From Bacillota bacterium (lineage in GTDB: Bacteria; Bacillota; Limnochordia; Limnochordales; ZCTH02-B6), in assembly GCA_017656145.1 (NCBI GenBank), contig JACDOI010000010.1, positions 1 through 60,650 of the forward strand: 60,650 nucleotides of DNA, read 5' to 3'. The notes beneath the pieces are model-generated. The model worked only from the letters and a program-made list of their open reading frames with translations, searched no databases and had not been told where the DNA came from. Each line of letters opens with the position of its first letter. Positions within the stretch are counted from its first letter, which is position 1. Shown here piece by piece: positions 1 to 60,650 of this stretch. The position numbers were made by a program, and so were the translations under genes.

Positions 1-110
1 GGCCCCCCCGGCGTGGCGCCCGCCGCCGCGGCGGGGCCGGCGGGCGGGGGCGGGGGGGCCGGCCCCCGCCCCCGGGGGCCCCCCGCTGCGGCTCGCCGCT
101 ACATCACCCA
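1..110. other. Extremely GC-rich low-complexity stretch at the window edge
   Basis: Almost every base from 1 to about 100 is G or C, in long homopolymeric runs with many overlapping inverted repeats, quite unlike the rest of the window. No credible gene or RNA is visible. It may be a strong structured terminator region, but an assembly artefact at a contig end is equally plausible. The sequence returns to normal composition at about 105. Confidence 0.5.
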
Positions 111-121
111 CCATTGTCCAT

Positions 122-151
122 AAACAAAGAAAACCCGCTTCAAAAGCGGGC
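122..151 (-). terminator. Rho-independent terminator after tRNA-Glu
   Basis: Read on the minus strand, an 8-bp stem (GCCCGCTT paired with the 133-140 arm) with a 3-base loop is followed by a T-rich run at 122-132. It starts eight bases beyond the encoded CCA of the minus-strand tRNA-Glu gene, which is where a tRNA transcript would end. Confidence 0.85.
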
Positions 152-158
152 TTTCGCG

Positions 159-234
159 TGGTACCCCCAAGGGGATTCGAACCCCTGTCTCATGGCTGAG
201 AACCATGCATCCTAGGCCGCTAGACGATGGGGGC
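159..234 (-). tRNA. tRNA-Glu (anticodon CTC)
   Basis: The minus strand folds as a 76-base cloverleaf. The acceptor stem pairs GCCCCCA with TGGGGGT, with discriminator A and an encoded CCA (159-161). The anticodon arm is CATGG / CCATG around the loop TTCTCAG, giving anticodon CTC and glutamate. The T arm contains GGTTCGAATCC. It has its own promoter and terminator. A GluRS gene and a tRNA-Gln gene lie within 3 kb. Confidence 0.95.
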
Positions 235-263
235 ACGCACCGGACGGCCTCAGGACAGATTTT

Positions 264-292
264 ATTCTAGCACGGAAGCCGCGCGTTGTAAA
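264..292 (-). promoter_or_regulatory. SigA-type promoter for tRNA-Glu
   Basis: On the minus strand, TTTACA (287-292) and TAGAAT (264-269) are separated by exactly 17 bases. The predicted start lies about 25 bases before the mature tRNA 5' end. Spacing and hexamers fit the vegetative sigma factor. Confidence 0.75.
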
Positions 293-400
293 GCTCCGAT
301 TCTCGCTTCGACGCGAGTGCCGTGCACCCTGCGCCGCGCCCGACCGCCGCGGGGTTTCCGGGGATTGCCGCTCGGGCTTGACAGGACATCGTTGGCGGTT

Positions 401-415
401 GGGGAATGATTCCCC
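401..415. repeat. 15-bp palindrome upstream of speE
   Basis: GGGGAATGATTCCCC is a perfect inverted repeat (6-bp arms, 3-base centre) about 12 bases before the speE ribosome binding site, with a TTGACA hexamer at 378-383. It could be an operator or a short mRNA hairpin. No matching regulator is known to me. Confidence 0.35.
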
Positions 416-436
416 CGGAGAGCAACAAGGAGGGTA

Positions 437-1333
437 ATGCAGTTGGAGCTGTGGCTGAGAGAGACCGAGTCTGACGACTTGCACATCAACGTGCGGGTCA
501 GCCGCGTCCTGCACCAAGAGCGCAGCCCATACCAGGACATCGCGATCGTGGACACCCCCGGCCTTGGAAGAGCGCTGGTCTTGGACGGAATCGTGCAGAC
601 GACTGTCCGGGACGAGTTTTACTATCACGAAATGCTCGCCCACGTTCCGCTGTTCAGCCATCCCTGTCCGCGCCGGGTGCTGGTCGTCGGCGGAGGCGAC
701 GGCGGGACTGTCAGGGAAGTGCTCAAGCACCGGACCGTCCAAGCGGTGGACTTGGTGGAAATCGACGAGCGGGTCATCGATGTTTGCCGCCGCCACCTGC
801 CCGAGCTGAGCCGGGGCCTGCACGATCCGAGGGTCAACATCATCGTGGCCGACGCGCTGGAGTACGTGAAGGACGTAACCGGCCGCTACGACGTGGCGTT
901 GATCGATTCGTCCGACCCGCTCGGACCGGCAGTGGGACTGTTCAACGAGACGTTTTACCGGAACGTATTCCGGGCACTGGCCGACGGCGGCCTCATGGTG
1001 GCCCAAACCGAATCGCCGTTTACCACGCCCGATCTGGTCCGGGACACGTTCGCGGCCGTCGGCCGGGCCTTCGTGGGCGGGGCATACGTCTACCTCAGCC
1101 CCGTGCCCATCTATTCGCTGGGCGAGTGGAGCTTCACCGTCGGCACTAAGGGACCGGATCCCCGCGCGCCGCGGCCTGGCGTTCAGGAACCGCTAGACTT
1201 CCGGACCCGGTATTACACTCCGGACGTGCATCGGGCCGTCTTCGCCCTGCCCCGCTACGTCCAAGAGCTTTTGGGGCTTGTTCCGCCGGGGGAGAATGCC
1301 GGGCGGGGAGAAGAAGAACCACTGGCCCGTTGA
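437..1333 (+). CDS. speE: Spermidine synthase (polyamine aminopropyltransferase)
   Basis: This 298-residue protein transfers the aminopropyl group of decarboxylated S-adenosylmethionine to putrescine (or a related diamine), releasing methylthioadenosine. It has the N-terminal beta region with DEFYYHEM (about 59-66), the nucleotide-binding GGGDGG (85-90) and the LIDSSDP segment carrying the catalytic Asp. Length is normal for bacterial SpeE. The ATG is set by AAGGAGGG, two bases upstream of it. mtnA on the other strand recycles the methylthioadenosine by-product, so the two are metabolically linked although not co-transcribed. The stop codon overlaps the -35 box of the tRNA-Gln promoter. Substrate choice among diamines cannot be read from the sequence. 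Confidence 0.93.
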   Translation: MQLELWLRETESDDLHINVRVSRVLHQERSPYQDIAIVDTPGLGRALVLDGIVQTTVRDEFYYHEMLAHVPLFSHPCPRRVLVVGGGDGGTVREVLKHRTVQAVDLVEIDERVIDVCRRHLPELSRGLHDPRVNIIVADALEYVKDVTGRYDVALIDSSDPLGPAVGLFNETFYRNVFRALADGGLMVAQTESPFTTPDLVRDTFAAVGRAFVGGAYVYLSPVPIYSLGEWSFTVGTKGPDPRAPRPGVQEPLDFRTRYYTPDVHRAVFALPRYVQELLGLVPPGENAGRGEEEPLAR

Positions 1334-1358
1334 TCTCCAGCCGTTCCTGTGGTATGAT
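1330..1358 (+). promoter_or_regulatory. SigA-type promoter for tRNA-Gln
   Basis: TTGATC (1330-1335) and TATGAT (1353-1358) are separated by 17 bases. The tRNA starts 28 bases after the -10 box. The -35 box overlaps the speE stop codon, so the tRNA can be transcribed independently of speE. Confidence 0.75.
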
Positions 1359-1385
1359 AAGGCTTGCGCTGGGCGGCGCGAGCGC

Positions 1386-1459
1386 TGGGAGATGGGGTAA
1401 CGGCAGCCCGCCAGGTTCTGGCCCTGGTAGTCTAGGTTCGAATCCTAGTCTCCCAGCCA
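1386..1459 (+). tRNA. tRNA-Gln (anticodon CTG)
   Basis: A 74-base cloverleaf has acceptor stem TGGGAGA / TCTCCCA, discriminator G and an encoded CCA. The anticodon arm CCAGG / CCTGG encloses TTCTGGC, giving anticodon CTG and glutamine. The T arm contains GGTTCGAATCC. It is followed at once by a strong terminator. Confidence 0.95.
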
Positions 1460-1461
1460 TG

Positions 1462-1495
1462 AAAGAGGACACCTCATATGAGGTGTCCTCTTTTT
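1462..1495 (+). terminator. Perfect 32-bp palindromic terminator after tRNA-Gln
   Basis: Two perfectly complementary 16-base arms (1462-1477 and 1478-1493) centred on CATATG are followed by a T run (1491-1495). It begins two bases past the tRNA CCA end. On the minus strand the same hairpin lies about 60 bases downstream of gltX, so it may end both converging transcripts. Confidence 0.9.
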
Positions 1496-1552
1496 CTATT
1501 TGTGAGAACCCCAGGCATGCCGGCGCAGCATGCCTGGGCCCGGCGGCCAAGA

Positions 1553-3055
1553 TCAACTGTCCGGGGCGGCCGCTTGGGGCGGGCTCGCCTCTACCGCCGC
1601 CTTGGCCATCTCCGCCGCGCGGGTCAGCCGCTGGCACGTGCGGGTTCGCCCCAGAAGAAGGATGACGTCGTGAATGGGCGGGCTCACCGCGGTGCCCGTG
1701 AGGGCCACCCGCGCGGGCTGGATGACGTCGCCCAGCTTCTTGCCGTATTCGTCCGCCAGCCCGCGAAAGATCCGGTCGATGCCGTCCGACTCCCACGGAT
1801 CGAGCTCGATGAGGCGGGCCACAAGCCGGGCCAGAAGGCCGGGAACGTATTCCCGATGCAAAAACCGGCGCACCGCCTTTTCGTCGAACTCAAGGTCGTC
1901 GGTGAAAAAGTACCGGGTCGCCGGCACGATGTCGGCGAGCGTTTTCAGCCGCACTTGCAACGGAGCCATGATGCGTTCGAGCCGCTCCAAAAGCGCCTGA
2001 TCCAGCTCCGCCGGCACGAGCCCGGCCTCGCTCAGCCGTTCGTGGGCCAGCTCCGCCAGCCGGGACAGCGGGGCGTTGCGGATGTAGACGCCGTTCATCC
2101 ACTCAAGCTTCTGCAGATCAAAGATGGCCGCGTGCTTGGAGACCCGATCCAGCGAAAAGTACCGCACGAGCTCGTCCCGGCTGAACAGTTCCGTGCGATC
2201 GTCGTACGACCAACCCAGCAAGGCCAAGTAGTTGACCATGGCCTCCGGCAAAAAGCCTTGCTCCCGGTAGTGGCCGACGGACACCGCGCCGTGCCGCTTG
2301 CTCAGGCGGGTTCGATCGGTCCCGAGGATGAGCGGCACGTGGGCGAACTCGGGCAGCTCCCAGCCGAAAGCTTGGTACAGCTGAATTTGCCGGGCGGTGT
2401 TGGTCAGGTGATCCTCCCCGCGGATCACATGGGTGATCCCCATCAGGTGGTCGTCCACCACGACCGCGAAATTGTACGTCGGCCACCCGTCGGACTTCAT
2501 GATGACCAAATCGTCCAGGAGCTTGTTTTCAAACGCCACCTCGCCCCGAATGCGGTCGTGGAACCGAACCTCGCCTTCGTCCGGCGACAAGAACCGCACC
2601 ACCGCCGGACGCTCCCTGGCGAGCCGCTCCCGCTCGGCGTCGGACAAGTGCAAGCACCGCCGATCGTACATGGGCGCCTCGCCCGCAGCGAACCGCTCCG
2701 CCCGGCGGGATTTGAGCTCCTCCGGCGTGCAATAGCACCGGTACGCCTTGCCTTCTGCCAGAAGCTGCTCGGCGTAGCTCCGGTAAATCTCCAAACGCTC
2801 GCTCTGCATATAAGGGCCGCAAGGCCCCCCGACGCCCGGACCCTCGTCCCAATCGATGCCAAGCCACCGGAGCGCGTCGATAATGGCCCGGGTCGATTCG
2901 TCGGTGGACCGAACAAGGTCCGTGTCCTCAATCCGCAGCACGAATTTCCCGCCATGGTGGCGCGCAAACAGCCAGTTGAACAACGCCGTGCGGGCCCCAC
3001 CGACATGAAGGTACCCGGTGGGACTGGGCGCATAGCGGGTCCGCACATCCTTCAC
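1553..3055 (-). CDS. gltX: Glutamyl-tRNA synthetase (possibly non-discriminating)
   Basis: This 500-residue class I synthetase charges tRNA-Glu. The HIGH-type motif GYLHVGG is at 14-20 and the KMSKS-type motif RLSKR at 250-254. A zinc site C107-x-C109 with C134-x-H136 matches the Cys-x-Cys...Cys-x-His pattern of bacterial GluRS. A C-terminal anticodon-binding helical domain follows. It starts at a GTG that overlaps the mtnA stop by four bases (GTGA), indicating translational coupling. No GlnRS is seen, and in many Bacillota GluRS also charges tRNA-Gln for later amidation by GatCAB. The tRNA-Glu and tRNA-Gln genes close by are consistent with that but do not prove it. Confidence 0.95.
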   Translation of the reverse strand: MKDVRTRYAPSPTGYLHVGGARTALFNWLFARHHGGKFVLRIEDTDLVRSTDESTRAIIDALRWLGIDWDEGPGVGGPCGPYMQSERLEIYRSYAEQLLAEGKAYRCYCTPEELKSRRAERFAAGEAPMYDRRCLHLSDAERERLARERPAVVRFLSPDEGEVRFHDRIRGEVAFENKLLDDLVIMKSDGWPTYNFAVVVDDHLMGITHVIRGEDHLTNTARQIQLYQAFGWELPEFAHVPLILGTDRTRLSKRHGAVSVGHYREQGFLPEAMVNYLALLGWSYDDRTELFSRDELVRYFSLDRVSKHAAIFDLQKLEWMNGVYIRNAPLSRLAELAHERLSEAGLVPAELDQALLERLERIMAPLQVRLKTLADIVPATRYFFTDDLEFDEKAVRRFLHREYVPGLLARLVARLIELDPWESDGIDRIFRGLADEYGKKLGDVIQPARVALTGTAVSPPIHDVILLLGRTRTCQRLTRAAEMAKAAVEASPPQAAAPDS

Positions 3056-4137
3056 GCGATATCCGCTCCTTGCTCGTCTAGACGGTTCACAAGCCGCGCC
3101 AAGCCCTCTTCGTAGGGCGGGCGCACTACCCCGTGTTCAGTGATGATGGCGGTGACGTAACGGGCGGGGGTAACGTCGAAGGCCGGGTTGAGCACATCGA
3201 CGCCCTCCGGCGCGATGGGCTGCCCCGCGATGTGGGTGACCTCGCTCGCGGCCCGTTCCTCGATGGGCACTTGTCCGCCGTGCTCCAGACTTAAATCCAG
3301 CGTGGACACGGGCGCCGCCACATAGAACGGGATTCCGTGCTCCCGGGCGAGGATGGCCAAACCGTAGGTGCCGATCTTGTTGACCACATCGCCGTTGGCG
3401 GTGATGCGGTCCGCACCCACGATGACGCTGCGGACAAGTCCCCGGTGCATGACGTGCGCCGCCATGTTGTCGGTGATGAGGGTAACCGGGATGTCTTCCT
3501 GGAGAAGCTCCCAGGCGGTGAGCCGGGCTCCTTGCAAAAACGGCCGCGTCTCGCAGGCGTACACCCGCAGCGGGGTGCCCCGGGACCACGCAGCCCGGAT
3601 GACTCCCAGCGCCGTCCCGTAATCCACCGTCGCCAAGGCACCGGTGTTGCAGTGGGTCATCACGCCGCCGGGTTCAACCAGCGCCGCCCCGTGGGCCCCG
3701 ATTTTCCGGCACGTCGCCGCGTCCTCGGCCGCGATCGCGTGGGCCTCCTCCAGGAGCCGGTCCGCCAGGGCAGCGGGACTCATGTGCGGACAGGCGTCGA
3801 TCACCCGCATCATGCGGTCGACGGCCCACGACAAGTTGACCGCGGTCGGCCGGGCCGACCGCAATCGCCCCGCGATGCGGGCCATCTCGGCCCGGAAGTC
3901 ATCGGCGCCCTCGGCTGCCTCCCGGGCGCCCAGGACGATGCCGTACGCGGCCGCAGCCCCGATGGCCGGCGCACCTCGCACCACCATGGACCGGATGGCG
4001 GCCGCCACCTCCTCGGCGGTGCGACATGTGACGGTTTCAAACTCGCGCGGCAATCGGCGCTGATCGATCAAGTGCAGCGCCCCGTCCTCCCACGCGAGCG
4101 TGCGCACCGGTTTGCGGCCGGAGACCGGCTGGTTCAT
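3052..4137 (-). CDS. mtnA: S-methyl-5-thioribose-1-phosphate isomerase
   Basis: This 361-residue methionine-salvage enzyme converts methylthioribose-1-phosphate to methylthioribulose-1-phosphate. Family hallmarks are RGAPAIG (54-60), the catalytic Cys163 in HCNTGALAT and Asp243 in GADRI, followed by NGDVVNKIGTYG. Length is typical. A GGGAGGGAG ribosome binding site sits 5-10 bases before the ATG. It lies 75 bases downstream of the DUF4387 gene and overlaps gltX by four bases. The rest of the salvage pathway is not in this window. The eIF2B-like paralogues of this family are unlikely because both catalytic residues are present. Confidence 0.95.
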   Translation of the reverse strand: MNQPVSGRKPVRTLAWEDGALHLIDQRRLPREFETVTCRTAEEVAAAIRSMVVRGAPAIGAAAAYGIVLGAREAAEGADDFRAEMARIAGRLRSARPTAVNLSWAVDRMMRVIDACPHMSPAALADRLLEEAHAIAAEDAATCRKIGAHGAALVEPGGVMTHCNTGALATVDYGTALGVIRAAWSRGTPLRVYACETRPFLQGARLTAWELLQEDIPVTLITDNMAAHVMHRGLVRSVIVGADRITANGDVVNKIGTYGLAILAREHGIPFYVAAPVSTLDLSLEHGGQVPIEERAASEVTHIAGQPIAPEGVDVLNPAFDVTPARYVTAIITEHGVVRPPYEEGLARLVNRLDEQGADIA

Positions 4138-4212
4138 CGACGCTCCCTCCCTCCCGGACTAGTGTAACCGAACCCGGTCAGGGACGGAAGCGCCTTTCGC
4201 CGCTGCGACCGG

Positions 4213-4554
4213 TCAAGCGGCTGCCTTGGGCTTGACTGTGACGGCCCGCACTTCCAGTTCCAAAAGCGGCGCGTACATTTGGCTTCCCATCACGTCGGTC
4301 TCGCCCGGACTGCCGCTGGGCCGGGACCGGCGAATGGTGAACTTGATGGCCCGCGCGGGGTCGAAGGCCACAAACCGCACCAGTCGCTCAGGACCGATGC
4401 CATACAGCCGGCATACCCGTTCCGGGGTCAGCTCGCCGCTGTTTTTGACCTGCCGGTATACCTCATCGTCCCGGAAGATGACGTCGAACGTTATGCAGTC
4501 GGGGCCGGCGTTTTTGCTGCGGATGGTCGATGCTAGCTCACAAAGGCGCGCCAT
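4213..4554 (-). CDS. DUF4387 family protein, probable partner of the AtuA-family protein
   Basis: This small (113-residue) protein is recognised from its conserved opening LCELASTIRSKNAGP and the following ITFDVIFRD segment. The family has no assigned reaction that I know. It is regularly encoded beside, or fused to, AtuA/DUF1446 proteins, as here, where it follows the AtuA-family gene after about 70 bases. The start at 4554 is chosen because AGGAGGG lies nine bases upstream; a longer reading frame to 4596 lacks such a site. No signal peptide or membrane segment is present, so it is probably cytoplasmic. It is likely controlled by the same c-di-AMP riboswitch as its neighbour. Confidence 0.8.
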   Translation of the reverse strand: MARLCELASTIRSKNAGPDCITFDVIFRDDEVYRQVKNSGELTPERVCRLYGIGPERLVRFVAFDPARAIKFTIRRSRPSGSPGETDVMGSQMYAPLLELEVRAVTVKPKAAA

Positions 4555-4626
4555 GTATCTTTTCCCTCCTGATTCCGCCGGTCCGGGTTCCCGCAACCGG
4601 GCCGCCCGGCTCGGATTCGATCCGGG

Positions 4627-6045
4627 TTAAAGCTCCTCGAACTCCATGCGGAACAGCTCCAATGGGCTGTCAACCTCGATGACATGGTTCAGCGTCCACT
4701 CATAGGCGGCCCGGGCCGGCAAAACCTCATCGCTCAAAAACGCGGCCGCCCCGGCGGTCCCCTTGAGTCCCGGAATGCGGGCGTACATGAAGTTTCGCCC
4801 CGCGAGGTTGGCAAGCTCCACCGCCTCAGCCCGAGTAGGCGCCACGGCTTCCACGACCACGCACACTTCGTGGCCGCGGATCTCTTTGACGGGCTCAAGC
4901 TCGCCCATGACGCCGTTTTTTCCGTATACGTGGTAATGGACCTGGAAACCGGGTCGGTTGAACCGTTCGCCGGCCTTTTTCTGGGACCAGGCGATGCAAT
5001 CGTCGATGCGGGTGATGATGTGGGGGTCCCGGATTCCGACGATCATCAGCGCCCGCTCACCGACTTTGCCTGCCCCCTCCAACTTGACCGCGTATCGCGG
5101 CACAGCTACCCACCGGGAGCCCCGGGCCCGGGTCCGCCGCTCGTCCACCGCCTCGTAGACGCACTGGCTCATGTCCACATAGCCGCCGGGCAAGTATTCC
5201 CGGAAAGGATCGGACCGCTCGTACATGGCGTGAGAGGCCACCGAGGCCGGAGTGCACCGCTGGTAGCTGCTCATGGGTTCAAGGACGATGCCGTCCCTGT
5301 CGACCGTGCCCAGAATGCTTTCCTTGCCTGCGAACGGTTCGGCGCAAAAAGAGGCGCACTCCAGCAGCTTGCCCGCGTAGTAGGCGATGTCCCGGGAATG
5401 GCCATGAAGAAGCAGGGGCGCCGCGAACAGCGCGGGGTCGCACGAGCGGCCCGCGATGACCACGTCCGCCCCTTGTTTTAAGGCAGCTAGGATCGGCTCG
5501 ACGCCCATGACCGCCACCGCGTGGCCCGTGCGCCGCAAGTCTTCTTCAGTCAACGGCCCGCGGCCGTCGAGGCCCTGGGTCCACGCTCCCTGCCGCAGCC
5601 GCCGGGCGAGAACGTCCAGGTCCTGGTCGCTGAAGATCTTGGCCATGCGGAAACCGCTGATGCCGTGCCGTCTCGCCAGGTCCCGGATCATGGCCGCAAA
5701 TTCCCGCACGCCCCGGTCGGTGCCGGTATCCGACGCCGAACCGATGATCATGGGGATCCCCGCGCGGCGGCTCGCGGTGAAGATGAGTTCCAAGTCATGT
5801 TCTTGCCAAGTCCGGGGACTGGCCGGTTCGTCGGCCCCTAAGGGATGGGGACCGATGTCGCAGCTGCCTGAGTCGGCGACGATCGCGTCCGGCTGACGCT
5901 TCACTCCCGCCCAAAAGCTTGCTTCCTCGATTGGCGTGAACCCGAGATGGCCGGTGGGGCTCAGGAGTTTGAATACATCCGTTTCCGCGGTCCTCGGCCG
6001 GTGCGCTGCCGTTCGAGGTCTTGACGCCAACTCGGTTTCCGGCAT
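4627..6045 (-). CDS. AtuA-family (DUF1446) protein, acyclic terpene utilization type
   Basis: This 472-residue protein of the AtuA/DUF1446 family has the conserved core GVEPILAALKQGADVVIAGR followed by SCDPALF, an N-terminal ADSGSCDIGP block and SASDTGTDRG. In pseudomonads AtuA belongs to citronellol/geraniol degradation, but its reaction is not established and many homologues sit in unrelated settings. The ATG at 6045 is chosen because GGGAGGTG lies just upstream. The 5' leader carries a promoter, a ydaO-type riboswitch and an intrinsic terminator. With DUF4387 it probably forms a two-subunit enzyme or transferase. A terpene role is not supported, since no other terpene genes are present. 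Confidence 0.85.
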   Translation of the reverse strand: MPETELASRPRTAAHRPRTAETDVFKLLSPTGHLGFTPIEEASFWAGVKRQPDAIVADSGSCDIGPHPLGADEPASPRTWQEHDLELIFTASRRAGIPMIIGSASDTGTDRGVREFAAMIRDLARRHGISGFRMAKIFSDQDLDVLARRLRQGAWTQGLDGRGPLTEEDLRRTGHAVAVMGVEPILAALKQGADVVIAGRSCDPALFAAPLLLHGHSRDIAYYAGKLLECASFCAEPFAGKESILGTVDRDGIVLEPMSSYQRCTPASVASHAMYERSDPFREYLPGGYVDMSQCVYEAVDERRTRARGSRWVAVPRYAVKLEGAGKVGERALMIVGIRDPHIITRIDDCIAWSQKKAGERFNRPGFQVHYHVYGKNGVMGELEPVKEIRGHEVCVVVEAVAPTRAEAVELANLAGRNFMYARIPGLKGTAGAAAFLSDEVLPARAAYEWTLNHVIEVDSPLELFRMEFEEL

Positions 6046-6092
6046 CGCCACACCTCCCACCCGGCGGCCCGTTCCCGGCACCCGCCGGCCGC

Positions 6093-6147
6093 AAAAAACA
6101 AACGGCGGGCGGTGCCGCGCCGGCAGGCGCCGCGGTCCGCACGCCGT
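6093..6147 (-). terminator. Riboswitch-linked intrinsic terminator before the AtuA-family gene
   Basis: On the minus strand the arm ACGGCGTGCGG pairs, with one mismatch, with CCGCCCGCCGT. A smaller hairpin is nested inside, and TTTGTTTTTT (6093-6102) follows. The 5' arm abuts the 3' end of the ydaO aptamer and the T run is about 48 bases before the start codon. This is the layout of a transcription-attenuating expression platform. Confidence 0.75.
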
Positions 6148-6322
6148 CTTCCACGCTGACGAGGTTAGCTAGCGGGTTCGGGCCGAAAACGTGGCCCTAC
6201 CTGGCTCGACCAGGATTCACCCTCCGTTCCGGGCCGACTAGAGCTCCGGTTGCCACCGTTCCGGTACCCGGAACGACCGTTGGGTCCCCCGTTTTTGCCG
6301 TTCTAGGCAAAATTAAGCGCTC
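6148..6322 (-). promoter_or_regulatory. c-di-AMP riboswitch (ydaO/yuaA class) controlling AtuA-DUF4387
   Basis: The minus strand contains the ydaO aptamer signatures in order: GCGCTTAAT, GGGGGACCCAACGG, GAGGGTGAATCC, GGCCCGAACCCGCTAGC and TAACCTCGTCAGCGTGG. The last block closes a P1-type stem with the first. Known members bind c-di-AMP and usually switch genes off when it is abundant; typical targets are potassium transport, osmolytes and wall hydrolases. The adjoining terminator suggests transcriptional control. An AtuA/DUF4387 operon is not a target I know of. Assignment is by motif order and not by a covariance search. Confidence 0.92.
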
Positions 6323-6364
6323 TTCGTGCCCAATCACTCTGTCGTATGAAATTTTCTCACTCTT

Positions 6365-6393
6365 ACGGTAACCCATCAGCCGAGGTTTGTCAA
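6365..6393 (-). promoter_or_regulatory. Promoter for the AtuA riboswitch transcript
   Basis: On the minus strand a perfect TTGACA (6388-6393) is 17 bases from TACCGT (6365-6370), a poor -10 box. Transcription would start about 35-40 bases before the riboswitch aptamer. Confidence 0.55.
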
Positions 6394-6433
6394 CCCCGGA
6401 AATCGTCGGTTTTCGCGGGCAGCCGCCCGGATG

Positions 6434-6634
6434 CTACATGATGATGGAGCAATACGCCTCGACTTCGTCATCCGGCGCACCGCGCAAGTATTTTTCCAGC
6501 TGGGTCACGGTAGCACCGGTCACCCGTTCCAGCCCGCCGTCCAAGGCCCGCCGGCAGACAGCGAGGCTCGCGTACGACTCGGGATGTTCCTGGATGAAGC
6601 GGAGGATCTGCGCGATTCCTTCTTCGCGGTCCAA
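6434..6634 (-). CDS. Orphan 66-residue protein in a c-di-AMP riboswitch operon
   Basis: I do not recognise a family. The reading frame starts with TTG preceded by a perfect AAGGAGGT nine bases upstream, which strongly supports translation. The protein is mostly helical in character and acidic, with no signal peptide or membrane segment. It has two cysteines, one near residue 26 and one near the C-terminus (AYCSIIM). The central GLERVTGATVTQLEKYL segment has a turn-helix look but is not a clear DNA-binding motif. It follows the peptidase C26 gene on the same strand after about 120 bases and precedes the promoter of the AtuA unit. It is therefore probably co-transcribed with the C26 gene. Confidence 0.7.
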   Translation of the reverse strand: MDREEGIAQILRFIQEHPESYASLAVCRRALDGGLERVTGATVTQLEKYLRGAPDDEVEAYCSIIM

Positions 6635-6757
6635 CGGGTTTCGACCTCCTTAAGGCGCTATTGTGCACCCGGAAGCCGACCCTATTCGCTCGGAATTTCG
6701 CCTGGCAAACCGGTTTTTCCCGCAGCTGCCGGGCCGTTCCCTTGGCCTTTGCCGCTT

Positions 6758-7558
6758 CTAAACAGGCGCTCCGGAAATGACCGGAGCAAGCCGCCGGCGC
6801 CGAGCCCGGCTCGTGCGGCAAGCTTCGACGAACGCGTCAAACAGCCTCCGCCACTCGGGCACCGCGTCCATCAACAGCTCGGGGTGAAACTGAACGCCCA
6901 CGACAAACCGGTGGGTCCGGCTCTCCACCGCCTCCGGGATGCCGTCGTCGGCCCGGGCGCTGATGACGAACGGAGGCGCGACCCGCTCCGCGGCCTGGCG
7001 GTGCAGGCTGTTGACGCCGATAGTCGTCTGGCCGAGGATCCGGTGCAAGAGGGTTCCAGGCGCAATCCGGATTTCGTGGACGACCCGGCGGCCGACCGGG
7101 GGGGCGTCGCAGAAGTGGTCCCGGGCGCCAGGGACCCTCCGGTCGATGCGCGAGAAGCAGCGACCCCCGCCGATGCGCACAATCATTTGGTGGCCCCGGC
7201 AAATGCCCAGCACCGGCGCGTCCTCGGCCAGCGCGGCCCGAAGGAGCGCCGCCTCGAAACGGAACCGCCGAGGCGCCAGCGTTTTCAGATCCGGCAGGTT
7301 CGGGCGGCCCAGGTGACGGCGCCGCATGTGCCCGCCGCCGGACAAGACGAGCCCGTCAAGCATGCGGACGTACTGCTGCGCGCTGGCTTCGCCGCCGGTT
7401 GGGGGAAGAAGGACAGGCACGGCGCCTGCCCGCTCCAGCGCCCGGCTGTACGCGGTGTCGATGAAGCTGAGGGATACGCGGGGTCTCAGAGACTCGGAGT
7501 CTCGACCGCTGTCAAAATCGGTGGTGATGCCGACCAGGGGCGCGTCGCCCGTGTGCAT
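6758..7558 (-). CDS. Peptidase C26 / gamma-glutamyl-gamma-aminobutyrate hydrolase family protein
   Basis: This 266-residue class I glutamine-amidotransferase-like hydrolase resembles PuuD. The nucleophile is Cys120 in GICRGHQ, and the catalytic pair is His225 and Glu227 in FHPE. VNSLHRQA (182-189) and the LSGGG loop (72-76) are typical. Relatives cleave gamma-glutamyl amides such as gamma-glutamyl-GABA or folate polyglutamates; the substrate here is not known. The ATG at 7558 has a weak GGGAG about 12 bases upstream, lying in the loop of a hairpin formed by GCGGGCG and CGCCCGC. The upstream c-di-AMP riboswitch has no T-run terminator, so control may be translational. Confidence 0.88.
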   Translation of the reverse strand: MHTGDAPLVGITTDFDSGRDSESLRPRVSLSFIDTAYSRALERAGAVPVLLPPTGGEASAQQYVRMLDGLVLSGGGHMRRRHLGRPNLPDLKTLAPRRFRFEAALLRAALAEDAPVLGICRGHQMIVRIGGGRCFSRIDRRVPGARDHFCDAPPVGRRVVHEIRIAPGTLLHRILGQTTIGVNSLHRQAAERVAPPFVISARADDGIPEAVESRTHRFVVGVQFHPELLMDAVPEWRRLFDAFVEACRTSRARRRRLAPVISGAPV

Positions 7559-7650
7559 GAGCGGGCGTCACTCCCGACTGTTCCGGGCTGAGCGCCCGCC
7601 ACAGGCAACGTTGCGACGAGCCCAACCCGGTTCGGGTAGCCGCAGCCCGC

Positions 7651-7800
7651 TTCCACGCTTGCGGGGTTAGCTGGCGGGTTCGGGTCGAGCGAGTAACCCT
7701 ACCCGGCGACGGCCGGGATTCACCCCAGGGCCAAATGAGGCTGGCCCGCGCATCGGGTCCCCCGCTCCCGCCCCCTTCCGGGGCGGGATTCAGCGCTCTT
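7651..7800 (-). promoter_or_regulatory. c-di-AMP riboswitch (ydaO/yuaA class) controlling the C26 amidase gene
   Basis: Minus-strand signatures in order are GCGCTGAATCC, GCGGGGGACCCG, TGGGGTGAATCC, GACCCGAACCCGCCAGC and TAACCCCGCAAGCGTGG, a close match to the ydaO aptamer. It begins about 25 bases after the predicted transcription start. No U-run terminator lies between the aptamer and the start codon. A hairpin placing the weak ribosome binding site in its loop could serve as the output. This is the second c-di-AMP aptamer within 1.6 kb. Confidence 0.93.
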
Positions 7801-7830
7801 TTCTGCTGGCGTTGCAACATTCGCAAGTCC

Positions 7831-7860
7831 ATTATAGATGCCTGACATCGGCGGTGTCAA
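7831..7860 (-). promoter_or_regulatory. Consensus SigA promoter for the C26 riboswitch transcript
   Basis: On the minus strand TTGACA (7855-7860) and TATAAT (7831-7836) are both perfect, with an 18-base spacer. Strong constitutive transcription followed by riboswitch control is expected. Confidence 0.85.
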
Positions 7861-7937
7861 TCGAAGGAGCGGGCGGTAAGACCAGCGGCTGGCCCGGGAA
7901 CGGCGCCACCGGCGGCCCGGGTTTTGGCCTCCGGCGT

Positions 7938-8975
7938 TTACAGTGTTCCCGCGACCGCGTGACACGCGACCCGATGGCCCCCGCCCACCTCGGCAAGCGG
8001 CGGATCTACGGACCGGCACGTCTCGTTTTTTTCGGGCAGGAAACAACGGCTGTAAAACCGGCATCCTTTCGGCGGGTCGATGGGCGCCGGGGGATTGCCT
8101 TCCAGGATGATCCGTTCCCGGCGGCCGCCGCGCTTGCCCAAGCGTGGGACCGCGGACACCAGCGCCCGTGTATACGGGTGCAGCGGCCGGGCGAACAGAT
8201 CGCCTGCAGGCGCCAGCTCCACGATGCGGCCCAGGTACATGACCGCGATGCGGTCGCTGATGTAACTCACCACAGACAGGTCGTGGGTGATGAACAGGTA
8301 CGTCAGGCCCAACTCCGCCTGGAGCCGCTGGAGCAAGTTGATAATCTGAGCTTGAATCGACACATCCAAGGCCGAGACCGGCTCGTCGGCCACGACGAAC
8401 GCGGGGTTCACCACCAGCGCCCGGGCGATGCCGATCCGCTGCCGCTGGCCCCCGCTGAACTGGTGCGGATACCGGTGGATGTGGCTTGGCGACAGGCCTA
8501 CCTTGTCCAACATCTCCAGCACCCGCCGCCGGATTTCCTGGCGCGGCATCCCCTGGATCGCAAGGGGCAGCCCGACGATTTGTTCCACGGTGCGCCGGGC
8601 GTTTAGGGACGCAAACGGATCCTGAAAAATGATCTGCATCTTGCGGCGCAGCGGCCGCAGTTCCCTCGGAGGCAGGGCCGTAACGTCCCGGCCCTCAAAC
8701 CGCACGGTCCCCGCGGTCGGTTCATAGAGCCGCAAGATGCTGCGGGCCAAGGTCGACTTGCCTGAGCCCGATTCGCCGACCAACCCCAGCGTCTCGCCCC
8801 GGGCGATGGTCAAGTCAACGCCGTCCACCGCGCGGACCCAGCGGGTTTGCCGGCCCAAAAGCCGCTCCGCGAAGCTGGCGCGCACCGGAAAGTGCTGCTT
8901 GAGGCCGATGACCTCCACAAGCGGCTCCGCGGGTTCCGCCTGAAGACGTGCCGCTTCCGGGCTCACGCCGGCCAT
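7938..8975 (-). CDS. Peptide ABC transporter ATP-binding protein (DppF/OppF type)
   Basis: This 345-residue ATPase energises a peptide-type importer. It has Walker [10 protein letters not shown], signature SGGQRQRIG and a Walker B region ending in ADEPVSALD. The C-terminal oligopeptide-ATPase extension carries a GCRFYSRC segment. The ATG at 8975 is chosen because it follows the dppD-like stop codon by four bases and opens directly into the conserved domain; a longer frame to 9182 runs inside the preceding gene. It is the last gene of the five-gene operon. Substrate (di- or oligopeptide, nickel chelate or other) cannot be told from the sequence. Confidence 0.9.
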
Positions 8976-8979
8976 CCCC

Positions 8980-10032
8980 TCACGCCTCCTCCGGCTGCCC
9001 GGCCGGTTGGCCAGCCGGGACCGCCTTGTGACATGCCACCCAATGCCCGGGGCCGACGTCGAACCGGGCAGGTTCCACCTGGCGGCAATAATCGTCCGCC
9101 AGCGGGCAACGGGTGCAATAGGGACATCCGGGGGGCAAGGCATGGAGCTCGGGCACGGTGCCTTCGATGGGCCGGACCACATGGGTTCGATCGCCGAGCC
9201 TCGGAATGGAATCGAGCAACCCTTGGGTGTACGGATGCCGCGGGTTGGTCAAAAGTTCATCGAGGGGTGCAGCTTCCACCGCCCGCCCGGCGTACATCAC
9301 CATCACCCGGTGGCAAAACTCGCTGACGACCCCAAAGTCGTGGGTGATGAGCAAAATGCTCGTCCCGTACTCTTCCTGGACCCGCTGCATCAGATCGAGG
9401 ATCTGGGCCTGAATCGTCACGTCCAGGGCGGTGGTTGGTTCGTCAGCCAAGAGAACTGCGGGATTGCAACTTAAGGCGATCGCGATCATGACCCGCTGGC
9501 GCATGCCGCCGCTCAACTCATGAGGGTAGGCCATCATCCTCTCGGCCGGAGCTGGAATGCCCACCTTTTCCAGCAGCGCAACGGCCCGTTCCCACGCCTC
9601 GCGCCGCGACCGCCTCCAACTCAAGGGCAGTCGGGTTGTCCCGTTTCCCCCGGAAACGAGGTCGCGGTAGTGGATCCGGATGGATTCGACCACCTGATCG
9701 CCGACCCGCATGACGGGATTGAGCGTCGAAAGCGGGTCTTGAAAAATCATGGCCATTCGATTGCCCCGCAGGCGCCGCAGTTCCCGTTCGGGCTTGCCCA
9801 CCAGGTTTTCCCCCATCAAGCGAATCTCCCCGCCCACGATCTTCCCCGGGCGAGGAACGAGTCCCATGATCGACAGCGCGGTCATGCTCTTGCCGCACCC
9901 CGACTCGCCGACGACGCCCAACGTTTCGCCCGGAAACAGCGCGAAACTGACGCCGTCCACCGCTTTCACGATGCCCCGCTCTGTGGGAAAGTGCGTCTTC
10001 AGGTCCCGGACCTCGAGCACCGGCTCGATCAT
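8980..10032 (-). CDS. Peptide ABC transporter ATP-binding protein (DppD/OppD type)
   Basis: This 350-residue ATPase pairs with the DppF-like protein. Walker A is GESGCGKS, the signature is SGGMRQRVM and the Walker B region is [11 protein letters not shown]. The C-terminal peptide-transporter extension has [13 protein letters not shown]. The ATG at 10032 lies just after the preceding permease stop (GTGAGCCGATG) and starts at the conserved [11 protein letters not shown]. An upstream in-frame start would overlap the permease gene. It is probably translationally coupled in the operon. Confidence 0.9.
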
Positions 10033-10036
10033 CGGC

Positions 10037-10969
10037 TCACTCCCGAAGGCGCGGGTCCAGCGCGTCCCGCAGGCCCTCACCGAGCAAGTTGATCCCAAGC
10101 ACTGTCACGAGAATGGCAAGGCCGGGAAACGTCGCCATCCACCACGCCTGAAAGATGTACTCTCTCCCCGAGGCCACCATCGAGCCCCAGGCGGGAGTCG
10201 GCGGCTGCACCCCCAGTCCGAGGAAGCTCAATGATGCTTCCATCAAAATGACCCACGCCACCCGCAGCGTCGCGACGACGACGACGGCGGACAAGACATT
10301 GGGCAAGATCTCCCGCCACATGATGTGGGCATCGCTCGCGCCGACGGCTCGTGCAGCCTCGACGTATTCCTGGTTTTTGGCGGCCAGCACTTCGCCCCGC
10401 ACAACCCGGCAAGGGGTGACCCATTCCTTGTACACCAGGGCCAACACCATATTGACGAACCCGGGGCCCATCACGCCCATGAGACCGATGGCCAACACAA
10501 GGTAGGGAAATGAGAGCAAAATGTCTACGAGGCGCTGGATGGCCGCGTCCAGCCGACCGCCGTAGTACCCGGAAACGAGCCCCATGGCCACCCCGACGAC
10601 GGTGGCGAATCCGATGACAACGCCCCCGACCGCCAGCGACGCCCGGGCTCCCCAAATGATCCGGCTGAGGATGTCGCGGCCCAACTGGTCCGTGCCCAGC
10701 GGGTGCTCCCATGTTCCGCCTTCCATCCACGCCGGCGGGCGAAAGCGGTTGAAAAAGTTTGCCTCCGTCGGATCGTGGGGCGCCAGCCACGGCGCCAAAA
10801 CGCCCGCCCATACGACCGCCAGCACCACCACGGCGCCTGCCACCGCCGCCCGGTTTTTCCGGAAGCGGCGCCAGAAGTCGGAAATCGCCTCCCAAACCCG
10901 TTCTCCCGTCCACCGCCTGCGGAGCACCTCGGGGTTGACCGCGGGCGTGCTCGAAGTCACCGTCAACAC
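10037..10969 (-). CDS. Peptide ABC transporter permease (DppC type)
   Basis: This 310-residue inner-membrane permease has a cytoplasmic N-terminus, a first helix at about 40-60 and the periplasmic HPLGTDQLGRD block that marks the DppC/OppC family. Five or so further helices carry the EAA loop EAARAVGASDAHIMWREILP. It starts with GTG and follows the DppB-like gene by nine bases. Together with that protein it forms the transmembrane channel. Confidence 0.92.
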   Translation of the reverse strand: MLTVTSSTPAVNPEVLRRRWTGERVWEAISDFWRRFRKNRAAVAGAVVVLAVVWAGVLAPWLAPHDPTEANFFNRFRPPAWMEGGTWEHPLGTDQLGRDILSRIIWGARASLAVGGVVIGFATVVGVAMGLVSGYYGGRLDAAIQRLVDILLSFPYLVLAIGLMGVMGPGFVNMVLALVYKEWVTPCRVVRGEVLAAKNQEYVEAARAVGASDAHIMWREILPNVLSAVVVVATLRVAWVILMEASLSFLGLGVQPPTPAWGSMVASGREYIFQAWWMATFPGLAILVTVLGINLLGEGLRDALDPRLRE

Positions 10970-10978
10970 CGCCCCCGC

Positions 10979-11989
10979 TCAAAACCGCACCCTGGGATTG
11001 AGAACCGTATACAACACGTCCGCCAAAAAGTTCATCGTCACGTACGTCATCGCATACACCAGCACCGCCGCCTGCACCACCGGGTAGTCCCGGTTGTAGA
11101 TGGACTCGACCACCAATCGGCCAAGGCCTGGCCATGCGAAGACCGACTCCACGATCATGTTCCCGCCCAAAAGCACCCCGATGTTTAACGCGACGACGGT
11201 CACCGTAGGGCTCAACGCGTTCCTTAAGCCGTGGCGGAGCACGACTTCAGTGCCAGATAGCCCCTTGGCTCGGGCGAACGTGATGTAGTCCTGATGAATC
11301 ACTTCCAGCATGCCCGACCGGGTAACCCGCATGGTGAGCGCCGCCATGGACGTGCCCAGGGTCAGCGCGGGCAGCGCCAAGTGCCTCAAAGAGGCCCGGA
11401 ACGCCGCCCAATTGCCCGTCAACACCGAGTCGACCAAGTAGAGCCCGGTAACCGTTTCGGGCTCCATCCCCCAGGGTATCCGGCCCGAGATGGGCAAAAT
11501 CCCCCACCGGACGCCAAAGAGCATGATCAAGACGAGGCCGAGCCAAAAGTCCGGCATGGACACCCCAAGCAGCGCTCCGACGGTGCCGACCTGATCGACA
11601 GCTGAGTGCCGGTGAACCGCCGCCAACACCCCCGCGGGCACCGCAATGATGAGGGAGATCAAGATCGCGGCGGCAGTCAGCTCGATGGTAGCCGGCATCC
11701 GGGAAAGCAACAGGTCCCGCACCGGCTGCCGCTGCACCAAGGACATGCCCAAGTCTCCCCGCACGATGCCCGCCAAGAAGTTCCAGTACTGGATGGGCAG
11801 CGGGAGGTCAAGGCCCAGCTCCTGGCGGTAACGCTCCAAGTCTTCCTCGGACACGCCGCTTTCGCCGGCGAACATCACCTCCACCGGATCCCCGGGAGTG
11901 AGGTGCATCAAGGCGAACACGATCAGCGTCACGCCCAAAACGACCGGAATCAACTGCAGGGCGCGGTTGAGGATCTGGGCGGCGTTCAC
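10979..11989 (-). CDS. Peptide ABC transporter permease (DppB type)
   Basis: This 336-residue permease opens with a membrane helix followed by the family motif HLTPGDPVE (about 29-37). Several further helices follow, with the EAA-type loop ARAKGLSGTEVVLRHGLRNAL. It ends with VLNPRVRF, as DppB/OppB proteins do. It lies between the binding-protein gene (106-base spacer) and the second permease. The spacer holds a short GC-rich stem at 12028-12045 that may lower downstream expression relative to the binding protein. Confidence 0.92.
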   Translation of the reverse strand: MNAAQILNRALQLIPVVLGVTLIVFALMHLTPGDPVEVMFAGESGVSEEDLERYRQELGLDLPLPIQYWNFLAGIVRGDLGMSLVQRQPVRDLLLSRMPATIELTAAAILISLIIAVPAGVLAAVHRHSAVDQVGTVGALLGVSMPDFWLGLVLIMLFGVRWGILPISGRIPWGMEPETVTGLYLVDSVLTGNWAAFRASLRHLALPALTLGTSMAALTMRVTRSGMLEVIHQDYITFARAKGLSGTEVVLRHGLRNALSPTVTVVALNIGVLLGGNMIVESVFAWPGLGRLVVESIYNRDYPVVQAAVLVYAMTYVTMNFLADVLYTVLNPRVRF

Positions 11990-12095
11990 AAGCCGTTCAC
12001 CTCATCGGCGCGGGCCCCGAGGCCGGAGGCGGGTCGCCGCCCGCCCCCGGCGACCGCGGGGTCCACATGGAACACGTTCCCGCGCGGGTTTGCCG

Positions 12096-13607
12096 TCATT
12101 GCTTGACCGCGGTATGGAGGTTGATGCGGCTGTCCGGGATCGGGTCCCAGCCGCTCAGCGACTTGCGCTGGGCGTACAGTTCCTGAGTGATGTACTCAAA
12201 CAGCATGGGGGCATCCTCATAGACCAGCTTCTGGGCGTAGCGGTACGCCTCGGCCCGGGCTTCGAGGCTCGTCGTGCTTTCGGCGAACTCAATGAGCGCG
12301 TCAACCGCCGGGTTGGAGTATCCGCCGAAGTTGCCCCGGTCGCCCGTGCGCAGCTTGGGGATGAAGATGCCAGTTGGGTCCATGGTGCTGTCGCCCCAGT
12401 CGGTCATGATCGCATCCAGCTCGCCCCGCCGCATCGCTTCCACCATGGTGTTGTAGTCGCCCCAGACCCGGATGTTGGCGGTCACACCGACCTGTGCCAG
12501 CATGAACGCGTACGCTTCCGCGACGTCCCGGCGCTTGTTTTCCACACTCAGCTCAAACTCGAAACCGTTTGGGTAGCCGGCCTCGGCCAGAAGCTGCCGG
12601 GCCCGCTCGGGATCGTAAGGGTAGGGCTCCAATTCGTCGTTGTACCCAAACGACAGCGGAGACAAAATAGTCGGCAAAGGCTGCCCGAGCCCCCCGAGCA
12701 ACTGATCGATCACGAGGTCCACGTCGATGGCATAGTTCAGCGCCTGGCGCACCCGGACGTCGTCGAACGGCGGCCGCCGCACATTGAACTCCGTGAAGTA
12801 GCTGCGGGTCCCCATGACTGGCCGCAGCTCGAGATCCGGATGCCGCTCGATGTCGGCAATGGCGTGGACGGGAACGTTGGCCATGATGTCGATCTCGCCG
12901 GCCATCAGCGCGGCCAGCCGGGTAGCGTTCTCAGGAATGATGCGGAAAATCACCCGTTTCGCCGGGGCCGGGCCGCTGCGGCCCAGGTCGGGCGCGCCGC
13001 CGTAATAGTCGTCAAACCTTTCCAGCACCACATGGCTGCCCCGCACCCACTCGACGAACCGGAACGGACCGGTGCCGATGGGATGCTCCACCAATCCGTC
13101 TCCGACCGAAGCCGGAACGATCATATGGTGAACCAGATACGGCAAGAACACGGACCACGGCGCGGACAAGTACACCCGCACCGTGTAGTCGTCCACGGCC
13201 TCCGCGTGGGTCACCGGACCCAACAAGTCTTTCCGGGGCGACGTCTGACCGCCCATCGCGCCCTCTTTCACATACCGGTTTATGGAGAACGCGACGTCCC
13301 GAGCGGTCATTTCCGTCCCGTCGTGGAACTTGACCCCGCGGCGCAACCGGAACTCCCAAGTCGTCTCATCGATTTGCACGATGCTCTCCGCCAGCTCCGG
13401 AACAGGCTGCATGTCCGGCCCGCGCGTGACCAGACCGTCGTAGATGTTTCGCAGGACGGTTTCCGTTTCCCGGTGGCGGAAATTGTGCGGATCGAGATTT
13501 TGCAAATCGGCGGTGATTCCGACAACGATCGTATCGGCGTCCTGAGCATGTCCGGCCGCCGCAGCCACCGCGATCAGCAGGCTTGCGGCTATGATCCCCA
13601 GTCTCAT
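12096..13607 (-). CDS. Peptide ABC transporter substrate-binding protein (SBP family 5)
   Basis: This 503-residue extracellular solute-binding protein begins with a hydrophobic signal sequence ending at about AGHAQ. Family 5 features follow: LDPHN, NIYDGLVTR, WEFRLRRGVKFHDG and an AEAGYPNGFE block. The ATG at 13607 has AAGGAGGG six bases upstream. There is no lipobox cysteine, so it is predicted to be released by signal peptidase I rather than lipid-anchored, which is unusual for a monoderm Bacillota. It heads the operon. The ligand is not predictable, as this family binds peptides, nickel, sugars and other compounds. Confidence 0.9.
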   Translation of the reverse strand: MRLGIIAASLLIAVAAAAGHAQDADTIVVGITADLQNLDPHNFRHRETETVLRNIYDGLVTRGPDMQPVPELAESIVQIDETTWEFRLRRGVKFHDGTEMTARDVAFSINRYVKEGAMGGQTSPRKDLLGPVTHAEAVDDYTVRVYLSAPWSVFLPYLVHHMIVPASVGDGLVEHPIGTGPFRFVEWVRGSHVVLERFDDYYGGAPDLGRSGPAPAKRVIFRIIPENATRLAALMAGEIDIMANVPVHAIADIERHPDLELRPVMGTRSYFTEFNVRRPPFDDVRVRQALNYAIDVDLVIDQLLGGLGQPLPTILSPLSFGYNDELEPYPYDPERARQLLAEAGYPNGFEFELSVENKRRDVAEAYAFMLAQVGVTANIRVWGDYNTMVEAMRRGELDAIMTDWGDSTMDPTGIFIPKLRTGDRGNFGGYSNPAVDALIEFAESTTSLEARAEAYRYAQKLVYEDAPMLFEYITQELYAQRKSLSGWDPIPDSRINLHTAVKQ

Positions 13608-13638
13608 CAAGTTCCCTCCTTGCCTGATGATATGGGGT

Positions 13639-13716
13639 CGCAAAACCGGTTCTCATCCCTCCTTTCAGACCCCTACGTTAACTGATAATAATTGTTCTCT
13701 TTTCCGCAAACCGGTT
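13639..13716. repeat. Direct repeats with AACCGGTT core upstream of the peptide transporter
   Basis: CGCAAAACCGGTT (13639-13651) and CGCAAACCGGTT (13705-13716) recur 66 bases apart, each followed by TCCTC-like sequence and containing the palindrome AACCGGTT. They lie between the divergent binding-protein gene and sppA and could be paired operator sites. This is inferred from repetition only. Confidence 0.35.
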
Positions 13717-13764
13717 CCTCCTCGCCCGCCCCGGCGGGGAAGGAAGGCCGCGAGAAGGAGAAGA

Positions 13765-13782
13765 ATTGTCGGGAACGACAAT
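13765..13782 (+). other. GNRA-tetraloop hairpin just before sppA
   Basis: ATTGTCG and CGACAAT form a perfect 7-bp stem closed by a GGAA tetraloop, ending two bases before the GAAGGGG ribosome binding site of sppA. It may affect translation or mRNA stability. Confidence 0.4.
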
Positions 13783-13797
13783 GAAGGGGTGATCCGT

Positions 13798-14727
13798 GTG
13801 CGCCGCTTCCTGACAATCCTCGCGATCCTAGCGGCCATCTTCCTTTTGCCGCTCTGGCTTTTCTCCAGCGGCGACCGGGGTCCCGCCGGTCCGCGGGTGG
13901 CGCTCATCGACATTGCCGGCGTCATCGCCGCCGACCCGCCCGGCAGCCTGGCAGCTGCTGGGGCAACCGCCGCAAGAGAAGTGGTCGAGCACCTGCGGGC
14001 AGCACAAGAGGACCCGCGGGTCGTCGCCGTCATCGTGCGCATCAACAGCGGCGGCGGCAGTCCCGCGGCGGCCCAGGAAATCTACCAGGCCATCCGCCGC
14101 ACCAGCGCCCAGGGCAAGCCTGTGGTGGCATCCTTGGGCGACACGGCCGCCTCGGCAGCCTACTACGTGGCCGCCGCGGCCGACCGGATCGTGGCCAATC
14201 CGGGCACTGTGACGGGCTCCATCGGGGTCATCATGGAGGTATACGTCATCAACGACCTTCTGGAGCGGCTCGGGATCTCGCCGGAGGTCGTCACCAGCGG
14301 GCCGTACAAGGACATCGGAAGCCCTCTGCGGCCGGTGACCCCGGACGAGCGGGCCCTTTTGCAGCAACTTGTGGCCGATGTCTTGGACCAGTTCGTCGAG
14401 GATGTCGCCAGCGGCCGCCGCATGGACGCGGATGCGGTCCGAGCGCTGGCCGACGGGAGAATCTTCTCCGGCCGCCAGGCCCTGGAACTGGGGCTCGTCG
14501 ACGAGCTGGGGGGCCTTGAGGACGCGGTAACCATCGCGGGTGAGCTGGCGGGACTCGATGAGCGGCCTGCGGTCGTCCCCTTCCGCCGCGAGCGGTCCTT
14601 GTACGAGCGGCTGCTGTCTTTGGCGGAGACCTTCGGCTCCCTGAGCACGTTGCGCAGCTGGACCCAAACCGGAGCGGCCCCGGGTGGCACTCTGCCGGTG
14701 CCGGCGTGGGGCTTCCGGCTCCGCTGA
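13798..14727 (+). CDS. sppA: Signal peptide peptidase SppA (short, 36-kDa type)
   Basis: This membrane-anchored serine protease degrades cleaved signal peptides. One N-terminal membrane helix (about 5-24) is followed by a ClpP-like domain. Ser119 in GDTAASAAY and Lys171 in SGPYKDIGSP form the Ser/Lys dyad; their 52-residue spacing equals that of B. subtilis SppA. The protein is 309 residues from the GTG at 13798, preceded by AAGGGGTGA; an in-frame GTG at 13789 is an alternative. It stands alone, divergent from the peptide transporter and convergent with the nitrilase gene. Confidence 0.92.
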   Translation: MRRFLTILAILAAIFLLPLWLFSSGDRGPAGPRVALIDIAGVIAADPPGSLAAAGATAAREVVEHLRAAQEDPRVVAVIVRINSGGGSPAAAQEIYQAIRRTSAQGKPVVASLGDTAASAAYYVAAAADRIVANPGTVTGSIGVIMEVYVINDLLERLGISPEVVTSGPYKDIGSPLRPVTPDERALLQQLVADVLDQFVEDVASGRRMDADAVRALADGRIFSGRQALELGLVDELGGLEDAVTIAGELAGLDERPAVVPFRRERSLYERLLSLAETFGSLSTLRSWTQTGAAPGGTLPVPAWGFRLR

Positions 14728-14755
14728 GGCCGGTCCGTCTACCGGCGGCACGCGT

Positions 14756-14793
14756 CCGGCGGGTGCCGAGGGCAATTCCCTGGCTCCCGCCGG
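14756..14793. terminator. Stem-loop between convergent sppA and nitrilase genes
   Basis: CCGGCGGG (14756-14763) pairs perfectly with CCCGCCGG (14786-14793), with a small internal GGG/CCC pairing. There is no T run. It sits in the 95-base gap between convergent genes and may act as a factor-dependent or bidirectional terminator. Confidence 0.45.
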
Positions 14794-14822
14794 CCCACAT
14801 CGCGAGCTCTGGTCGCTTCAGT

Positions 14823-15821
14823 CTACGTCCTCGGATGGGGTAAGGTGGCGACGAGGACCTCTTCGCCCGCGTCCCCGCGGGCCACCTGCACAAATCCCGG
14901 CCGCGGCGGCAAGGCCGCGTATCCCCCGCGGGGCGTGTCTTCCCCGGCGTCGCTGGGCCGGCACACGATGGCCGACTGTCCCGCGAACTCCACGTCCAAA
15001 AGACGCCCGACCAACATCGGATTGATCCCGTACCGGGCGATTCCCCGCTGGCAGACGGCCGTCCAGATGCCGTTGAGCCAGTCTTCTTGCTGTTCCCGCG
15101 TCCAAGGCCCCGGATTGGCCGACGGCTGGACAAGGATGTCGACATTGAGACTGTCCATCCGCTCGATGACCGGCTGCTGGAACGCATCGAAGCAGATGGC
15201 CACGCCGAGCCGGCCCAGTTCCGTGTCCCAGGCAGCGAGCTCCTCGACCGGTGCTGGGACCAGGTCCAAGTTTTCGCTGCTTTCCATATCGATCAGAAAC
15301 GCCTTGCGCTGCGCCCCTACGACTCGGCCGGCGGGGTCGAACAAGTACGAGACGTTGAAAACTTCCGATCCTTGCGGCTTGCCATCGGGATCCATGCGGG
15401 GCAACAGGGCGCTGCCCGCCACCACGTAAGCCCGGTGAACCCGGGCCGCTTCCGAGAAAACCCTCATGTAAGTCCCGGCCACGTCAGCGGCCCGGTACAG
15501 CGCCAAGGCTCGGGTCCATCCGACCCGGTGACGGAGCCGCTGGCCCATGACGCCTGCGAAATGCCGGCGCACGAGGCTGGCCACCGCTCCCCGGAGCGTC
15601 CGGGCGTCTCCAACCGCGCTTTCTTCCCCCGCGAAGATCAGACCAGAGGCGAAGTCTTCGGGAAAGGCCACCAACCGCGGCACGCCTTCGGGCATGCTGC
15701 GGGTCGCCTCGTTCATGAGCCGGGAAACCAGCGACGCGAATGAGCTTTCGGAAAGATAATCCTGCAGGCTGATCCGGGGCTGGACACACGCCACCGCAAT
15801 GCGGTCCGCCTCCTTCGCCAT
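14823..15821 (-). CDS. Carbon-nitrogen hydrolase (nitrilase superfamily), substrate unknown
   Basis: This 332-residue enzyme carries the Glu-Lys-Cys triad: Glu55 in AFPEDF, Lys173 in QRKAFLID and Cys210 in GVAICFDAF. It would hydrolyse an amide or nitrile through a thioester intermediate. The ATG at 15821 has AGGAGGG eight bases upstream. A likely extended -10 promoter lies at 15885-15890, so it is transcribed separately from the UPF0173 gene. Insertions between the Glu and Lys blocks make it longer than typical omega-amidases, and I cannot assign a subfamily. Confidence 0.85.
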   Translation of the reverse strand: MAKEADRIAVACVQPRISLQDYLSESSFASLVSRLMNEATRSMPEGVPRLVAFPEDFASGLIFAGEESAVGDARTLRGAVASLVRRHFAGVMGQRLRHRVGWTRALALYRAADVAGTYMRVFSEAARVHRAYVVAGSALLPRMDPDGKPQGSEVFNVSYLFDPAGRVVGAQRKAFLIDMESSENLDLVPAPVEELAAWDTELGRLGVAICFDAFQQPVIERMDSLNVDILVQPSANPGPWTREQQEDWLNGIWTAVCQRGIARYGINPMLVGRLLDVEFAGQSAIVCRPSDAGEDTPRGGYAALPPRPGFVQVARGDAGEEVLVATLPHPRT

Positions 15822-15884
15822 CGGATCGCCCTCCTGGCCGCGCGGGCATCCAAGCCCGGCGCCGGCACCGATGTTCTTATCAAC

Positions 15885-15890
15885 ATTTTA
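15885..15890 (-). promoter_or_regulatory. Extended -10 promoter element for the nitrilase gene
   Basis: On the minus strand TGGTAAAAT gives a TG-N extended -10 with TAAAAT, about 65 bases before the start codon. No convincing -35 box is visible. Confidence 0.45.
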
Positions 15891-15944
15891 CCACAGCTGC
15901 GGGGCATCCGCGGTCGAGGCTCCGCCCGCGGGAACGGGACGGGG

Positions 15945-15998
15945 CCCGGTGCCGGCGCAGGCTCAGCAAGCGGGTCGGGGAGCATTGCCGGCACCGGG
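15945..15998. terminator. 12-bp perfect inverted repeat downstream of the UPF0173 gene
   Basis: CCCGGTGCCGGC (15945-15956) and GCCGGCACCGGG (15987-15998) are exact complements separated by 30 bases, just downstream of the minus-strand UPF0173 gene. There is no T run. It probably marks the end of the epimerase-IDH-UPF0173 transcript. Confidence 0.45.
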
Positions 15999-16047
15999 TG
16001 GTCATCAGAGCGGCGCCCCATCTGGAGGAACCGTTCCCTGTTCGGCG

Positions 16048-16734
16048 TCACACGTCCCACTCTTCACCCGGTTCAAGCACCCGGCATTGGGCACCGGCCT
16101 GCTCGGCGAGGCGAGCAAACGCCTGCGGATCCTGGCGGATGACCGGGAACGTGTTGTAATGCACGGGAATGACGTAGCGGGGTTTGAGGAGCTCGACCGC
16201 GTACGCCGCGTCCTCGGGGCCCATGGTGTAATTGTCGCCGATGGGCAGCACCGCCACGTCGATGCGGTGGCGACGGCCGATGAGCTCCATGTCGCCGAAC
16301 AGCGCCGTGTCGCCGGCATGGTAGAGGTTTACACCGCCCGCGGACAGGATGTAGCCCGACGGGTTGCCCGCATAAACGGGCCCCGTCTCTCGTTGGATGG
16401 ACGAGCTGTGCCACGCCGGCACCATCTTGACTCGGCCGAAGTCGAACTCGTAGCTGCCGCCGTGGTTCATTCCGTGAACCCGAGTCGCCCCGTTGGCCTG
16501 GCACCAATTGGCCAGCTCCACCGGCGCGACGATCAGCGCGCCGGTCCGCCGGGCGATGTCCAGCGCGTCGCCCAGGTGGTCCTCGTGGCCGTGCGTGAGC
16601 AAGATCGCGTCGGCTTCGATCTCCTCAGGCTTGACCGGGCAGTTGGGATTCCCGCTCAAAAACGGGTCGAACACGACCCGCTTGCCCCCTGCCTCAACCC
16701 ACAACGCCGCGTGACCTAGATACCGGATGCGCAT
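16048..16734 (-). CDS. UPF0173 metal-dependent hydrolase
   Basis: This 228-residue metallo-beta-lactamase-fold protein belongs to the YtkL/UPF0173 group. It opens with IRYLGHAALWVE, has the metal-binding THGHEDHLGDA (H-x-H-x-D-H) and a second histidine/aspartate block YHAGDTALFGDM, and ends with the conserved IPVHYNTFP. The cellular substrate is unknown. It is 43 bases downstream of isocitrate dehydrogenase on the same strand and probably in the same transcript. Confidence 0.9.
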   Translation of the reverse strand: MRIRYLGHAALWVEAGGKRVVFDPFLSGNPNCPVKPEEIEADAILLTHGHEDHLGDALDIARRTGALIVAPVELANWCQANGATRVHGMNHGGSYEFDFGRVKMVPAWHSSSIQRETGPVYAGNPSGYILSAGGVNLYHAGDTALFGDMELIGRRHRIDVAVLPIGDNYTMGPEDAAYAVELLKPRYVIPVHYNTFPVIRQDPQAFARLAEQAGAQCRVLEPGEEWDV

Positions 16735-16777
16735 TCTTCAATCCCCTCCCTTGGTTTTTTCTACTGGGCCTCTTCCG

Positions 16778-17854
16778 TTAGGCCTCTTTCATGGCGCGAA
16801 CGATGGCGTCGGCCATCTCCCTGGTTCCGGAGGCGGCCGCTTGTTGGCCCGGCGGTTTGAGATCAAAGGTGACGTGCGTTCCTTCCCGAACGACCCGGGC
16901 GACCGCCGCCTCCACCCGGCTCGCCGCAGCCTCTTCGCCCAAGTGCCGCAGCATCAGCGCGCCGGACAGGATGATGGCCGCCGGGTTGAGCCGATTCGTC
17001 CCCTTAAACTGGGGCGCCGACCCGTGCACCGGTTCAAACAAGGCGATCTCATCGCCCGCATTGACCCCAGGAGCCATGCCCAATCCTCCGATGAGCCCCG
17101 CGCACAGGTCCGACAAGATGTCGCCGTACAGGTTGGGCATGACCAAGACGTCGAACTCCTCGGGCCGCGTCACCAGCTGCATGCATGCCGCGTCCACCAG
17201 CACTTCGGAGTACTCAATCCGGCCCGCGTACGCCGCAGCCACCTGGCGGGCTTCCCGGAGAAACAGCCCGTCGGTGAACTTCATGATGTTGGCTTTGGTG
17301 ATCGCGGTCACCCGCCGCCGGCGGTGCCGGACGGCGTATTCGAACGCGTACTCCACGACCCGGCGGCTCCCGTAAGCCGATATCGGCTTGAGCGCGATGG
17401 CCGCGTCCTGCCGGATCCGTTTCCCGGTCCACGCCCGGATTTGCTCAGCTTCAGCGGAGTCCGCCTCAAACTCCACCCCGGCGTACACATCCTCCGTGTT
17501 CTCCCGGACAATGACCAGGTCCACACCGGAAAACGGCGCGGGAACTCCGGGAAACGTCCTGCACGGTCGCACGCACGCATACAGATCCAACTCCTGGCGG
17601 AGCGCCACGTTGACGCTGCGGAATCCGCTGCCTACAGGTGTGGTGATGGGCCCCTTCAGCCCCACCCGGGTACGGCGCAGCGACTCAAGCACCTTATCCG
17701 GAAGAGGAACGCCGTACCGGGCTAAAGCCGCCTCGCCGGCTTCCTGGACATCCCAGTCGAACGTTATCCCGGTGGCTTCAAGAACCCGCACCGCGGCCTC
17801 CACCAGCTCCGGGCCAGTACCGTCGCCAGGGATGAGGGTCACCGTGTGTCGCAT
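16778..17854 (-). CDS. Isocitrate/isopropylmalate dehydrogenase family enzyme, probably NAD-isocitrate dehydrogenase
   Basis: This 358-residue beta-decarboxylating dehydrogenase has IPGDGTGPEL at the N-terminus, SVNVALRQELDLYACVRP, the phospho-loop region NTEDVYAG, the YGDILSD metal/cofactor segment and EPVHGSAP. The SVN...LRQELDLYACVRP combination is typical of NAD-dependent isocitrate (or homoisocitrate) dehydrogenases and not of LeuB. It oxidises isocitrate to 2-oxoglutarate if so assigned. 2-Oxoglutarate is also a substrate of the GltB encoded elsewhere in the window. Homoisocitrate or tartrate specificity cannot be excluded. Confidence 0.85.
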   Translation of the reverse strand: MRHTVTLIPGDGTGPELVEAAVRVLEATGITFDWDVQEAGEAALARYGVPLPDKVLESLRRTRVGLKGPITTPVGSGFRSVNVALRQELDLYACVRPCRTFPGVPAPFSGVDLVIVRENTEDVYAGVEFEADSAEAEQIRAWTGKRIRQDAAIALKPISAYGSRRVVEYAFEYAVRHRRRRVTAITKANIMKFTDGLFLREARQVAAAYAGRIEYSEVLVDAACMQLVTRPEEFDVLVMPNLYGDILSDLCAGLIGGLGMAPGVNAGDEIALFEPVHGSAPQFKGTNRLNPAAIILSGALMLRHLGEEAAASRVEAAVARVVREGTHVTFDLKPPGQQAAASGTREMADAIVRAMKEA

Positions 17855-17897
17855 GTTCCGTCGCTCCTATCAAGCAAGACCCCGTGCTCTGTTCGGT

Positions 17898-18800
17898 TCA
17901 CACCGGCAAATACAAACGGACCGCCGCGCTGAACGGCAAGGGCCGGTCCACCCCGGCAGCGCGGAAGTACGCGGACGGATCACACGTCTGTCCCCGCATC
18001 ATCACCTCCAGCTCGTCGGCAGTCCACGGCACCATGCCCACCGCCCGGCCAAGCCCGCCCAACACCCGGGTCAACGACAACGAAACCCGCAACCGGGGCA
18101 GGCGCCGGTCTAGGGCCGCCGCCACCAAGTCGATCATGTCGGCGTAGGACAACACGTCGGGCCCCGCGGCAGCAAGGATCTGGTTGTCCAGATCGCCCGC
18201 GGCTGCCCGGACGCAGCCCGCCACCACGTCCCCGACAGCGATGGGCTGTACCGGGAATCGCCCGTCCTCCACCACCGGCGCGCGGCCTGTCCACCGCATC
18301 CAGCGGGCAAGGCGCGTGATCCTCCCGTCCCCGGGCCCGTAAATGAGGCCGCAGCGCAGGATGGTCCAGCGCAATCCCGACGCGGCCACAACCCGTTCGG
18401 CCTCCGCCTTGCTGCGCAAGTAGGGGCTATCGAACGCCGCGGCGGTTCCCAGGCAGCTGATCAGCACGATCCGCTTCACACCCGCCCACCGGGCTGCCGT
18501 GGCCAGCCGAGCGGTACCCTCGACGTGGACCGCCTCGTACGTCTCCCCACGTCTGGGCCGCTCGCGCCGCAATGCCGCCGCATGGATGACCGCATCGGCT
18601 CCCGCCAAAGCCTCCGCCAACCGGTCAAGCGGAAACCGCAAGTCGGCCTCGACTACTTGAGCGTTCGCCGCCGGAAACCGGAGGCGCCTGGCGGTACCGG
18701 GGCGGACGACGCCCACGACCCGGCTGCCCGCCGCAAGCAGGCCGTCCGCCAGATGGCGCCCGAGAAAGCCGGCCGCGCCGGTGATTACGACGGCCGTCAA
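17898..18800 (-). CDS. NAD(P)-binding epimerase-like protein (atypical SDR)
   Basis: This 300-residue extended/atypical SDR has the nucleotide-binding ITGAAGFLGRHLA at the N-terminus, AVIHAAA, and an active-site YLRSK (Tyr-x3-Lys). It resembles the NDUFA9/YfcH-like group that binds NAD(P) and whose substrates are often unknown. It starts at TTG, preceded by GGGGTGACGGGAAGGA. It is first in a probable operon with IDH and UPF0173. Immediately upstream on the same strand is the remnant of an AtuA-type gene, so an older operon was probably truncated here. Confidence 0.82.
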   Translation of the reverse strand: MTAVVITGAAGFLGRHLADGLLAAGSRVVGVVRPGTARRLRFPAANAQVVEADLRFPLDRLAEALAGADAVIHAAALRRERPRRGETYEAVHVEGTARLATAARWAGVKRIVLISCLGTAAAFDSPYLRSKAEAERVVAASGLRWTILRCGLIYGPGDGRITRLARWMRWTGRAPVVEDGRFPVQPIAVGDVVAGCVRAAAGDLDNQILAAAGPDVLSYADMIDLVAAALDRRLPRLRVSLSLTRVLGGLGRAVGMVPWTADELEVMMRGQTCDPSAYFRAAGVDRPLPFSAAVRLYLPV

Positions 18801-18884
18801 TCCTTCCCGTCACCCCGTCGAACGAGATGTTCTGATCCTCGGGCACGATGGCCGACAGCGGTTCGGGGCTTTCCGGGTCCCGGT

Positions 18885-18986
18885 TTGGGCACTATCGGTC
18901 GTCCTCCCGGTGATGACGACGTCGGCCCCTTGCCGCCGTGCCTCCACGATGGGTTGGGCCCCCAGGTAGGCGTAGCTTGCTTCATA
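18885..18986 (-). pseudogene. Remnant of an AtuA/DUF1446-type gene
   Basis: One minus-strand frame encodes 34 codons reading YLGAQPIVEA, then GADVVITGR, then TTDSAQ. This is the central signature of AtuA/DUF1446 proteins, and the intact copy at 4627-6045 has GVEPILAA and GADVVIAGR at the same place. The frame has a stop just upstream (18996-18998) and loses similarity after DSAQ, so only a fossil remains. It is nearer the classical AtuA consensus than the intact paralogue is. The rest of 18801-19154 shows no gene I can support. Confidence 0.65.
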
Positions 18987-19154
18987 CCCGCCACCTCACC
19001 CCGTGCCCCATCGTCGCCGCTGCGCCGGCGACCCCCGTTGCGGCGTCAGGAAGCGCCGAAAGGCGGCTTGCCAAAAAGCCCTGGCTGCGTTAACGTACTC
19101 TCTGGGGTGTTCCGCCCCGGGCTCCACCGGCTTGCCCAGGGGAGATGCGGCCAG

Positions 19155-20903
19155 GTGACTTCTTTCCCACTCATCCGTGAATTCCTTCTCCGCCATCGCT
19201 GGCGGTACGTCGCTGGGCTGGCGAGTCTGCTGGCGGTCAATGCCCTGCAGCTTTTCACCCCGCAAGTCGTCCGACGGTTCGTTGACCAGCTGCCCACCGG
19301 CCAGCTCAGCCAAGCGGCAATTTGGGCTTACGGCGGGGCCATCGTCGGCTTGGCCGTCCTCATCGCGCTCGGACGGTACTTCTGGCGCATTTATGTGATG
19401 GGCACCGCCCGGCTGCTCGAGTACAGCCTTCGCAACAACCTGTACGCCCATCTCCAGACGCTCTCGCCCCGCTACTTCCAGCAGCACAAGACAGGGGATC
19501 TGATGGCCCACGCCACCAACGACATCCACGCCGTCCGCATGGCCATGGGGCCGGGCATCGTGATGGCTACCGACGCGGTGTTCATGACCGTTGCCATCTT
19601 GACGATTCTTTTGCGCACGACCGATCCCCGGCTCACGGCCTTGGCCCTTTTGCCGCTGCCGGTCCTTGCCCTTACGGTTGCCTTTTTCGGGCGCCTGATC
19701 AACCGCCGGTTTCGCCGGGTGCAGGAGGCGTTCGCGGGCCTGACCGATTTCGTTCAGGAGAACCTCTCCGGCATCCGGGTGGTCAAGGCCTTTGCCCGGG
19801 AAGAGTCGGAGATCGAGCGCTTTCGAAAGGTAAGTCAAACCCACGTGGACATGAACATGCGCCTGGTGCGGGTTTGGGGCATGTTCCACCCGCTTGTGCA
19901 GCTCCTTTCGGCCTTGAGCGTTCTCATCGTCGTCGCCTACGGTGGAACCCTGGTGATATACGGCCGGATCAGCCTGGGCGACTTCATCGCCTTCAACATG
20001 TACCTCACCATGCTCACCTGGCCCATGATGGCCGTCGGGTGGGTCATCAACATGCTGCAGCGGGGCCGGGCGTCGGTCGATCGGCTGCGGACCATTTTCA
20101 ACGAACAACCGGAGATCGCAGACGCCCCCGACGCGGTGCCGGTCCGGGAGCTCGAAGGCCGGATCGAGTTCCGGGGCCTCACCTTCACCTATCCGGAATC
20201 CACGGCTCCGGCCCTCCAAGACATCGACTTGGTGGTCGAGCCCGGCCAGACGCTGGGCATCGTGGGCCGCACCGGCAGCGGCAAGACGACCTTGGCCAAT
20301 TTGCTGTTGCGGGTGTTCGACCCGCCTCCGGGCACAGTGTTCATCGACGGGCACGACATACGCCGGATCCCGTTGGCAACGCTCCGGGAGCAGATCGGTT
20401 ACGTCCCCCAGGACAACTTTTTGTTCTCCACAAGCCTTGCCCGCAACATCGGCTTCGCCGGGGAATTCCCGCCCGAAGCGGTGGAGCGGGCGGCCCGGCA
20501 GGCCAAGCTGCACGACGACGTCTTGTCATTGCCCCGCGGGTATGAAACGATCGTCGGCGAGCGGGGCGTAACCTTGTCCGGCGGCCAGAAGCAGCGGACC
20601 GCGATCGCCCGGGCATTGATCAAGCAGCCCCGGATACTCGTGTTCGACGATTGCCTGTCCGCAGTGGACACGCAAACCGAGGACGCAATCTTGAAGGAAC
20701 TGCGCCAGGCCATGCGGCACAGGACAAGCATCGTCATCGCTCACCGCATTTCGACAGTCCAGGATGCCGACCAAATTATCGTGCTCGACGGCGGGCGCAT
20801 CGCGGAGCGGGGAACCCACGAGGAACTGTTGGCCCGGGACGGGCTGTACGCGGACATGTACCGCCGGCAGCAACTGGAAGAGGAATTGGAGCGGGCCGGC
20901 TGA
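19155..20903 (+). CDS. ABC exporter half-transporter with degenerate ATP site (BmrC/YheI-like)
   Basis: This 582-residue protein has six transmembrane helices (about 18-290) followed by an ATPase domain. It has Walker A GRTGSGKTT, signature LSGGQKQR and Walker B ILVFDDCLSAVD. The residue after the Walker B Asp is Asp instead of the catalytic Glu, which marks the degenerate-site subunit of heterodimeric exporters such as BmrC. The start is the GTG at 19155, with GGGGAG about 11 bases upstream. The frame extends far 5' but the upstream part is not protein-like. The canonical partner follows after 30 bases. Expected role is multidrug, peptide or lipid export. Confidence 0.9.
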   Translation: MTSFPLIREFLLRHRWRYVAGLASLLAVNALQLFTPQVVRRFVDQLPTGQLSQAAIWAYGGAIVGLAVLIALGRYFWRIYVMGTARLLEYSLRNNLYAHLQTLSPRYFQQHKTGDLMAHATNDIHAVRMAMGPGIVMATDAVFMTVAILTILLRTTDPRLTALALLPLPVLALTVAFFGRLINRRFRRVQEAFAGLTDFVQENLSGIRVVKAFAREESEIERFRKVSQTHVDMNMRLVRVWGMFHPLVQLLSALSVLIVVAYGGTLVIYGRISLGDFIAFNMYLTMLTWPMMAVGWVINMLQRGRASVDRLRTIFNEQPEIADAPDAVPVRELEGRIEFRGLTFTYPESTAPALQDIDLVVEPGQTLGIVGRTGSGKTTLANLLLRVFDPPPGTVFIDGHDIRRIPLATLREQIGYVPQDNFLFSTSLARNIGFAGEFPPEAVERAARQAKLHDDVLSLPRGYETIVGERGVTLSGGQKQRTAIARALIKQPRILVFDDCLSAVDTQTEDAILKELRQAMRHRTSIVIAHRISTVQDADQIIVLDGGRIAERGTHEELLARDGLYADMYRRQQLEEELERAG

Positions 20904-20933
20904 ACCGCGGCCGCCCGCGGAAGGTGGAAACCG

Positions 20934-23075
20934 GTGCGAAACTTCGTTTCCGAGGAGACTCTGGGCAAGGCGTACGATAGCCGCCTCATGCGGCGGCTTT
21001 TGCGCTACGCCCGCCCTCATGCGGGCTTGATCGCGCTTGCGGTCTTGCTTCTGTTGTTCATCACCACCGCGGACCTGGCCCGGCCGTATATCGTCCGGAT
21101 CGCCATCGACGAGCATCTTTTGGCTTTCGAGCGGCCGTTCGCGGCGTTCGCTCCCGGCCGCGAGCCGGTCCCTGGCGTTTCCTGGAACGGATGGATACTA
21201 GTGCGGGAAGACCGGGTTCCGCCGGGAATCCAAGCGGAGCGGCGCTTCCAGATGGTGGTGACCGACGATGCCGGGCCGGGCCGGTACTACCTCATGGAAG
21301 GCACCATCAACCAGCGGTCCGAGACGCACCGGGTGGTGGCCGACGGTGCCGGCTATGCGGTAGAGGCCGGCGGCCGGCGGTTTCCGGCCTTCCCCCTCGA
21401 TGAGGCGGACATCCGCGCCTTGCGGGCCGACGACTTGTCCGCCATGGGCCGGCTGGCGTGGCTATTTCTCGGGCTCATTGTCTTGGCGGCCGGGTTGAGC
21501 TACGCGCAAGTGTACATCTTGCATTACACCGGCCAGCGCATCGTCTTCCAAATCCGGGAGGACGTCTTCAACCACCTGCAACGGATGCCGGTCCGGTTTT
21601 TCGATCAGAACCCGGTGGGCCGGCTGGTGACCCGGGCCACCAACGACATCGACACACTCAATGAAATGTTCACCAGCGTCCTGGTGAATCTCTTTAAGGA
21701 CGTGTTCTTGCTGGCCGGCATCCTCATCGTGATGTTCCGCATCCACTGGCAGCTCGCGCTGGTTAGCCTAACGGTCATGCCGGCGGTCGCGGCCGTAACC
21801 GTGGCGTTCCGCATCCGGGCCCGGGACGCCTACCGGCAAGTCCGTTTGAAGCTGGCCCGGATCAACGCGACGCTGGCTGAGAACATTTCGGGAATGCGGA
21901 TCATTCAACTGTTCAACCAGCAGGACCGCATGTTCCGGGAGTTCGACGCCGTCAACCGGGACCACTACCGGTCGATGATGCAGGAAGTGCGGGTATTCGC
22001 CCTGTTCCGGCCGGCGGTGGAATTCTTGTCGTCGCTGGCGCTCGCCATCATCATCTGGTACGGCGGCGGCCGGGTGGTGCAAAATACGCTGGACTTCGGC
22101 GTTCTCTACCTGTTCATCCAGTACATGCAGACGTTTTTCCAACCTATCAACGATTTGACCGAAAAGTACAACATCATGCAGTCCGCCATGGCGTCCGCGG
22201 AGCGCATCTTTCTCATTCTGGACACGCCCCCCGAAGACGATCCGGCCGAACCCGTCCATCTGCCGTCGGTACGGGGCGAGATCGAGTTTGACGGGGTCTG
22301 GTTTGCCTACAACGGGGAAGATTGGGTGCTCCGAGACGTCAGTTTTCACGTCGAGCCCGGCCAGTCGGTGGCCCTGGTAGGCGCCACCGGCGCGGGGAAG
22401 ACGTCGATCATCAATTTGCTCACCCGGTTTTACGACGTCCAACGGGGGGTCATCCGGATCGACGGCATTGACATCCGCCGCCTCCGCCGGCAACAGCTGC
22501 GCCGGCATATCGCCGTCGTCTTGCAGGATGTGTTCCTGTTTACCGGCGATATCGAAAGCAACGTTACACTGCACAACCCGGACATCCCGGCAGGGCAAGT
22601 CCGGGAGGCGGCCCGGATCGTGCATGCGGATCCGTTCGTCAGCCGCCTGCCCCAAGGTTACAAGACGGCGGTCCGCGAGCGGGGCGCGGGCTTGTCGGCG
22701 GGCCAGCGGCAGCTCATCCAGCTCGCCCGGGCGCTCGCTTACGACCCGGCCATCCTCGTTCTCGACGAAGCAACGGCCAACATCGACACCGAGACGGAGC
22801 ATCTCATTCAAGATGCGCTGAAGCGGGTCATGCGGGGCCGGACGACGGTGATCATCGCCCACCGGCTCTCCACCGTTCAGCACTGCGACAAGATCATTGT
22901 GCTGCACAAAGGGCGGATCCGGGAATCCGGCACTCACCGGGAGCTTTTGGAAGCCCGCGGCTTGTACTACCGGCTGTACCAGCTGCAGTACAAAGACCAG
23001 AACGTATCCGGATCGGTCAGCGAAGCTGCTCGAGGCTCCGTTCCAGCGCCTCCCATGCCAGAAGGGCGCATTTGA
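20934..23075 (+). CDS. ABC exporter half-transporter, catalytic partner (BmrD/YheH-like)
   Basis: This 713-residue half-transporter has six membrane helices; an extracellular insertion of roughly 90 residues between helices 1 and 2 is typical of BmrD. The ATPase domain has Walker A GATGAGKTS, the non-canonical signature LSAGQRQ and a normal Walker B with catalytic Glu, ILVLDEATANID. The canonical Glu here plus the canonical signature in the partner would build one competent ATP site in the heterodimer. The GTG start has GAAGGTGG upstream. Its last 59 bases overlap the 3' end of sufU on the opposite strand. Confidence 0.9.
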   Translation: MRNFVSEETLGKAYDSRLMRRLLRYARPHAGLIALAVLLLLFITTADLARPYIVRIAIDEHLLAFERPFAAFAPGREPVPGVSWNGWILVREDRVPPGIQAERRFQMVVTDDAGPGRYYLMEGTINQRSETHRVVADGAGYAVEAGGRRFPAFPLDEADIRALRADDLSAMGRLAWLFLGLIVLAAGLSYAQVYILHYTGQRIVFQIREDVFNHLQRMPVRFFDQNPVGRLVTRATNDIDTLNEMFTSVLVNLFKDVFLLAGILIVMFRIHWQLALVSLTVMPAVAAVTVAFRIRARDAYRQVRLKLARINATLAENISGMRIIQLFNQQDRMFREFDAVNRDHYRSMMQEVRVFALFRPAVEFLSSLALAIIIWYGGGRVVQNTLDFGVLYLFIQYMQTFFQPINDLTEKYNIMQSAMASAERIFLILDTPPEDDPAEPVHLPSVRGEIEFDGVWFAYNGEDWVLRDVSFHVEPGQSVALVGATGAGKTSIINLLTRFYDVQRGVIRIDGIDIRRLRRQQLRRHIAVVLQDVFLFTGDIESNVTLHNPDIPAGQVREAARIVHADPFVSRLPQGYKTAVRERGAGLSAGQRQLIQLARALAYDPAILVLDEATANIDTETEHLIQDALKRVMRGRTTVIIAHRLSTVQHCDKIIVLHKGRIRESGTHRELLEARGLYYRLYQLQYKDQNVSGSVSEAARGSVPAPPMPEGRI

Positions 23076-23463
23076 CCCGGACGGGGAACTTGGCCACGCC
23101 AGAAAGCGCCACCAGATCCCCTAGAGCCTCGCCCGCCTGCTCATCGCCCCGCATCATCTCCTTGAAGCGGCCGAGCATCGTCTCAGCTTCGGCCAAGGAC
23201 TTGCCTTCCAGCTGCTGCGCCATCATGGAGGCCGACGACTGGCTGATGGAGCAGCCGCGTCCCTCAAAGCGAGCCTTGCGGATCGTGCCGCCCTCGACCA
23301 AAAGCTTGAGGGAGATCTCGTCGCCGCACACCGGGTTGTGCAAATCAACCGCAACCGTCGGGTCCGGCAGGTCGCCCTTATTGCGGGGACGGCGGTAATG
23401 ATCCATGATCACGTCCCGGTACAGCTCGTTGAGCTTGACCGGGTGGCTATGCTCCAACGACAT
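23017..23463 (-). CDS. sufU: SUF iron-sulfur/zinc sulfur-transfer protein SufU
   Basis: This 148-residue IscU-like protein accepts persulfide sulfur from SufS. The zinc/active-site residues are Cys46 and Asp48 in NPVCGDE, Cys71 in GRGCSIS and Cys132 in VKCALLAW. The insertion before the last cysteine is typical of SufU as opposed to IscU. The ATG at 23463 is preferred because AAAGGAG lies ten bases upstream; a TTG at 23469 is too close to it. It overlaps sufS by 17 bases and runs convergently into the ABC exporter gene. Confidence 0.93.
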   Translation of the reverse strand: MSLEHSHPVKLNELYRDVIMDHYRRPRNKGDLPDPTVAVDLHNPVCGDEISLKLLVEGGTIRKARFEGRGCSISQSSASMMAQQLEGKSLAEAETMLGRFKEMMRGDEQAGEALGDLVALSGVAKFPVRVKCALLAWEALERSLEQLR

Positions 23464-24676
23464 GGCCAAAAAACTCCTTTGCCGTCTTTAAGCCCGCCAC
23501 CAGCCGGTCCACGTCCTCTTCGGTGTTGTACACCCAGAAACTGGCCCGGGCGGCGGCCGGCACCCCCAACCAATCCATGACCGGCTGCGCGCAATGGTGC
23601 CCGGCCCGGATGGCGATACCTTCTTGATCGAGCACCGTGGCCAAGTCGTGGGGATGGATGCCGTCGACGTTGAACGTCACAAGCCCCGCCCGCTCCCGCG
23701 GCCCGTACACCGTCACCCCGGGCAAAGCCCCCAGCCGCTCAAGGGCATACTGCGCCAGTCGCTGCTCGTGGGCGCGGATGTTATCCATCCCAAGAGCGCT
23801 CAAGTAGTCCACCGCGGCGCCCAGACCGATAGCCTCAGCGATGGGCGGCGTGCCCGCCTCGAACTTGTACGGGAGCTCGTTCCACTCCGCACCGTCAAGC
23901 CGCACCGAGCTGATCATGTCGCCGCCGCCGAGGAACGGTTCCATCGACTCCAGTACCTCACGCCGCCCGTACAGGACGCCAATGCCCGTCGGTCCCCCCA
24001 TCTTATGGCCGGAGAACGCCAGGAAATCGCAGTCCAAGGCCTGGACGTCCACGGGCATGTGGGGGACGCTCTGCGCGCCATCCACCAGCACCAACGCCCC
24101 CCGCCGCCGGGCCGCGGCGACTATTGACTCCACAGGCACCAGCGTGCCAAGGGTGTTGGACGCCTGGGTCACCGCCACAAGGCGGGTCTTTTCTCCGATC
24201 ACCTCATCGATCCGGTCCGCCCGGATTTCCCCGTCGGGCGCAAGCTCAAAAAACCGCAAGCGCGCGCCTACGGCCCGGGCCGCGAGTTGCCACGGAACCA
24301 GATTGGAGTGGTGCTCAATAGGCGTCAGGGCAATCTCGTCGCCCGGGCGCAGGTTGTTCCGTGCCCAACTGTAGGCCACCAGGTTGATGGCCTCGGTCGC
24401 GTTTTTCGTGAACACGATCGTCTCGGGACCGGGCGCATGGATAAAGCGCGCCACTTTCCGGCGCGCTTCTTCGTAGCTTTCTGTCGCCCGCTCGCCCAAG
24501 GCGTGGATGGCCCGGTGCACGTTGGCGTTGTACTCCTCGTAAAACCGCCGCACCGCCTCGATGACCGGCCGGGGCTTTTGGGCCGTGGCTGCGCTGTCGA
24601 GGTACACCAGCGGCCGGCCGTTCATCGCCTGTTCAAAGATGGGAAAGTCGCGCCGGATCGCGCGCGCGTCGATCAT
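23447..24676 (-). CDS. sufS: Cysteine desulfurase SufS
   Basis: This 409-residue PLP enzyme converts cysteine to alanine and a protein persulfide. The PLP lysine is Lys225 in FSGHKMGGPTG and the sulfur-carrying Cys362 lies in RAGHHCAQP, the group II (SufS-type) arrangement. The start overlaps the sufD stop by four bases and the 3' end overlaps sufU, indicating tight coupling. It passes sulfur to SufU encoded next. Confidence 0.95.
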   Translation of the reverse strand: MIDARAIRRDFPIFEQAMNGRPLVYLDSAATAQKPRPVIEAVRRFYEEYNANVHRAIHALGERATESYEEARRKVARFIHAPGPETIVFTKNATEAINLVAYSWARNNLRPGDEIALTPIEHHSNLVPWQLAARAVGARLRFFELAPDGEIRADRIDEVIGEKTRLVAVTQASNTLGTLVPVESIVAAARRRGALVLVDGAQSVPHMPVDVQALDCDFLAFSGHKMGGPTGIGVLYGRREVLESMEPFLGGGDMISSVRLDGAEWNELPYKFEAGTPPIAEAIGLGAAVDYLSALGMDNIRAHEQRLAQYALERLGALPGVTVYGPRERAGLVTFNVDGIHPHDLATVLDQEGIAIRAGHHCAQPVMDWLGVPAAARASFWVYNTEEDVDRLVAGLKTAKEFFGHVVGA

Positions 24677-25971
24677 GATGCCATCTTCCGTTCCACCATG
24701 GCCGCGATGCGCTCCTTTACCGCCGGCACGGGGACGTGATCGATGATCGGATAGAAGAACCCGTCCACGATGAGCCGCTTCGCCTGCTCCTTCGCCAGCC
24801 CCCGGCTCTGCAGGTAGAACAGGTGGTCCGGCTCCATCTTGCCGATGGTGGCCGCGTGGCCGGCCCCTTGCACTTCGTCCTCAACCACGTGCAACTGGGG
24901 GATGCTGTACGCCCGGGCCTCGGGATTCAACACCAAGGTGTTGCCCCGCTGGAAACCGGTGCTCTCCTTCGCGTCGTGCTGGATGAGGGTGTAGGGCCCG
25001 TATACGGCCCGCCCGTGATCCCGCACGACCCCTCGCACCAAGATGTCGCTGGCGGTTTCCCGGCCGGTGTGGATCATGCGCACCTCTAGATCGAGGTGCT
25101 GGCGCCCACCGGCGAAAAACACTCCAAGGCCCCGCACTTCAGAGCCGCGCCCGTCCAGGCGGCTGTCCATCTCATTGACCGACAGCCCCGCCCCAAACTC
25201 GGCCGCGACCCAGTCGACATGGGCCCGGGCCTCGGGAACGACGCGCCGGACGACTAAGCTTTGCGCGTCCTCCGCCAGGCTTTGGATGTTGGCGCACGTC
25301 ACCCGCGCGCCTTCGCCCGCGAAGACGTCGACAACCCCAAACCGGCCCACACGGCCAGCACCGGGTTCGCTCGCCGCTGTCTCCACCAGAGTCAACTGGC
25401 TTCCGGCTTCGGCCACCACCAGAGAGTAGTCATATACTGCTGTGCCGGGCTCGTCAATCCAAAGCACGTACTCCAACGGGACGGACACCTTCACGCCTTT
25501 GGGAACATAGATGAACAGCCCGCCCGTCGCCATCGCGCCGCTGAGCGCGCTGACCTTGTTGTCCAAGTCTTCGCCGCGGCGCAAGAAGTACTGCTCGACG
25601 AGTTCCGGGTGCTCCCGGACCGCGACGTCCAGCCCGGTCAAGATGACGCCGTCCGGAAGCCCCGCCGGCCGCTGGCGAAACACGGTGCTGCCATTGTGCG
25701 CGACAACGAGCGCTCTTCCCGACGGATCGCCCGCCAAACGCTTGATCCCGCCGGGCAAATCCTCCCATCCTTCCACCGGCACTTGCCGCACCGCCGGTGC
25801 AAACTCCTCGAATTGGGATTCCTTGAGCCGGGTGCGCTCGTACTTGGGCACCGGCAACTGCTGGTACCGGTCCCATGCGGCCAGCCGTCGCTGTTGCAGC
25901 CAGCCGGGCTCCCCATCGCGCACGGACCGCTCCGAGATCCATTCCCGGCCAAGCTTGGTCTGGGTCGTCAT
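24673..25971 (-). CDS. sufD: Fe-S cluster assembly protein SufD
   Basis: This 432-residue SufB/SufD-family scaffold component has the beta-helix core and the C-terminal family signature HAATIGKMEPDHLFYLQSRG. The N-terminal region (YERTRLKESQFEEF) fits SufD better than SufB. It should bind SufC and a SufB partner, but no sufB lies in this operon. It follows sufC by 30 bases and overlaps sufS by four. Confidence 0.9.
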   Translation of the reverse strand: MTTQTKLGREWISERSVRDGEPGWLQQRRLAAWDRYQQLPVPKYERTRLKESQFEEFAPAVRQVPVEGWEDLPGGIKRLAGDPSGRALVVAHNGSTVFRQRPAGLPDGVILTGLDVAVREHPELVEQYFLRRGEDLDNKVSALSGAMATGGLFIYVPKGVKVSVPLEYVLWIDEPGTAVYDYSLVVAEAGSQLTLVETAASEPGAGRVGRFGVVDVFAGEGARVTCANIQSLAEDAQSLVVRRVVPEARAHVDWVAAEFGAGLSVNEMDSRLDGRGSEVRGLGVFFAGGRQHLDLEVRMIHTGRETASDILVRGVVRDHGRAVYGPYTLIQHDAKESTGFQRGNTLVLNPEARAYSIPQLHVVEDEVQGAGHAATIGKMEPDHLFYLQSRGLAKEQAKRLIVDGFFYPIIDHVPVPAVKERIAAMVERKMAS

Positions 25972-26001
25972 CAGCGTGTCCTCCTTGAACCGCGGCGGGA
26001 C

Positions 26002-26763
<762 letters not shown>

Positions 26764-26787
26764 CCGCCGTCTGCTCCTTTCCATCGA

Positions 26788-26856
26788 GAAGCGGCCTTGT
26801 GGGAAAGGCCGCTTCGAACCTGTTACCATTGTGCCCAAGCGGCGTACCACTGTCAA
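26788..26856 (-). promoter_or_regulatory. suf operon promoter with leader hairpin
   Basis: On the minus strand a perfect TTGACA (26851-26856) is 17 bases from CACAAT (26828-26833). Near the predicted start of transcription the leader forms an 11-bp perfect stem, GAAGCGGCCTT with AAGGCCGCTTC (26788-26815), with a 6-base loop, ending about 25 bases before the sufC start. The hairpin could stabilise the mRNA or regulate it. Confidence 0.6.
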
Positions 26857-26970
26857 GGGTACCCGTTCTAGGGAAAGGAAACCGGCGGCGCCGAGCGAAT
26901 CCATCTGAGATTGCGCTCCGGCAGGCGAGAAGCGCCACCGCTGCAATTTTCAGTAGGAGTGACATCGTTC

Positions 26971-28275
26971 GTGCGCAGGCAACGTTCCCGGGAGCTGTTT
27001 CAGCGGGCGGTTCAGCATATTCCCGGCGGGGTCAACAGCCCGTCCCGCTCGTATGACGCGGTCGGAATCGACCACCCGGTTTTCATGCGCCGTGGTCAAG
27101 GAGCATACCTTTGGGACGCGGACGGCAACCGCTACCTCGACTACGTGGCCGCATACGGCGCCTTGATCCTCGGCCACGCCCACCCCGCGGTGCTGGAGGC
27201 GCTCACAAAGGTGGCGGAACGGGGAACCGTCCTGGGTACCCCCCACGAACTCGAAGTAACCTTTGCGGAGCATCTGAAGTCCGCCATCCCGTCGTTGGAG
27301 AAGGTGCGGTTCGTCAACTCGGGCACCGAGGCGGTGATGACGGCCATCCGCCTCGCCCGGGGAGCGACGGGCCGGGCGAAGCTCGTGAAGTTTGCCGGCT
27401 GCTATCACGGCCACTCGGACCCGGTACTGCTCGATGCGGGGTCCGGAGCGTCGACGCTGGGCATCTCCGACAGCGCCGGCATTCCCGACGGCGTAGCCGC
27501 TGACGTCCTGACCATCCCGTACAACGACGCCGGAGCTGTCCGGCAAGTCATGGATCAGTGGGGGGAACAGGTGGCGGCGATTCTGGTCGAACCTCTGGTC
27601 GGCAACTTCGGCATCGTGCCTCCGGAACCCGGCTTTCTTGAGGCCATCCACGAGACCGCCTCGGGGGCCGGGGCCCTCGTCATCTACGATGAGGTGATCA
27701 CCGCGTTCCGGTTCCACCCCGGGGCGATCCAGGATGTTCTGGGCTTCCGGCCGGACATCACGGTCCTGGGCAAGATCATCGGCGGAGGATTGCCCATCGG
27801 CGCCTACGGCGGGCCCGCGGCCATCATGGACCACATCACGCCGCTTGGTCCGGTGTACCAGGACGGCACCTTCTGCGGAAACCCGCTGTCTTTGGCGGCG
27901 GGCCTCGCAGCCTTGCAGGTGCTGCGGGAACCCGGATTTCACCAGCGGCTGGACCGCATGGGCGCCGCGCTCGAACACGGCCTGCGGGAGGCCGCGGCCC
28001 GCCAGGGCGTCGCTGTCCAAGTGAACCGCTACGGCGGCGCCTTGTCGGTACATTTCACCGATGAGCCGGTGCGGGATTTCGCGACGGCTTCAAAGAGCGA
28101 CGCGGCCGCGTTTGCCCGCTTCTTCCGGCAAATGCTGGCCCAAGGCATCCATTTGGCTCCGTCCATCTACGAAGCCTGGTTCGTCACCGGGGCTCACACC
28201 GACGACGACATCGAATACACCCTCAACGCTGCCGAGCGGGCGTTCGCCGCGGCGGCCCGGGGCGAGCGGGGCTAG
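26971..28275 (+). CDS. hemL: Glutamate-1-semialdehyde 2,1-aminomutase
   Basis: This 434-residue PLP enzyme makes 5-aminolevulinate in the C5 heme pathway, which starts from glutamyl-tRNA. It has VNSPSRSY near the N-terminus, FVNSGTEAVMTAIRLAR, CYHGHSDP, Asp240 in LVIYDEV and the PLP lysine Lys268 in VLGKIIGGGLP. The GTG at 26971 is chosen (AGGAG upstream, conserved RELFQRA follows); a GTG 12 bases earlier is possible. It stands alone and divergent from suf. It overlaps the convergent amidase gene by four bases. Confidence 0.93.
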   Translation: MRRQRSRELFQRAVQHIPGGVNSPSRSYDAVGIDHPVFMRRGQGAYLWDADGNRYLDYVAAYGALILGHAHPAVLEALTKVAERGTVLGTPHELEVTFAEHLKSAIPSLEKVRFVNSGTEAVMTAIRLARGATGRAKLVKFAGCYHGHSDPVLLDAGSGASTLGISDSAGIPDGVAADVLTIPYNDAGAVRQVMDQWGEQVAAILVEPLVGNFGIVPPEPGFLEAIHETASGAGALVIYDEVITAFRFHPGAIQDVLGFRPDITVLGKIIGGGLPIGAYGGPAAIMDHITPLGPVYQDGTFCGNPLSLAAGLAALQVLREPGFHQRLDRMGAALEHGLREAAARQGVAVQVNRYGGALSVHFTDEPVRDFATASKSDAAAFARFFRQMLAQGIHLAPSIYEAWFVTGAHTDDDIEYTLNAAERAFAAAARGERG

Positions 28276-29048
28276 CCGGCAAGCCCGTCAAAATATCGGC
28301 TAAGGCCCCGGTAGATGGCCTCCGCCGCCCGGTAGCGGTACGCCGGGTCGGCCAGCAACGCCTCGTCGGTCCGGTGCGACAAAAACCCGAGCTCGAGCAA
28401 GACTGCGGGCATCGACGCGTTGCGGACGACGTAGAACGCCCGCCGGATAACCCCGACGTTGCGCGCGCCGAGGTGCTCGACGAGCTCGCCCTGCATCGCC
28501 TCAGCGAGGGCCCGGCTGTTGGGATTGTGATAGTAGGTGGTGACGCCTCGGATGGCCGGGTTTGCGTTCCAATCGTTGTGGACGCTCACGAAGGCGTCGG
28601 CCCCCGCCTGGTTCGCGATGCGCACCCGTTCCGCGAGCGACACGTACACGTCGCTGGTTCGGGTGAGGACGACCCGGGCGCCCGCCCGCTCAAGGAGCGC
28701 TTTGGCGTCCAAGGCGATGAACAACGTGTTGTACTTTTCCCATGTGTCCCCGCTCGCGCCTGGGGCGCCGGGGTCAGTGCCGCCATGACCCGGATCAAGG
28801 ACGATCAGCCGGCCGGCGAGTCCGGAACCGGCCCAAGGCGGGGATGACGGCCGGGTGCCAAGCCCGGGAGCGGGCGCTTCTGGCGCCGACGGATCGCGGA
28901 ACCCCTGCTCGGACCCCGCGGGGGGACCCGGCAGCCCCTCTCCCGCTCCACTGGGATGCCCGCCTGAGAGGAAGACGAGCAAAAGCAAGATCAAGCTGGC
29001 GATGACGTTGGATTGCAGCTGGAACGCGGAAGTGCGGACGCGGCGCAA
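28272..29048 (-). CDS. N-acetylmuramoyl-L-alanine amidase (Amidase_3), exported
   Basis: This 258-residue zinc amidase cuts the lactyl-amide bond between glycan and stem peptide of peptidoglycan. A hydrophobic signal/anchor segment (about 14-28) is followed by a Pro/Gly-rich linker to about 75. The catalytic domain has DPGHGGTDPG, the SVHND histidine and the ELGFLSH glutamate. It has no extra wall-binding repeats. The start is TTG with GGGGGA seven bases upstream. A role in division, sporulation or germination cannot be told from context. Confidence 0.92.
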   Translation of the reverse strand: MRRVRTSAFQLQSNVIASLILLLLVFLSGGHPSGAGEGLPGPPAGSEQGFRDPSAPEAPAPGLGTRPSSPPWAGSGLAGRLIVLDPGHGGTDPGAPGASGDTWEKYNTLFIALDAKALLERAGARVVLTRTSDVYVSLAERVRIANQAGADAFVSVHNDWNANPAIRGVTTYYHNPNSRALAEAMQGELVEHLGARNVGVIRRAFYVVRNASMPAVLLELGFLSHRTDEALLADPAYRYRAAEAIYRGLSRYFDGLAG

Positions 29049-29261
29049 CGCTTCATCCCCCGTTTCTTGCTGCGACGAGTGAGTGCGACGATTTGCTGGC
29101 CAGCGTTGCCATCCGTGGGACCGTATCGCGTTCTTGCGCTCGATTTCTCCTCTTGGCCCCCGCTTCCTCCCCTGATCCCGCAGCGAACGGTTTCCAGCCT
29201 TGGCGAGCCGTACCGGTACATCACGCGCCTGCCAGACTCTGAGGCGTGCGCCCTTTTGCGG

Positions 29262-30398
29262 TTACGGGCCGGAAGTCCCGAGTCGCCCGGAAGCCCGGTG
29301 GATGCGGCGCCGGACCGTCAGCCCGTCAAGCACATCCTCGCGCACGCGCACACCGATTCCCGGACCGTCGGGGATCGCCACATGCCCGTCCGAATCCAGG
29401 ACCAGAGCCGGCTCGACGATGTCCTCGAGGAGGTATTCGCCCGGCGGAGACAGGTCGCCGGGTAAGCTGAATCCCTCCAAGGACGCGAGGGCCAGATTGT
29501 GTGCGCGGCCCACTCCCGACTCCAGCAGCCCGCCGCACCATACCGCAATCCCCGCTTCCCGGCACAGCCGGTGAACAGCCAGCGCGGCCGACAACCCCCC
29601 CAGCCTGCCCGGTTTCACATTGAACGTCCGGGCGCTTCCTAGTGCGAGAGCGTCCCGGACTTGCTGGGGCGTAGAGATGCCCTCGTCGAGGCAGACCGGT
29701 GTCGCCAGGCGCGCTTGCAGGCGCGCATGGTCGACCAGATGGTCCCAGGGAAACGGCTGCTCGATCATATCCAGGTTCAGTTCGTCCAGCCGCAACAATA
29801 CGTCCGCCTCCGACGGCCGGTACGCCCCGTTGGCATCGGCCGCGAGCGGCGCCCCAGCGAAGGCTCTCCGGATCTCCCGCAGCGGGGTCAGGTCCCAGCC
29901 GGGCTTGATCTTGATCTTCACCCGGCGGTAGCCTTGCGCTAGCTTCCGTTCGACGGCCCGAACGAGCTCGCGGGTGTCCGGGATCAGGCCGACGACGGCC
30001 CCGGCCGGCACCCGGTGCGCAGAACCTCCCAGGCATTCCGAAAGCGGGCGACCTTCTCCCTTGGCCCACAAGTCCCACAGGGCGCCTTCCAGCGCCGCCT
30101 TGGCCATCGCGTGCCCGCGAACGGAAGCAGCGATGCGCACTGCGTCGCTGGGGCCTGCAAGGGGCTCCGAAAGCAAGCGGGGAACAAGCACGTCGTTCAG
30201 GACGTGCCAGGCGGTTTGGACGGTCTCTTCGTTGTACGCCGGGTAAGCGAGCACGGGAGCTTCCCCGTATCCGACCACGCCGCCGCCGTGGGCCTCGACG
30301 ATGACGACGTCCCGCTGTCGCTCGACGCCCAGGGCAGTGACGAACGGCTGGCGCAGCGGCAAGCGGACGTGGCGGACGACGATGCGCTCCGCCTGCAA
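29262..30398 (-). CDS. Enolase-superfamily enzyme: o-succinylbenzoate synthase or dipeptide epimerase type
   Basis: This 378-residue muconate-lactonizing-type enolase-superfamily enzyme has the Lys-x-Lys acid/base motif in KIKIKPGWD (161-169) and metal ligands Asp188 (DANGAY), Glu213 (IEQPF) and Asp238 (LDEG). The opposing Lys262 lies in NVKPGRLGG. The overall pattern is closest to the MenC/N-acylamino-acid-racemase group, but no other menaquinone gene is nearby. Specificity for o-succinylbenzoate, N-acyl amino acids or dipeptides is therefore open. The gap 29049-29261 upstream of the amidase gene shows no supportable feature. Confidence 0.85.
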   Translation of the reverse strand: MQAERIVVRHVRLPLRQPFVTALGVERQRDVVIVEAHGGGVVGYGEAPVLAYPAYNEETVQTAWHVLNDVLVPRLLSEPLAGPSDAVRIAASVRGHAMAKAALEGALWDLWAKGEGRPLSECLGGSAHRVPAGAVVGLIPDTRELVRAVERKLAQGYRRVKIKIKPGWDLTPLREIRRAFAGAPLAADANGAYRPSEADVLLRLDELNLDMIEQPFPWDHLVDHARLQARLATPVCLDEGISTPQQVRDALALGSARTFNVKPGRLGGLSAALAVHRLCREAGIAVWCGGLLESGVGRAHNLALASLEGFSLPGDLSPPGEYLLEDIVEPALVLDSDGHVAIPDGPGIGVRVREDVLDGLTVRRRIHRASGRLGTSGP

Positions 30399-30587
30399 GG
30401 TCCGTCCCCCCTTCCCTACAACATTAGGAGCTTGCTGGAACGCCTGTCAATCGCCGAGGCCCTGGGCCGGCGGCAGGGATGAACCGGTTTCATCTCGAAG
30501 CCTCGTGCTCAAGACGCCGGCACCAGGCGTTGAACCATCGGCGCTGCGACCGGCCCGAGGCCGGCGGGCGACGCCGGAGGTGGTCTT

Positions 30588-31031
30588 TTGTCCCTGGGTC
30601 AGGAGCTGATAGCAAGTCGGGTCGAGGCGTTCCGGCAAATGCTCGCCGACCGCGGCCAGCGCGCAACGTCTCAGAGGCTGGAAATCTACAGGTACTTGCT
30701 GGAAACTCAACTGCACCCGACGGCGGAGGAAATCTACCGGGCTTTGCGGGAGCGTTTCCCGGCGATGAGCCTGGCCACTGTCTACAAGACGCTGGAACTT
30801 TTGGGCGACTTGGGCCTGGTGGTAGCCGTGGGCCCGCCGGACGGCCCCAGCCGCTACGACGGCAACCCGGAGCCCCACATCAACGTGACGTGCCTCGGTT
30901 GCGGCGCGATCATCGACCTCGAAGACGAACAAGTGGCCGGGTGGAAGGAAGCGGTGGCCAAACGGTCGGGGTACACCATCGTGGCCAGCCGGCACGACTT
31001 CCTCGGATTTTGCCCGGCCTGCCGCAAATAG
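30588..31031 (+). CDS. Fur-family regulator, PerR-like
   Basis: This 147-residue DNA-binding metalloregulator has an N-terminal winged helix (TSQRLEIYRYL, TVYKTLELL) and a dimerisation domain with structural zinc cysteines C102/C105 and C142/C145. Residues H43, D91, H97 and D110 match PerR ligands H37, D85, H91 and D104 at a constant offset of six. The position of PerR H93 is Asn99. The TTG start has GGAGGTGG upstream. The next gene is a manganese catalase, a classic peroxide-stress target, supporting a PerR role. Fur-type iron sensing is the alternative. Confidence 0.85.
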   Translation: MSLGQELIASRVEAFRQMLADRGQRATSQRLEIYRYLLETQLHPTAEEIYRALRERFPAMSLATVYKTLELLGDLGLVVAVGPPDGPSRYDGNPEPHINVTCLGCGAIIDLEDEQVAGWKEAVAKRSGYTIVASRHDFLGFCPACRK

Positions 31032-31062
31032 CCATCGTGAAGCCGTCGGCCCGTCCGGAACG

Positions 31063-31084
31063 CAACCCGGCCGGGTTTCTTTAT
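31063..31084 (+). terminator. Short terminator after the PerR-like gene
   Basis: AACCC and GGGTT pair across a GGCC loop, followed by TTTCTTTA. It is 33 bases after the regulator stop codon and would separate it from the catalase transcript. Confidence 0.55.
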
Positions 31085-31090
31085 GGATAC

Positions 31091-31130
31091 TAATTCTCTA
31101 CATAGATTTTATATCTCACGAGAGGAATTA
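31091..31130 (+). promoter_or_regulatory. AT-rich catalase promoter region with inverted repeat
   Basis: TAATTCTCT (31091-31099) and AGAGGAATTA (31121-31130) form an imperfect inverted repeat across an AT-rich stretch immediately upstream of the catalase leader. The composition suits a Fur/PerR operator, but it does not match the canonical 7-1-7 PerR box closely. Confidence 0.4.
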
Positions 31131-31198
31131 TCTCCCGTGCGGTGAATCTCTCCAACGGCGGTCCGTACCGCATGAAATTCTCTTGGGGAGGGTTGACC

Positions 31199-32089
31199 GT
31201 GTACTTGCGCATTGACCGGTTGCAGATGGAGTTGCCTGCGGCCAAGGAGGCGGATCCCAATGCGGCCGCGGCCGTTCAAGAGTTGCTTGGAGGCCGCTTT
31301 GGGGAAATGTCGACGTTGATGAACTACACCTACCAGTCTTTCAACTTCCGGGGCCGGGACAAGCTGCGCCCGTACTACGACCTGATCGCCAACATCGCTA
31401 CGGAAGAGCTGGGGCACGTCGAGCTTGTGGCAGCCACCATTAATCAGCTGCTGTCAGGCTCCACCAAGCCGGGCATGCCCGACGAAGCGCCTATGGCCAG
31501 CGCAGTGAATGTGCGCAACACCCACCACTTCATCGTCACCGGTCAAGCGTCCCTGGCGGGCAACTCCATGGGCGGTCACTGGAACGGCGACTACATCTTC
31601 TCCAGCGGCAATCTCATTCTCGATCTGTTGCACAACTTTTTCTTGGAAAACGGTGCCCGCCTGCACAAGATCCGGGTGTATGAAATGACCAGCAACCCGG
31701 TGGCCCGGGCCATGGTCGGATATTTGCTTGTGCGGGGCGGAGTCCATGCGACTGCCTACGCCAAGGCGCTTGAAACCTTGACCGGGGTCAATATGACAAA
31801 GTTGCTGCCCATCCCCAAGATCGAAAACTCCAAGTTTCCCGAAGCCCGCAAGTTCGAGGAGATGGGCATCCACCGGAAGCTGTACCGGTTCAGCCCCGAT
31901 GATTACAAGGAAATTGCCCGCATCTGGCACGGGCCGAGCCCCTCAGGCGACGGGGAGCTGGAGGTCGTCGACGGTCCGCCGGAAGGGGGACCAGTGCCCG
32001 ACCTGCCGCCGGTTCCGGAGACGTTTGCTCCCGCATTGGCGCCGGAAGAACTGGCGGAAATCGCAGAGAAGCTCCGCAAGCTCGCCTAA
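31199..32089 (+). CDS. Manganese catalase
   Basis: This 296-residue di-manganese catalase destroys hydrogen peroxide without heme. Metal-ligand motifs are Glu36 in GEMSTLMNY, Glu70 and His73 in ATEELGHVE, and a second helical pair around YEMTSNP and RGGVHATAYAKAL. The GTG at 31199 is chosen because GGGGAGGG lies six bases upstream and the conserved YLRIDRLQ follows; a longer frame from 31142 adds non-conserved residues. It sits next to a PerR-like regulator and is probably induced by peroxide. Confidence 0.94.
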   Translation: MYLRIDRLQMELPAAKEADPNAAAAVQELLGGRFGEMSTLMNYTYQSFNFRGRDKLRPYYDLIANIATEELGHVELVAATINQLLSGSTKPGMPDEAPMASAVNVRNTHHFIVTGQASLAGNSMGGHWNGDYIFSSGNLILDLLHNFFLENGARLHKIRVYEMTSNPVARAMVGYLLVRGGVHATAYAKALETLTGVNMTKLLPIPKIENSKFPEARKFEEMGIHRKLYRFSPDDYKEIARIWHGPSPSGDGELEVVDGPPEGGPVPDLPPVPETFAPALAPEELAEIAEKLRKLA

Positions 32090-32097
32090 CGGCGCCG

Positions 32098-33315
32098 TCA
32101 AGATAGCACATCTTGCCGAAAAGGGGGGCGGCCAGCGCCGCCGCCCCCCTTTGGCGGCCAGTCCCCGGGCCGCCCCCTTGTGCCCTCAGGGGCTTCGTCT
32201 TGCACATCCGCGGGCAAACCGCTTGCGGTGCGCTTGAGCCATGCGCTCGCGATGCGCCGGTGGGCCCGGCCGAACGCCAGCGCGGCCAGGTCCCGCGGAG
32301 CGGCCCAGACAGCCTCAGTTCCGCCTTCAACTTTTTCGCTGGCTTCCCCGCCCGCGAACCAGTCGTATTCGTACACCCGCAGGTGCCACTTGAGGTGGGT
32401 GAACGTGTGACTCAAGGTCATCATTAGGCGGCCCTCTCGGACCTCGACACCGAAGCGGTCCCGCAAATGCTGCACGAGCGCCCGCCCGCCGTCCTCCTCA
32501 GGAGCCGTTTCCGTCCACGGGAATTCCCACAGGCCGCCCAGCAGCCCCCGCTGCGGCCGCCGGGCGACCAGCACCGACTCGCCGCGGCAAACGACTGCGA
32601 CGGCCCCGCAAACCGGGCGGGGCCGGGGGCGGGCCGGCCGATTGGGCAACTGCGCTGCTTGCCCGCGGCGAAACGCCTCGCAATCGGCTTGCCAGGGACA
32701 ACGGGAGCATCCGGGGTTGCGGGGCGTGCACACCAGCGCCCCCAGTTCCATCAGCGCCTCCGTGAACAGCCCGGCTTTGCCGGGAGGAATCATGGCCTCC
32801 ACGTGCCGTTCGATGCGGCGCCGCACGGCCGGCTCGGTGACGTCCCCGGAGATGGCCAGTAGCCGGGCCATGACCCGAGCCACGTTGCCGTCGACCGCCG
32901 GGCATGGCCGGTTGAAAGCGATGCTGGCCACCGCGGCCGCCGTGTACCGGCCGATGCCGGGAAGCTGCGCCAACTCGTCCGGGTTGTCGGGGAATCGGCC
33001 GCCGTAGCGGGTCACGATCTCGCGGGCTGCGGCGTGCAAATGGCGGGCACGCGAATAGTACCCCAACCCTTCCCACGCCTTGAGGACCTGAGCCTCGTCC
33101 GCGGCCGCGAGAGACTGGACCGTGGGAAACATCTCGAGAAACTGCACAAAACGCCGCGAGACGGTTTCCGCCCGCGTCTGCTGGAGCATGACTTCCGATA
33201 CCCATACCCGGTACGGGTCACGGTGCACCCGCCACGGCAAGGGGCGCCGGTGGGCCGCAAACCATTCCAAAAGCCGCCGGGCCAGCTCCTGCCCGGGAAC
33301 CGTTTCATCCTCCAT
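32098..33315 (-). CDS. mutY: A/G-specific adenine DNA glycosylase
   Basis: This 405-residue DNA-repair enzyme removes adenine opposite 8-oxoguanine. The N-terminal helix-hairpin-helix glycosylase domain has the catalytic Glu in VSEVMLQQT, the HhH segment LPGIGRYTAAA and Asp in PAVDGNVARV. The [4Fe-4S] motif C-x6-C-x2-C-x5-C follows (CTPRNPGCSRCPWQADC). The C-terminal NUDIX-like domain has LLGGLWEFP. The last 40 or so residues are Gly/Pro-rich and unconserved. The ATG overlaps the end of the HTH gene by 11 bases. Confidence 0.94.
   Translation of the reverse strand: MEDETVPGQELARRLLEWFAAHRRPLPWRVHRDPYRVWVSEVMLQQTRAETVSRRFVQFLEMFPTVQSLAAADEAQVLKAWEGLGYYSRARHLHAAAREIVTRYGGRFPDNPDELAQLPGIGRYTAAAVASIAFNRPCPAVDGNVARVMARLLAISGDVTEPAVRRRIERHVEAMIPPGKAGLFTEALMELGALVCTPRNPGCSRCPWQADCEAFRRGQAAQLPNRPARPRPRPVCGAVAVVCRGESVLVARRPQRGLLGGLWEFPWTETAPEEDGGRALVQHLRDRFGVEVREGRLMMTLSHTFTHLKWHLRVYEYDWFAGGEASEKVEGGTEAVWAAPRDLAALAFGRAHRRIASAWLKRTASGLPADVQDEAPEGTRGRPGDWPPKGGGGAGRPPFRQDVLS
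32123..32149. terminator. Strong GC hairpin at the catalase/mutY convergence
   Basis: GGGGGGCGGC (32123-32132) and GCCGCCCCCC (32140-32149) form a perfect 10-bp stem, flanked by AAAA on one side and TTT on the other. It can act as a terminator on either strand. It lies inside the last codons of mutY, so mutY transcripts would have to read through or end within the gene's 3' tail. Confidence 0.6.
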
Positions 33316-33652
33316 CGGGTTGTTTGTTCGGCCAGGCGCCCAGGCGGCGCCAAAGGGGCAACGGGGAATTCGCGTTGCCGTCGGCCTTGCTTTCCGGGGC
33401 GCTTGCTGCGCGGAACTCGTCGTACTCCAAAAGCACCCGATCCGGATCCAGGTTGAGGTATCGCGCGTAAATCCGGATGAACCCGCGCGCGTACACCTCG
33501 GCTGGGCAACGCTCGAATTCGCCGGCCTCCAAGGCCTCCAAGTACCGGCGCGCGATTCTGGTTACCCGGTGCACCTCGTCCAGATCCACACCCATGGCGG
33601 ACCGGGCCTTTCGCAACCGGACCGCGGTGGGATGATCGATGCCGTTGCCCAT
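33305..33652 (-). CDS. RodZ-type helix-turn-helix protein without membrane anchor
   Basis: This 115-residue protein is the N-terminal HTH_25 domain of RodZ-like proteins: LRKARSAMGVDLDEVHRVTRI, then RYLEALEAGEFERCP and VYARGFIRIYARYLNLDPD. Full RodZ proteins continue with a membrane helix and an extracellular domain; here the protein ends after a short polar tail with no helix. It might be a soluble transcription factor or a trimmed morphogenetic protein. The ATG has GGGAGGGG upstream. It is cotranscribed and overlapping with mutY. Confidence 0.82.
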   Translation of the reverse strand: MGNGIDHPTAVRLRKARSAMGVDLDEVHRVTRIARRYLEALEAGEFERCPAEVYARGFIRIYARYLNLDPDRVLLEYDEFRAASAPESKADGNANSPLPLWRRLGAWPNKQPDGG

Positions 33653-33761
33653 CGGCCACCCCTCCCGTTACACCGCGTTCGGCCCCCGCCCCGGATTATC
33701 GACATTCTCGGACGCCCGGCCGACATCCTCCTCCGAGAAGCGAAGAATTTCTTGCAACTTG

Positions 33762-34541
33762 TCACAAACCCAAAATATTGTACCCGGCGTCAACGTGAAT
33801 CACTTCGCCGGTAATGCCGCTTCCCAGCGGGCTGCAGAGGAATAGCGCCGTACCGGCCAGTTCCCGCATGTCGACCCGGCGGCGCAGCGGCGCCTTTTCC
33901 TCGTGATGCTTGAGCATTCCCATGAAGCCCGGAATGCCCCGGGCCGCCAGGGTCTTCATCGGGCCCGCGGAGATCGCGTTGACCCGGATGTTGTCGGGGC
34001 CCAGATCGTTGGCCAAGTAGCGGACAGCCGCTTCGAGGGCTGCTTTGGCCACCCCCATGACGTTATACCCGGCGACGACCTTCTCGGCGCCGTAGTACGT
34101 CATCGTGACGATGCTGCCCCCGCCGGCCTCCTTCATCCACGGCCGGGCGGCCCGGGCCAACGCAGCCAGCGAGTACGCGCTGATCTCCTGGGAGATCCGA
34201 TACCCTTCCCGAGAAGTATCTACGAAATCCCGCGACAGGTCCTCCCTGGGCGCAAAGGCGACCGCGTGGACCAAAAAGTCGAGCCGCCCAAACTCCCGGC
34301 CGATAGCTGCGAACGCCGCCTCGATTTGGGCGTCGTCGGTCACGTCCAAAGGCATAATGAGCGCATCCGAAAGGGTACCCGCCAATTCCCGGACGTTCTT
34401 TTCCAGCCGTTCATTCTGGTACGTGATGGCCAGACGTGCGCCGGCCTCCGCCAACATCTGTGCGATTCCCCATGCGATGCTGTGCTTGTCCGCCACACCG
34501 ACGACCAGACCGGTGCGGCCAGACAGATCGATGGCGATCAA
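33762..34541 (-). CDS. fabI: Enoyl-[acyl-carrier-protein] reductase FabI
   Basis: This 259-residue SDR-fold reductase catalyses the last step of the fatty-acid elongation cycle. FabI features are the GVADKHSIAWGIA cofactor loop, the Tyr-x6-Lys pair in YNVMGVAK and the C-terminal DAGYNILG. It starts at TTG after GGAGGGAG. It follows the SelW-like gene by 32 bases and is probably cotranscribed with it. Confidence 0.94.
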   Translation of the reverse strand: MIAIDLSGRTGLVVGVADKHSIAWGIAQMLAEAGARLAITYQNERLEKNVRELAGTLSDALIMPLDVTDDAQIEAAFAAIGREFGRLDFLVHAVAFAPREDLSRDFVDTSREGYRISQEISAYSLAALARAARPWMKEAGGGSIVTMTYYGAEKVVAGYNVMGVAKAALEAAVRYLANDLGPDNIRVNAISAGPMKTLAARGIPGFMGMLKHHEEKAPLRRRVDMRELAGTALFLCSPLGSGITGEVIHVDAGYNILGL

Positions 34542-34573
34542 TGCGCTCCCTCCGACCGGGCGACCGGCGGGCC

Positions 34574-34840
34574 CTACGGGCCCCCTGCGCCCAAAAGTCC
34601 CGATTCGTTCAGCAGCTTGACCACCTCACCGGCCTTCGGAAACCGGCCGGTGGCCCGCTTGGAATAGATCACCTTATCGCCGGCCGTCACCTCAAACACC
34701 CCGCCGCTGGACGGCACCAACACGACGCGGCCGACTTGCAGAGGAAACGCCGACACGATTTCTTCCGCCAAACTGGCGGCTCGAGGGGTGTATCCTCAAG
34801 ACGTGCAAAATTCGATCTGGACTTCAGCTCGCTCCGTCAC
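34574..34840 (-). CDS. SelW/Rdx-family selenoprotein candidate with in-frame UGA
   Basis: Read through a TGA at 34796-34798, the minus strand encodes 88 residues beginning IEFCTSUGYTPRA, with U at position 15. This is the CxxU-Gly-Tyr redox loop of SelW-like thioredoxin-fold proteins. VLVPSSGGVFEV, then VIYSKRATGRFP, matches the rest of the Rdx fold. The GTG at 34840 has GGGAGG eight bases upstream, whereas a start after the TGA has no ribosome site and loses the active-site cysteine. A hairpin with a GU-containing loop lies 16 bases 3' of the UGA, as bacterial SECIS elements do. sel genes are not in the window. The alternative is a nonsense-mutated CxxC gene. Confidence 0.8.
34765..34779 (-). 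promoter_or_regulatory. Candidate bacterial SECIS hairpin
   Basis: On the minus strand CCGCC and GGCGG pair around the loop AGTTT, starting 16 bases downstream of the in-frame TGA. Distance, short GC stem and a G-U in the apical loop fit the loose bacterial SECIS pattern recognised by SelB. Confidence 0.55.
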
Positions 34841-34941
34841 CAAACGCGCCTCCCTTTGAATGCAACCATGGTTTGCCCGTACCATTTTACCCATTCCCAC
34901 GCCGCCCGTCGAGGGGCCCGGCGGGGCGGGCCGAGCACTAG

Positions 34942-34973
34942 CCGGGCTTGGCCGGCCCGCCGGCCAAGCCCGG
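34942..34973. terminator. 14-bp stem-loop after the Liv operon
   Basis: CCGGGCTTGGCCGG (34942-34955) and CCGGCCAAGCCCGG (34960-34973) are perfect complements around a CCCG loop. They lie 36 bases past the end of the minus-strand livF gene and before the SelW-like gene. There is no T run. It probably ends or attenuates the Liv transcript. Confidence 0.6.
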
Positions 34974-35008
34974 GTGCCGGGTTGGAAGGCGCAGTCCGGT
35001 TCCGGTTT

Positions 35009-35710
35009 TCACACGGCCAGATACCGGTTGATCACTTCTCGATTCTCCCACAGCTCGTCCATGCTTCCGGAGTAGCGCACCACGCCCCGTTCGATGATGT
35101 ACGCCCGGTCGGCCACCCAACGGCAGAACTTCAGGTTCTGATCGGCCAGGAGGATCGACACACCCGCCTCCCGGATCTCCCGGAGCCGTCCGGCCAGGTC
35201 GGCGACGACGAGGGGCGCCAGACCCTCGCCGGGCTCGTCGAGCAAAAGCAGCCGGGGATTGTTCATGAGCGCCCGGCCGATGGTCAACATCTTCCGTTCG
35301 CCGCCGCTCAGCTGGTCGCCTTTCTTGCCAGCCAACTCCTTCAACCGGGGAAACAGGCCGTACACCCGTTCCAACGTCCAGGATCCGGGCCGGCGTCCGC
35401 CCGCTCTCCATCCCATCTCCAAATTCTCCTGGACGGTCAAGTCCGCGAAGATGCGGTGATCGTCTGGCATGTAGCCGATCCCGAGCTGCGCGATGCGGAA
35501 CGGCTCCATGCCCGCCAGCTCTTTCCCGGCGAATTGGATGCTGCCCGCCTTGGCCCGCAAAAGGCCCACAACGGTCCGCAACAAGGTGCTCTTTCCCGCG
35601 CCGTTGCGGCCGAGCAATGCCACCACCTCGTTCTCGCCAACGGTCAGGGAGACCCCATGCAGCACCTGCGACAGGCCGTAGCCTGAGACGACACCCTTTA
35701 GCGCCAGCAT
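35009..35710 (-). CDS. livF: Branched-chain-type ABC transporter ATP-binding protein LivF
   Basis: This 233-residue ATPase has Walker A GRNGAGKST, signature LSGGERKM and Walker B LLLDEPGEGLAP, the GEGLAP tail being typical of LivF. It is the last gene of the Liv operon and overlaps livG by 13 bases. It works with LivG under the LivH/LivM permeases. Confidence 0.92.
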   Translation of the reverse strand: MLALKGVVSGYGLSQVLHGVSLTVGENEVVALLGRNGAGKSTLLRTVVGLLRAKAGSIQFAGKELAGMEPFRIAQLGIGYMPDDHRIFADLTVQENLEMGWRAGGRRPGSWTLERVYGLFPRLKELAGKKGDQLSGGERKMLTIGRALMNNPRLLLLDEPGEGLAPLVVADLAGRLREIREAGVSILLADQNLKFCRWVADRAYIIERGVVRYSGSMDELWENREVINRYLAV

Positions 35711-36465
35711 TCGTCCAGCTCCTCCCCGAGGTACACGTCGCGCACAGCGGGGTTTTGCCGGATGTCGTCAGGAGTCCCTTCCGCCAAAACCTTGCCCCGA
35801 TGCAAGACGAACACGTGCTCGGCCAGAGAGAAAACGACGTCCATATCGTGCTCGACGATGACGAAGGTCGTGCTCCGGCTCGCGGACAACGACCGGATCA
35901 ACTCCAGCACCGCCTTGCGCTCCTCCGGGTTCATCCCCGAAGTGGGCTCATCGAGCAAGCACAGGCTCGGTTTGGTGGCCACGGCGATGCCCAGCTCCAG
36001 GAGCCGCTGGTCCCCGTGGGACACCAGGCCTGCCGGCACGTGCCGTTCCTCCCAAAGCCCGATGCGCCGCAGCACGTCCGCGGCTTCCTCCCGGGCCTCA
36101 GCGTCGGCCTTGTAAGGTCGGAACCACCTGCCCGCGGCACCCCGCCGGGCCAAAACCGGCAACAAGACGTTTTCCTCCACCGTCAACTCGGGGAACAAAG
36201 TCATGATCTGGAACGAGCGGGTAAGGCCCATGCGCACCCGGGCTGCCGGCTCCACCCGCGTCACGTCACAGCCCTGAAAGATCACCCGGCCCCCGTCCGG
36301 CGCGAGCCTGCCCGAGAGCACGTTGATGAACGACGTCTTGCCGGCCCCGTTGGGTCCGATGAGGGCCGTGATGCGCCCTTCTTCCACGGACAAGCTGACG
36401 CCGTCCAGCGCAACGAACCGGCCGAAACGCTTGACGATGCCTTCGGCCTGCAAGATCGCGCTCAC
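35698..36465 (-). CDS. livG: Branched-chain-type ABC transporter ATP-binding protein LivG
   Basis: This 255-residue ATPase has Walker A GPNGAGKTS and the LivG-typical TRSFQIMTLFPELTVEENV, followed by a Walker B with DEPTSGMNPEE. The segment between TVEENV and Walker B carries a short basic insert. It overlaps livM by four bases and livF by 13. Confidence 0.92.
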   Translation of the reverse strand: MSAILQAEGIVKRFGRFVALDGVSLSVEEGRITALIGPNGAGKTSFINVLSGRLAPDGGRVIFQGCDVTRVEPAARVRMGLTRSFQIMTLFPELTVEENVLLPVLARRGAAGRWFRPYKADAEAREEAADVLRRIGLWEERHVPAGLVSHGDQRLLELGIAVATKPSLCLLDEPTSGMNPEERKAVLELIRSLSASRSTTFVIVEHDMDVVFSLAEHVFVLHRGKVLAEGTPDDIRQNPAVRDVYLGEELDECWR

Positions 36466-37487
36466 CGCCCGCCACCCTTTCCTTGGGACTGAGCCGCCCC
36501 GGCGCCGGCCTGCGACCCGCGCTCTCCCAGGGCGGCCAAGACGCTGCCGATTCCGCCGCGGAAGCCGATCACCAGTCCCACGACGACAACTCCGGTGACG
36601 AGCTGCCAGTACTCGGTGAACCGCACGACCGCCTCTCGGATGAGCACGAACAGTACCGAACCGATGATCGGGCCAAAAAACACCCGAAAGCCGCCGAGCA
36701 GGCTAACGAGCACGGGCTGGGCGCTTTGTGTCCAGTGCGAGATGACGGGTGTAACCGCGCTCTCAAGCGGCGGCAGCAAAGCGCCAGCCAAGCCCGCGTA
36801 CCCGCCGGCGATGACGAACGCCAGGAGCCGGTGCCGCCTGACGCTGATCCCGACGAACTCCGAGCGGGTCTCGCTGTCCCGGATGCCCTGGAGACTCAGG
36901 CCGAACGGCGAGTTGACGATCCGGTACAGAATAACGACGGCCGCCACCGTGACGGCCAAAACGAAGTAATAGTACCGGGTGACAGACTCCAGCGACAAGG
37001 CGAACAATCCCGGAATGCCGAGGGGCGCCCGGGGAATCCCGACCAGGCCGTCATCCCCGCCGGTCACGGCCCGCCACTTCCAGAGCACCGAGTACACCAG
37101 CATGCCGAACGCGAGAGTCAGCATCGTAAAGTAGATGCGGGTATGGCGCACCAACAAGTAGCCGAACACCGCCGCGAGCGCGGCCGCCGTCGCCACCCCG
37201 CCCACCACGCCGAGTAGAACCCACCGGTAATGCAACAAGATGAACGCGCACGCATACGCGCCGATCCCATAAAATCCCGCCTGCCCGAACGACAACAGCC
37301 CGGTGTATCCAAACAGCAGGTTGAAACCGAGAGCAAACAGGGACAACATCATCATGTGTATGACCAAGTACTCGCTGTAGTCGCTGGCAAAGCCCGGGAA
37401 AGCGATCAAAACCGCCAACCCAAGCGGGATCAAAATCCGCGCCGGCCCGGACAGGCGAGGCGTCGAAACCGGTGTGGCACCCGTCAT
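36462..37487 (-). CDS. livM: Branched-chain-type ABC transporter permease LivM
   Basis: This 341-residue permease has about eight to ten membrane helices, with LFGYTGLLSFGQAGFYGIGAY near the N-terminal third and SETRSEFVGISVRRHRLLAFV in the cytoplasmic coupling loop. The ATG at 37487 is chosen because GGGAGGG lies upstream and it overlaps the livH stop by four bases. It forms the channel with LivH. Confidence 0.9.
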   Translation of the reverse strand: MTGATPVSTPRLSGPARILIPLGLAVLIAFPGFASDYSEYLVIHMMMLSLFALGFNLLFGYTGLLSFGQAGFYGIGAYACAFILLHYRWVLLGVVGGVATAAALAAVFGYLLVRHTRIYFTMLTLAFGMLVYSVLWKWRAVTGGDDGLVGIPRAPLGIPGLFALSLESVTRYYYFVLAVTVAAVVILYRIVNSPFGLSLQGIRDSETRSEFVGISVRRHRLLAFVIAGGYAGLAGALLPPLESAVTPVISHWTQSAQPVLVSLLGGFRVFFGPIIGSVLFVLIREAVVRFTEYWQLVTGVVVVGLVIGFRGGIGSVLAALGERGSQAGAGAAQSQGKGGGR

Positions 37488-38356
37488 GCCTGTTCCCTCC
37501 CGAACAAGCCCTGGCGCTTCCACAACAGCACCGCAGCCATGATCAAGTAGATGAGCGCCAGTTCTACGGTAGGAAACAGCAGCGTCCCGTAGGAATTGAG
37601 GACCCCGACGAGCAACGCCCCTACGAAGGCGCCGGTCAGACTGCCCAAACCTCCGATGACCGTCACGATGAACGCCTGAACGATCATATACGTCCCAATG
37701 CCGGGCGCAGCGACCCGTACAGGGGTCCCCAAGGCTCCACCCAGCGCGGCCAGCATGACGCCCAGAGCGAAAACCGTCGCAAAAATCCGCCGCACATCAA
37801 GACCCATCGCGGCCGCCATCTCCCGGTCCGCGGCGGTGGCCCGGACCAGCTTGCCCCACCACGTCTTTTCGAACAAAAGCCATAGCCCAGCCCACACCGC
37901 CAAGCCCGCGGCGATGACGAACAGGTTGTACACGGGAAACGGCATGCCCAGCACCCACACCGCGCCTTCAAAAAACCGCGGCATGGGGGGAATCATGAAA
38001 ACGCCGCCCCAAGCGGCCTTGACCAAGTCGTCAAAGATCAAGACAAGACCGAAGGTCAAAAGGAGCTGAAAGGAGTGGTCAAGGCCGTAGACAGGCCGCA
38101 GAAAGAAGCGCTCGACGACGAGTCCGATCAGGCCGGTACCGACCAGGCTCAGGACGATGGCCACCGGGAAACTGAGGCCGTACATCCCGTAGAACGTGTA
38201 CGCGAGGTACGCGCCGATCATGAAAAAGGCGCCGTGGGCGAAGTTCAAAACCCCCATGACCCCAAAGACGATGGTCAGACCCGCCGACAACAGCCATAGG
38301 TACATGGCCGCGCTCACGCCCACAAGCCCTTGATAAATCAACACCTGCAGCGACAA
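37484..38356 (-). CDS. livH: Branched-chain-type ABC transporter permease LivH
   Basis: This 290-residue permease has about eight helices. It contains GVMGVLNFAHGAFFMIGAY, a LivH hallmark, and RATAADREMAAAMGLDVRR in the coupling loop. It is separated from the binding-protein gene by an 82-base spacer with a strong stem-loop, which would make less permease than binding protein. Confidence 0.9.
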   Translation of the reverse strand: MSLQVLIYQGLVGVSAAMYLWLLSAGLTIVFGVMGVLNFAHGAFFMIGAYLAYTFYGMYGLSFPVAIVLSLVGTGLIGLVVERFFLRPVYGLDHSFQLLLTFGLVLIFDDLVKAAWGGVFMIPPMPRFFEGAVWVLGMPFPVYNLFVIAAGLAVWAGLWLLFEKTWWGKLVRATAADREMAAAMGLDVRRIFATVFALGVMLAALGGALGTPVRVAAPGIGTYMIVQAFIVTVIGGLGSLTGAFVGALLVGVLNSYGTLLFPTVELALIYLIMAAVLLWKRQGLFGREQA

Positions 38357-38382
38357 GCGGACACCTCTCCCTCCGGCGAAAG

Positions 38383-38418
38383 GCGCTGCGGCCCCCTCAC
38401 CAAACGGGGCCGCAGCGC
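38383..38418. terminator. 13-bp intercistronic stem-loop between livJ and livH
   Basis: GCGCTGCGGCCCC and GGGGCCGCAGCGC are perfect complements around a 10-base loop, located between the binding protein and the permease genes. There is no T run. It probably stabilises the upstream message or attenuates downstream transcription, a common arrangement in binding-protein operons. Confidence 0.65.
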
Positions 38419-38438
38419 AGCAAATCCGTTGTCCCTAG

Positions 38439-39707
38439 CTACTCCAGCGGTCCAAACGGCGGATAACGCCAGAACTCCTCCGTCTCAAACACCCGCAGAT
38501 CGCCCAACACGGCAATCGGGTACGCGGGATCGTACACGGCCCGGCCCGCGGGCACGGTGTACTCAAACTGGTGATCATAGTCCCGGAATACCCGGGTCCC
38601 GGCCGGCGTTTCCACCACCATGCCCTTCAGAGCGTCGATGATGGCCGACGTCTCCAGGCTGCGGGCCTTTTCGATGGCCGCTTTGGCGATGTAGACCGCC
38701 GAGTAGCTCGTCTCGGCCGAGTAGTTGGGCAACCGGGCCCAGCGCTCTTGGAACGCCTGCACGAACCGGCGGTTCATCTCCGTGTCCGGCCAGTTATGGA
38801 TGTAGCGCCCTGACGCCCACAGCTTGCCCTGGAACCGGTCCGCCTGGATTTCCCGGGTCAGCCCCTCCAGAACGTCGACGGAGCCGCCCATGGCCTGCCA
38901 CCAAACGTCGATGCGATCAAAGACTCCCATCTGTAGGGCCTGCCGCAGGATCATAACGGCCTCGCCGCCCCACGGCGTGACGAAGATGCCGTCGGGCCGG
39001 GCTGCCATGACCGACGCGATGTGGGGCGTGAAGTCCATGGTAAAGAACGGCGCCCACGCCTCGGCCACGAACTCCACGTCCGGGCGGTGCCGGCGCAAAA
39101 GTTCCTTAAACATCTGCCAGGCCGTGTAGCCGTACTCGTAGTCCGCACCGATGGTCGCCCAGCGCCGGACTTCCGGCATGTCCTTGACGACCAGCGCACC
39201 GACCGCGTCCTGATAGACCGGGGTGCTGACCCGCACGATGTGTTCAATGCCTTGCTCGTAGACGAGCTCCTCGGTGAGCCGATGCGTGGCGGCGTGGGTG
39301 AAAAACTGGATGACGTCAAGCTCCTGCAAGACTGGACCCAGCGCCATTGCGACGCCGCTTGAGTCGGTGCCGACAAGAAAGTTCGCGCCCCAGTCGACCA
39401 ACTGGCGCGCGTTGCGCACGCCTACAGCCGGCGCGAGCTCGCTGTCCAAAAACCGCATCTCAAGCTCGCAGCCTAAAATGCCGCCCGCGGCGTTGATCTC
39501 TTCAATAGCCAGCTGCATGCCCATCTGGATCTGCCGGCCGTAGTCGGCCAGCGGCCCGCTGAGCACCCCCTGGCCGCCCACCCGGATACGATCGACGCCC
39601 AGCTCGCACTCTTGGGCTACAGCCGCCGGGCTTGCCATCAAACACGCCGTCAGCCCGAACAAGATCCAGGGCCAAACTTGCCAAACGACGTTTTTCCTCC
39701 TTGCCAC
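38439..39707 (-). CDS. Branched-chain-type ABC transporter substrate-binding protein
   Basis: This 422-residue family-I periplasmic-type binding protein (LivJ/Peripla_BP_6) has a long hydrophobic signal sequence. It contains LTAC, a possible lipobox, but also a signal peptidase I-like AVAQ further on. Mature-part signatures are SGPLADYGRQIQMGMQLAIEEINAAGGI and a C-terminal ligand lobe. The GTG at 39707 follows AAGGAGG at a longish distance. The neighbouring CoA ligase suggests an aromatic or short carboxylic acid as ligand, but amino acids, urea or amides remain possible. Confidence 0.88.
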   Translation of the reverse strand: MARRKNVVWQVWPWILFGLTACLMASPAAVAQECELGVDRIRVGGQGVLSGPLADYGRQIQMGMQLAIEEINAAGGILGCELEMRFLDSELAPAVGVRNARQLVDWGANFLVGTDSSGVAMALGPVLQELDVIQFFTHAATHRLTEELVYEQGIEHIVRVSTPVYQDAVGALVVKDMPEVRRWATIGADYEYGYTAWQMFKELLRRHRPDVEFVAEAWAPFFTMDFTPHIASVMAARPDGIFVTPWGGEAVMILRQALQMGVFDRIDVWWQAMGGSVDVLEGLTREIQADRFQGKLWASGRYIHNWPDTEMNRRFVQAFQERWARLPNYSAETSYSAVYIAKAAIEKARSLETSAIIDALKGMVVETPAGTRVFRDYDHQFEYTVPAGRAVYDPAYPIAVLGDLRVFETEEFWRYPPFGPLE

Positions 39708-39858
39708 CTCGTTTCGAACCTCCTTCGTTCGTCGACCCCCGTTTGCCCCGGGCCGTTCGGCCTTCCCTCGGGCTTTTCGCCCTCGAAAGACGGGCCCAGC
39801 TCTCCGGAACCCTCTCGCCTTCCATCACCCCCTAAACAGCCGGACCCGGCCACGCGGT

Positions 39859-41172
39859 CTAGGACGCAAGCTTCGGCCGCATGTCCAGCACCCGCCGGGC
39901 CTTAAACGCTGTCCGCTCCAGCGAGTTGAGCGCGACCAGCTCGATCTCCAGTCCGACGCCCAGCGCCTCCCGGAGGCGCGCGGCGAGCTTTTGCCGGACA
40001 GCCGCCTCGCTGCCGGCCTGGAGCACTTCAGCCACGAGGGTGCAAATGTCGCGTCCGTAGGGATTCACTTCGAGGCGAATGCGGAACTCGTCTGAGATTT
40101 CCGGAATCGAGCGGACCACGTCCTCGACCTGGGATGGGTAAAAGTTCACACCTTTATAAATGATGATGTCGTCCGCGCGGCCCAGGATGCCGCCCGGTGA
40201 GCGAGCGTGGGTGCGGCCACAGCGGCAAGGTTCCTTGACGAGCCGGCCGATGTCGTTCGTCCAATACCGGATCATGGGGGTGCCTTCCCGGGTAAGGTGG
40301 GTGATGACGATGACCCCCTCCTCCCCTTCGGGCACCGGCTCCCCCGTGTTGCGATCGACCACCTCGATGAGATGATGATCCTCAGTCCAATGCAACCCGT
40401 CTTTGCACTGGCATTCCGCCGCCATGGTGGGGCCTATCTCGGCCAGCCCGTAGATGTCGTACGCGTCGATGCCAAGCCCTTCCTCCAATCTCCGGCGGGT
40501 TGCCGCCACCTCCGCGCCCGCCTCGCCGCCGAACGAGCCGATCCGCAACGCCAGCTCACTGCCGGAAACGCCCTGCTCCTGGAGCTTCTCCACTAGGTAC
40601 AGGGCGAACGAGGGCGTGGAAAAAAACACCGTCGGGCGCCACTCGTGAAACAGGTCGACCTGGCGGGCCGACTGGGTAGCCCCGATGGGCACGACAAAAC
40701 ATCCGAGCCGGCCTGCGGCATAATGCACCGCCAAGCCGGCGACCCACAAACCGTAGCTGAACGCGTTCTGAATCGTGTCGCCCGGACGAACGCCCTGGCT
40801 CCACAACAGCCGCGCGGTGAAATCGGTGATGGCCTCCACGTCGCGTGCGGTCCACAGCGTGTACACCGACCGGCCGGTCGTGCCCGACGAGGGGTGGAGT
40901 TCCCGCCACGCGGCCGGTTCCGCGCACGCCAAGCCCCCGAACCGGCCTTCCGCCTCCTGGGCTTGTCGCAGCTCATCCTTGGTGACGAACGGCAACCGCG
41001 CAACGTCTTCGAGGCCCTTGATGTCCTCGGGCTTTACGCCCACCTCGTCAAACTTCTTGCGGTAAAACGGCGACGTGCGGTATACTCGCTCCACTTGCCG
41101 GACAAGCCGTTCCGACTGCAACGCTTCCAGCCGGCCGCGCTCCATCGTCTCGATCTCCGGGTCGTAGTACAC
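39859..41172 (-). CDS. paaK: Phenylacetate-CoA ligase family protein (PaaK)
   Basis: This 437-residue AMP-forming acyl-CoA ligase has the PaaK-type phosphate loop HPSSGTTGRSVY, YGLAEIGPTMAAECQ, IIYKGVNFYPSQVED and a C-terminal lobe with ERTAFKARRV. It activates phenylacetate or a related aryl acid with ATP and CoA. The GTG at 41172 is chosen because AGGAGG lies eight bases or so upstream and the conserved YYDPEIETM follows. The rest of the paa pathway (paaABCDE) is not present, so the native acid may differ from phenylacetate. Confidence 0.88.
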   Translation of the reverse strand: MYYDPEIETMERGRLEALQSERLVRQVERVYRTSPFYRKKFDEVGVKPEDIKGLEDVARLPFVTKDELRQAQEAEGRFGGLACAEPAAWRELHPSSGTTGRSVYTLWTARDVEAITDFTARLLWSQGVRPGDTIQNAFSYGLWVAGLAVHYAAGRLGCFVVPIGATQSARQVDLFHEWRPTVFFSTPSFALYLVEKLQEQGVSGSELALRIGSFGGEAGAEVAATRRRLEEGLGIDAYDIYGLAEIGPTMAAECQCKDGLHWTEDHHLIEVVDRNTGEPVPEGEEGVIVITHLTREGTPMIRYWTNDIGRLVKEPCRCGRTHARSPGGILGRADDIIIYKGVNFYPSQVEDVVRSIPEISDEFRIRLEVNPYGRDICTLVAEVLQAGSEAAVRQKLAARLREALGVGLEIELVALNSLERTAFKARRVLDMRPKLAS

Positions 41173-41249
41173 GCTCCTCGCCTCCTGATCAGCCCGCGCA
41201 TCCGATCCGGTCAGCAGCCAGCAGAGGCGACCCGCCCGCGCGAATGATA

Positions 41250-41270
41250 TATTGTTTTCATAATACAATA
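41250..41270. promoter_or_regulatory. AT-rich palindrome between paaK and the methylmalonyl-CoA operon
   Basis: TATTGT (41250-41255) and ACAATA (41265-41270) are complementary arms around TTTCATAAT. It lies about 80 bases upstream of paaK within a conspicuously AT-rich stretch (about 41243-41370) separating two divergent operons. It is probably an operator for a TetR- or GntR-like regulator, but no regulator gene is adjacent. Confidence 0.5.
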
Positions 41271-41292
41271 CTGTACTTTCGTTATCGACAGC

Positions 41293-41320
41293 TTGATTCC
41301 TCTCTTTTGTGTGTTATGTT
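41293..41320 (+). promoter_or_regulatory. Probable promoter for the SDR/methylmalonyl-CoA operon
   Basis: TTGATT (41293-41298) and TATGTT (41315-41320) are separated by 16 bases. The roughly 200-base leader contains a 7-bp stem, CGGCCGG/CCGGCCG (41384-41401), followed by GCGTTTCC, possibly an attenuator. No known riboswitch is recognised in it. Confidence 0.5.
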
Positions 41321-41533
41321 CTAAAAAAGTTATTCGACTAAATATGATGTTTTGTGCAATGGTAGTCCGCTGCCCGCCGGACACGGCCGGAATACCGGCC
41401 GCGTTTCCCTGTCACGCCCGCCAGGAAAGACGGATATTAGCGTAGAATTTTAACTTCAATTCCATTCAGACCTTTTCGAGCGCCAATGGCGCCGGCAACC
41501 CTGCGGCGCCGGCGCTTCAGGAGGCGACAGGGC

Positions 41534-42304
41534 ATGGCCCCACTTGCGATGGACCTAACCGGACAATGCGCCTTGGTCGTGGGCGGCTCCCGGGGTATCG
41601 GCGCAGCCGTGGCCCTGGCCCTTGCCCGGGCGGGAGCCCAGGTGGGGGTAACGAGCCGCTCGGCAGACGGCGCGGCCAAAGCGGAGCGCGAGCTGAACCG
41701 GCAATTGCCGAACGGCCGGATTACCGGCTGGACGATGGATGTCACCCGCGCGGGCGATGCGGCTCGCATCATCCGGGAATTCGCCGAGCACACGGGCCGC
41801 CTCGACATCCTGGTAAACAGCGCCGGCACGGCGATCACCCGGTTTGCGCTGGACATCGCCGAAGAGGAGTGGGACGCGGTCATCAACACCAATCTCAAGG
41901 GATCCTTCTTCACTTGCCAAGCTGCGGCCCGGATCATGCGCACGCAAGGGGGCGGGCGGCTGATCAACATCGCCTCCGTCTTAGGCCTGGTCGTTCGAGG
42001 CGGGGTGTCGCCGTATTGCGCCAGCAAAGCCGCGCTGATTCACTTGACCCGGGCTCTGGCATACGAGTGGGCCCGGTACGGGATTTTGGTCAATGCCATC
42101 GCACCGGGATATATCGTGACCGATATGAATCGCGACGTGATGTCGGATCCGACAGTGATGAACCGGCTGGTGTCCGAAACGCCCCTCCGGCGACTGGCGG
42201 ACGTGTCGGACGTCGGTGCGGCCGCCTGTTTCCTGGCCTCCCCCTACAGTTCGTTCATGACGGGACAAGTGCTGGTGGTGGACGGCGGCTGGACCTTGCC
42301 TTGA
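41534..42304 (+). CDS. Short-chain dehydrogenase/reductase (FabG-like)
   Basis: This 256-residue classical SDR has the cofactor loop GGSRGIGAAVA, NSAGT, the catalytic Ser in NIASVLG and Tyr-x3-Lys in PYCASKAAL. The C-terminal VDGGWTLP is typical. The loss of Asp in the usual position after beta-2 (SRSADG) favours NADP(H). The ATG at 41534 has AGGAGG nine bases upstream. It heads the operon with the dehydratase-like and mutase genes, so it probably acts on a hydroxyacyl- or ketoacyl-CoA. Confidence 0.88.
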   Translation: MAPLAMDLTGQCALVVGGSRGIGAAVALALARAGAQVGVTSRSADGAAKAERELNRQLPNGRITGWTMDVTRAGDAARIIREFAEHTGRLDILVNSAGTAITRFALDIAEEEWDAVINTNLKGSFFTCQAAARIMRTQGGGRLINIASVLGLVVRGGVSPYCASKAALIHLTRALAYEWARYGILVNAIAPGYIVTDMNRDVMSDPTVMNRLVSETPLRRLADVSDVGAAACFLASPYSSFMTGQVLVVDGGWTLP

Positions 42305-42353
42305 CGCTTCCAGCGACTCGCCATCCCAGATTACGGTAAGGAGGTTCGACTCG

Positions 42354-43814
42354 ATGGGTTTGCGGTCCGAAGCGGAATATCGGGAGGGGCTCCGGGACGG
42401 GCGGGAGGTGTATTTTCGCGGCCAGCGGGTGGACGATGTCACCAAGCACCCGATCATCGGCGTTGGGGTCCGCCACTGCTCCATCGACTTCCGCCTGGCT
42501 GAAGATGCCGAGCACCGAGACTTGTTTACCTATGAGCTGCCCGAAGGCGGGCGAGCGAGCCGGTACTACAAAGTGCCGGCGGCGGCCGAGGACCTCTTGG
42601 ATAGGAACCGCATGATCGAAACCGGCACCCGGTTGTCCTTGGGCGTCGTTCCCCTGGTCAAAGAGATCGGCACCGACGCCCTGTTCGCCCTGCTTCTGGT
42701 CACCCGGGAAATGGACCGCCGCCTGGGCACGAAATACCGCGAACGGGTGCAGCGCTACCTTGAGCGGGCCCGGGAGATGGATTTGGCCCTGGCCGTAGCC
42801 CAAACCGATGTCAAGGGCGACCGCCGGCGGCGGCCGTCGCAACAGTCCAAGCCCGACTACTACGTCCGGATCGTCCGGAAAACCCCCGATGGGATCGTCA
42901 TCCGCGGCGCCAAGGCCCATACCACCAACACGCCATTCGCCGACGAAATTCTCGTGATCCCCACCCGGGCCATGATGGAAGAAGACAGCGATTACGCGGT
43001 AGCGTGCGCGGTGCCGGTCAACGCCCGCGGCGTGCGATTGATCGTAAGCCCGTTCAGCCCTGAACAGGACAGCCTGTTCCACCACCCCGTCAGCGCCCGC
43101 CACCGGCTCATCGACACGCTGACGATCTTCGACGACGTGTTCGTCCCCTGGGACCGGGTGTTCTTGTGCGGCGAGGCCGCCTTCGCGGGCCCGCTGGCCA
43201 ACACGTTCGTCGAGTTCCACCGCTTCACCGCCATCTCCTACAAACCGCCGCTTCTAGACTTGCTCATCGGCGCGGCCGCCCTGATTGCCGATTTCAACGG
43301 GGTGCTCGGGGCGCCCCACATCCAAGAAAAGCTGACCAGACTGGCCATCTACACCGAGACGATCCGGGCTCTGACTCGGCAGGCAGCCATGGAACCCAAG
43401 TTCACCGACGGCGTCGCGATACCCCGGACGCTGGTGACCAACATGTGCAAGTACTATTTCGCCACCCAGTACCATCAAATGATCAGCCTTGTGCAGGACA
43501 TCGCCGGGGGCCTTCTGGTGACGGGCCCCTCCGAGGAGGACCTGCGGCATCCGGTATTGCGGCAGGACATCGCAACGTACCTGGGCGGGCGGGAAGGCGC
43601 GGGCGCCAGGGAGCGCCTTCAGGTGTTCAACCTGATCCGCGATTTGACGGCATCAGACTTCGGCGGCTACAATGAAGTTCTGCAGATTCATGCAGAAGGA
43701 TCTATTGAAGCGCAAAAGATTACGATATGGCGTGAGTTCGATCTCGACCGCTGCGTCGAGCTGGCCCGTCAAGCGGTCAACCTCGACGGCCAAGAGCAGT
43801 TGACGCCGGCGTGA
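42354..43814 (+). CDS. 4-hydroxybutyryl-CoA dehydratase/HpaB-superfamily protein lacking Fe-S ligands
   Basis: This 486-residue protein is strongly like 4-hydroxybutyryl-CoA dehydratase (AbfD): TDVKGDR (151-157), [40 protein letters not shown] and a C-terminal [13 protein letters not shown]. AbfD binds a [4Fe-4S] cluster through Cys99, Cys103, His292 and Cys299. By my alignment the matching residues here are Pro100, Glu104, His289 and Tyr296, so only the histidine remains. The protein may still bind FAD and act as a cluster-independent dehydratase, dehydrogenase or HpaB-like monooxygenase. It sits between the SDR and the mutase. Confidence 0.82.
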
Positions 43815-43851
43815 CGCCGGGTGCGGCCGGGAATCCGGGAGGAACGGAACG

Positions 43852-45503
<1,652 letters not shown>

Positions 45504-45507
<4 letters not shown>

Positions 45508-45914
45508 AGGTGACGGGCCTTGACCATGTGGCCCTTGCGGTCGAAAGCATCGACAAAGCCCGCCCGTTCTTCGAGCAAGTCCTTGGCTTGCCGGTCCGCA
45601 CGATCGCGGAAGTCCCCGAACAGGGCGTGCGGATCGCGTTCATCGATGCGGGCCGCTGCCGGCTGGAGCTATTGGAGCCGCTTGATGAGGACGGTGCGGT
45701 GGCCCGGTTTCTTGCCCGCCGTGGCCCCGGATTGCACCATATCGCCCTGGCGGTGGACGACATCCAAGCGGCCCGCTCAGAGCTGGACAAGGCCGCTCCG
45801 GGACTGGCCGTCGGCCAGGGGACCGCTCCTGCCGCCTTTGGCCGCCGGGCGGTCTTCCTGAATCCAAAGCGTTCCTTTGGAGCCCTCATCGAGCTTTACG
45901 GCAAGGAGGATTGA
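45504..45914 (+). CDS. mce: Methylmalonyl-CoA epimerase
   Basis: This 136-residue glyoxalase-fold (VOC) protein interconverts the R and S forms of methylmalonyl-CoA. It opens with [15 protein letters not shown] and has the metal-binding [14 protein letters not shown] and a terminal IELYGK. The start codon overlaps the mutase stop (ATGA). It connects the carboxylase encoded next (S form) with the mutase (R form). Confidence 0.94.
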
Positions 45915-45918
45915 AGGG

Positions 45919-47472
45919 TTGGTCAACCCCTCGATGCAGGCCAAACTGGACCAGCTGGCGGCGTGGCGGGCCAAGACCGCCGAAGGCGGCGGTCCCCAGC
46001 GGGTAACCCAGCAAAAGGCCGCTGGCAAGAGCACCGCCCGGGAACGGCTGGCCATGCTCTTGGACCCCGGAACGTTTGAGGAAATCGACCCGTTTGTGCG
46101 AGGCGACCACAATGCGAACCCCGACTCGCCGGAACCCGTCGGCGAGGGGGTGGTGACCGGGTTCGGCCGCATTCACGGCCGGCCGGTGTTTTGCTTTTCT
46201 CAGGACTTCACCATCTACGGGGGGTCGGTCGGGGAGCTGCACTCCCGCAAGATCTGCAAGGTAATGGATCTCGCTTACCGGGCCGGAACGCCGTTCATCG
46301 GCATCAACGATTCGGGCGGCGCCCGCATCCAGGAGGGCGTCGATTCTTTGGGTGCATATGGGGAAATCTTCGCCAGAAACGCCCGGCTTTCCGGAGTCAT
46401 CCCCCAGATCTCGGTCATCCTCGGGCCTTGCGCCGGCGGGGCTGTCTACTCCCCTGCGCTGACCGACTTCACATTCGTGGCGGACGGAATCAGCAACATG
46501 TTCATCACCGGTCCCCAAGTTACCAAGGCTGCCACCGGCGAAGACGTCACCTTCGAAGAGTTGGGCGGGGCCCTGGCTCACAGTACGAAGAGCGGGGTCG
46601 CCCACTTCCGCGCGCCGGGAGAAGACGCGTGCTTGCGTCTCGTGCGGGTTCTGCTTGAGTACTTGCCATCCAACAACCAGGAACTGCCGCCCGCTGCGGC
46701 CGCTCAAGAACCCCAGGGATCACCTGAGGAGCTTCTGGCTGTCGTGCCGCCCGAGCCCCACAAAGGCTACGACGTGCGGGATGTGCTCGTGCGGATTCTC
46801 GACGGCGGGCGGCTGCTTGAGGTGCACCAGGAGTTCGCACCCAACGCGGTCGTCGGGTTCGGGCGGCTTGCGGGCCAGGCGTGCGGCGTCGTGGCTAACC
46901 AGCCTCGCTTCCTGGCCGGCTGCCTCGACATCGACGGGTCGGACAAGATCGCCCGGTTCGTCCGGTTTTGCGACGCGTTCAACATCCCGTTGCTGACGTT
47001 CGTGGACGTGCCCGGGTTCTTGCCCGGGATTGCCCAGGAACACCGGGGGATCATCCGCCACGGTGCCAAGATCCTGTACGCATATGCGGAAGCGACGGTG
47101 CCAAAACTCGCGGTCATCTTGCGCAAAGCCTACGGCGGCGCGTACGTCGCGATGAGCAGCCGCGGCATCGGGGCTGACGTGGCGCTGGCCTGGCCCACCG
47201 CTGAGATCGCCGTGATGGGGCCTGAAGGCGCGGCGCAAGTCTTGTACCGGAACGAGCTGGCGGCCGCAAGCGATCCGGCCGAATTGTTAGCCCGCAGAAC
47301 CGCGGAGTACCGGGAGCGGTATGCCAATCCGTATGTCGCCTGCGCGAGGGGCATGGTGGACGACGTCATCGATCCGAGAACGACCCGGGAACGGCTCTGC
47401 CGAGCATTGTCGGTTCTTTCGGACAAGCGGGAAGATCGGCCCCCGCGCAAGCACGGGAACATCCCCCTGTGA
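45919..47472 (+). CDS. Propionyl-CoA carboxylase-type carboxyltransferase (beta) subunit
   Basis: This 517-residue carboxyltransferase of the PccB/MmdA family has GKSTARERLAMLLDPGTFEEID, INDSGGARIQEGVDSLGAYGEIF, a CAGGAVYSPALTDF oxyanion region and AYGGAYVAMSSRGIGAD. It transfers CO2 from carboxybiotin to propionyl-CoA. The start is TTG at 45919 with AAGGAGG nine bases upstream; the next in-frame ATG is internal. Methylmalonyl-CoA decarboxylase alpha is the alternative, but no membrane beta subunit (MmdB) is present. Confidence 0.92.
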   Translation: MVNPSMQAKLDQLAAWRAKTAEGGGPQRVTQQKAAGKSTARERLAMLLDPGTFEEIDPFVRGDHNANPDSPEPVGEGVVTGFGRIHGRPVFCFSQDFTIYGGSVGELHSRKICKVMDLAYRAGTPFIGINDSGGARIQEGVDSLGAYGEIFARNARLSGVIPQISVILGPCAGGAVYSPALTDFTFVADGISNMFITGPQVTKAATGEDVTFEELGGALAHSTKSGVAHFRAPGEDACLRLVRVLLEYLPSNNQELPPAAAAQEPQGSPEELLAVVPPEPHKGYDVRDVLVRILDGGRLLEVHQEFAPNAVVGFGRLAGQACGVVANQPRFLAGCLDIDGSDKIARFVRFCDAFNIPLLTFVDVPGFLPGIAQEHRGIIRHGAKILYAYAEATVPKLAVILRKAYGGAYVAMSSRGIGADVALAWPTAEIAVMGPEGAAQVLYRNELAAASDPAELLARRTAEYRERYANPYVACARGMVDDVIDPRTTRERLCRALSVLSDKREDRPPRKHGNIPL

Positions 47473-47493
47473 ACTTCAGGAGGTGAGGGCCGG

Positions 47494-49170
47494 TTGTTCC
47501 GGCGCATCCTCATCGCCAACCGGGGAGAAATCGCCCTGCGGATCGCCCGCACGTGCCGGGAAATGGGCATTGCCGCGGCGGTCATTCACAGCGACGCGGA
47601 CGCGGGGTCGCTGCCGGTAGCTTTGGCCGACGAGGCCATCGGCCTTGGCGATCCGTGGTGCTATCTGGACAGCGAGCGGATCGTCCGGGCCGCTCAGGAG
47701 TGGGGGGCGGAGGCGATTCATCCGGGATACGGGTTTCTTGCGGAAAACGGGGCTTTCGCCCGCCTCTGCCGGGAGGCGGGCATCGCGTTCATCGGGCCTG
47801 CCCCCGAGGTCATGGAGCTGCTCGGCGAAAAGGACCGGGCCCGGGCCCACGCCCGAGCTCTGGACATCCCGTGCCTGCCCGGCACCGACGGGCCGGTGTC
47901 CACGGTGGATGAGGCCGCCCGGGCGGCCGCGGCCATCGGTTACCCCGTTCTCATCAAGGCCGTGGCCGGCGGCGGCGGGCGGGGAATGCGGGTCGCCCGG
48001 GATGAGGACGAGCTTCGGGAGCAGCTGCCCCGGGCCATGTCGGAGGCCCGGTCGGCGTTCAACGTGCCCGACGTTTACCTTGAGAAGTACTTGGAAGGCG
48101 CCCGCCATGTCGAAGTCCAGGTCCTGGCCGACGCCCATGGCCACGTGGTGCACTTGGGCGAGCGGGACTGCACGATCCAGCGCCGCCATCAAAAGCTGAT
48201 CGAGGAGTCGCCGTCGCCAGCCGTCGGGGAACGGGTGCGGCAAGCCATGGGCGAGGCAGCAGTTCGGCTGCTCGCCTCCGTCGGCTACGTCAATGCGGGC
48301 ACCGTCGAGTTTCTGGTTGACCCATCGGGCAAGTTCTACTTCCTCGAGGTCAACACCCGCATCCAGGTGGAGCATCCCGTCACCGAGATGCGCTTCGGGG
48401 TCGACCTGGTGGCGCAGCAGATCCGGGTCGCCGCGGGCTTACCGCTGCCGTTTTCCCAAAAGAACCTCTCAGCCCGGGGATGGGCCATCGAGTGCCGGGT
48501 CAACGCGGAAGATCCGCTGCGCGGTTTCCAGCCTGCGCCCGGGCTCATCACCGGCTACGCGCCGCCCGCGGGCCCCGGAATCCGGGTGGACTCGGCGGCC
48601 CGGGACGGGTGGCGCCTACCGCCCTTTTACGATTCCATGATGGCCAAGGTCATCGCCTGGGCGCCGGACCGGACGGGGGCTCTCAACCGGATGGTCCGCG
48701 CGCTGGAGGAGTTTCAGGTGGAAGGCGTCCCGACGACGATTCCGTTTCACCTGGCGGTGCTTCGCCACCCGGCGTTCGCGGCCGGGCGGGTGACCACTGC
48801 CTTTGCCGAAACCGGGGTCTCCGGTGCTGACATAGCCCGTTGGGCCGGGCGGCTGGCCAAGCCCGCCAGGCGTTCCCCACCGGCCCAGGCCCGACGGCAG
48901 CCCGCCATCCGGGAGCTTGGCGGTGGCGGCACCTCCGCTGCGATCCCGGTCGCGGCCATCGCCGCGGCAGTAGCAGCCGTATTGCACGATCGGCCTCACC
49001 GGATCGCCTGCATCGTCCCAAGTCCCGCAAGCCGGAAACCTAGCGGCATGTGGGGCGCCGCGGGGCGGTCGAATCTTATGAACCAGCGCCGCGCCTTGTG
49101 CAATTTCGGATGGTACAGGGGGAATGGCCGTGTCCAGCAACTTGCGCCGCCGCTTCGCGGTGACCGTTGA
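47494..49170 (+). CDS. Biotin carboxylase with unusual C-terminal extension
   Basis: The ATP-grasp biotin carboxylase domain occupies residues 1 to about 445: RRILIANRGEIALRI, the glycine loop GGGGRGM (159-165) and EVNTRIQVEHPVTE (285-298). It carboxylates biotin on the carrier encoded next. After a Pro/Arg-rich linker, residues 482-545 form an extra segment (IPVAAIAAAVAAVL, then MWGAAGRSNLMNQRR). This resembles small stand-alone subunits encoded in some acyl-CoA carboxylase operons, perhaps a fusion. It starts at TTG and its last 47 bases overlap the carrier gene. Confidence 0.9.
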   Translation: MFRRILIANRGEIALRIARTCREMGIAAAVIHSDADAGSLPVALADEAIGLGDPWCYLDSERIVRAAQEWGAEAIHPGYGFLAENGAFARLCREAGIAFIGPAPEVMELLGEKDRARAHARALDIPCLPGTDGPVSTVDEAARAAAAIGYPVLIKAVAGGGGRGMRVARDEDELREQLPRAMSEARSAFNVPDVYLEKYLEGARHVEVQVLADAHGHVVHLGERDCTIQRRHQKLIEESPSPAVGERVRQAMGEAAVRLLASVGYVNAGTVEFLVDPSGKFYFLEVNTRIQVEHPVTEMRFGVDLVAQQIRVAAGLPLPFSQKNLSARGWAIECRVNAEDPLRGFQPAPGLITGYAPPAGPGIRVDSAARDGWRLPPFYDSMMAKVIAWAPDRTGALNRMVRALEEFQVEGVPTTIPFHLAVLRHPAFAAGRVTTAFAETGVSGADIARWAGRLAKPARRSPPAQARRQPAIRELGGGGTSAAIPVAAIAAAVAAVLHDRPHRIACIVPSPASRKPSGMWGAAGRSNLMNQRRALCNFGWYRGNGRVQQLAPPLRGDR

Positions 49171-49564
49171 CGGCGTACGTTACGACGTCTTTGTCGAGGA
49201 ACTCGAGTCCGAAAACGCGCCGCCGGACGCCCAGGACGCGGTTGCCGCGCCCTCCCCGGCCCCTGGCGCCGCCAGCGACGGGACCGGATCAGCAACCGGA
49301 GCTCCTGGTCCATCGGGAGGCGCTGCCGACTTGCCAGCGGAGGGCTGGGTTCAAGCGCCCATGCCCGGCACCGTGACCGAAGTTGGGGTCCGGGAGGGCG
49401 ACCCGGTGAAGCCGGGCGACGTCCTGATGGTCTTGACGGCCATGAAGATGGAGAACGAAATCCATGCGCCGGTCCAAGGCATCGTCGAGGCGGTCCGGGT
49501 ACAGCCCGGGGCGACCGTCAACAACGGCGACCCGCTCTTGCGGCTCAGGCCCTGGGAGGAATGA
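49130..49564 (+). CDS. Biotin carboxyl carrier protein
   Basis: This roughly 144-residue carrier has an N-terminal strand region, a long Ala/Pro/Gly linker (about 32-70) and a biotinyl domain with MPGTVTEVGVREGDPV and the biotin lysine in AMKM. The GTG at 49130 is preferred, with AGGGGGA about six bases upstream; the ATG at 49124 is too close to that site. It completes the carboxylase with the alpha and beta genes upstream. Confidence 0.92.
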   Translation: MSSNLRRRFAVTVDGVRYDVFVEELESENAPPDAQDAVAAPSPAPGAASDGTGSATGAPGPSGGAADLPAEGWVQAPMPGTVTEVGVREGDPVKPGDVLMVLTAMKMENEIHAPVQGIVEAVRVQPGATVNNGDPLLRLRPWEE

Positions 49565-49567
49565 TCG

Positions 49568-50551
49568 GTGCTCCGGGACATCGCCGATCTCTGCCGCCGC
49601 ATGCTGGCCGGAGACCGGCGGGCGCTGGCGCGGCTCATCACCGCCGCGGAGGACGGCGGAGCGGCCCTGCCTGCCATCATGAAGGAAATCCACTCTCGCA
49701 CCGGCCGGGCCCACGTCGTCGGGCTCACCGGTCCGCCCGGCGCAGGCAAGAGCACGCTGGTATGGGCGCTGGCGGCCGAATACGGGCGTCTAGGCCGCCG
49801 GGTGGGCATCATCGCCGTCGACCCAAGCAGCCCGTTTTCGGGCGGAGCGGTGCTCGGCGACCGCGTCCGGGTGCCGGCCCGGGGAGCGCCGCCCGGCGTG
49901 TATTTTCGCAGCATGGCATCGCGCGGCCGGCTCGGCGGCACGCCCCACGCCGTCCGGGCCGCTGTGAGCTTATTGGACGCGTTCGGCAAAGAAGTCGTCC
50001 TTATTGAAACGGTCGGAGCCGGCCAGTCGGACGTGGCCGTCAGAACTTTAGCCCATACGACGGTGGTCGTGTCCGTCCCCGGCCTTGGCGACGACATTCA
50101 GATGATGAAGGCCGGCATCTTGGAAATCGCAGACGTCTACGCGGTCAACAAGGCGGACAAGGAAGGAGCCAGCCGCACCGCTGCCCAGCTGTCCGCGATG
50201 ATCGACACAGGCCGGGAGGCTGCCCGGGCGATGGGCGCGGATGATCCCGGAGGCTGGACGCCGCCTATTGTGTGCACCGTGGCCACCCGCGGGGAAGGCA
50301 TTCCGGATCTCGTCGCCGCGCTGGAGCGCCACCGGCAGTTTCTGCAAAGGTCGGGCCGCGCCGAGCTGCTCAACCGGGCCCACGCCGCCGCGGCCGTTCA
50401 GGATGCGCTCTTCACCCGCCTGGAGGAGCGGCTGGCACGACCGGACGTCGCCTGTGAGCACACGCGGCTCGTTGACGAGGTAGGCGCCCGCCGTCTAGAC
50501 GCATTCCGCGCCGCGGACCTGTTGCTTGCCCGCCTGGGCGCTTCTGAGTAA
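49568..50551 (+). CDS. meaB: Methylmalonyl-CoA mutase-associated GTPase MeaB
   Basis: This 327-residue G3E GTPase loads and protects the B12 cofactor of methylmalonyl-CoA mutase. It has Walker A GPPGAGKST, AVDPSSPFSGGAVLGDRVR, ETVGAGQSDVAV and NKADKEG. It starts at GTG three bases after the carrier stop. Its presence supports a functional B12 mutase even though the B12-binding subunit is not encoded here. Confidence 0.94.
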   Translation: MLRDIADLCRRMLAGDRRALARLITAAEDGGAALPAIMKEIHSRTGRAHVVGLTGPPGAGKSTLVWALAAEYGRLGRRVGIIAVDPSSPFSGGAVLGDRVRVPARGAPPGVYFRSMASRGRLGGTPHAVRAAVSLLDAFGKEVVLIETVGAGQSDVAVRTLAHTTVVVSVPGLGDDIQMMKAGILEIADVYAVNKADKEGASRTAAQLSAMIDTGREAARAMGADDPGGWTPPIVCTVATRGEGIPDLVAALERHRQFLQRSGRAELLNRAHAAAAVQDALFTRLEERLARPDVACEHTRLVDEVGARRLDAFRAADLLLARLGASE

Positions 50552-50595
50552 ACCGGCACCGCCCAGGGAACACTTCGGGCGGGAGGTGCGGACAA

Positions 50596-50736
50596 GTGGC
50601 AGACCCGATGGACGGCCGGGGCAATGGTCACCAGGTAGGGACGGCAGCCATCAAGTGGGGCGCGGTGGTCATCATCGTCCTCGCGATCTTGTGGTTTTTG
50701 GCCCGCTACGTCATCCCGCTGTTCCCCGGGGCTTAA
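50596..50736 (+). CDS. 46-residue single-pass membrane protein, unknown function
   Basis: This frame reads MADPMDGRGNGHQVG, then a hydrophobic helix (about 22-37) with WGAVVIIVLAILWFLARY, ending FPGA. GGAGG lies nine bases before the GTG start, which supports translation. It follows meaB by 44 bases on the same strand and could end the methylmalonyl-CoA operon. I recognise no family. Confidence 0.7.
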   Translation: MADPMDGRGNGHQVGTAAIKWGAVVIIVLAILWFLARYVIPLFPGA

Positions 50737-50765
50737 CGCGCTCTATACTCCCGGGGTGTATCCTC

Positions 50766-50795
50766 GATCGTATTGTGTATGACGTGTACACGATC
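50766..50795. repeat. Inverted repeat upstream of gltB
   Basis: GATCGT (50766-50771) and ACGATC (50790-50795) are complementary arms in a stretch rich in TGTAT/GTATAC-like words (50754-50825). It is a possible operator region for gltB. The regulator is unknown. Confidence 0.35.
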
Positions 50796-50839
50796 AGACG
50801 TTTCCTGGTCAAGTATACATCATACCCTTCCGTTTACCG

Positions 50840-50868
50840 TTGCCATGGCAATCGCGCGCCTGTAAAAT
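50840..50868 (+). promoter_or_regulatory. SigA promoter of gltB with palindrome over the -35 box
   Basis: TTGCCA (50840-50845), 17 bases, then TAAAAT (50863-50868) preceded by TG make an extended -10 promoter. The -35 box lies inside the perfect palindrome TTGCCATGGCAA (50840-50851), where a bound repressor would block polymerase. Confidence 0.65.
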
Positions 50869-50882
50869 GATGCCCAACAACC

Positions 50883-53800
50883 ATGCGGCGCGGACCGCGA
50901 AGCGAAAAGGAGGACATGGCGCGCGGCGGCTTGGCGCCGGCGCCGCCGCTTACCATGGAACGAGTCCGAAGCGAACGCCCAACGCCGGCGATAAACGCCC
51001 GGCCGTTGTATGATCCGGCCGATCCACGCACCGAACGAGACGCGTGCGGCGTCGGTTTCGTGGCAAGCCTCACCGGGGATGACCGCCGTCCCCTGACCCT
51101 GGCGCTTGCCGCGCTGCGCCGCCTCGTCCACCGGGGCGGTCGGGCCAGCGACGGCATGACCGGCGACGGCGCCGGCGTCTTGACCCGCTTGCCCCACGGG
51201 CTTTTCCTGCGAGAAGCGGCCCGGTTGGGCGCCCCCGCCTTATCGCCGGGCCAGCTGGCCGTCGGCGTACTCTTTTTGCGCGACCGGAGCCCGGAGGGCC
51301 GTAAGGCCGCGGAAACCGCGGTCGCGCAAGCCTGCTCGGAAGAAACCGTCGACTACATCGGCTGGCGGGACGTTCCGGCAAATCCGGACGCCCTGGGTGA
51401 GTGGGCACGGTCCACCATGCCCCGCATCGCGCACATCCTGCTGGCTCGCCGGTTTCCGGAGACCGACGAAGCGTTCGCCCAGCGGCTGTACCGGTTGCGG
51501 CGCCGTCTGGAACGCATCGCGCGCCGGACCGGGCTGGAGCTTTACGTTTGTTCCCTATCGGCCAGGACTATCGTGTACAAGGCGCTTCTTATGGCGGATC
51601 AGCTGGAGCGGTTTTACCCCGACCTGACGGATCCCGACTACCGTACGCCTTTGGCCGTGTTCCACCAGCGATACAGCACCAACACGACCCCGTCGTGGGA
51701 ACGGGCCCAGCCCTTCCGCCTTCTGGCCCATAACGGAGAGATCAATACCCTTGCCGGCAATGTCAACTGGTGGAAGGCCCGGGAAGCGGACTTGGACGCC
51801 GATTGCTGGCGGAGCCTGGGCCGGGACCTTTTCCCGATCATCGACGAGACCGGAAGCGACTCCAGCATCCTGGACAGCGTGATGGAGCTGTTGGTCCTCT
51901 CCGGCCGGTCGCTGCCCCATGCGGTGACCATGCTCGTGCCCGAGGCGTGGGAAGGGATGCCCGACATCGATCCCGCGTTGCGGGATTACTACCGGTTTCA
52001 CCGGGGCCTCATGGAGCCGTGGGACGGGCCGGCAGGGCTTGTGTGCAGCGTCGGGCAGCTGGTGGGCGCGGCGCTGGACCGCAACGGGCTAAGGCCCATG
52101 CGGTTTGCGGTGACCGACGACGGCCTTGTGTTCGCGGCCTCCGAAGCCGGCTGCGTGCCGGTGCCCGCGGCTTCCGAGGTGCGGCTGGGACGGCTCGGTC
52201 CCGGACAACTGATCGTCGTCGATGTGGACAAGGGCGTCTGGCACGAAGATCGGGCGATCAAGCACACCTTGAGCCGTCGCCGGCCGTACAGCCGGTGGCT
52301 CGCGGCGCAAAGAATCTCGCTGTCGACGTGGCCGACCATCACCCGTAGGCCCGTTGAGGACGAAAGCGACGCGGGCTTGCTTGTGCAGCAGGCCGCCTTC
52401 GGCTATACTTCCGAAGAACTTACGGTCATCTTGCGTCCTATGGCCGAAACCGCCAAGGAACCGGTGGGGTCCATGGGCGATGACACGCCCCACGCGGTCC
52501 TCTCACTTCAATCCAGGCCGCTGTTCCACTACTTCAAGCAGCGGTTTGCCGAGGTGACAAACCCGCCCCTGGACCATCTGCGGGAGGGGAGCGTCTTTTC
52601 CCTCACGACCCTGCTTGGGCCCCGCCGGAACTTGCTTGAAGAGACGCCGGATCAAGCCCACCTGATCGAGCTGCCAAGCCCCGTCATGCGCGATCACGAG
52701 CTGGAGCGGCTCCGGGCTGCCGGCCGCGCCCACCCTGGCTTGCGCTGCGAAACGGTATCGCTTCTCTTTGATCCCGAAGCCGGTCCCGGGGGACTGCTTG
52801 AGGCACTTGACCGGGTGTGTGCGGAAGCCGAGGCCGCGGTGGACCGGGGCGCGGGCATCATCGTCCTGAGCGACCGGGGCGTAAGCCCCTCGCGCGCGCC
52901 CATTCCCTCTCTTCTTGCTACGGGAGCGGTCCATCACCACCTGATCCGGCGCGGCAAGCGGATGCGGGCGAGCCTTGTCGTGGAAACCGGGGAGGCCCGC
53001 GAGGTTCATCATGTGGCCACCTTGCTCGGCTACGGCGCCAGTGCGGTTAACCCCTACCTCGCCCTAGCCGCGGTCGCGGCCATGGCCCGGACCGGGCGCC
53101 TGTCGGACCGTTCGCTCACCCCGGAGCAGGCCCAGAAGCGCTACCGGAAAGCCTTGGAGCAAGGGTTGCTCAAGGTGATGTCCCGGATGGGCATCTCGAC
53201 GGTGGACGCGTATACGGGCGCGCAAATTTTTGAAGCCATCGGCCTCAACCAGGAGGTCATCGACCGCTGCTTCCCCGGCACTCCCTCGCCGGTGTCGGGG
53301 AACGGCTTCCGCGAGATTGCGGAACTGGTGCTGGCATGGCACCGCCGGGCGTTCGGCCCTCTTGAAGCGCTGGACGCGTACGGGTTCTACAAGTACAAGA
53401 AGGGCGGCGAGTTTCACGAATTTCACCCCGAAGCCGTCCGCGCCCTCCATCAGGCGGTAGGACTCAAGAAAGCCGCCGAGGCTGGCGACTACGACGAGTA
53501 CCGGCGGTTTTCCCGGCTGGTGCACGCACAGCCCTCGCAGCTGCGGGACTTGCTGACCATCCGCTCGGATCGAAGCCCGATCCCGCTTGATGAAGTTGAG
53601 CCGGAGGATTCCATCGTGCGCCGGTTTTCTACCGCCAACATGTCACTTGGCGCTTTGTCGCCGGAAGCCCACCGGACACTGGCCGTCGCGATGAACCGTC
53701 TCGGAGCCCGGGCCGGGTCGGGCGAGGGCGGCGAGGACCCGGACCGCTACGGCACCGAAGCCAACAGCAACGTGAAACAGGTGGCCTCCGGGCGGTTCGG

Positions 53801-55487
53801 CGTCACCCCGGCGTATCTGGCCTCGGCGGTGGAAATCCAGATCAAGATGGCCCAAGGATCCAAGCCCGGCGAAGGCGGCCAGATACCGGGCCATAAGGTC
53901 ACCGAGTACATCGCCCGGTTGCGCCACGCCGTGCCCGGCGCACCCCTCATCTCGCCCCCGCCGCACCACGACATCTACTCCATCGAAGACTTGGCCCAGC
54001 TCATCTACGACCTCAAGCAGGCCAATCCCCGGGCCGAAGTGTCGGTCAAGCTGGTGGCCCAATCGGGCGTCGGCATCATTGCGGCCGGTGTGGCCAAAGG
54101 CGGCGCCGACGCGATCTTGATCAGCGGCCACTCGGGCGGCACGGGCGCTAGCCCTCTCAACGCCATCAAGCACGCGGGCTTGCCGTGGGAGATCGGCCTG
54201 GCCGAAACCCAGCAGGCGCTCCTGGCCAACGGGCTGCGGGAGCGGGTGGCCGTTCGGGTCGACGGCGGGCTCAAGACCGGACGCGATGTCGTCGTGGCGG
54301 CGCTCCTGGGCGCCGACGAGTTCTCCTTTGGAACTGCCGCCATGATTGCGGAAGGCTGCATCATGGCCCGGGTGTGCCACAACAACACGTGCCCGGCGGG
54401 CGTGGCCACCCAAGATCCCGAGCTGCGCCGGAAGTTCCCGGGCAGCCCTGAAACCGTCATGCGGTATTTCCGCTTCGTCGCCCGGGAAATCCGGGAACTC
54501 CTGGCCCAGATGGGCTACCGGAGCTTGGATGAGATCATCGGCCGCACCGACCTGTTGCAGCAGGAGGCGAGCGGCCACCCAGCCGCGGTGCGTCTTGACC
54601 TTTCGCGGCTTTTGGCTGGACCTCAAGGCGCTGACGACCAGCCCCGCCGACGGGTGTGGCGCCGCAATCCCCTACCCCAAGAGCAACGGTTGGACGACCA
54701 GATCATAGAGGCTTGCCGCCCGGCGCTGGAAGACGGCCGGCCGGTACAATTGGAACTGCCGGTGAGCAACGGCCATCGGGCGGTCGGCGCGACGCTGGCC
54801 TGGGAGATCGCCCGCCGGTTCGGAGACCGGGGACTTCCGGAGGGAAGCGTCCAAGCGCTGTTCCGGGGGACCGCTGGCCAGTCGTTCGGCGCTTTTTGCA
54901 CAAACGGCATGCATCTGACTGTCGTCGGCGCAGCCAACGACTACGTCGGCAAAGGAATGGCCGGCGGCGAGATCGTGCTGCGGCCCGCGCCCGAGGCGAC
55001 CTTCGCCACCCACGAAAACGTCATCTGCGGAAACGCGGTCTTGTACGGAGCGACCGGCGGCGAGTTCTACGCGGCCGGGCGGGCCGGCGAGCGGTTCGCG
55101 GTCCGAAACAGCGGTGCCCTGGCGGTCATCGAAGGCACCGGCGATCACGGGTGCGAGTACATGACCGGCGGCATCGTGGTCGTGTTGGGATCCGTCGGCT
55201 ACAACTTCGGCGCGGGCATGACCGGCGGCGAGGCGTTCGTTCTGGTGGACGGCTACGACTTTGGACCCCGGCTCAACCGGCAACTGGTGGCCGCGTCGTA
55301 CGTCAGCCCCGACGATGCCAAGCGTCTCCGGGCCATCGTGGCCAAGCACCACCAGCGGACGGGCAGCCCCCGGGCCGCGGATCTTCTGGCCGACTGGGAT
55401 GCGGCGTGGCGACGGTTCGTCCGGGTAGCCCCCATCTCGGAATCCCGGGTGCAGGTACGCACCCAGGAAGGAGCCATGGCCAGCTGA
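50883..55487 (+). CDS. gltB: Glutamate synthase large subunit
   Basis: This roughly 1,530-residue enzyme makes glutamate from glutamine and 2-oxoglutarate. An N-terminal class II amidotransferase domain has its nucleophile in DACGVGF (Cys55 counted from 50883). The central and FMN-binding domains follow, with SGHSGGTGASPLNAIKHAG. The 3Fe-4S motif lies in CIMARVCHNNTC, and a C-terminal beta-helix has GGEFYAAGRAGERFAVRNSG. The start is ambiguous. The ATG at 50883 leaves only a short leader, and the ATG at 50916 has AAGGAGG only two bases away. No gltD follows, so electrons come from a separately encoded small subunit or ferredoxin. Confidence 0.94.
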   Translation: MRRGPRSEKEDMARGGLAPAPPLTMERVRSERPTPAINARPLYDPADPRTERDACGVGFVASLTGDDRRPLTLALAALRRLVHRGGRASDGMTGDGAGVLTRLPHGLFLREAARLGAPALSPGQLAVGVLFLRDRSPEGRKAAETAVAQACSEETVDYIGWRDVPANPDALGEWARSTMPRIAHILLARRFPETDEAFAQRLYRLRRRLERIARRTGLELYVCSLSARTIVYKALLMADQLERFYPDLTDPDYRTPLAVFHQRYSTNTTPSWERAQPFRLLAHNGEINTLAGNVNWWKAREADLDADCWRSLGRDLFPIIDETGSDSSILDSVMELLVLSGRSLPHAVTMLVPEAWEGMPDIDPALRDYYRFHRGLMEPWDGPAGLVCSVGQLVGAALDRNGLRPMRFAVTDDGLVFAASEAGCVPVPAASEVRLGRLGPGQLIVVDVDKGVWHEDRAIKHTLSRRRPYSRWLAAQRISLSTWPTITRRPVEDESDAGLLVQQAAFGYTSEELTVILRPMAETAKEPVGSMGDDTPHAVLSLQSRPLFHYFKQRFAEVTNPPLDHLREGSVFSLTTLLGPRRNLLEETPDQAHLIELPSPVMRDHELERLRAAGRAHPGLRCETVSLLFDPEAGPGGLLEALDRVCAEAEAAVDRGAGIIVLSDRGVSPSRAPIPSLLATGAVHHHLIRRGKRMRASLVVETGEAREVHHVATLLGYGASAVNPYLALAAVAAMARTGRLSDRSLTPEQAQKRYRKALEQGLLKVMSRMGISTVDAYTGAQIFEAIGLNQEVIDRCFPGTPSPVSGNGFREIAELVLAWHRRAFGPLEALDAYGFYKYKKGGEFHEFHPEAVRALHQAVGLKKAAEAGDYDEYRRFSRLVHAQPSQLRDLLTIRSDRSPIPLDEVEPEDSIVRRFSTANMSLGALSPEAHRTLAVAMNRLGARAGSGEGGEDPDRYGTEANSNVKQVASGRFGVTPAYLASAVEIQIKMAQGSKPGEGGQIPGHKVTEYIARLRHAVPGAPLISPPPHHDIYSIEDLAQLIYDLKQANPRAEVSVKLVAQSGVGIIAAGVAKGGADAILISGHSGGTGASPLNAIKHAGLPWEIGLAETQQALLANGLRERVAVRVDGGLKTGRDVVVAALLGADEFSFGTAAMIAEGCIMARVCHNNTCPAGVATQDPELRRKFPGSPETVMRYFRFVAREIRELLAQMGYRSLDEIIGRTDLLQQEASGHPAAVRLDLSRLLAGPQGADDQPRRRVWRRNPLPQEQRLDDQIIEACRPALEDGRPVQLELPVSNGHRAVGATLAWEIARRFGDRGLPEGSVQALFRGTAGQSFGAFCTNGMHLTVVGAANDYVGKGMAGGEIVLRPAPEATFATHENVICGNAVLYGATGGEFYAAGRAGERFAVRNSGALAVIEGTGDHGCEYMTGGIVVVLGSVGYNFGAGMTGGEAFVLVDGYDFGPRLNRQLVAASYVSPDDAKRLRAIVAKHHQRTGSPRAADLLADWDAAWRRFVRVAPISESRVQVRTQEGAMAS

Positions 55488-55544
55488 AGATCTGGTCGAA
55501 GCTCACCGGTTCCGGGAAAGCTAACGCCAGCAAGCCGTGAACCG

Positions 55545-56258
55545 GTGAGAAGTGGTGACCGCGTGGGTTCCAGCCGTCGCCAAACCATGACATACGTGAT
55601 CGCGGCGCTCGCCGTCTTGGGGCTGGCGTTGTCCTTGGGCGCCGCGCCGGACACGTGGCGGGACATCCGGCGTTTCCTACGGGAGGCGGAACTCCAGGAA
55701 GGCGTCGAGTTTTTGCGGAGCTTCGGCGGGTGGACCGTCGTCGTCATTCTGACCCTGTTCACCTTCGAAGCGCTGGTAGCGCCGGTGCCCGCGTGGTTCC
55801 TCATGATCGCCAACGGCATGCTGTTCGGCCCATGGCTCGGAGGGCTTGTGTCGCTTGTCGGCGTCAGCCTGGGGGCGCTCGCCGCCTTCTCGGTGGCGCG
55901 GTGGGTCGCCCGCCGCCTGATACGCCGGCTGCTGCCCGGGCCGGTACTGCAGCGGGTGGACGACTTCAGCCGGGCCAACGGTTTTGCGATTTTGCTCGTA
56001 GCCCGGCTGATCCCGTTCACATCCAGCGACTTGTGGAGCTACGCGGCTGGCTTGAGCCGCATACCGGTGCTGCCCTTCGTGATGGCCACGGCCCTGGGGG
56101 ATCTGCCGTCCATCATCCTGTTTTCCATTGCCGGCACGGCGGTGCTGGAAGATCCCCGCTACACCCGCTGGCTCGCCGCGATCGGCGTCGCCGTGCTGAT
56201 CGCATACGTCCTGTATCGTCTATGGCGGCGAAGCCGGGTCATCGGCCGACAAACGTAG
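55545..56258 (+). CDS. TVP38/TMEM64 (VTT/DedA-related) family membrane protein
   Basis: This 237-residue integral membrane protein has about five to six helices. The family core APVPAWFLMIANGMLFGPWLGGLVSLVG is followed by FAILLVARLIPFTSSDLWSYAAGL. The family is implicated in lipid scrambling or undecaprenyl-phosphate recycling by analogy to DedA-like relatives; the role here is unknown. The start is uncertain (GTG at 55545 or 55563). It overlaps the convergent crotonase gene by 20 bases. Confidence 0.85.
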   Translation: MRSGDRVGSSRRQTMTYVIAALAVLGLALSLGAAPDTWRDIRRFLREAELQEGVEFLRSFGGWTVVVILTLFTFEALVAPVPAWFLMIANGMLFGPWLGGLVSLVGVSLGALAAFSVARWVARRLIRRLLPGPVLQRVDDFSRANGFAILLVARLIPFTSSDLWSYAAGLSRIPVLPFVMATALGDLPSIILFSIAGTAVLEDPRYTRWLAAIGVAVLIAYVLYRLWRRSRVIGRQT

Positions 56259-57012
56259 GAGGCCGCTTCTCCAGGAACGCCCGCACGCCCTCCCGGGCGT
56301 CTTCGGTGTCCAGCACGGCCACGAACTTCCGGGCCTCGGCAGCCAGTCCACCGGCCAGCGGTTCGTCAAAGGCCCGGTTGATGAGAGCTTTGGCCGCTGC
56401 CAGGGCCCGGGTCGGCCCCGCGGCCAAACGCACCGCATACTCCATCACCCGCTCTTCGAACCCGTCCGCAGGGATCGCCTCATGGACGAGGCCCCAGGCG
56501 GCAGCCTCCGGCGCGGTGAGCCGGCGGCCGTGGACGATGATGTCCAGCGCCCTGGCGCGGCCGACGATTCGGGGCAGCCGCTGGGTGCCGCCTGCTCCTG
56601 GAAAGATGCCCAAGCTCACCTCGGGAAGCCCGATGGTGCTTTTCCCGTCGTCGATCATGAGGCGGAAATCGCAGACCAGGGCGAATTCGCATCCCCCGCC
56701 CAGAGCGTGGCCGGTGATGGCGGCTACCGTCGGCTTGGGGAGCCGCTCTATGCGGTTGAAGCAGTCGTGGAACGCGGTCAAGGCCGCCTGGGTTGCCTCA
56801 GGCTGCTGGAAGGCTTTGATGTCAGCACCTGCGATGAAGATGCCGGGGACAGCACTCCGGAACAGCACAGCCCGCACGCTCGCGTCGTGCTCCAGCGCCG
56901 CTACAGCCGCGTCGATCTCCCGCAGAAACGCCGCGTCCAGCGCGTTGACCGGAGGCTTGTTGAGACTGACCGCCGCCACCGCCCCGTCCCGCCGGACCTC
57001 CACAAAGGACAT
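56239..57012 (-). CDS. Enoyl-CoA hydratase/isomerase (crotonase) family protein
   Basis: This 257-residue crotonase has the oxyanion-hole segments FIAGADIKAF and GHALGGGCEFAL. Catalytic glutamates Glu109 and Glu131 (LPEVSLGIFPGAGGTQRL) are both present, so hydratase activity on short or medium 2-enoyl-CoA is likely. The ATG at 57012 has GGAGG eight bases upstream; upstream in-frame starts lack this. It is on the same strand as the met transporter, 148 bases downstream, and is probably separately expressed. It may supply beta-oxidation that feeds the propionyl-CoA route. Confidence 0.9.
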   Translation of the reverse strand: MSFVEVRRDGAVAAVSLNKPPVNALDAAFLREIDAAVAALEHDASVRAVLFRSAVPGIFIAGADIKAFQQPEATQAALTAFHDCFNRIERLPKPTVAAITGHALGGGCEFALVCDFRLMIDDGKSTIGLPEVSLGIFPGAGGTQRLPRIVGRARALDIIVHGRRLTAPEAAAWGLVHEAIPADGFEERVMEYAVRLAAGPTRALAAAKALINRAFDEPLAGGLAAEARKFVAVLDTEDAREGVRAFLEKRPPTFVGR

Positions 57013-57159
57013 GCCCGCCACCTCCATGTTGACCCAGACGTACGGGCCCGTATTGCCCAAGGGAAAAGGCGGGTCCGGTGCGCCGGTGAAGCCGGCGCCC
57101 TCCCCGCCTTGGTTGTTCTCCGCGGGCGGCATCCCTCCTGCGCCCCGTCAGACGGCGGC

Positions 57160-57951
57160 TCAGAACACCGGGATCAAGGATCCTTCGAAGTACTCGAGGA
57201 TGAAGTCCCGCACCTCGGGCCGGGTCAGCACTTCACCCAGCTTGCGGATAGCCGGATCGTCCGCGTTGTCTTTGCGAGCCGCGACGACGTTGGCATAGGG
57301 CGAGTCGCCCCCCTCCAGCAAGATCGCGTCCTCAGTAGGCTTCAGGCCTGCTTCCAGGGCATACGTCTGGTTGATGAAGGCCGCGTCCACATCGTCCAGG
57401 GCCCTGGGCAAAAGCGGCGCCTCCAGCTCGATGATGCGCAGGTTCAGCGGGTTGTCGACGATGTCCAACACCGTGGCGTCGCTGCCCACGCCTTCCCGCA
57501 GCTTCAAGAGGCCCGCCTGGGCCAAGAGTGCCAAGGCCCGGCCTCCGTTGGTCACGTCGTTGGGGATCGCGATCTGCGCGCCCCGGCTGAGCTGGTCGAT
57601 GGAGTCGATCTTGTTGCTGTAGAGGCCGATAGGTGCGAGGAACACTTTCTCAGTCCACGTCAGCTCCAACCCGTGGCTGGCCGCGAAGTCCTCCAGGTAC
57701 GGGATGTGCTGGAAGAAGTTGGCATCAATATCGCCGTCCGCCAGGGCCAGGTTGGGCAACACATAGTCGCTGAACTCCACGATCTCCAGTTCGATGCCTT
57801 CCTCGGCCAGCATGGGCTTCACGAACTCCAGGATCGGCGCGTGGGGCAGCGTGCTCGCGCCCACCCGCAGCACCGTCGTCTGGGCTGCCGCCAAGCCGCT
57901 GCACGCGGCCAGCAGGGCTCCCAGTACCACCACCGTCAGCCAACGCCTCAT
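57160..57951 (-). CDS. metQ: MetQ/NlpA-family methionine-binding lipoprotein (paralogue 1)
   Basis: This 263-residue binding protein has a signal peptide with the lipobox LAACSG (Cys17), so it should be lipid-anchored. Family features are LRVGASTLPHAPILEFVKP, NLALADGDIDANFFQHIPYL, IAIPNDVTNGGRAL and INQTYALEAGL. It captures methionine or a related amino acid for MetNI. It lies 33 bases downstream of a close paralogue, clearly a tandem duplication. Confidence 0.92.
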   Translation of the reverse strand: MRRWLTVVVLGALLAACSGLAAAQTTVLRVGASTLPHAPILEFVKPMLAEEGIELEIVEFSDYVLPNLALADGDIDANFFQHIPYLEDFAASHGLELTWTEKVFLAPIGLYSNKIDSIDQLSRGAQIAIPNDVTNGGRALALLAQAGLLKLREGVGSDATVLDIVDNPLNLRIIELEAPLLPRALDDVDAAFINQTYALEAGLKPTEDAILLEGGDSPYANVVAARKDNADDPAIRKLGEVLTRPEVRDFILEYFEGSLIPVF

Positions 57952-57984
57952 GTCATATCTCCCTCTCAGGATGGGTGAAAAGTC

Positions 57985-58782
57985 TTAGAAGACGGGCACG
58001 ACCGCGCCGTCGTAGGACTCCAGGATGAACTCCCGAACTTCCGGCCGCGTCAGAGCTTCCGCCAGCTTCAAAAGCGCCGGATTGTGCTCATCGCCGGCGC
58101 GCACCGCGACCACGTTGACATAGGGCGATTCGGCGCCTTCGATGACCAGCGCGTCCCTGAGCGGCACCAGGCCCGCCTCCAGGGCATAGTTGGTGTTGAT
58201 CACAGCCGCTTCCACATCGGCCAAGGCCCGGGGCAGAAGCGGCGCCTCCAGCTCCCGGAAGCGGATGTTGCGCGGGTTATCCACCACGTCGAATACCGTG
58301 GCTGTGATGCCGGTGCCGTCGGCCAATCGGATGAGGCCTGCCTCCTGCAGCAAAAGCAGCGCCCGGCCACCGTTGGTGGCGTCGTTGGGGATGGCGATGG
58401 TGGCACCGTTGGGCAAGTCCTCAAGGCTGTCCACCCGTTGGCTGTACAGCCCCATGGGCTCGATATGCACGCCCACCAGCACCGCCAGATCCAGCCCGTG
58501 GTCGGCGGAGAAGGTTTCGAGGTAAGGGATGTGCTGGAAGTAGTTGGCATCCAGCTCACCGTCGCTCAGGGCCAGGTTGGGCAACACGTAGTCGTTGAAC
58601 TCCACGATTTCCAGCTGGATACCTTCGGCCTGCAGGGCCGGCTTGATGAACTCCAGGATCTCAGCGTGGGGCACCGGAGTCGCGCCCACCTTGATGACCG
58701 TGGCTTGAGCGCCCGCGGCGGCACCCACCGCCAACACCAGCGCGACGATTATTACTACACGTAGCGTTGAAATCTTCATCAT
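57985..58782 (-). CDS. metQ: MetQ/NlpA-family methionine-binding protein (paralogue 2, no lipobox)
   Basis: This 265-residue homologue is similar to the adjacent MetQ along its whole length (IKVGATPVPHAEILEFIKP, NLALSDGELDANYFQHIPYL, IAIPNDATNGGRAL, INTNYALEAGL). Its signal peptide ends AGAQ with no cysteine, so it is predicted to be secreted or held by its signal segment, unlike paralogue 1. Divergence in ligand preference (D- or L-methionine, sulfoxide or other) is possible. It follows metI by 72 bases. Confidence 0.9.
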   Translation of the reverse strand: MMKISTLRVVIIVALVLAVGAAAGAQATVIKVGATPVPHAEILEFIKPALQAEGIQLEIVEFNDYVLPNLALSDGELDANYFQHIPYLETFSADHGLDLAVLVGVHIEPMGLYSQRVDSLEDLPNGATIAIPNDATNGGRALLLLQEAGLIRLADGTGITATVFDVVDNPRNIRFRELEAPLLPRALADVEAAVINTNYALEAGLVPLRDALVIEGAESPYVNVVAVRAGDEHNPALLKLAEALTRPEVREFILESYDGAVVPVF

Positions 58783-58854
58783 TACGAATCCTCCTATTAC
58801 TGGTCTGCTTCGAGTTTGACTCGCCGCCCTAGCGTTTCCGTTGGGCCCGAGCGT

Positions 58855-59523
58855 CTACGACGACGGATGCCGATGGTCCACCCGTCGCGCGATGAAGCTG
58901 CCGACCGTTTGGATGAGCTGCACCAGCACCACCAGGACGACGACGGTGTATAGCATCACGTCGCCCCGGAACCGCTGGTAGCCAAACCGGATGGCCAGGT
59001 CACCCAACCCTCCGGCGCCGATGGCACCGGCCATCGCGGAGTAGCCCACGAGGCTAATGGTCGTGATGGTCACCCCCAGTGCCAGGGACGGCAGGCTCTC
59101 GGGCAAGAGCACCTTGTAGATAACTTGCCACGGAGTCGCGCCCATGCTCTGAGCAGCCTCGATAACGCCCAAGTCCACTTCGTGGAGGGCGGTCTCGACC
59201 AGCCGGGCGATGTACGGAATGGCCGCCACCGACAGCGGCACGATGGCCGCAGTGGTGCCGATGGAAGTGCCCACCACCCACCGGGTAAAGGGGATGATGG
59301 CCACCATCAGGATGATGAAGGGGATTGAACGCCCAATGTTGATGACGACGCCCGCGATGCGATGGATTACAGCGTTGGGCAAAATGTGGCCGGGGCTTGT
59401 CACCACCACTAAGATCCCCAGAGGCACGCCGAACAAGTGGCCAAAGAACACCGCGCCCGCTACCATGTACAGGGTCTCCCACAAAGCCGGCCACAGCATC
59501 TGCAGCACCTGCGGGTTAAGCAC
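58855..59523 (-). CDS. metI: Methionine ABC transporter permease MetI
   Basis: This 222-residue permease has five predicted helices: LWETLYMVAGAVFFGHLFGVPLG, NIGRSIPFIILMV, an EAA loop IEAAQSMGATPWQVIYKVLLPESLP and AMAGAIGAGGLGDLAIRFGYQRF. All are typical of MetI. It starts at GTG and overlaps metN by eight bases. Confidence 0.93.
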   Translation of the reverse strand: MLNPQVLQMLWPALWETLYMVAGAVFFGHLFGVPLGILVVVTSPGHILPNAVIHRIAGVVINIGRSIPFIILMVAIIPFTRWVVGTSIGTTAAIVPLSVAAIPYIARLVETALHEVDLGVIEAAQSMGATPWQVIYKVLLPESLPSLALGVTITTISLVGYSAMAGAIGAGGLGDLAIRFGYQRFRGDVMLYTVVVLVVLVQLIQTVGSFIARRVDHRHPSS

Positions 59524-60325
59524 CGACGGCCGCCTCCTTCACGAGCCGGCGCGCAGCTTCCGTCTGCGGCGCGCCGAAGACTTGGGCCACCGGCCCCATC
59601 TCGGCCACCCGCCCCTGATCCAGCACCGCCACGCGGCCGCACACGGCCCGCACCACGTGCATCTGGTGCGTCACCATGACAATGGTAAGACCCAAGCGCC
59701 GGTTGATATCCTTGAGCAGGTTGAGGAAGGCCGCGGTCGTCTCCGGATCCAGCGCGGAGGTGGGCTCATCACACAGCAAGATGCGGGGTTCGGTGGCCAG
59801 GGCCCGGGCGATGCCCACCCGCTGCTTTTCGCCGCCGCTGAGCTCCGCCGGATACCGGTGGGCCTTCTGCCGCAATCCCACGAATTCCAAAAGTTCGAGC
59901 CCCCGGCGCTCCCGCGCCAGGCGGGGTATCCCCACAATCTCCATGGGAAACGTCACGTTGGCCAGGGCGGTACGGTTGGTCAGCAAGTTGAAATGCTGGA
60001 ACACCATGCCGATGTGCCGGCGCATCGTGCGCAGCGCCCGTCCCTTGTAGTCGGTGACGTCCACGCCGTCGATGTACACCCGGCCGGCCTGCGGGCGCTC
60101 CAGCAGGTTGATGCAGCGGATAAGAGTGCTCTTGCCCGCGCCGCTCAGGCCGATGATGCCGAAAATTTCCCCAGGCATCACATCAAGGGAAACGCCCCGC
60201 AGCGCCTGGACCTGGTTGGCGCCGCGGCCGTAAGTCTTTTCCACGCTTTCCAATCGCAACATGGGAACAGCGTCCGAGGAAGACTCACGGCGATGTCCGT
60301 TCAGAAATCCCTTTTTGCTCAACAA
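59516..60325 (-). CDS. metN: Methionine ABC transporter ATP-binding protein MetN
   Basis: This ATPase has Walker A GLSGAGKST, signature ELSGGEKQRVGIARAL and Walker B RILLCDEPTSALDPE. It is shorter at the C-terminus than E. coli MetN and lacks the C2/ACT methionine-inhibition domain. Feedback is therefore left to the upstream SAM-I riboswitch. The start is either TTG at 60325 (269 residues; its GGAAGGGG site lies in the riboswitch terminator) or ATG at 60262 (248 residues; conserved start MLRLESVEKTY but no clear ribosome site). Confidence 0.92.
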   Translation of the reverse strand: MLSKKGFLNGHRRESSSDAVPMLRLESVEKTYGRGANQVQALRGVSLDVMPGEIFGIIGLSGAGKSTLIRCINLLERPQAGRVYIDGVDVTDYKGRALRTMRRHIGMVFQHFNLLTNRTALANVTFPMEIVGIPRLARERRGLELLEFVGLRQKAHRYPAELSGGEKQRVGIARALATEPRILLCDEPTSALDPETTAAFLNLLKDINRRLGLTIVMVTHQMHVVRAVCGRVAVLDQGRVAEMGPVAQVFGAPQTEAARRLVKEAAVGA

Positions 60326-60351
60326 AAAACCCCTTCCCGCGCGAGAAGAGG
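60324..60351 (-). terminator. SAM-I riboswitch terminator
   Basis: On the minus strand CCTCTTCTCG pairs with CGGGAAGGGG (with G-U pairs) and is followed by TTTTTT (60324-60329). It lies 19 bases beyond the aptamer and directly before metN. SAM binding would favour this hairpin and stop transcription. Confidence 0.85.
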
Positions 60352-60370
60352 TCCATTGACTGGTGGCCTC

Positions 60371-60497
60371 CTCTCATCTCTCCAAATGCCGCCTGGCGCC
60401 GGCATTCGGCAGGAATTGGCACCTTGCGTTCGCGGATCGGGCGAACGCCGGTTGCCGGGCTTCATCGGGCCAGTCCCTCCGCCGCTCTGGATAAGAG
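60371..60497 (-). promoter_or_regulatory. SAM-I (S-box) riboswitch controlling metNIQQ
   Basis: The minus strand has the S-box blocks in order: CTCTTATCCAGAG, GGAGGGACTGGCCC, GATGAAGCCCGGCAACC, a variable stem, AAGGTGCCAATTCC, and the closing GAGAGATGAGAG. Kink-turn and SAM-pocket elements are intact. Together with the downstream terminator it should shut off methionine uptake when SAM is abundant. Confidence 0.96.
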
Positions 60498-60551
60498 TTG
60501 CCTTTTGGGCACCCATTGGGCCGCTGGGTTGTAAGTTTTGATGTCAGGGCA

Positions 60552-60580
60552 ATTATAGAAGTACCGCCGGAAGATGTCAA
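60552..60580 (-). promoter_or_regulatory. Consensus SigA promoter for metNIQQ
   Basis: TTGACA (60575-60580) and TATAAT (60552-60557) on the minus strand are both perfect, with the ideal 17-base spacer. Transcription would start near 60545, about 48 bases before the S-box. The remainder to 60650 shows no gene. Confidence 0.93.
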
Positions 60581-60650
60581 CAGTGAATTCCTTCCCGGAT
60601 AGCGTCAACCCACTGTCGCACGGAGTGTGGGAGACCTCGCCGTTGTCCCG

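Follow-up and report, generated by a model that had tools for sequence, protein, structure and literature searches.

The window analyzed here, a 60,650-nucleotide stretch of DNA from a Bacillota bacterium of the order Limnochordales (GenBank assembly GCA_017656145.1, contig JACDOI010000010.1), contains two adjacent sets of genes that each appeared to be led by a c-di-AMP riboswitch. According to reviews, such riboswitches are found mainly on genes for the transport of potassium, osmolytes and amino acids and on genes of the cell wall. The genes behind the two leaders are an amidase gene followed by a gene for a 66-residue protein, and a pair encoding an AtuA-family protein and a DUF4387 protein. 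The question raised by the locus is what process would place these genes under c-di-AMP control. The controlled genes are a recognizable catabolic module, one that the reviews do not count among the usual targets. We think it probable that they belong to a conserved uptake-and-breakdown module, the breakdown half of which is under c-di-AMP control in Limnochordia-like Bacillota. This reading draws on the identity of the riboswitches, a conserved terminator, recurrent gene clusters and the grouping of the OppA proteins.

The riboswitches and the genes behind them

A cmscan search matched both leaders to RF00379 (ydaO/yuaA) over the full length of the model (positions 1-134). Aptamer 1 (7805-7641, minus strand, as are all features of the locus) scored 84.9 bits (E = 2.4e-18), and aptamer 2 (6329-6139), which carries an insertion of ~50 nt, scored 73.3 bits (E = 4e-15). 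Neither score falls below threshold, both being well over the gathering score of 38, and on these sequence matches the leaders are ordinary members of RF00379. An earlier note, made from the sequence alone, had identified both as ydaO aptamers, with borders slightly narrower than those found here. The sole other RF00379 copy in the 2.57-Mb genome (contig C4, 28860-29016) precedes genes recognized by eye as encoding an OpuAC-like binding protein and a ProV-like ATPase. This glycine-betaine-type transporter is a canonical osmolyte target. A profile search detected a c-di-AMP synthase gene with a diadenylate cyclase (DAC) domain (105.7 bits), and by this match the organism encodes the means of making c-di-AMP. 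The sequence relatives of the genome are Bacillota metagenome-assembled genomes (MAGs). At its far end the window also contains a SAM-I (S box) riboswitch (60497-60371, minus strand, 84.6 bits).

Switch 1 is followed by the gene for a peptidase C26, or gamma-glutamyl hydrolase-type amidase (6758-7558; PF07722, E = 7.5e-52), and by that for the 66-residue protein (6434-6634). Switch 2 is followed by the genes for the AtuA-family protein (4627-6045; PF07287), a homologue of citramalate lyase subunit A (9erq_A, E = 1.8e-81), and the DUF4387 protein (4213-4554; PF14330), a homologue of subunit B (9erq_B, E = 9.3e-25). These assignments bear out the gene calls made previously. The catalytic Cys (GICRGHQ) and His-Glu (FHPE) motifs of C26 can be read in the amidase sequence, which scored 102.6 bits with the NCBIfam equivalog model for PuuD, below the cut-off of 266. 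The earlier note did not mention that switch 1 is immediately preceded by a complete oppABCDF operon. This operon encodes an OppA-type solute-binding protein (SBP_bac_5, 12096-13643; PF00496, E = 8.7e-97), the permeases OppB (10979-11989) and OppC (10037-10969), both conserved with those of relatives, and the ATPases OppD (8980-10047) and OppF (7938-8975), each with ABC_tran and oligo_HPY domains.

Promoters and expression platforms of the two switches

A sequence scan found a perfect promoter for switch 1, TTGACA-18-TATAAT (7831-7860, 12/12 match), and the element TTGACA-17-TACCGT was found by eye upstream of switch 2 (6365-6393). The suggestion that each leader has its own TTGACA promoter thus holds well for switch 1, but for switch 2 the TTGACA box is paired with a weak -10 box (TACCGT). 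The switch 2 orthologues for which enough sequence is available have good promoters, with good -10 boxes, before their aptamers.

Aptamer 2 leads into an intrinsic terminator (6093-6149) with an 8-bp stem, AGACGGCG/CGCCGUUU, and a U-run, which was also matched by a terminator scan. The same platform is present in five of five switch 2 orthologues: the 8-bp stem is followed by another of ~4 bp, by a top hairpin that varies, and by the U-run. Three of the orthologues have AAAAAGCG/CGCUUUUU as the 8-bp stem, G005 has AAAGAGCG/CGCUUUUU and the window has AGACGGCG/CGCCGUUU; two pairs that are A-U in the three relatives are C-G/G-C in the window, and G-U variants occur too. The folding energy of the 111 nt around the terminator, flanks included, is not below that of shuffled sequences (z = -0.01), and the case for the terminator is built on conservation across orthologues and not on folding energy. 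Because the covarying terminator is found in all five orthologues across the order, switch 2 probably acts as an OFF switch at the level of transcription.

The region between aptamer 1 and the start of the C26 gene (7559-7610) has no U-run terminator, either in the window or in G002 (locus L043), and its Shine-Dalgarno sequence, GGGAG, lies inside predicted hairpins. The region before the C26 start is strongly structured in the window (z = -2.74). The predicted pairing of the ribosome-binding region is 0.80 in the window but falls to 0.59 in L043, and for this reason the folding predictions do no more than suggest translational control by switch 1. A c-di-AMP switch of Corynebacterium glutamicum is reported to act on translation (PMC9960051).

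Occurrence of the switches among relatives

DUF4387 is encoded in 22 of 61 genomes, the window's own included. RF00379 precedes AtuA-DUF4387 in G000, G001, G002, G004 and G005, which represent two families, all in the window's order. Among the matches listed for 80 other Bacillota genomes with DUF4387, none, as judged by eye, places RF00379 upstream of the DUF4387 locus (0/80), and this rules out a general link between DUF4387 and c-di-AMP switches across the Bacillota represented by those matches.

Switch 1 is present before the C26 gene in G000 and G002 and absent in G001 and G004. In the latter two C26 comes directly after oppF with no switch between them, so that C26 is most readily viewed as the final gene of the opp operon, provided with its own switch in G000 and G002. 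Among the observations that count against the main reading are the lability of switch 1 and the lack of a switch on the opp operon of the window itself, the downstream genes alone being switched. A related opp operon does start with a c-di-AMP riboswitch in relatives that lack DUF4387. Nine relatives of families f5 and f9 have the riboswitch in front of oppA, with a full oppABCDF set where the contig allows.

Several further arrangements were observed. The riboswitch-headed oppABCDF operons of f5 and f9 (L004-L009, L011, L012, L015 and L193-L195) are followed in f5 by a gene that by eye is LarA-like. In four genomes (L047:6195-7769, L049, L148 and L149) the riboswitch-controlled OppA looks circularly permuted, the part matching residues 376-510 of the window OppA preceding that matching residues 34-357; in L047 the two form one frame of 524 amino acids. 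Riboswitches stand directly before genes for opine dehydrogenases of the octopine/nopaline type in nine relatives that belong to the window's order (G003, G005, G006 and G008-G013; loci L141, L142, L048, L044, L038, L039, L040, L041 and L042), several of which are followed by genes for a B12-binding protein and an asparagine synthase. The window genome has an opine dehydrogenase of this type without a riboswitch. In several relatives riboswitches also precede genes that by eye encode SulP-like anion permeases (L144, L146, L017, L019, L022, L024 and L027), and in another Bacillota genome two c-di-AMP aptamers stand in tandem 9 nt apart (G148:C9:22417-22567 and 22577-22712).

Linkage of import, amide hydrolysis and lyase genes

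Flanking sequences were fetched for 42 loci encoding an AtuA of the window type, and opp genes were found in the flanks of about half of them. In Alphaproteobacteria, oppABCDF, a gene for an AAT-family (acyl-CoA:6-APA acyltransferase) protein and a gene for a sigma-54 activator come before AtuA-DUF4387; in Sphaerobacter, AAT and opp genes lie on the strand opposite AtuA-DUF4387. One Streptomyces is also among the loci with opp genes. The gene order oppABC-C26-AtuA-DUF4387 is seen in an Armatimonadota MAG (L084), and C26, AtuA and DUF4387 are adjacent in an archaeal MAG (L057), together with a DcuC-type carrier. The C26 proteins of clusters in other phyla are only 36-41% identical to that of the window, which counts against the main reading. 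In a Desulfovirgula MAG (L074), AtuA-DUF4387 is accompanied by a D-glutamate-cyclase-like gene and a TRAP binding protein. No RF00379 was found near AtuA in 17 loci scanned outside the order. Import, amide hydrolysis and the lyase thus keep together in clusters of other phyla that have no riboswitch.

In an OppA tree the window protein joins the riboswitch-controlled OppA of the nine relatives with a support of 0.99. A wider clade (0.97) adds the AtuA-linked OppA of Alphaproteobacteria and Sphaerobacter as well as family f3 OppA under riboswitch control; it leaves out the own-genome paralogues included in the tree. The alphaproteobacterial group is joined to the window group at just 0.43, so that only the wider clade is firm. 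The tree points to one group of importers that is linked to AtuA in some lineages, switched by c-di-AMP in others, and both in the lineage of the window.

These data bear on the alternative that the switches are real but their targets unrelated, with switch 1 capping the end of an operon for peptide uptake, switch 2 serving a separate lyase and their adjacency being accidental. Such an arrangement would agree with the presence of switch 1 in only two of the four relatives that have this C26, and with G005, in which the switch and AtuA-DUF4387 occur with no opp or C26 gene of the window type within the 12 kb read. Chance adjacency is at odds with the riboswitch-independent clustering of C26, opp and AtuA-DUF4387 in other phyla and with the switch carried by the related opp operon in relatives without DUF4387, and we regard it as unlikely.

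The 66-residue protein and its neighbors

The earlier note had described the 66-residue protein as an orphan. Its gene is coding, with changes concentrated at third codon positions, and the family is conserved in 28 of 61 genomes; the window protein (6634-6434) and its class-wide homologues carry the motif HPESYASLAVCRRALD. Searches of Pfam, PHROGs and the PDB gave no convincing relative. Where sequence could be read, the gene is commonly beside mtnP, mtnA or gltX (families assigned by eye), and this class-wide neighborhood excludes the protein as a member of the module. It is probably a bystander in the transcript of switch 1. In G003, which lacks DUF4387, a single MFS-like gene separates the 66-residue gene from mtnA, which follows downstream. 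Judged from this gene order, the lineage of the window has the block of switch 2 and AtuA-DUF4387 placed between the 66-residue gene and mtnA-gltX, where it probably arrived by insertion.

In the window, mtnA (3052-4137; TIGR00512, above cut-off) begins 75 bp behind DUF4387, and its end overlaps gltX (1553-3055; assigned from its translation, with the gene order kept in L036 and L150). Given the 75-bp gap and the overlapping ends, mtnA may possibly be reached by read-through from switch 2, and glutamyl-tRNA synthetase may be partly under its control.

The earlier proposal that all four proteins behind the switches form one process, which might, speculatively, make or turn over an osmolyte in amidated or gamma-glutamyl form, is thus only partly borne out: the amidase keeps company with AtuA-DUF4387 independently of riboswitches (L057 and L084), but the 66-residue protein belongs with mtnP-mtnA-gltX. 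The C26 family does include gamma-glutamyl hydrolases, osmolytes are under c-di-AMP control, and a D-glutamate-cyclase-like gene neighbors AtuA-DUF4387 in L074. The recurring neighbors are nevertheless importers and hydrolases rather than ligases. Gene clustering points to import plus breakdown, not synthesis, and we consider the four-protein osmolyte pathway quite improbable.

Relationship to citramalate lyase

A search of the PDB gave one convincing structure for each subunit, namely citramalate lyase A (AtuA) and B (DUF4387) in entries 9erq and 9evf, the latter titled as a citramalate lyase-ADP-pyruvate complex. A predicted model of the window AtuA (pLDDT 87) matches 9evf_A with a Z-score of 48.7 over 443 aligned residues; all other matches in this fold search are to single domains, the best with a Z-score of 9.3. 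A tree of 84 AtuA sequences places CmlA in one clade with nearly all of the Bacillota copies sampled, which share 43-60% identity with CmlA. The window AtuA falls outside this clade, in a sister clade whose members are 49-79% identical to the window protein (40-41% for two Anaerolineae copies) and 28-38% identical to CmlA. The split between the two clades has a support of 1.0 (edge 0.79). Residues conserved to at least 95% in both clades include, as examples, Asp-59, Gly-61, Ser-62, Asp-64, Gly-66, Pro-67, Gly-200, Arg-201, Asp-204, Lys-227, Glu-230, Cys-231, His-273, Lys-322, Glu-324, Arg-340, Asp-341 and His-455 (the numbering counts one extra residue ahead of the ATG at 6045). Because these residues are kept across both clades, AtuA-DUF4387 is likely to be a lyase of the CmlAB type; the position of the window AtuA in a deep clade of its own leaves citramalate as a candidate substrate and not a proven one.

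An ordinary citramalate lyase ending the methylaspartate route of glutamate fermentation, controlled by c-di-AMP on account of glutamate's role as potassium counter-ion, would suit the homology to CmlAB and the DUF1446 gene that enterobacteria and Dictyoglomus have beside methylaspartate ammonia-lyase (PMC4682846), but is very unlikely given that no methylaspartate ammonia-lyase was found in the genome (best score 23.1 bits, cut-off 27) and that the window AtuA stands apart from the CmlA clade.

Discussion

We favor an uptake-and-breakdown module in which an ABC importer of the Opp type is combined with an amide hydrolase, in the window peptidase C26, and with a CmlAB-like carbon-carbon lyase of two subunits. 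At high c-di-AMP, aptamer 2 would let the terminator at 6149-6093 form, stopping transcription of AtuA-DUF4387, and aptamer 1 would probably hide the ribosome-binding site of C26. The c-di-AMP switches studied so far turn genes off (PMC9960051, PMC5575661), from which we infer that both enzymes should be made at low c-di-AMP. An imported peptide-like or amidated compound could then be split into small acids, which would be pyruvate and acetate if the substrate were citramalate. A possible reason for such control is that hydrolysis and carbon-carbon cleavage multiply small anions, which would be best avoided under solute excess. This rationale would fit the situation in Listeria, in which peptide import harms cells without c-di-AMP and mutations in opp, pycA and citZ bring relief (PMC8549634, PMC5836111).

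A more specific version, that the module is dedicated to one peptide-like or amidated solute serving as both osmolyte and carbon source, with c-di-AMP governing its uptake in the relatives and its breakdown here, is tentative, and we hold it to be doubtful. If true, turgor control would be joined to a specific catabolic route, and, taken with the riboswitch-controlled opine dehydrogenases of the same order, it would imply a class of conjugated amino-acid osmolytes new to bacteria.

The c-di-AMP riboswitches of the window precede genes for solute-breakdown enzymes, and those of relatives precede the linked importer of the peptide type. Peptide toxicity in Listeria without c-di-AMP is rescued through opp and central carbon genes by a mechanism that is only partly understood (PMC8549634), and a natural lineage with c-di-AMP switches on opp and linked enzymes offers a testable genetic form of that link. 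The uncharacterised AtuA-DUF4387 clade likewise gains a physiological lead. The literature covered, which lacked the primary surveys of ydaO targets, contained no paper that connects c-di-AMP riboswitches to AtuA, to opp or to opine dehydrogenase. The riboswitch itself is known; its wiring to C26 and AtuA-DUF4387 looks new, with earlier mention in the primary surveys possible.

Each part of the locus resembles a known system. Like the RF00379 elements of Bacillus subtilis kimA and C. glutamicum nlpC, the window aptamers are full length and exceed the gathering score, but in place of the known potassium, osmolyte and wall targets they precede a C26 amidase and a CmlAB-like lyase. The nlpC switch is reported to have no terminator, as is the case for switch 1, whereas switch 2 has a terminator platform. 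The window amidase shares the C26 domain and catalytic motifs with the gamma-glutamyl-GABA hydrolase PuuD; it differs in scoring under the PuuD cut-off and in lying outside any polyamine operon. The importer has the full five-gene set of the OppABCDF oligopeptide permease, and its OppA belongs to a distinct, AtuA-linked group. Finally, the CmlA-CmlB pair (PDB 9ERQ and 9EVF) has the same side-by-side arrangement of AtuA and DUF4387, the same fold and many motif residues in common with the window proteins. Unlike CmlA, the window AtuA, at ~35% identity, falls in a separate clade with diagnostic positions of its own and in the context of opp and amidase genes.
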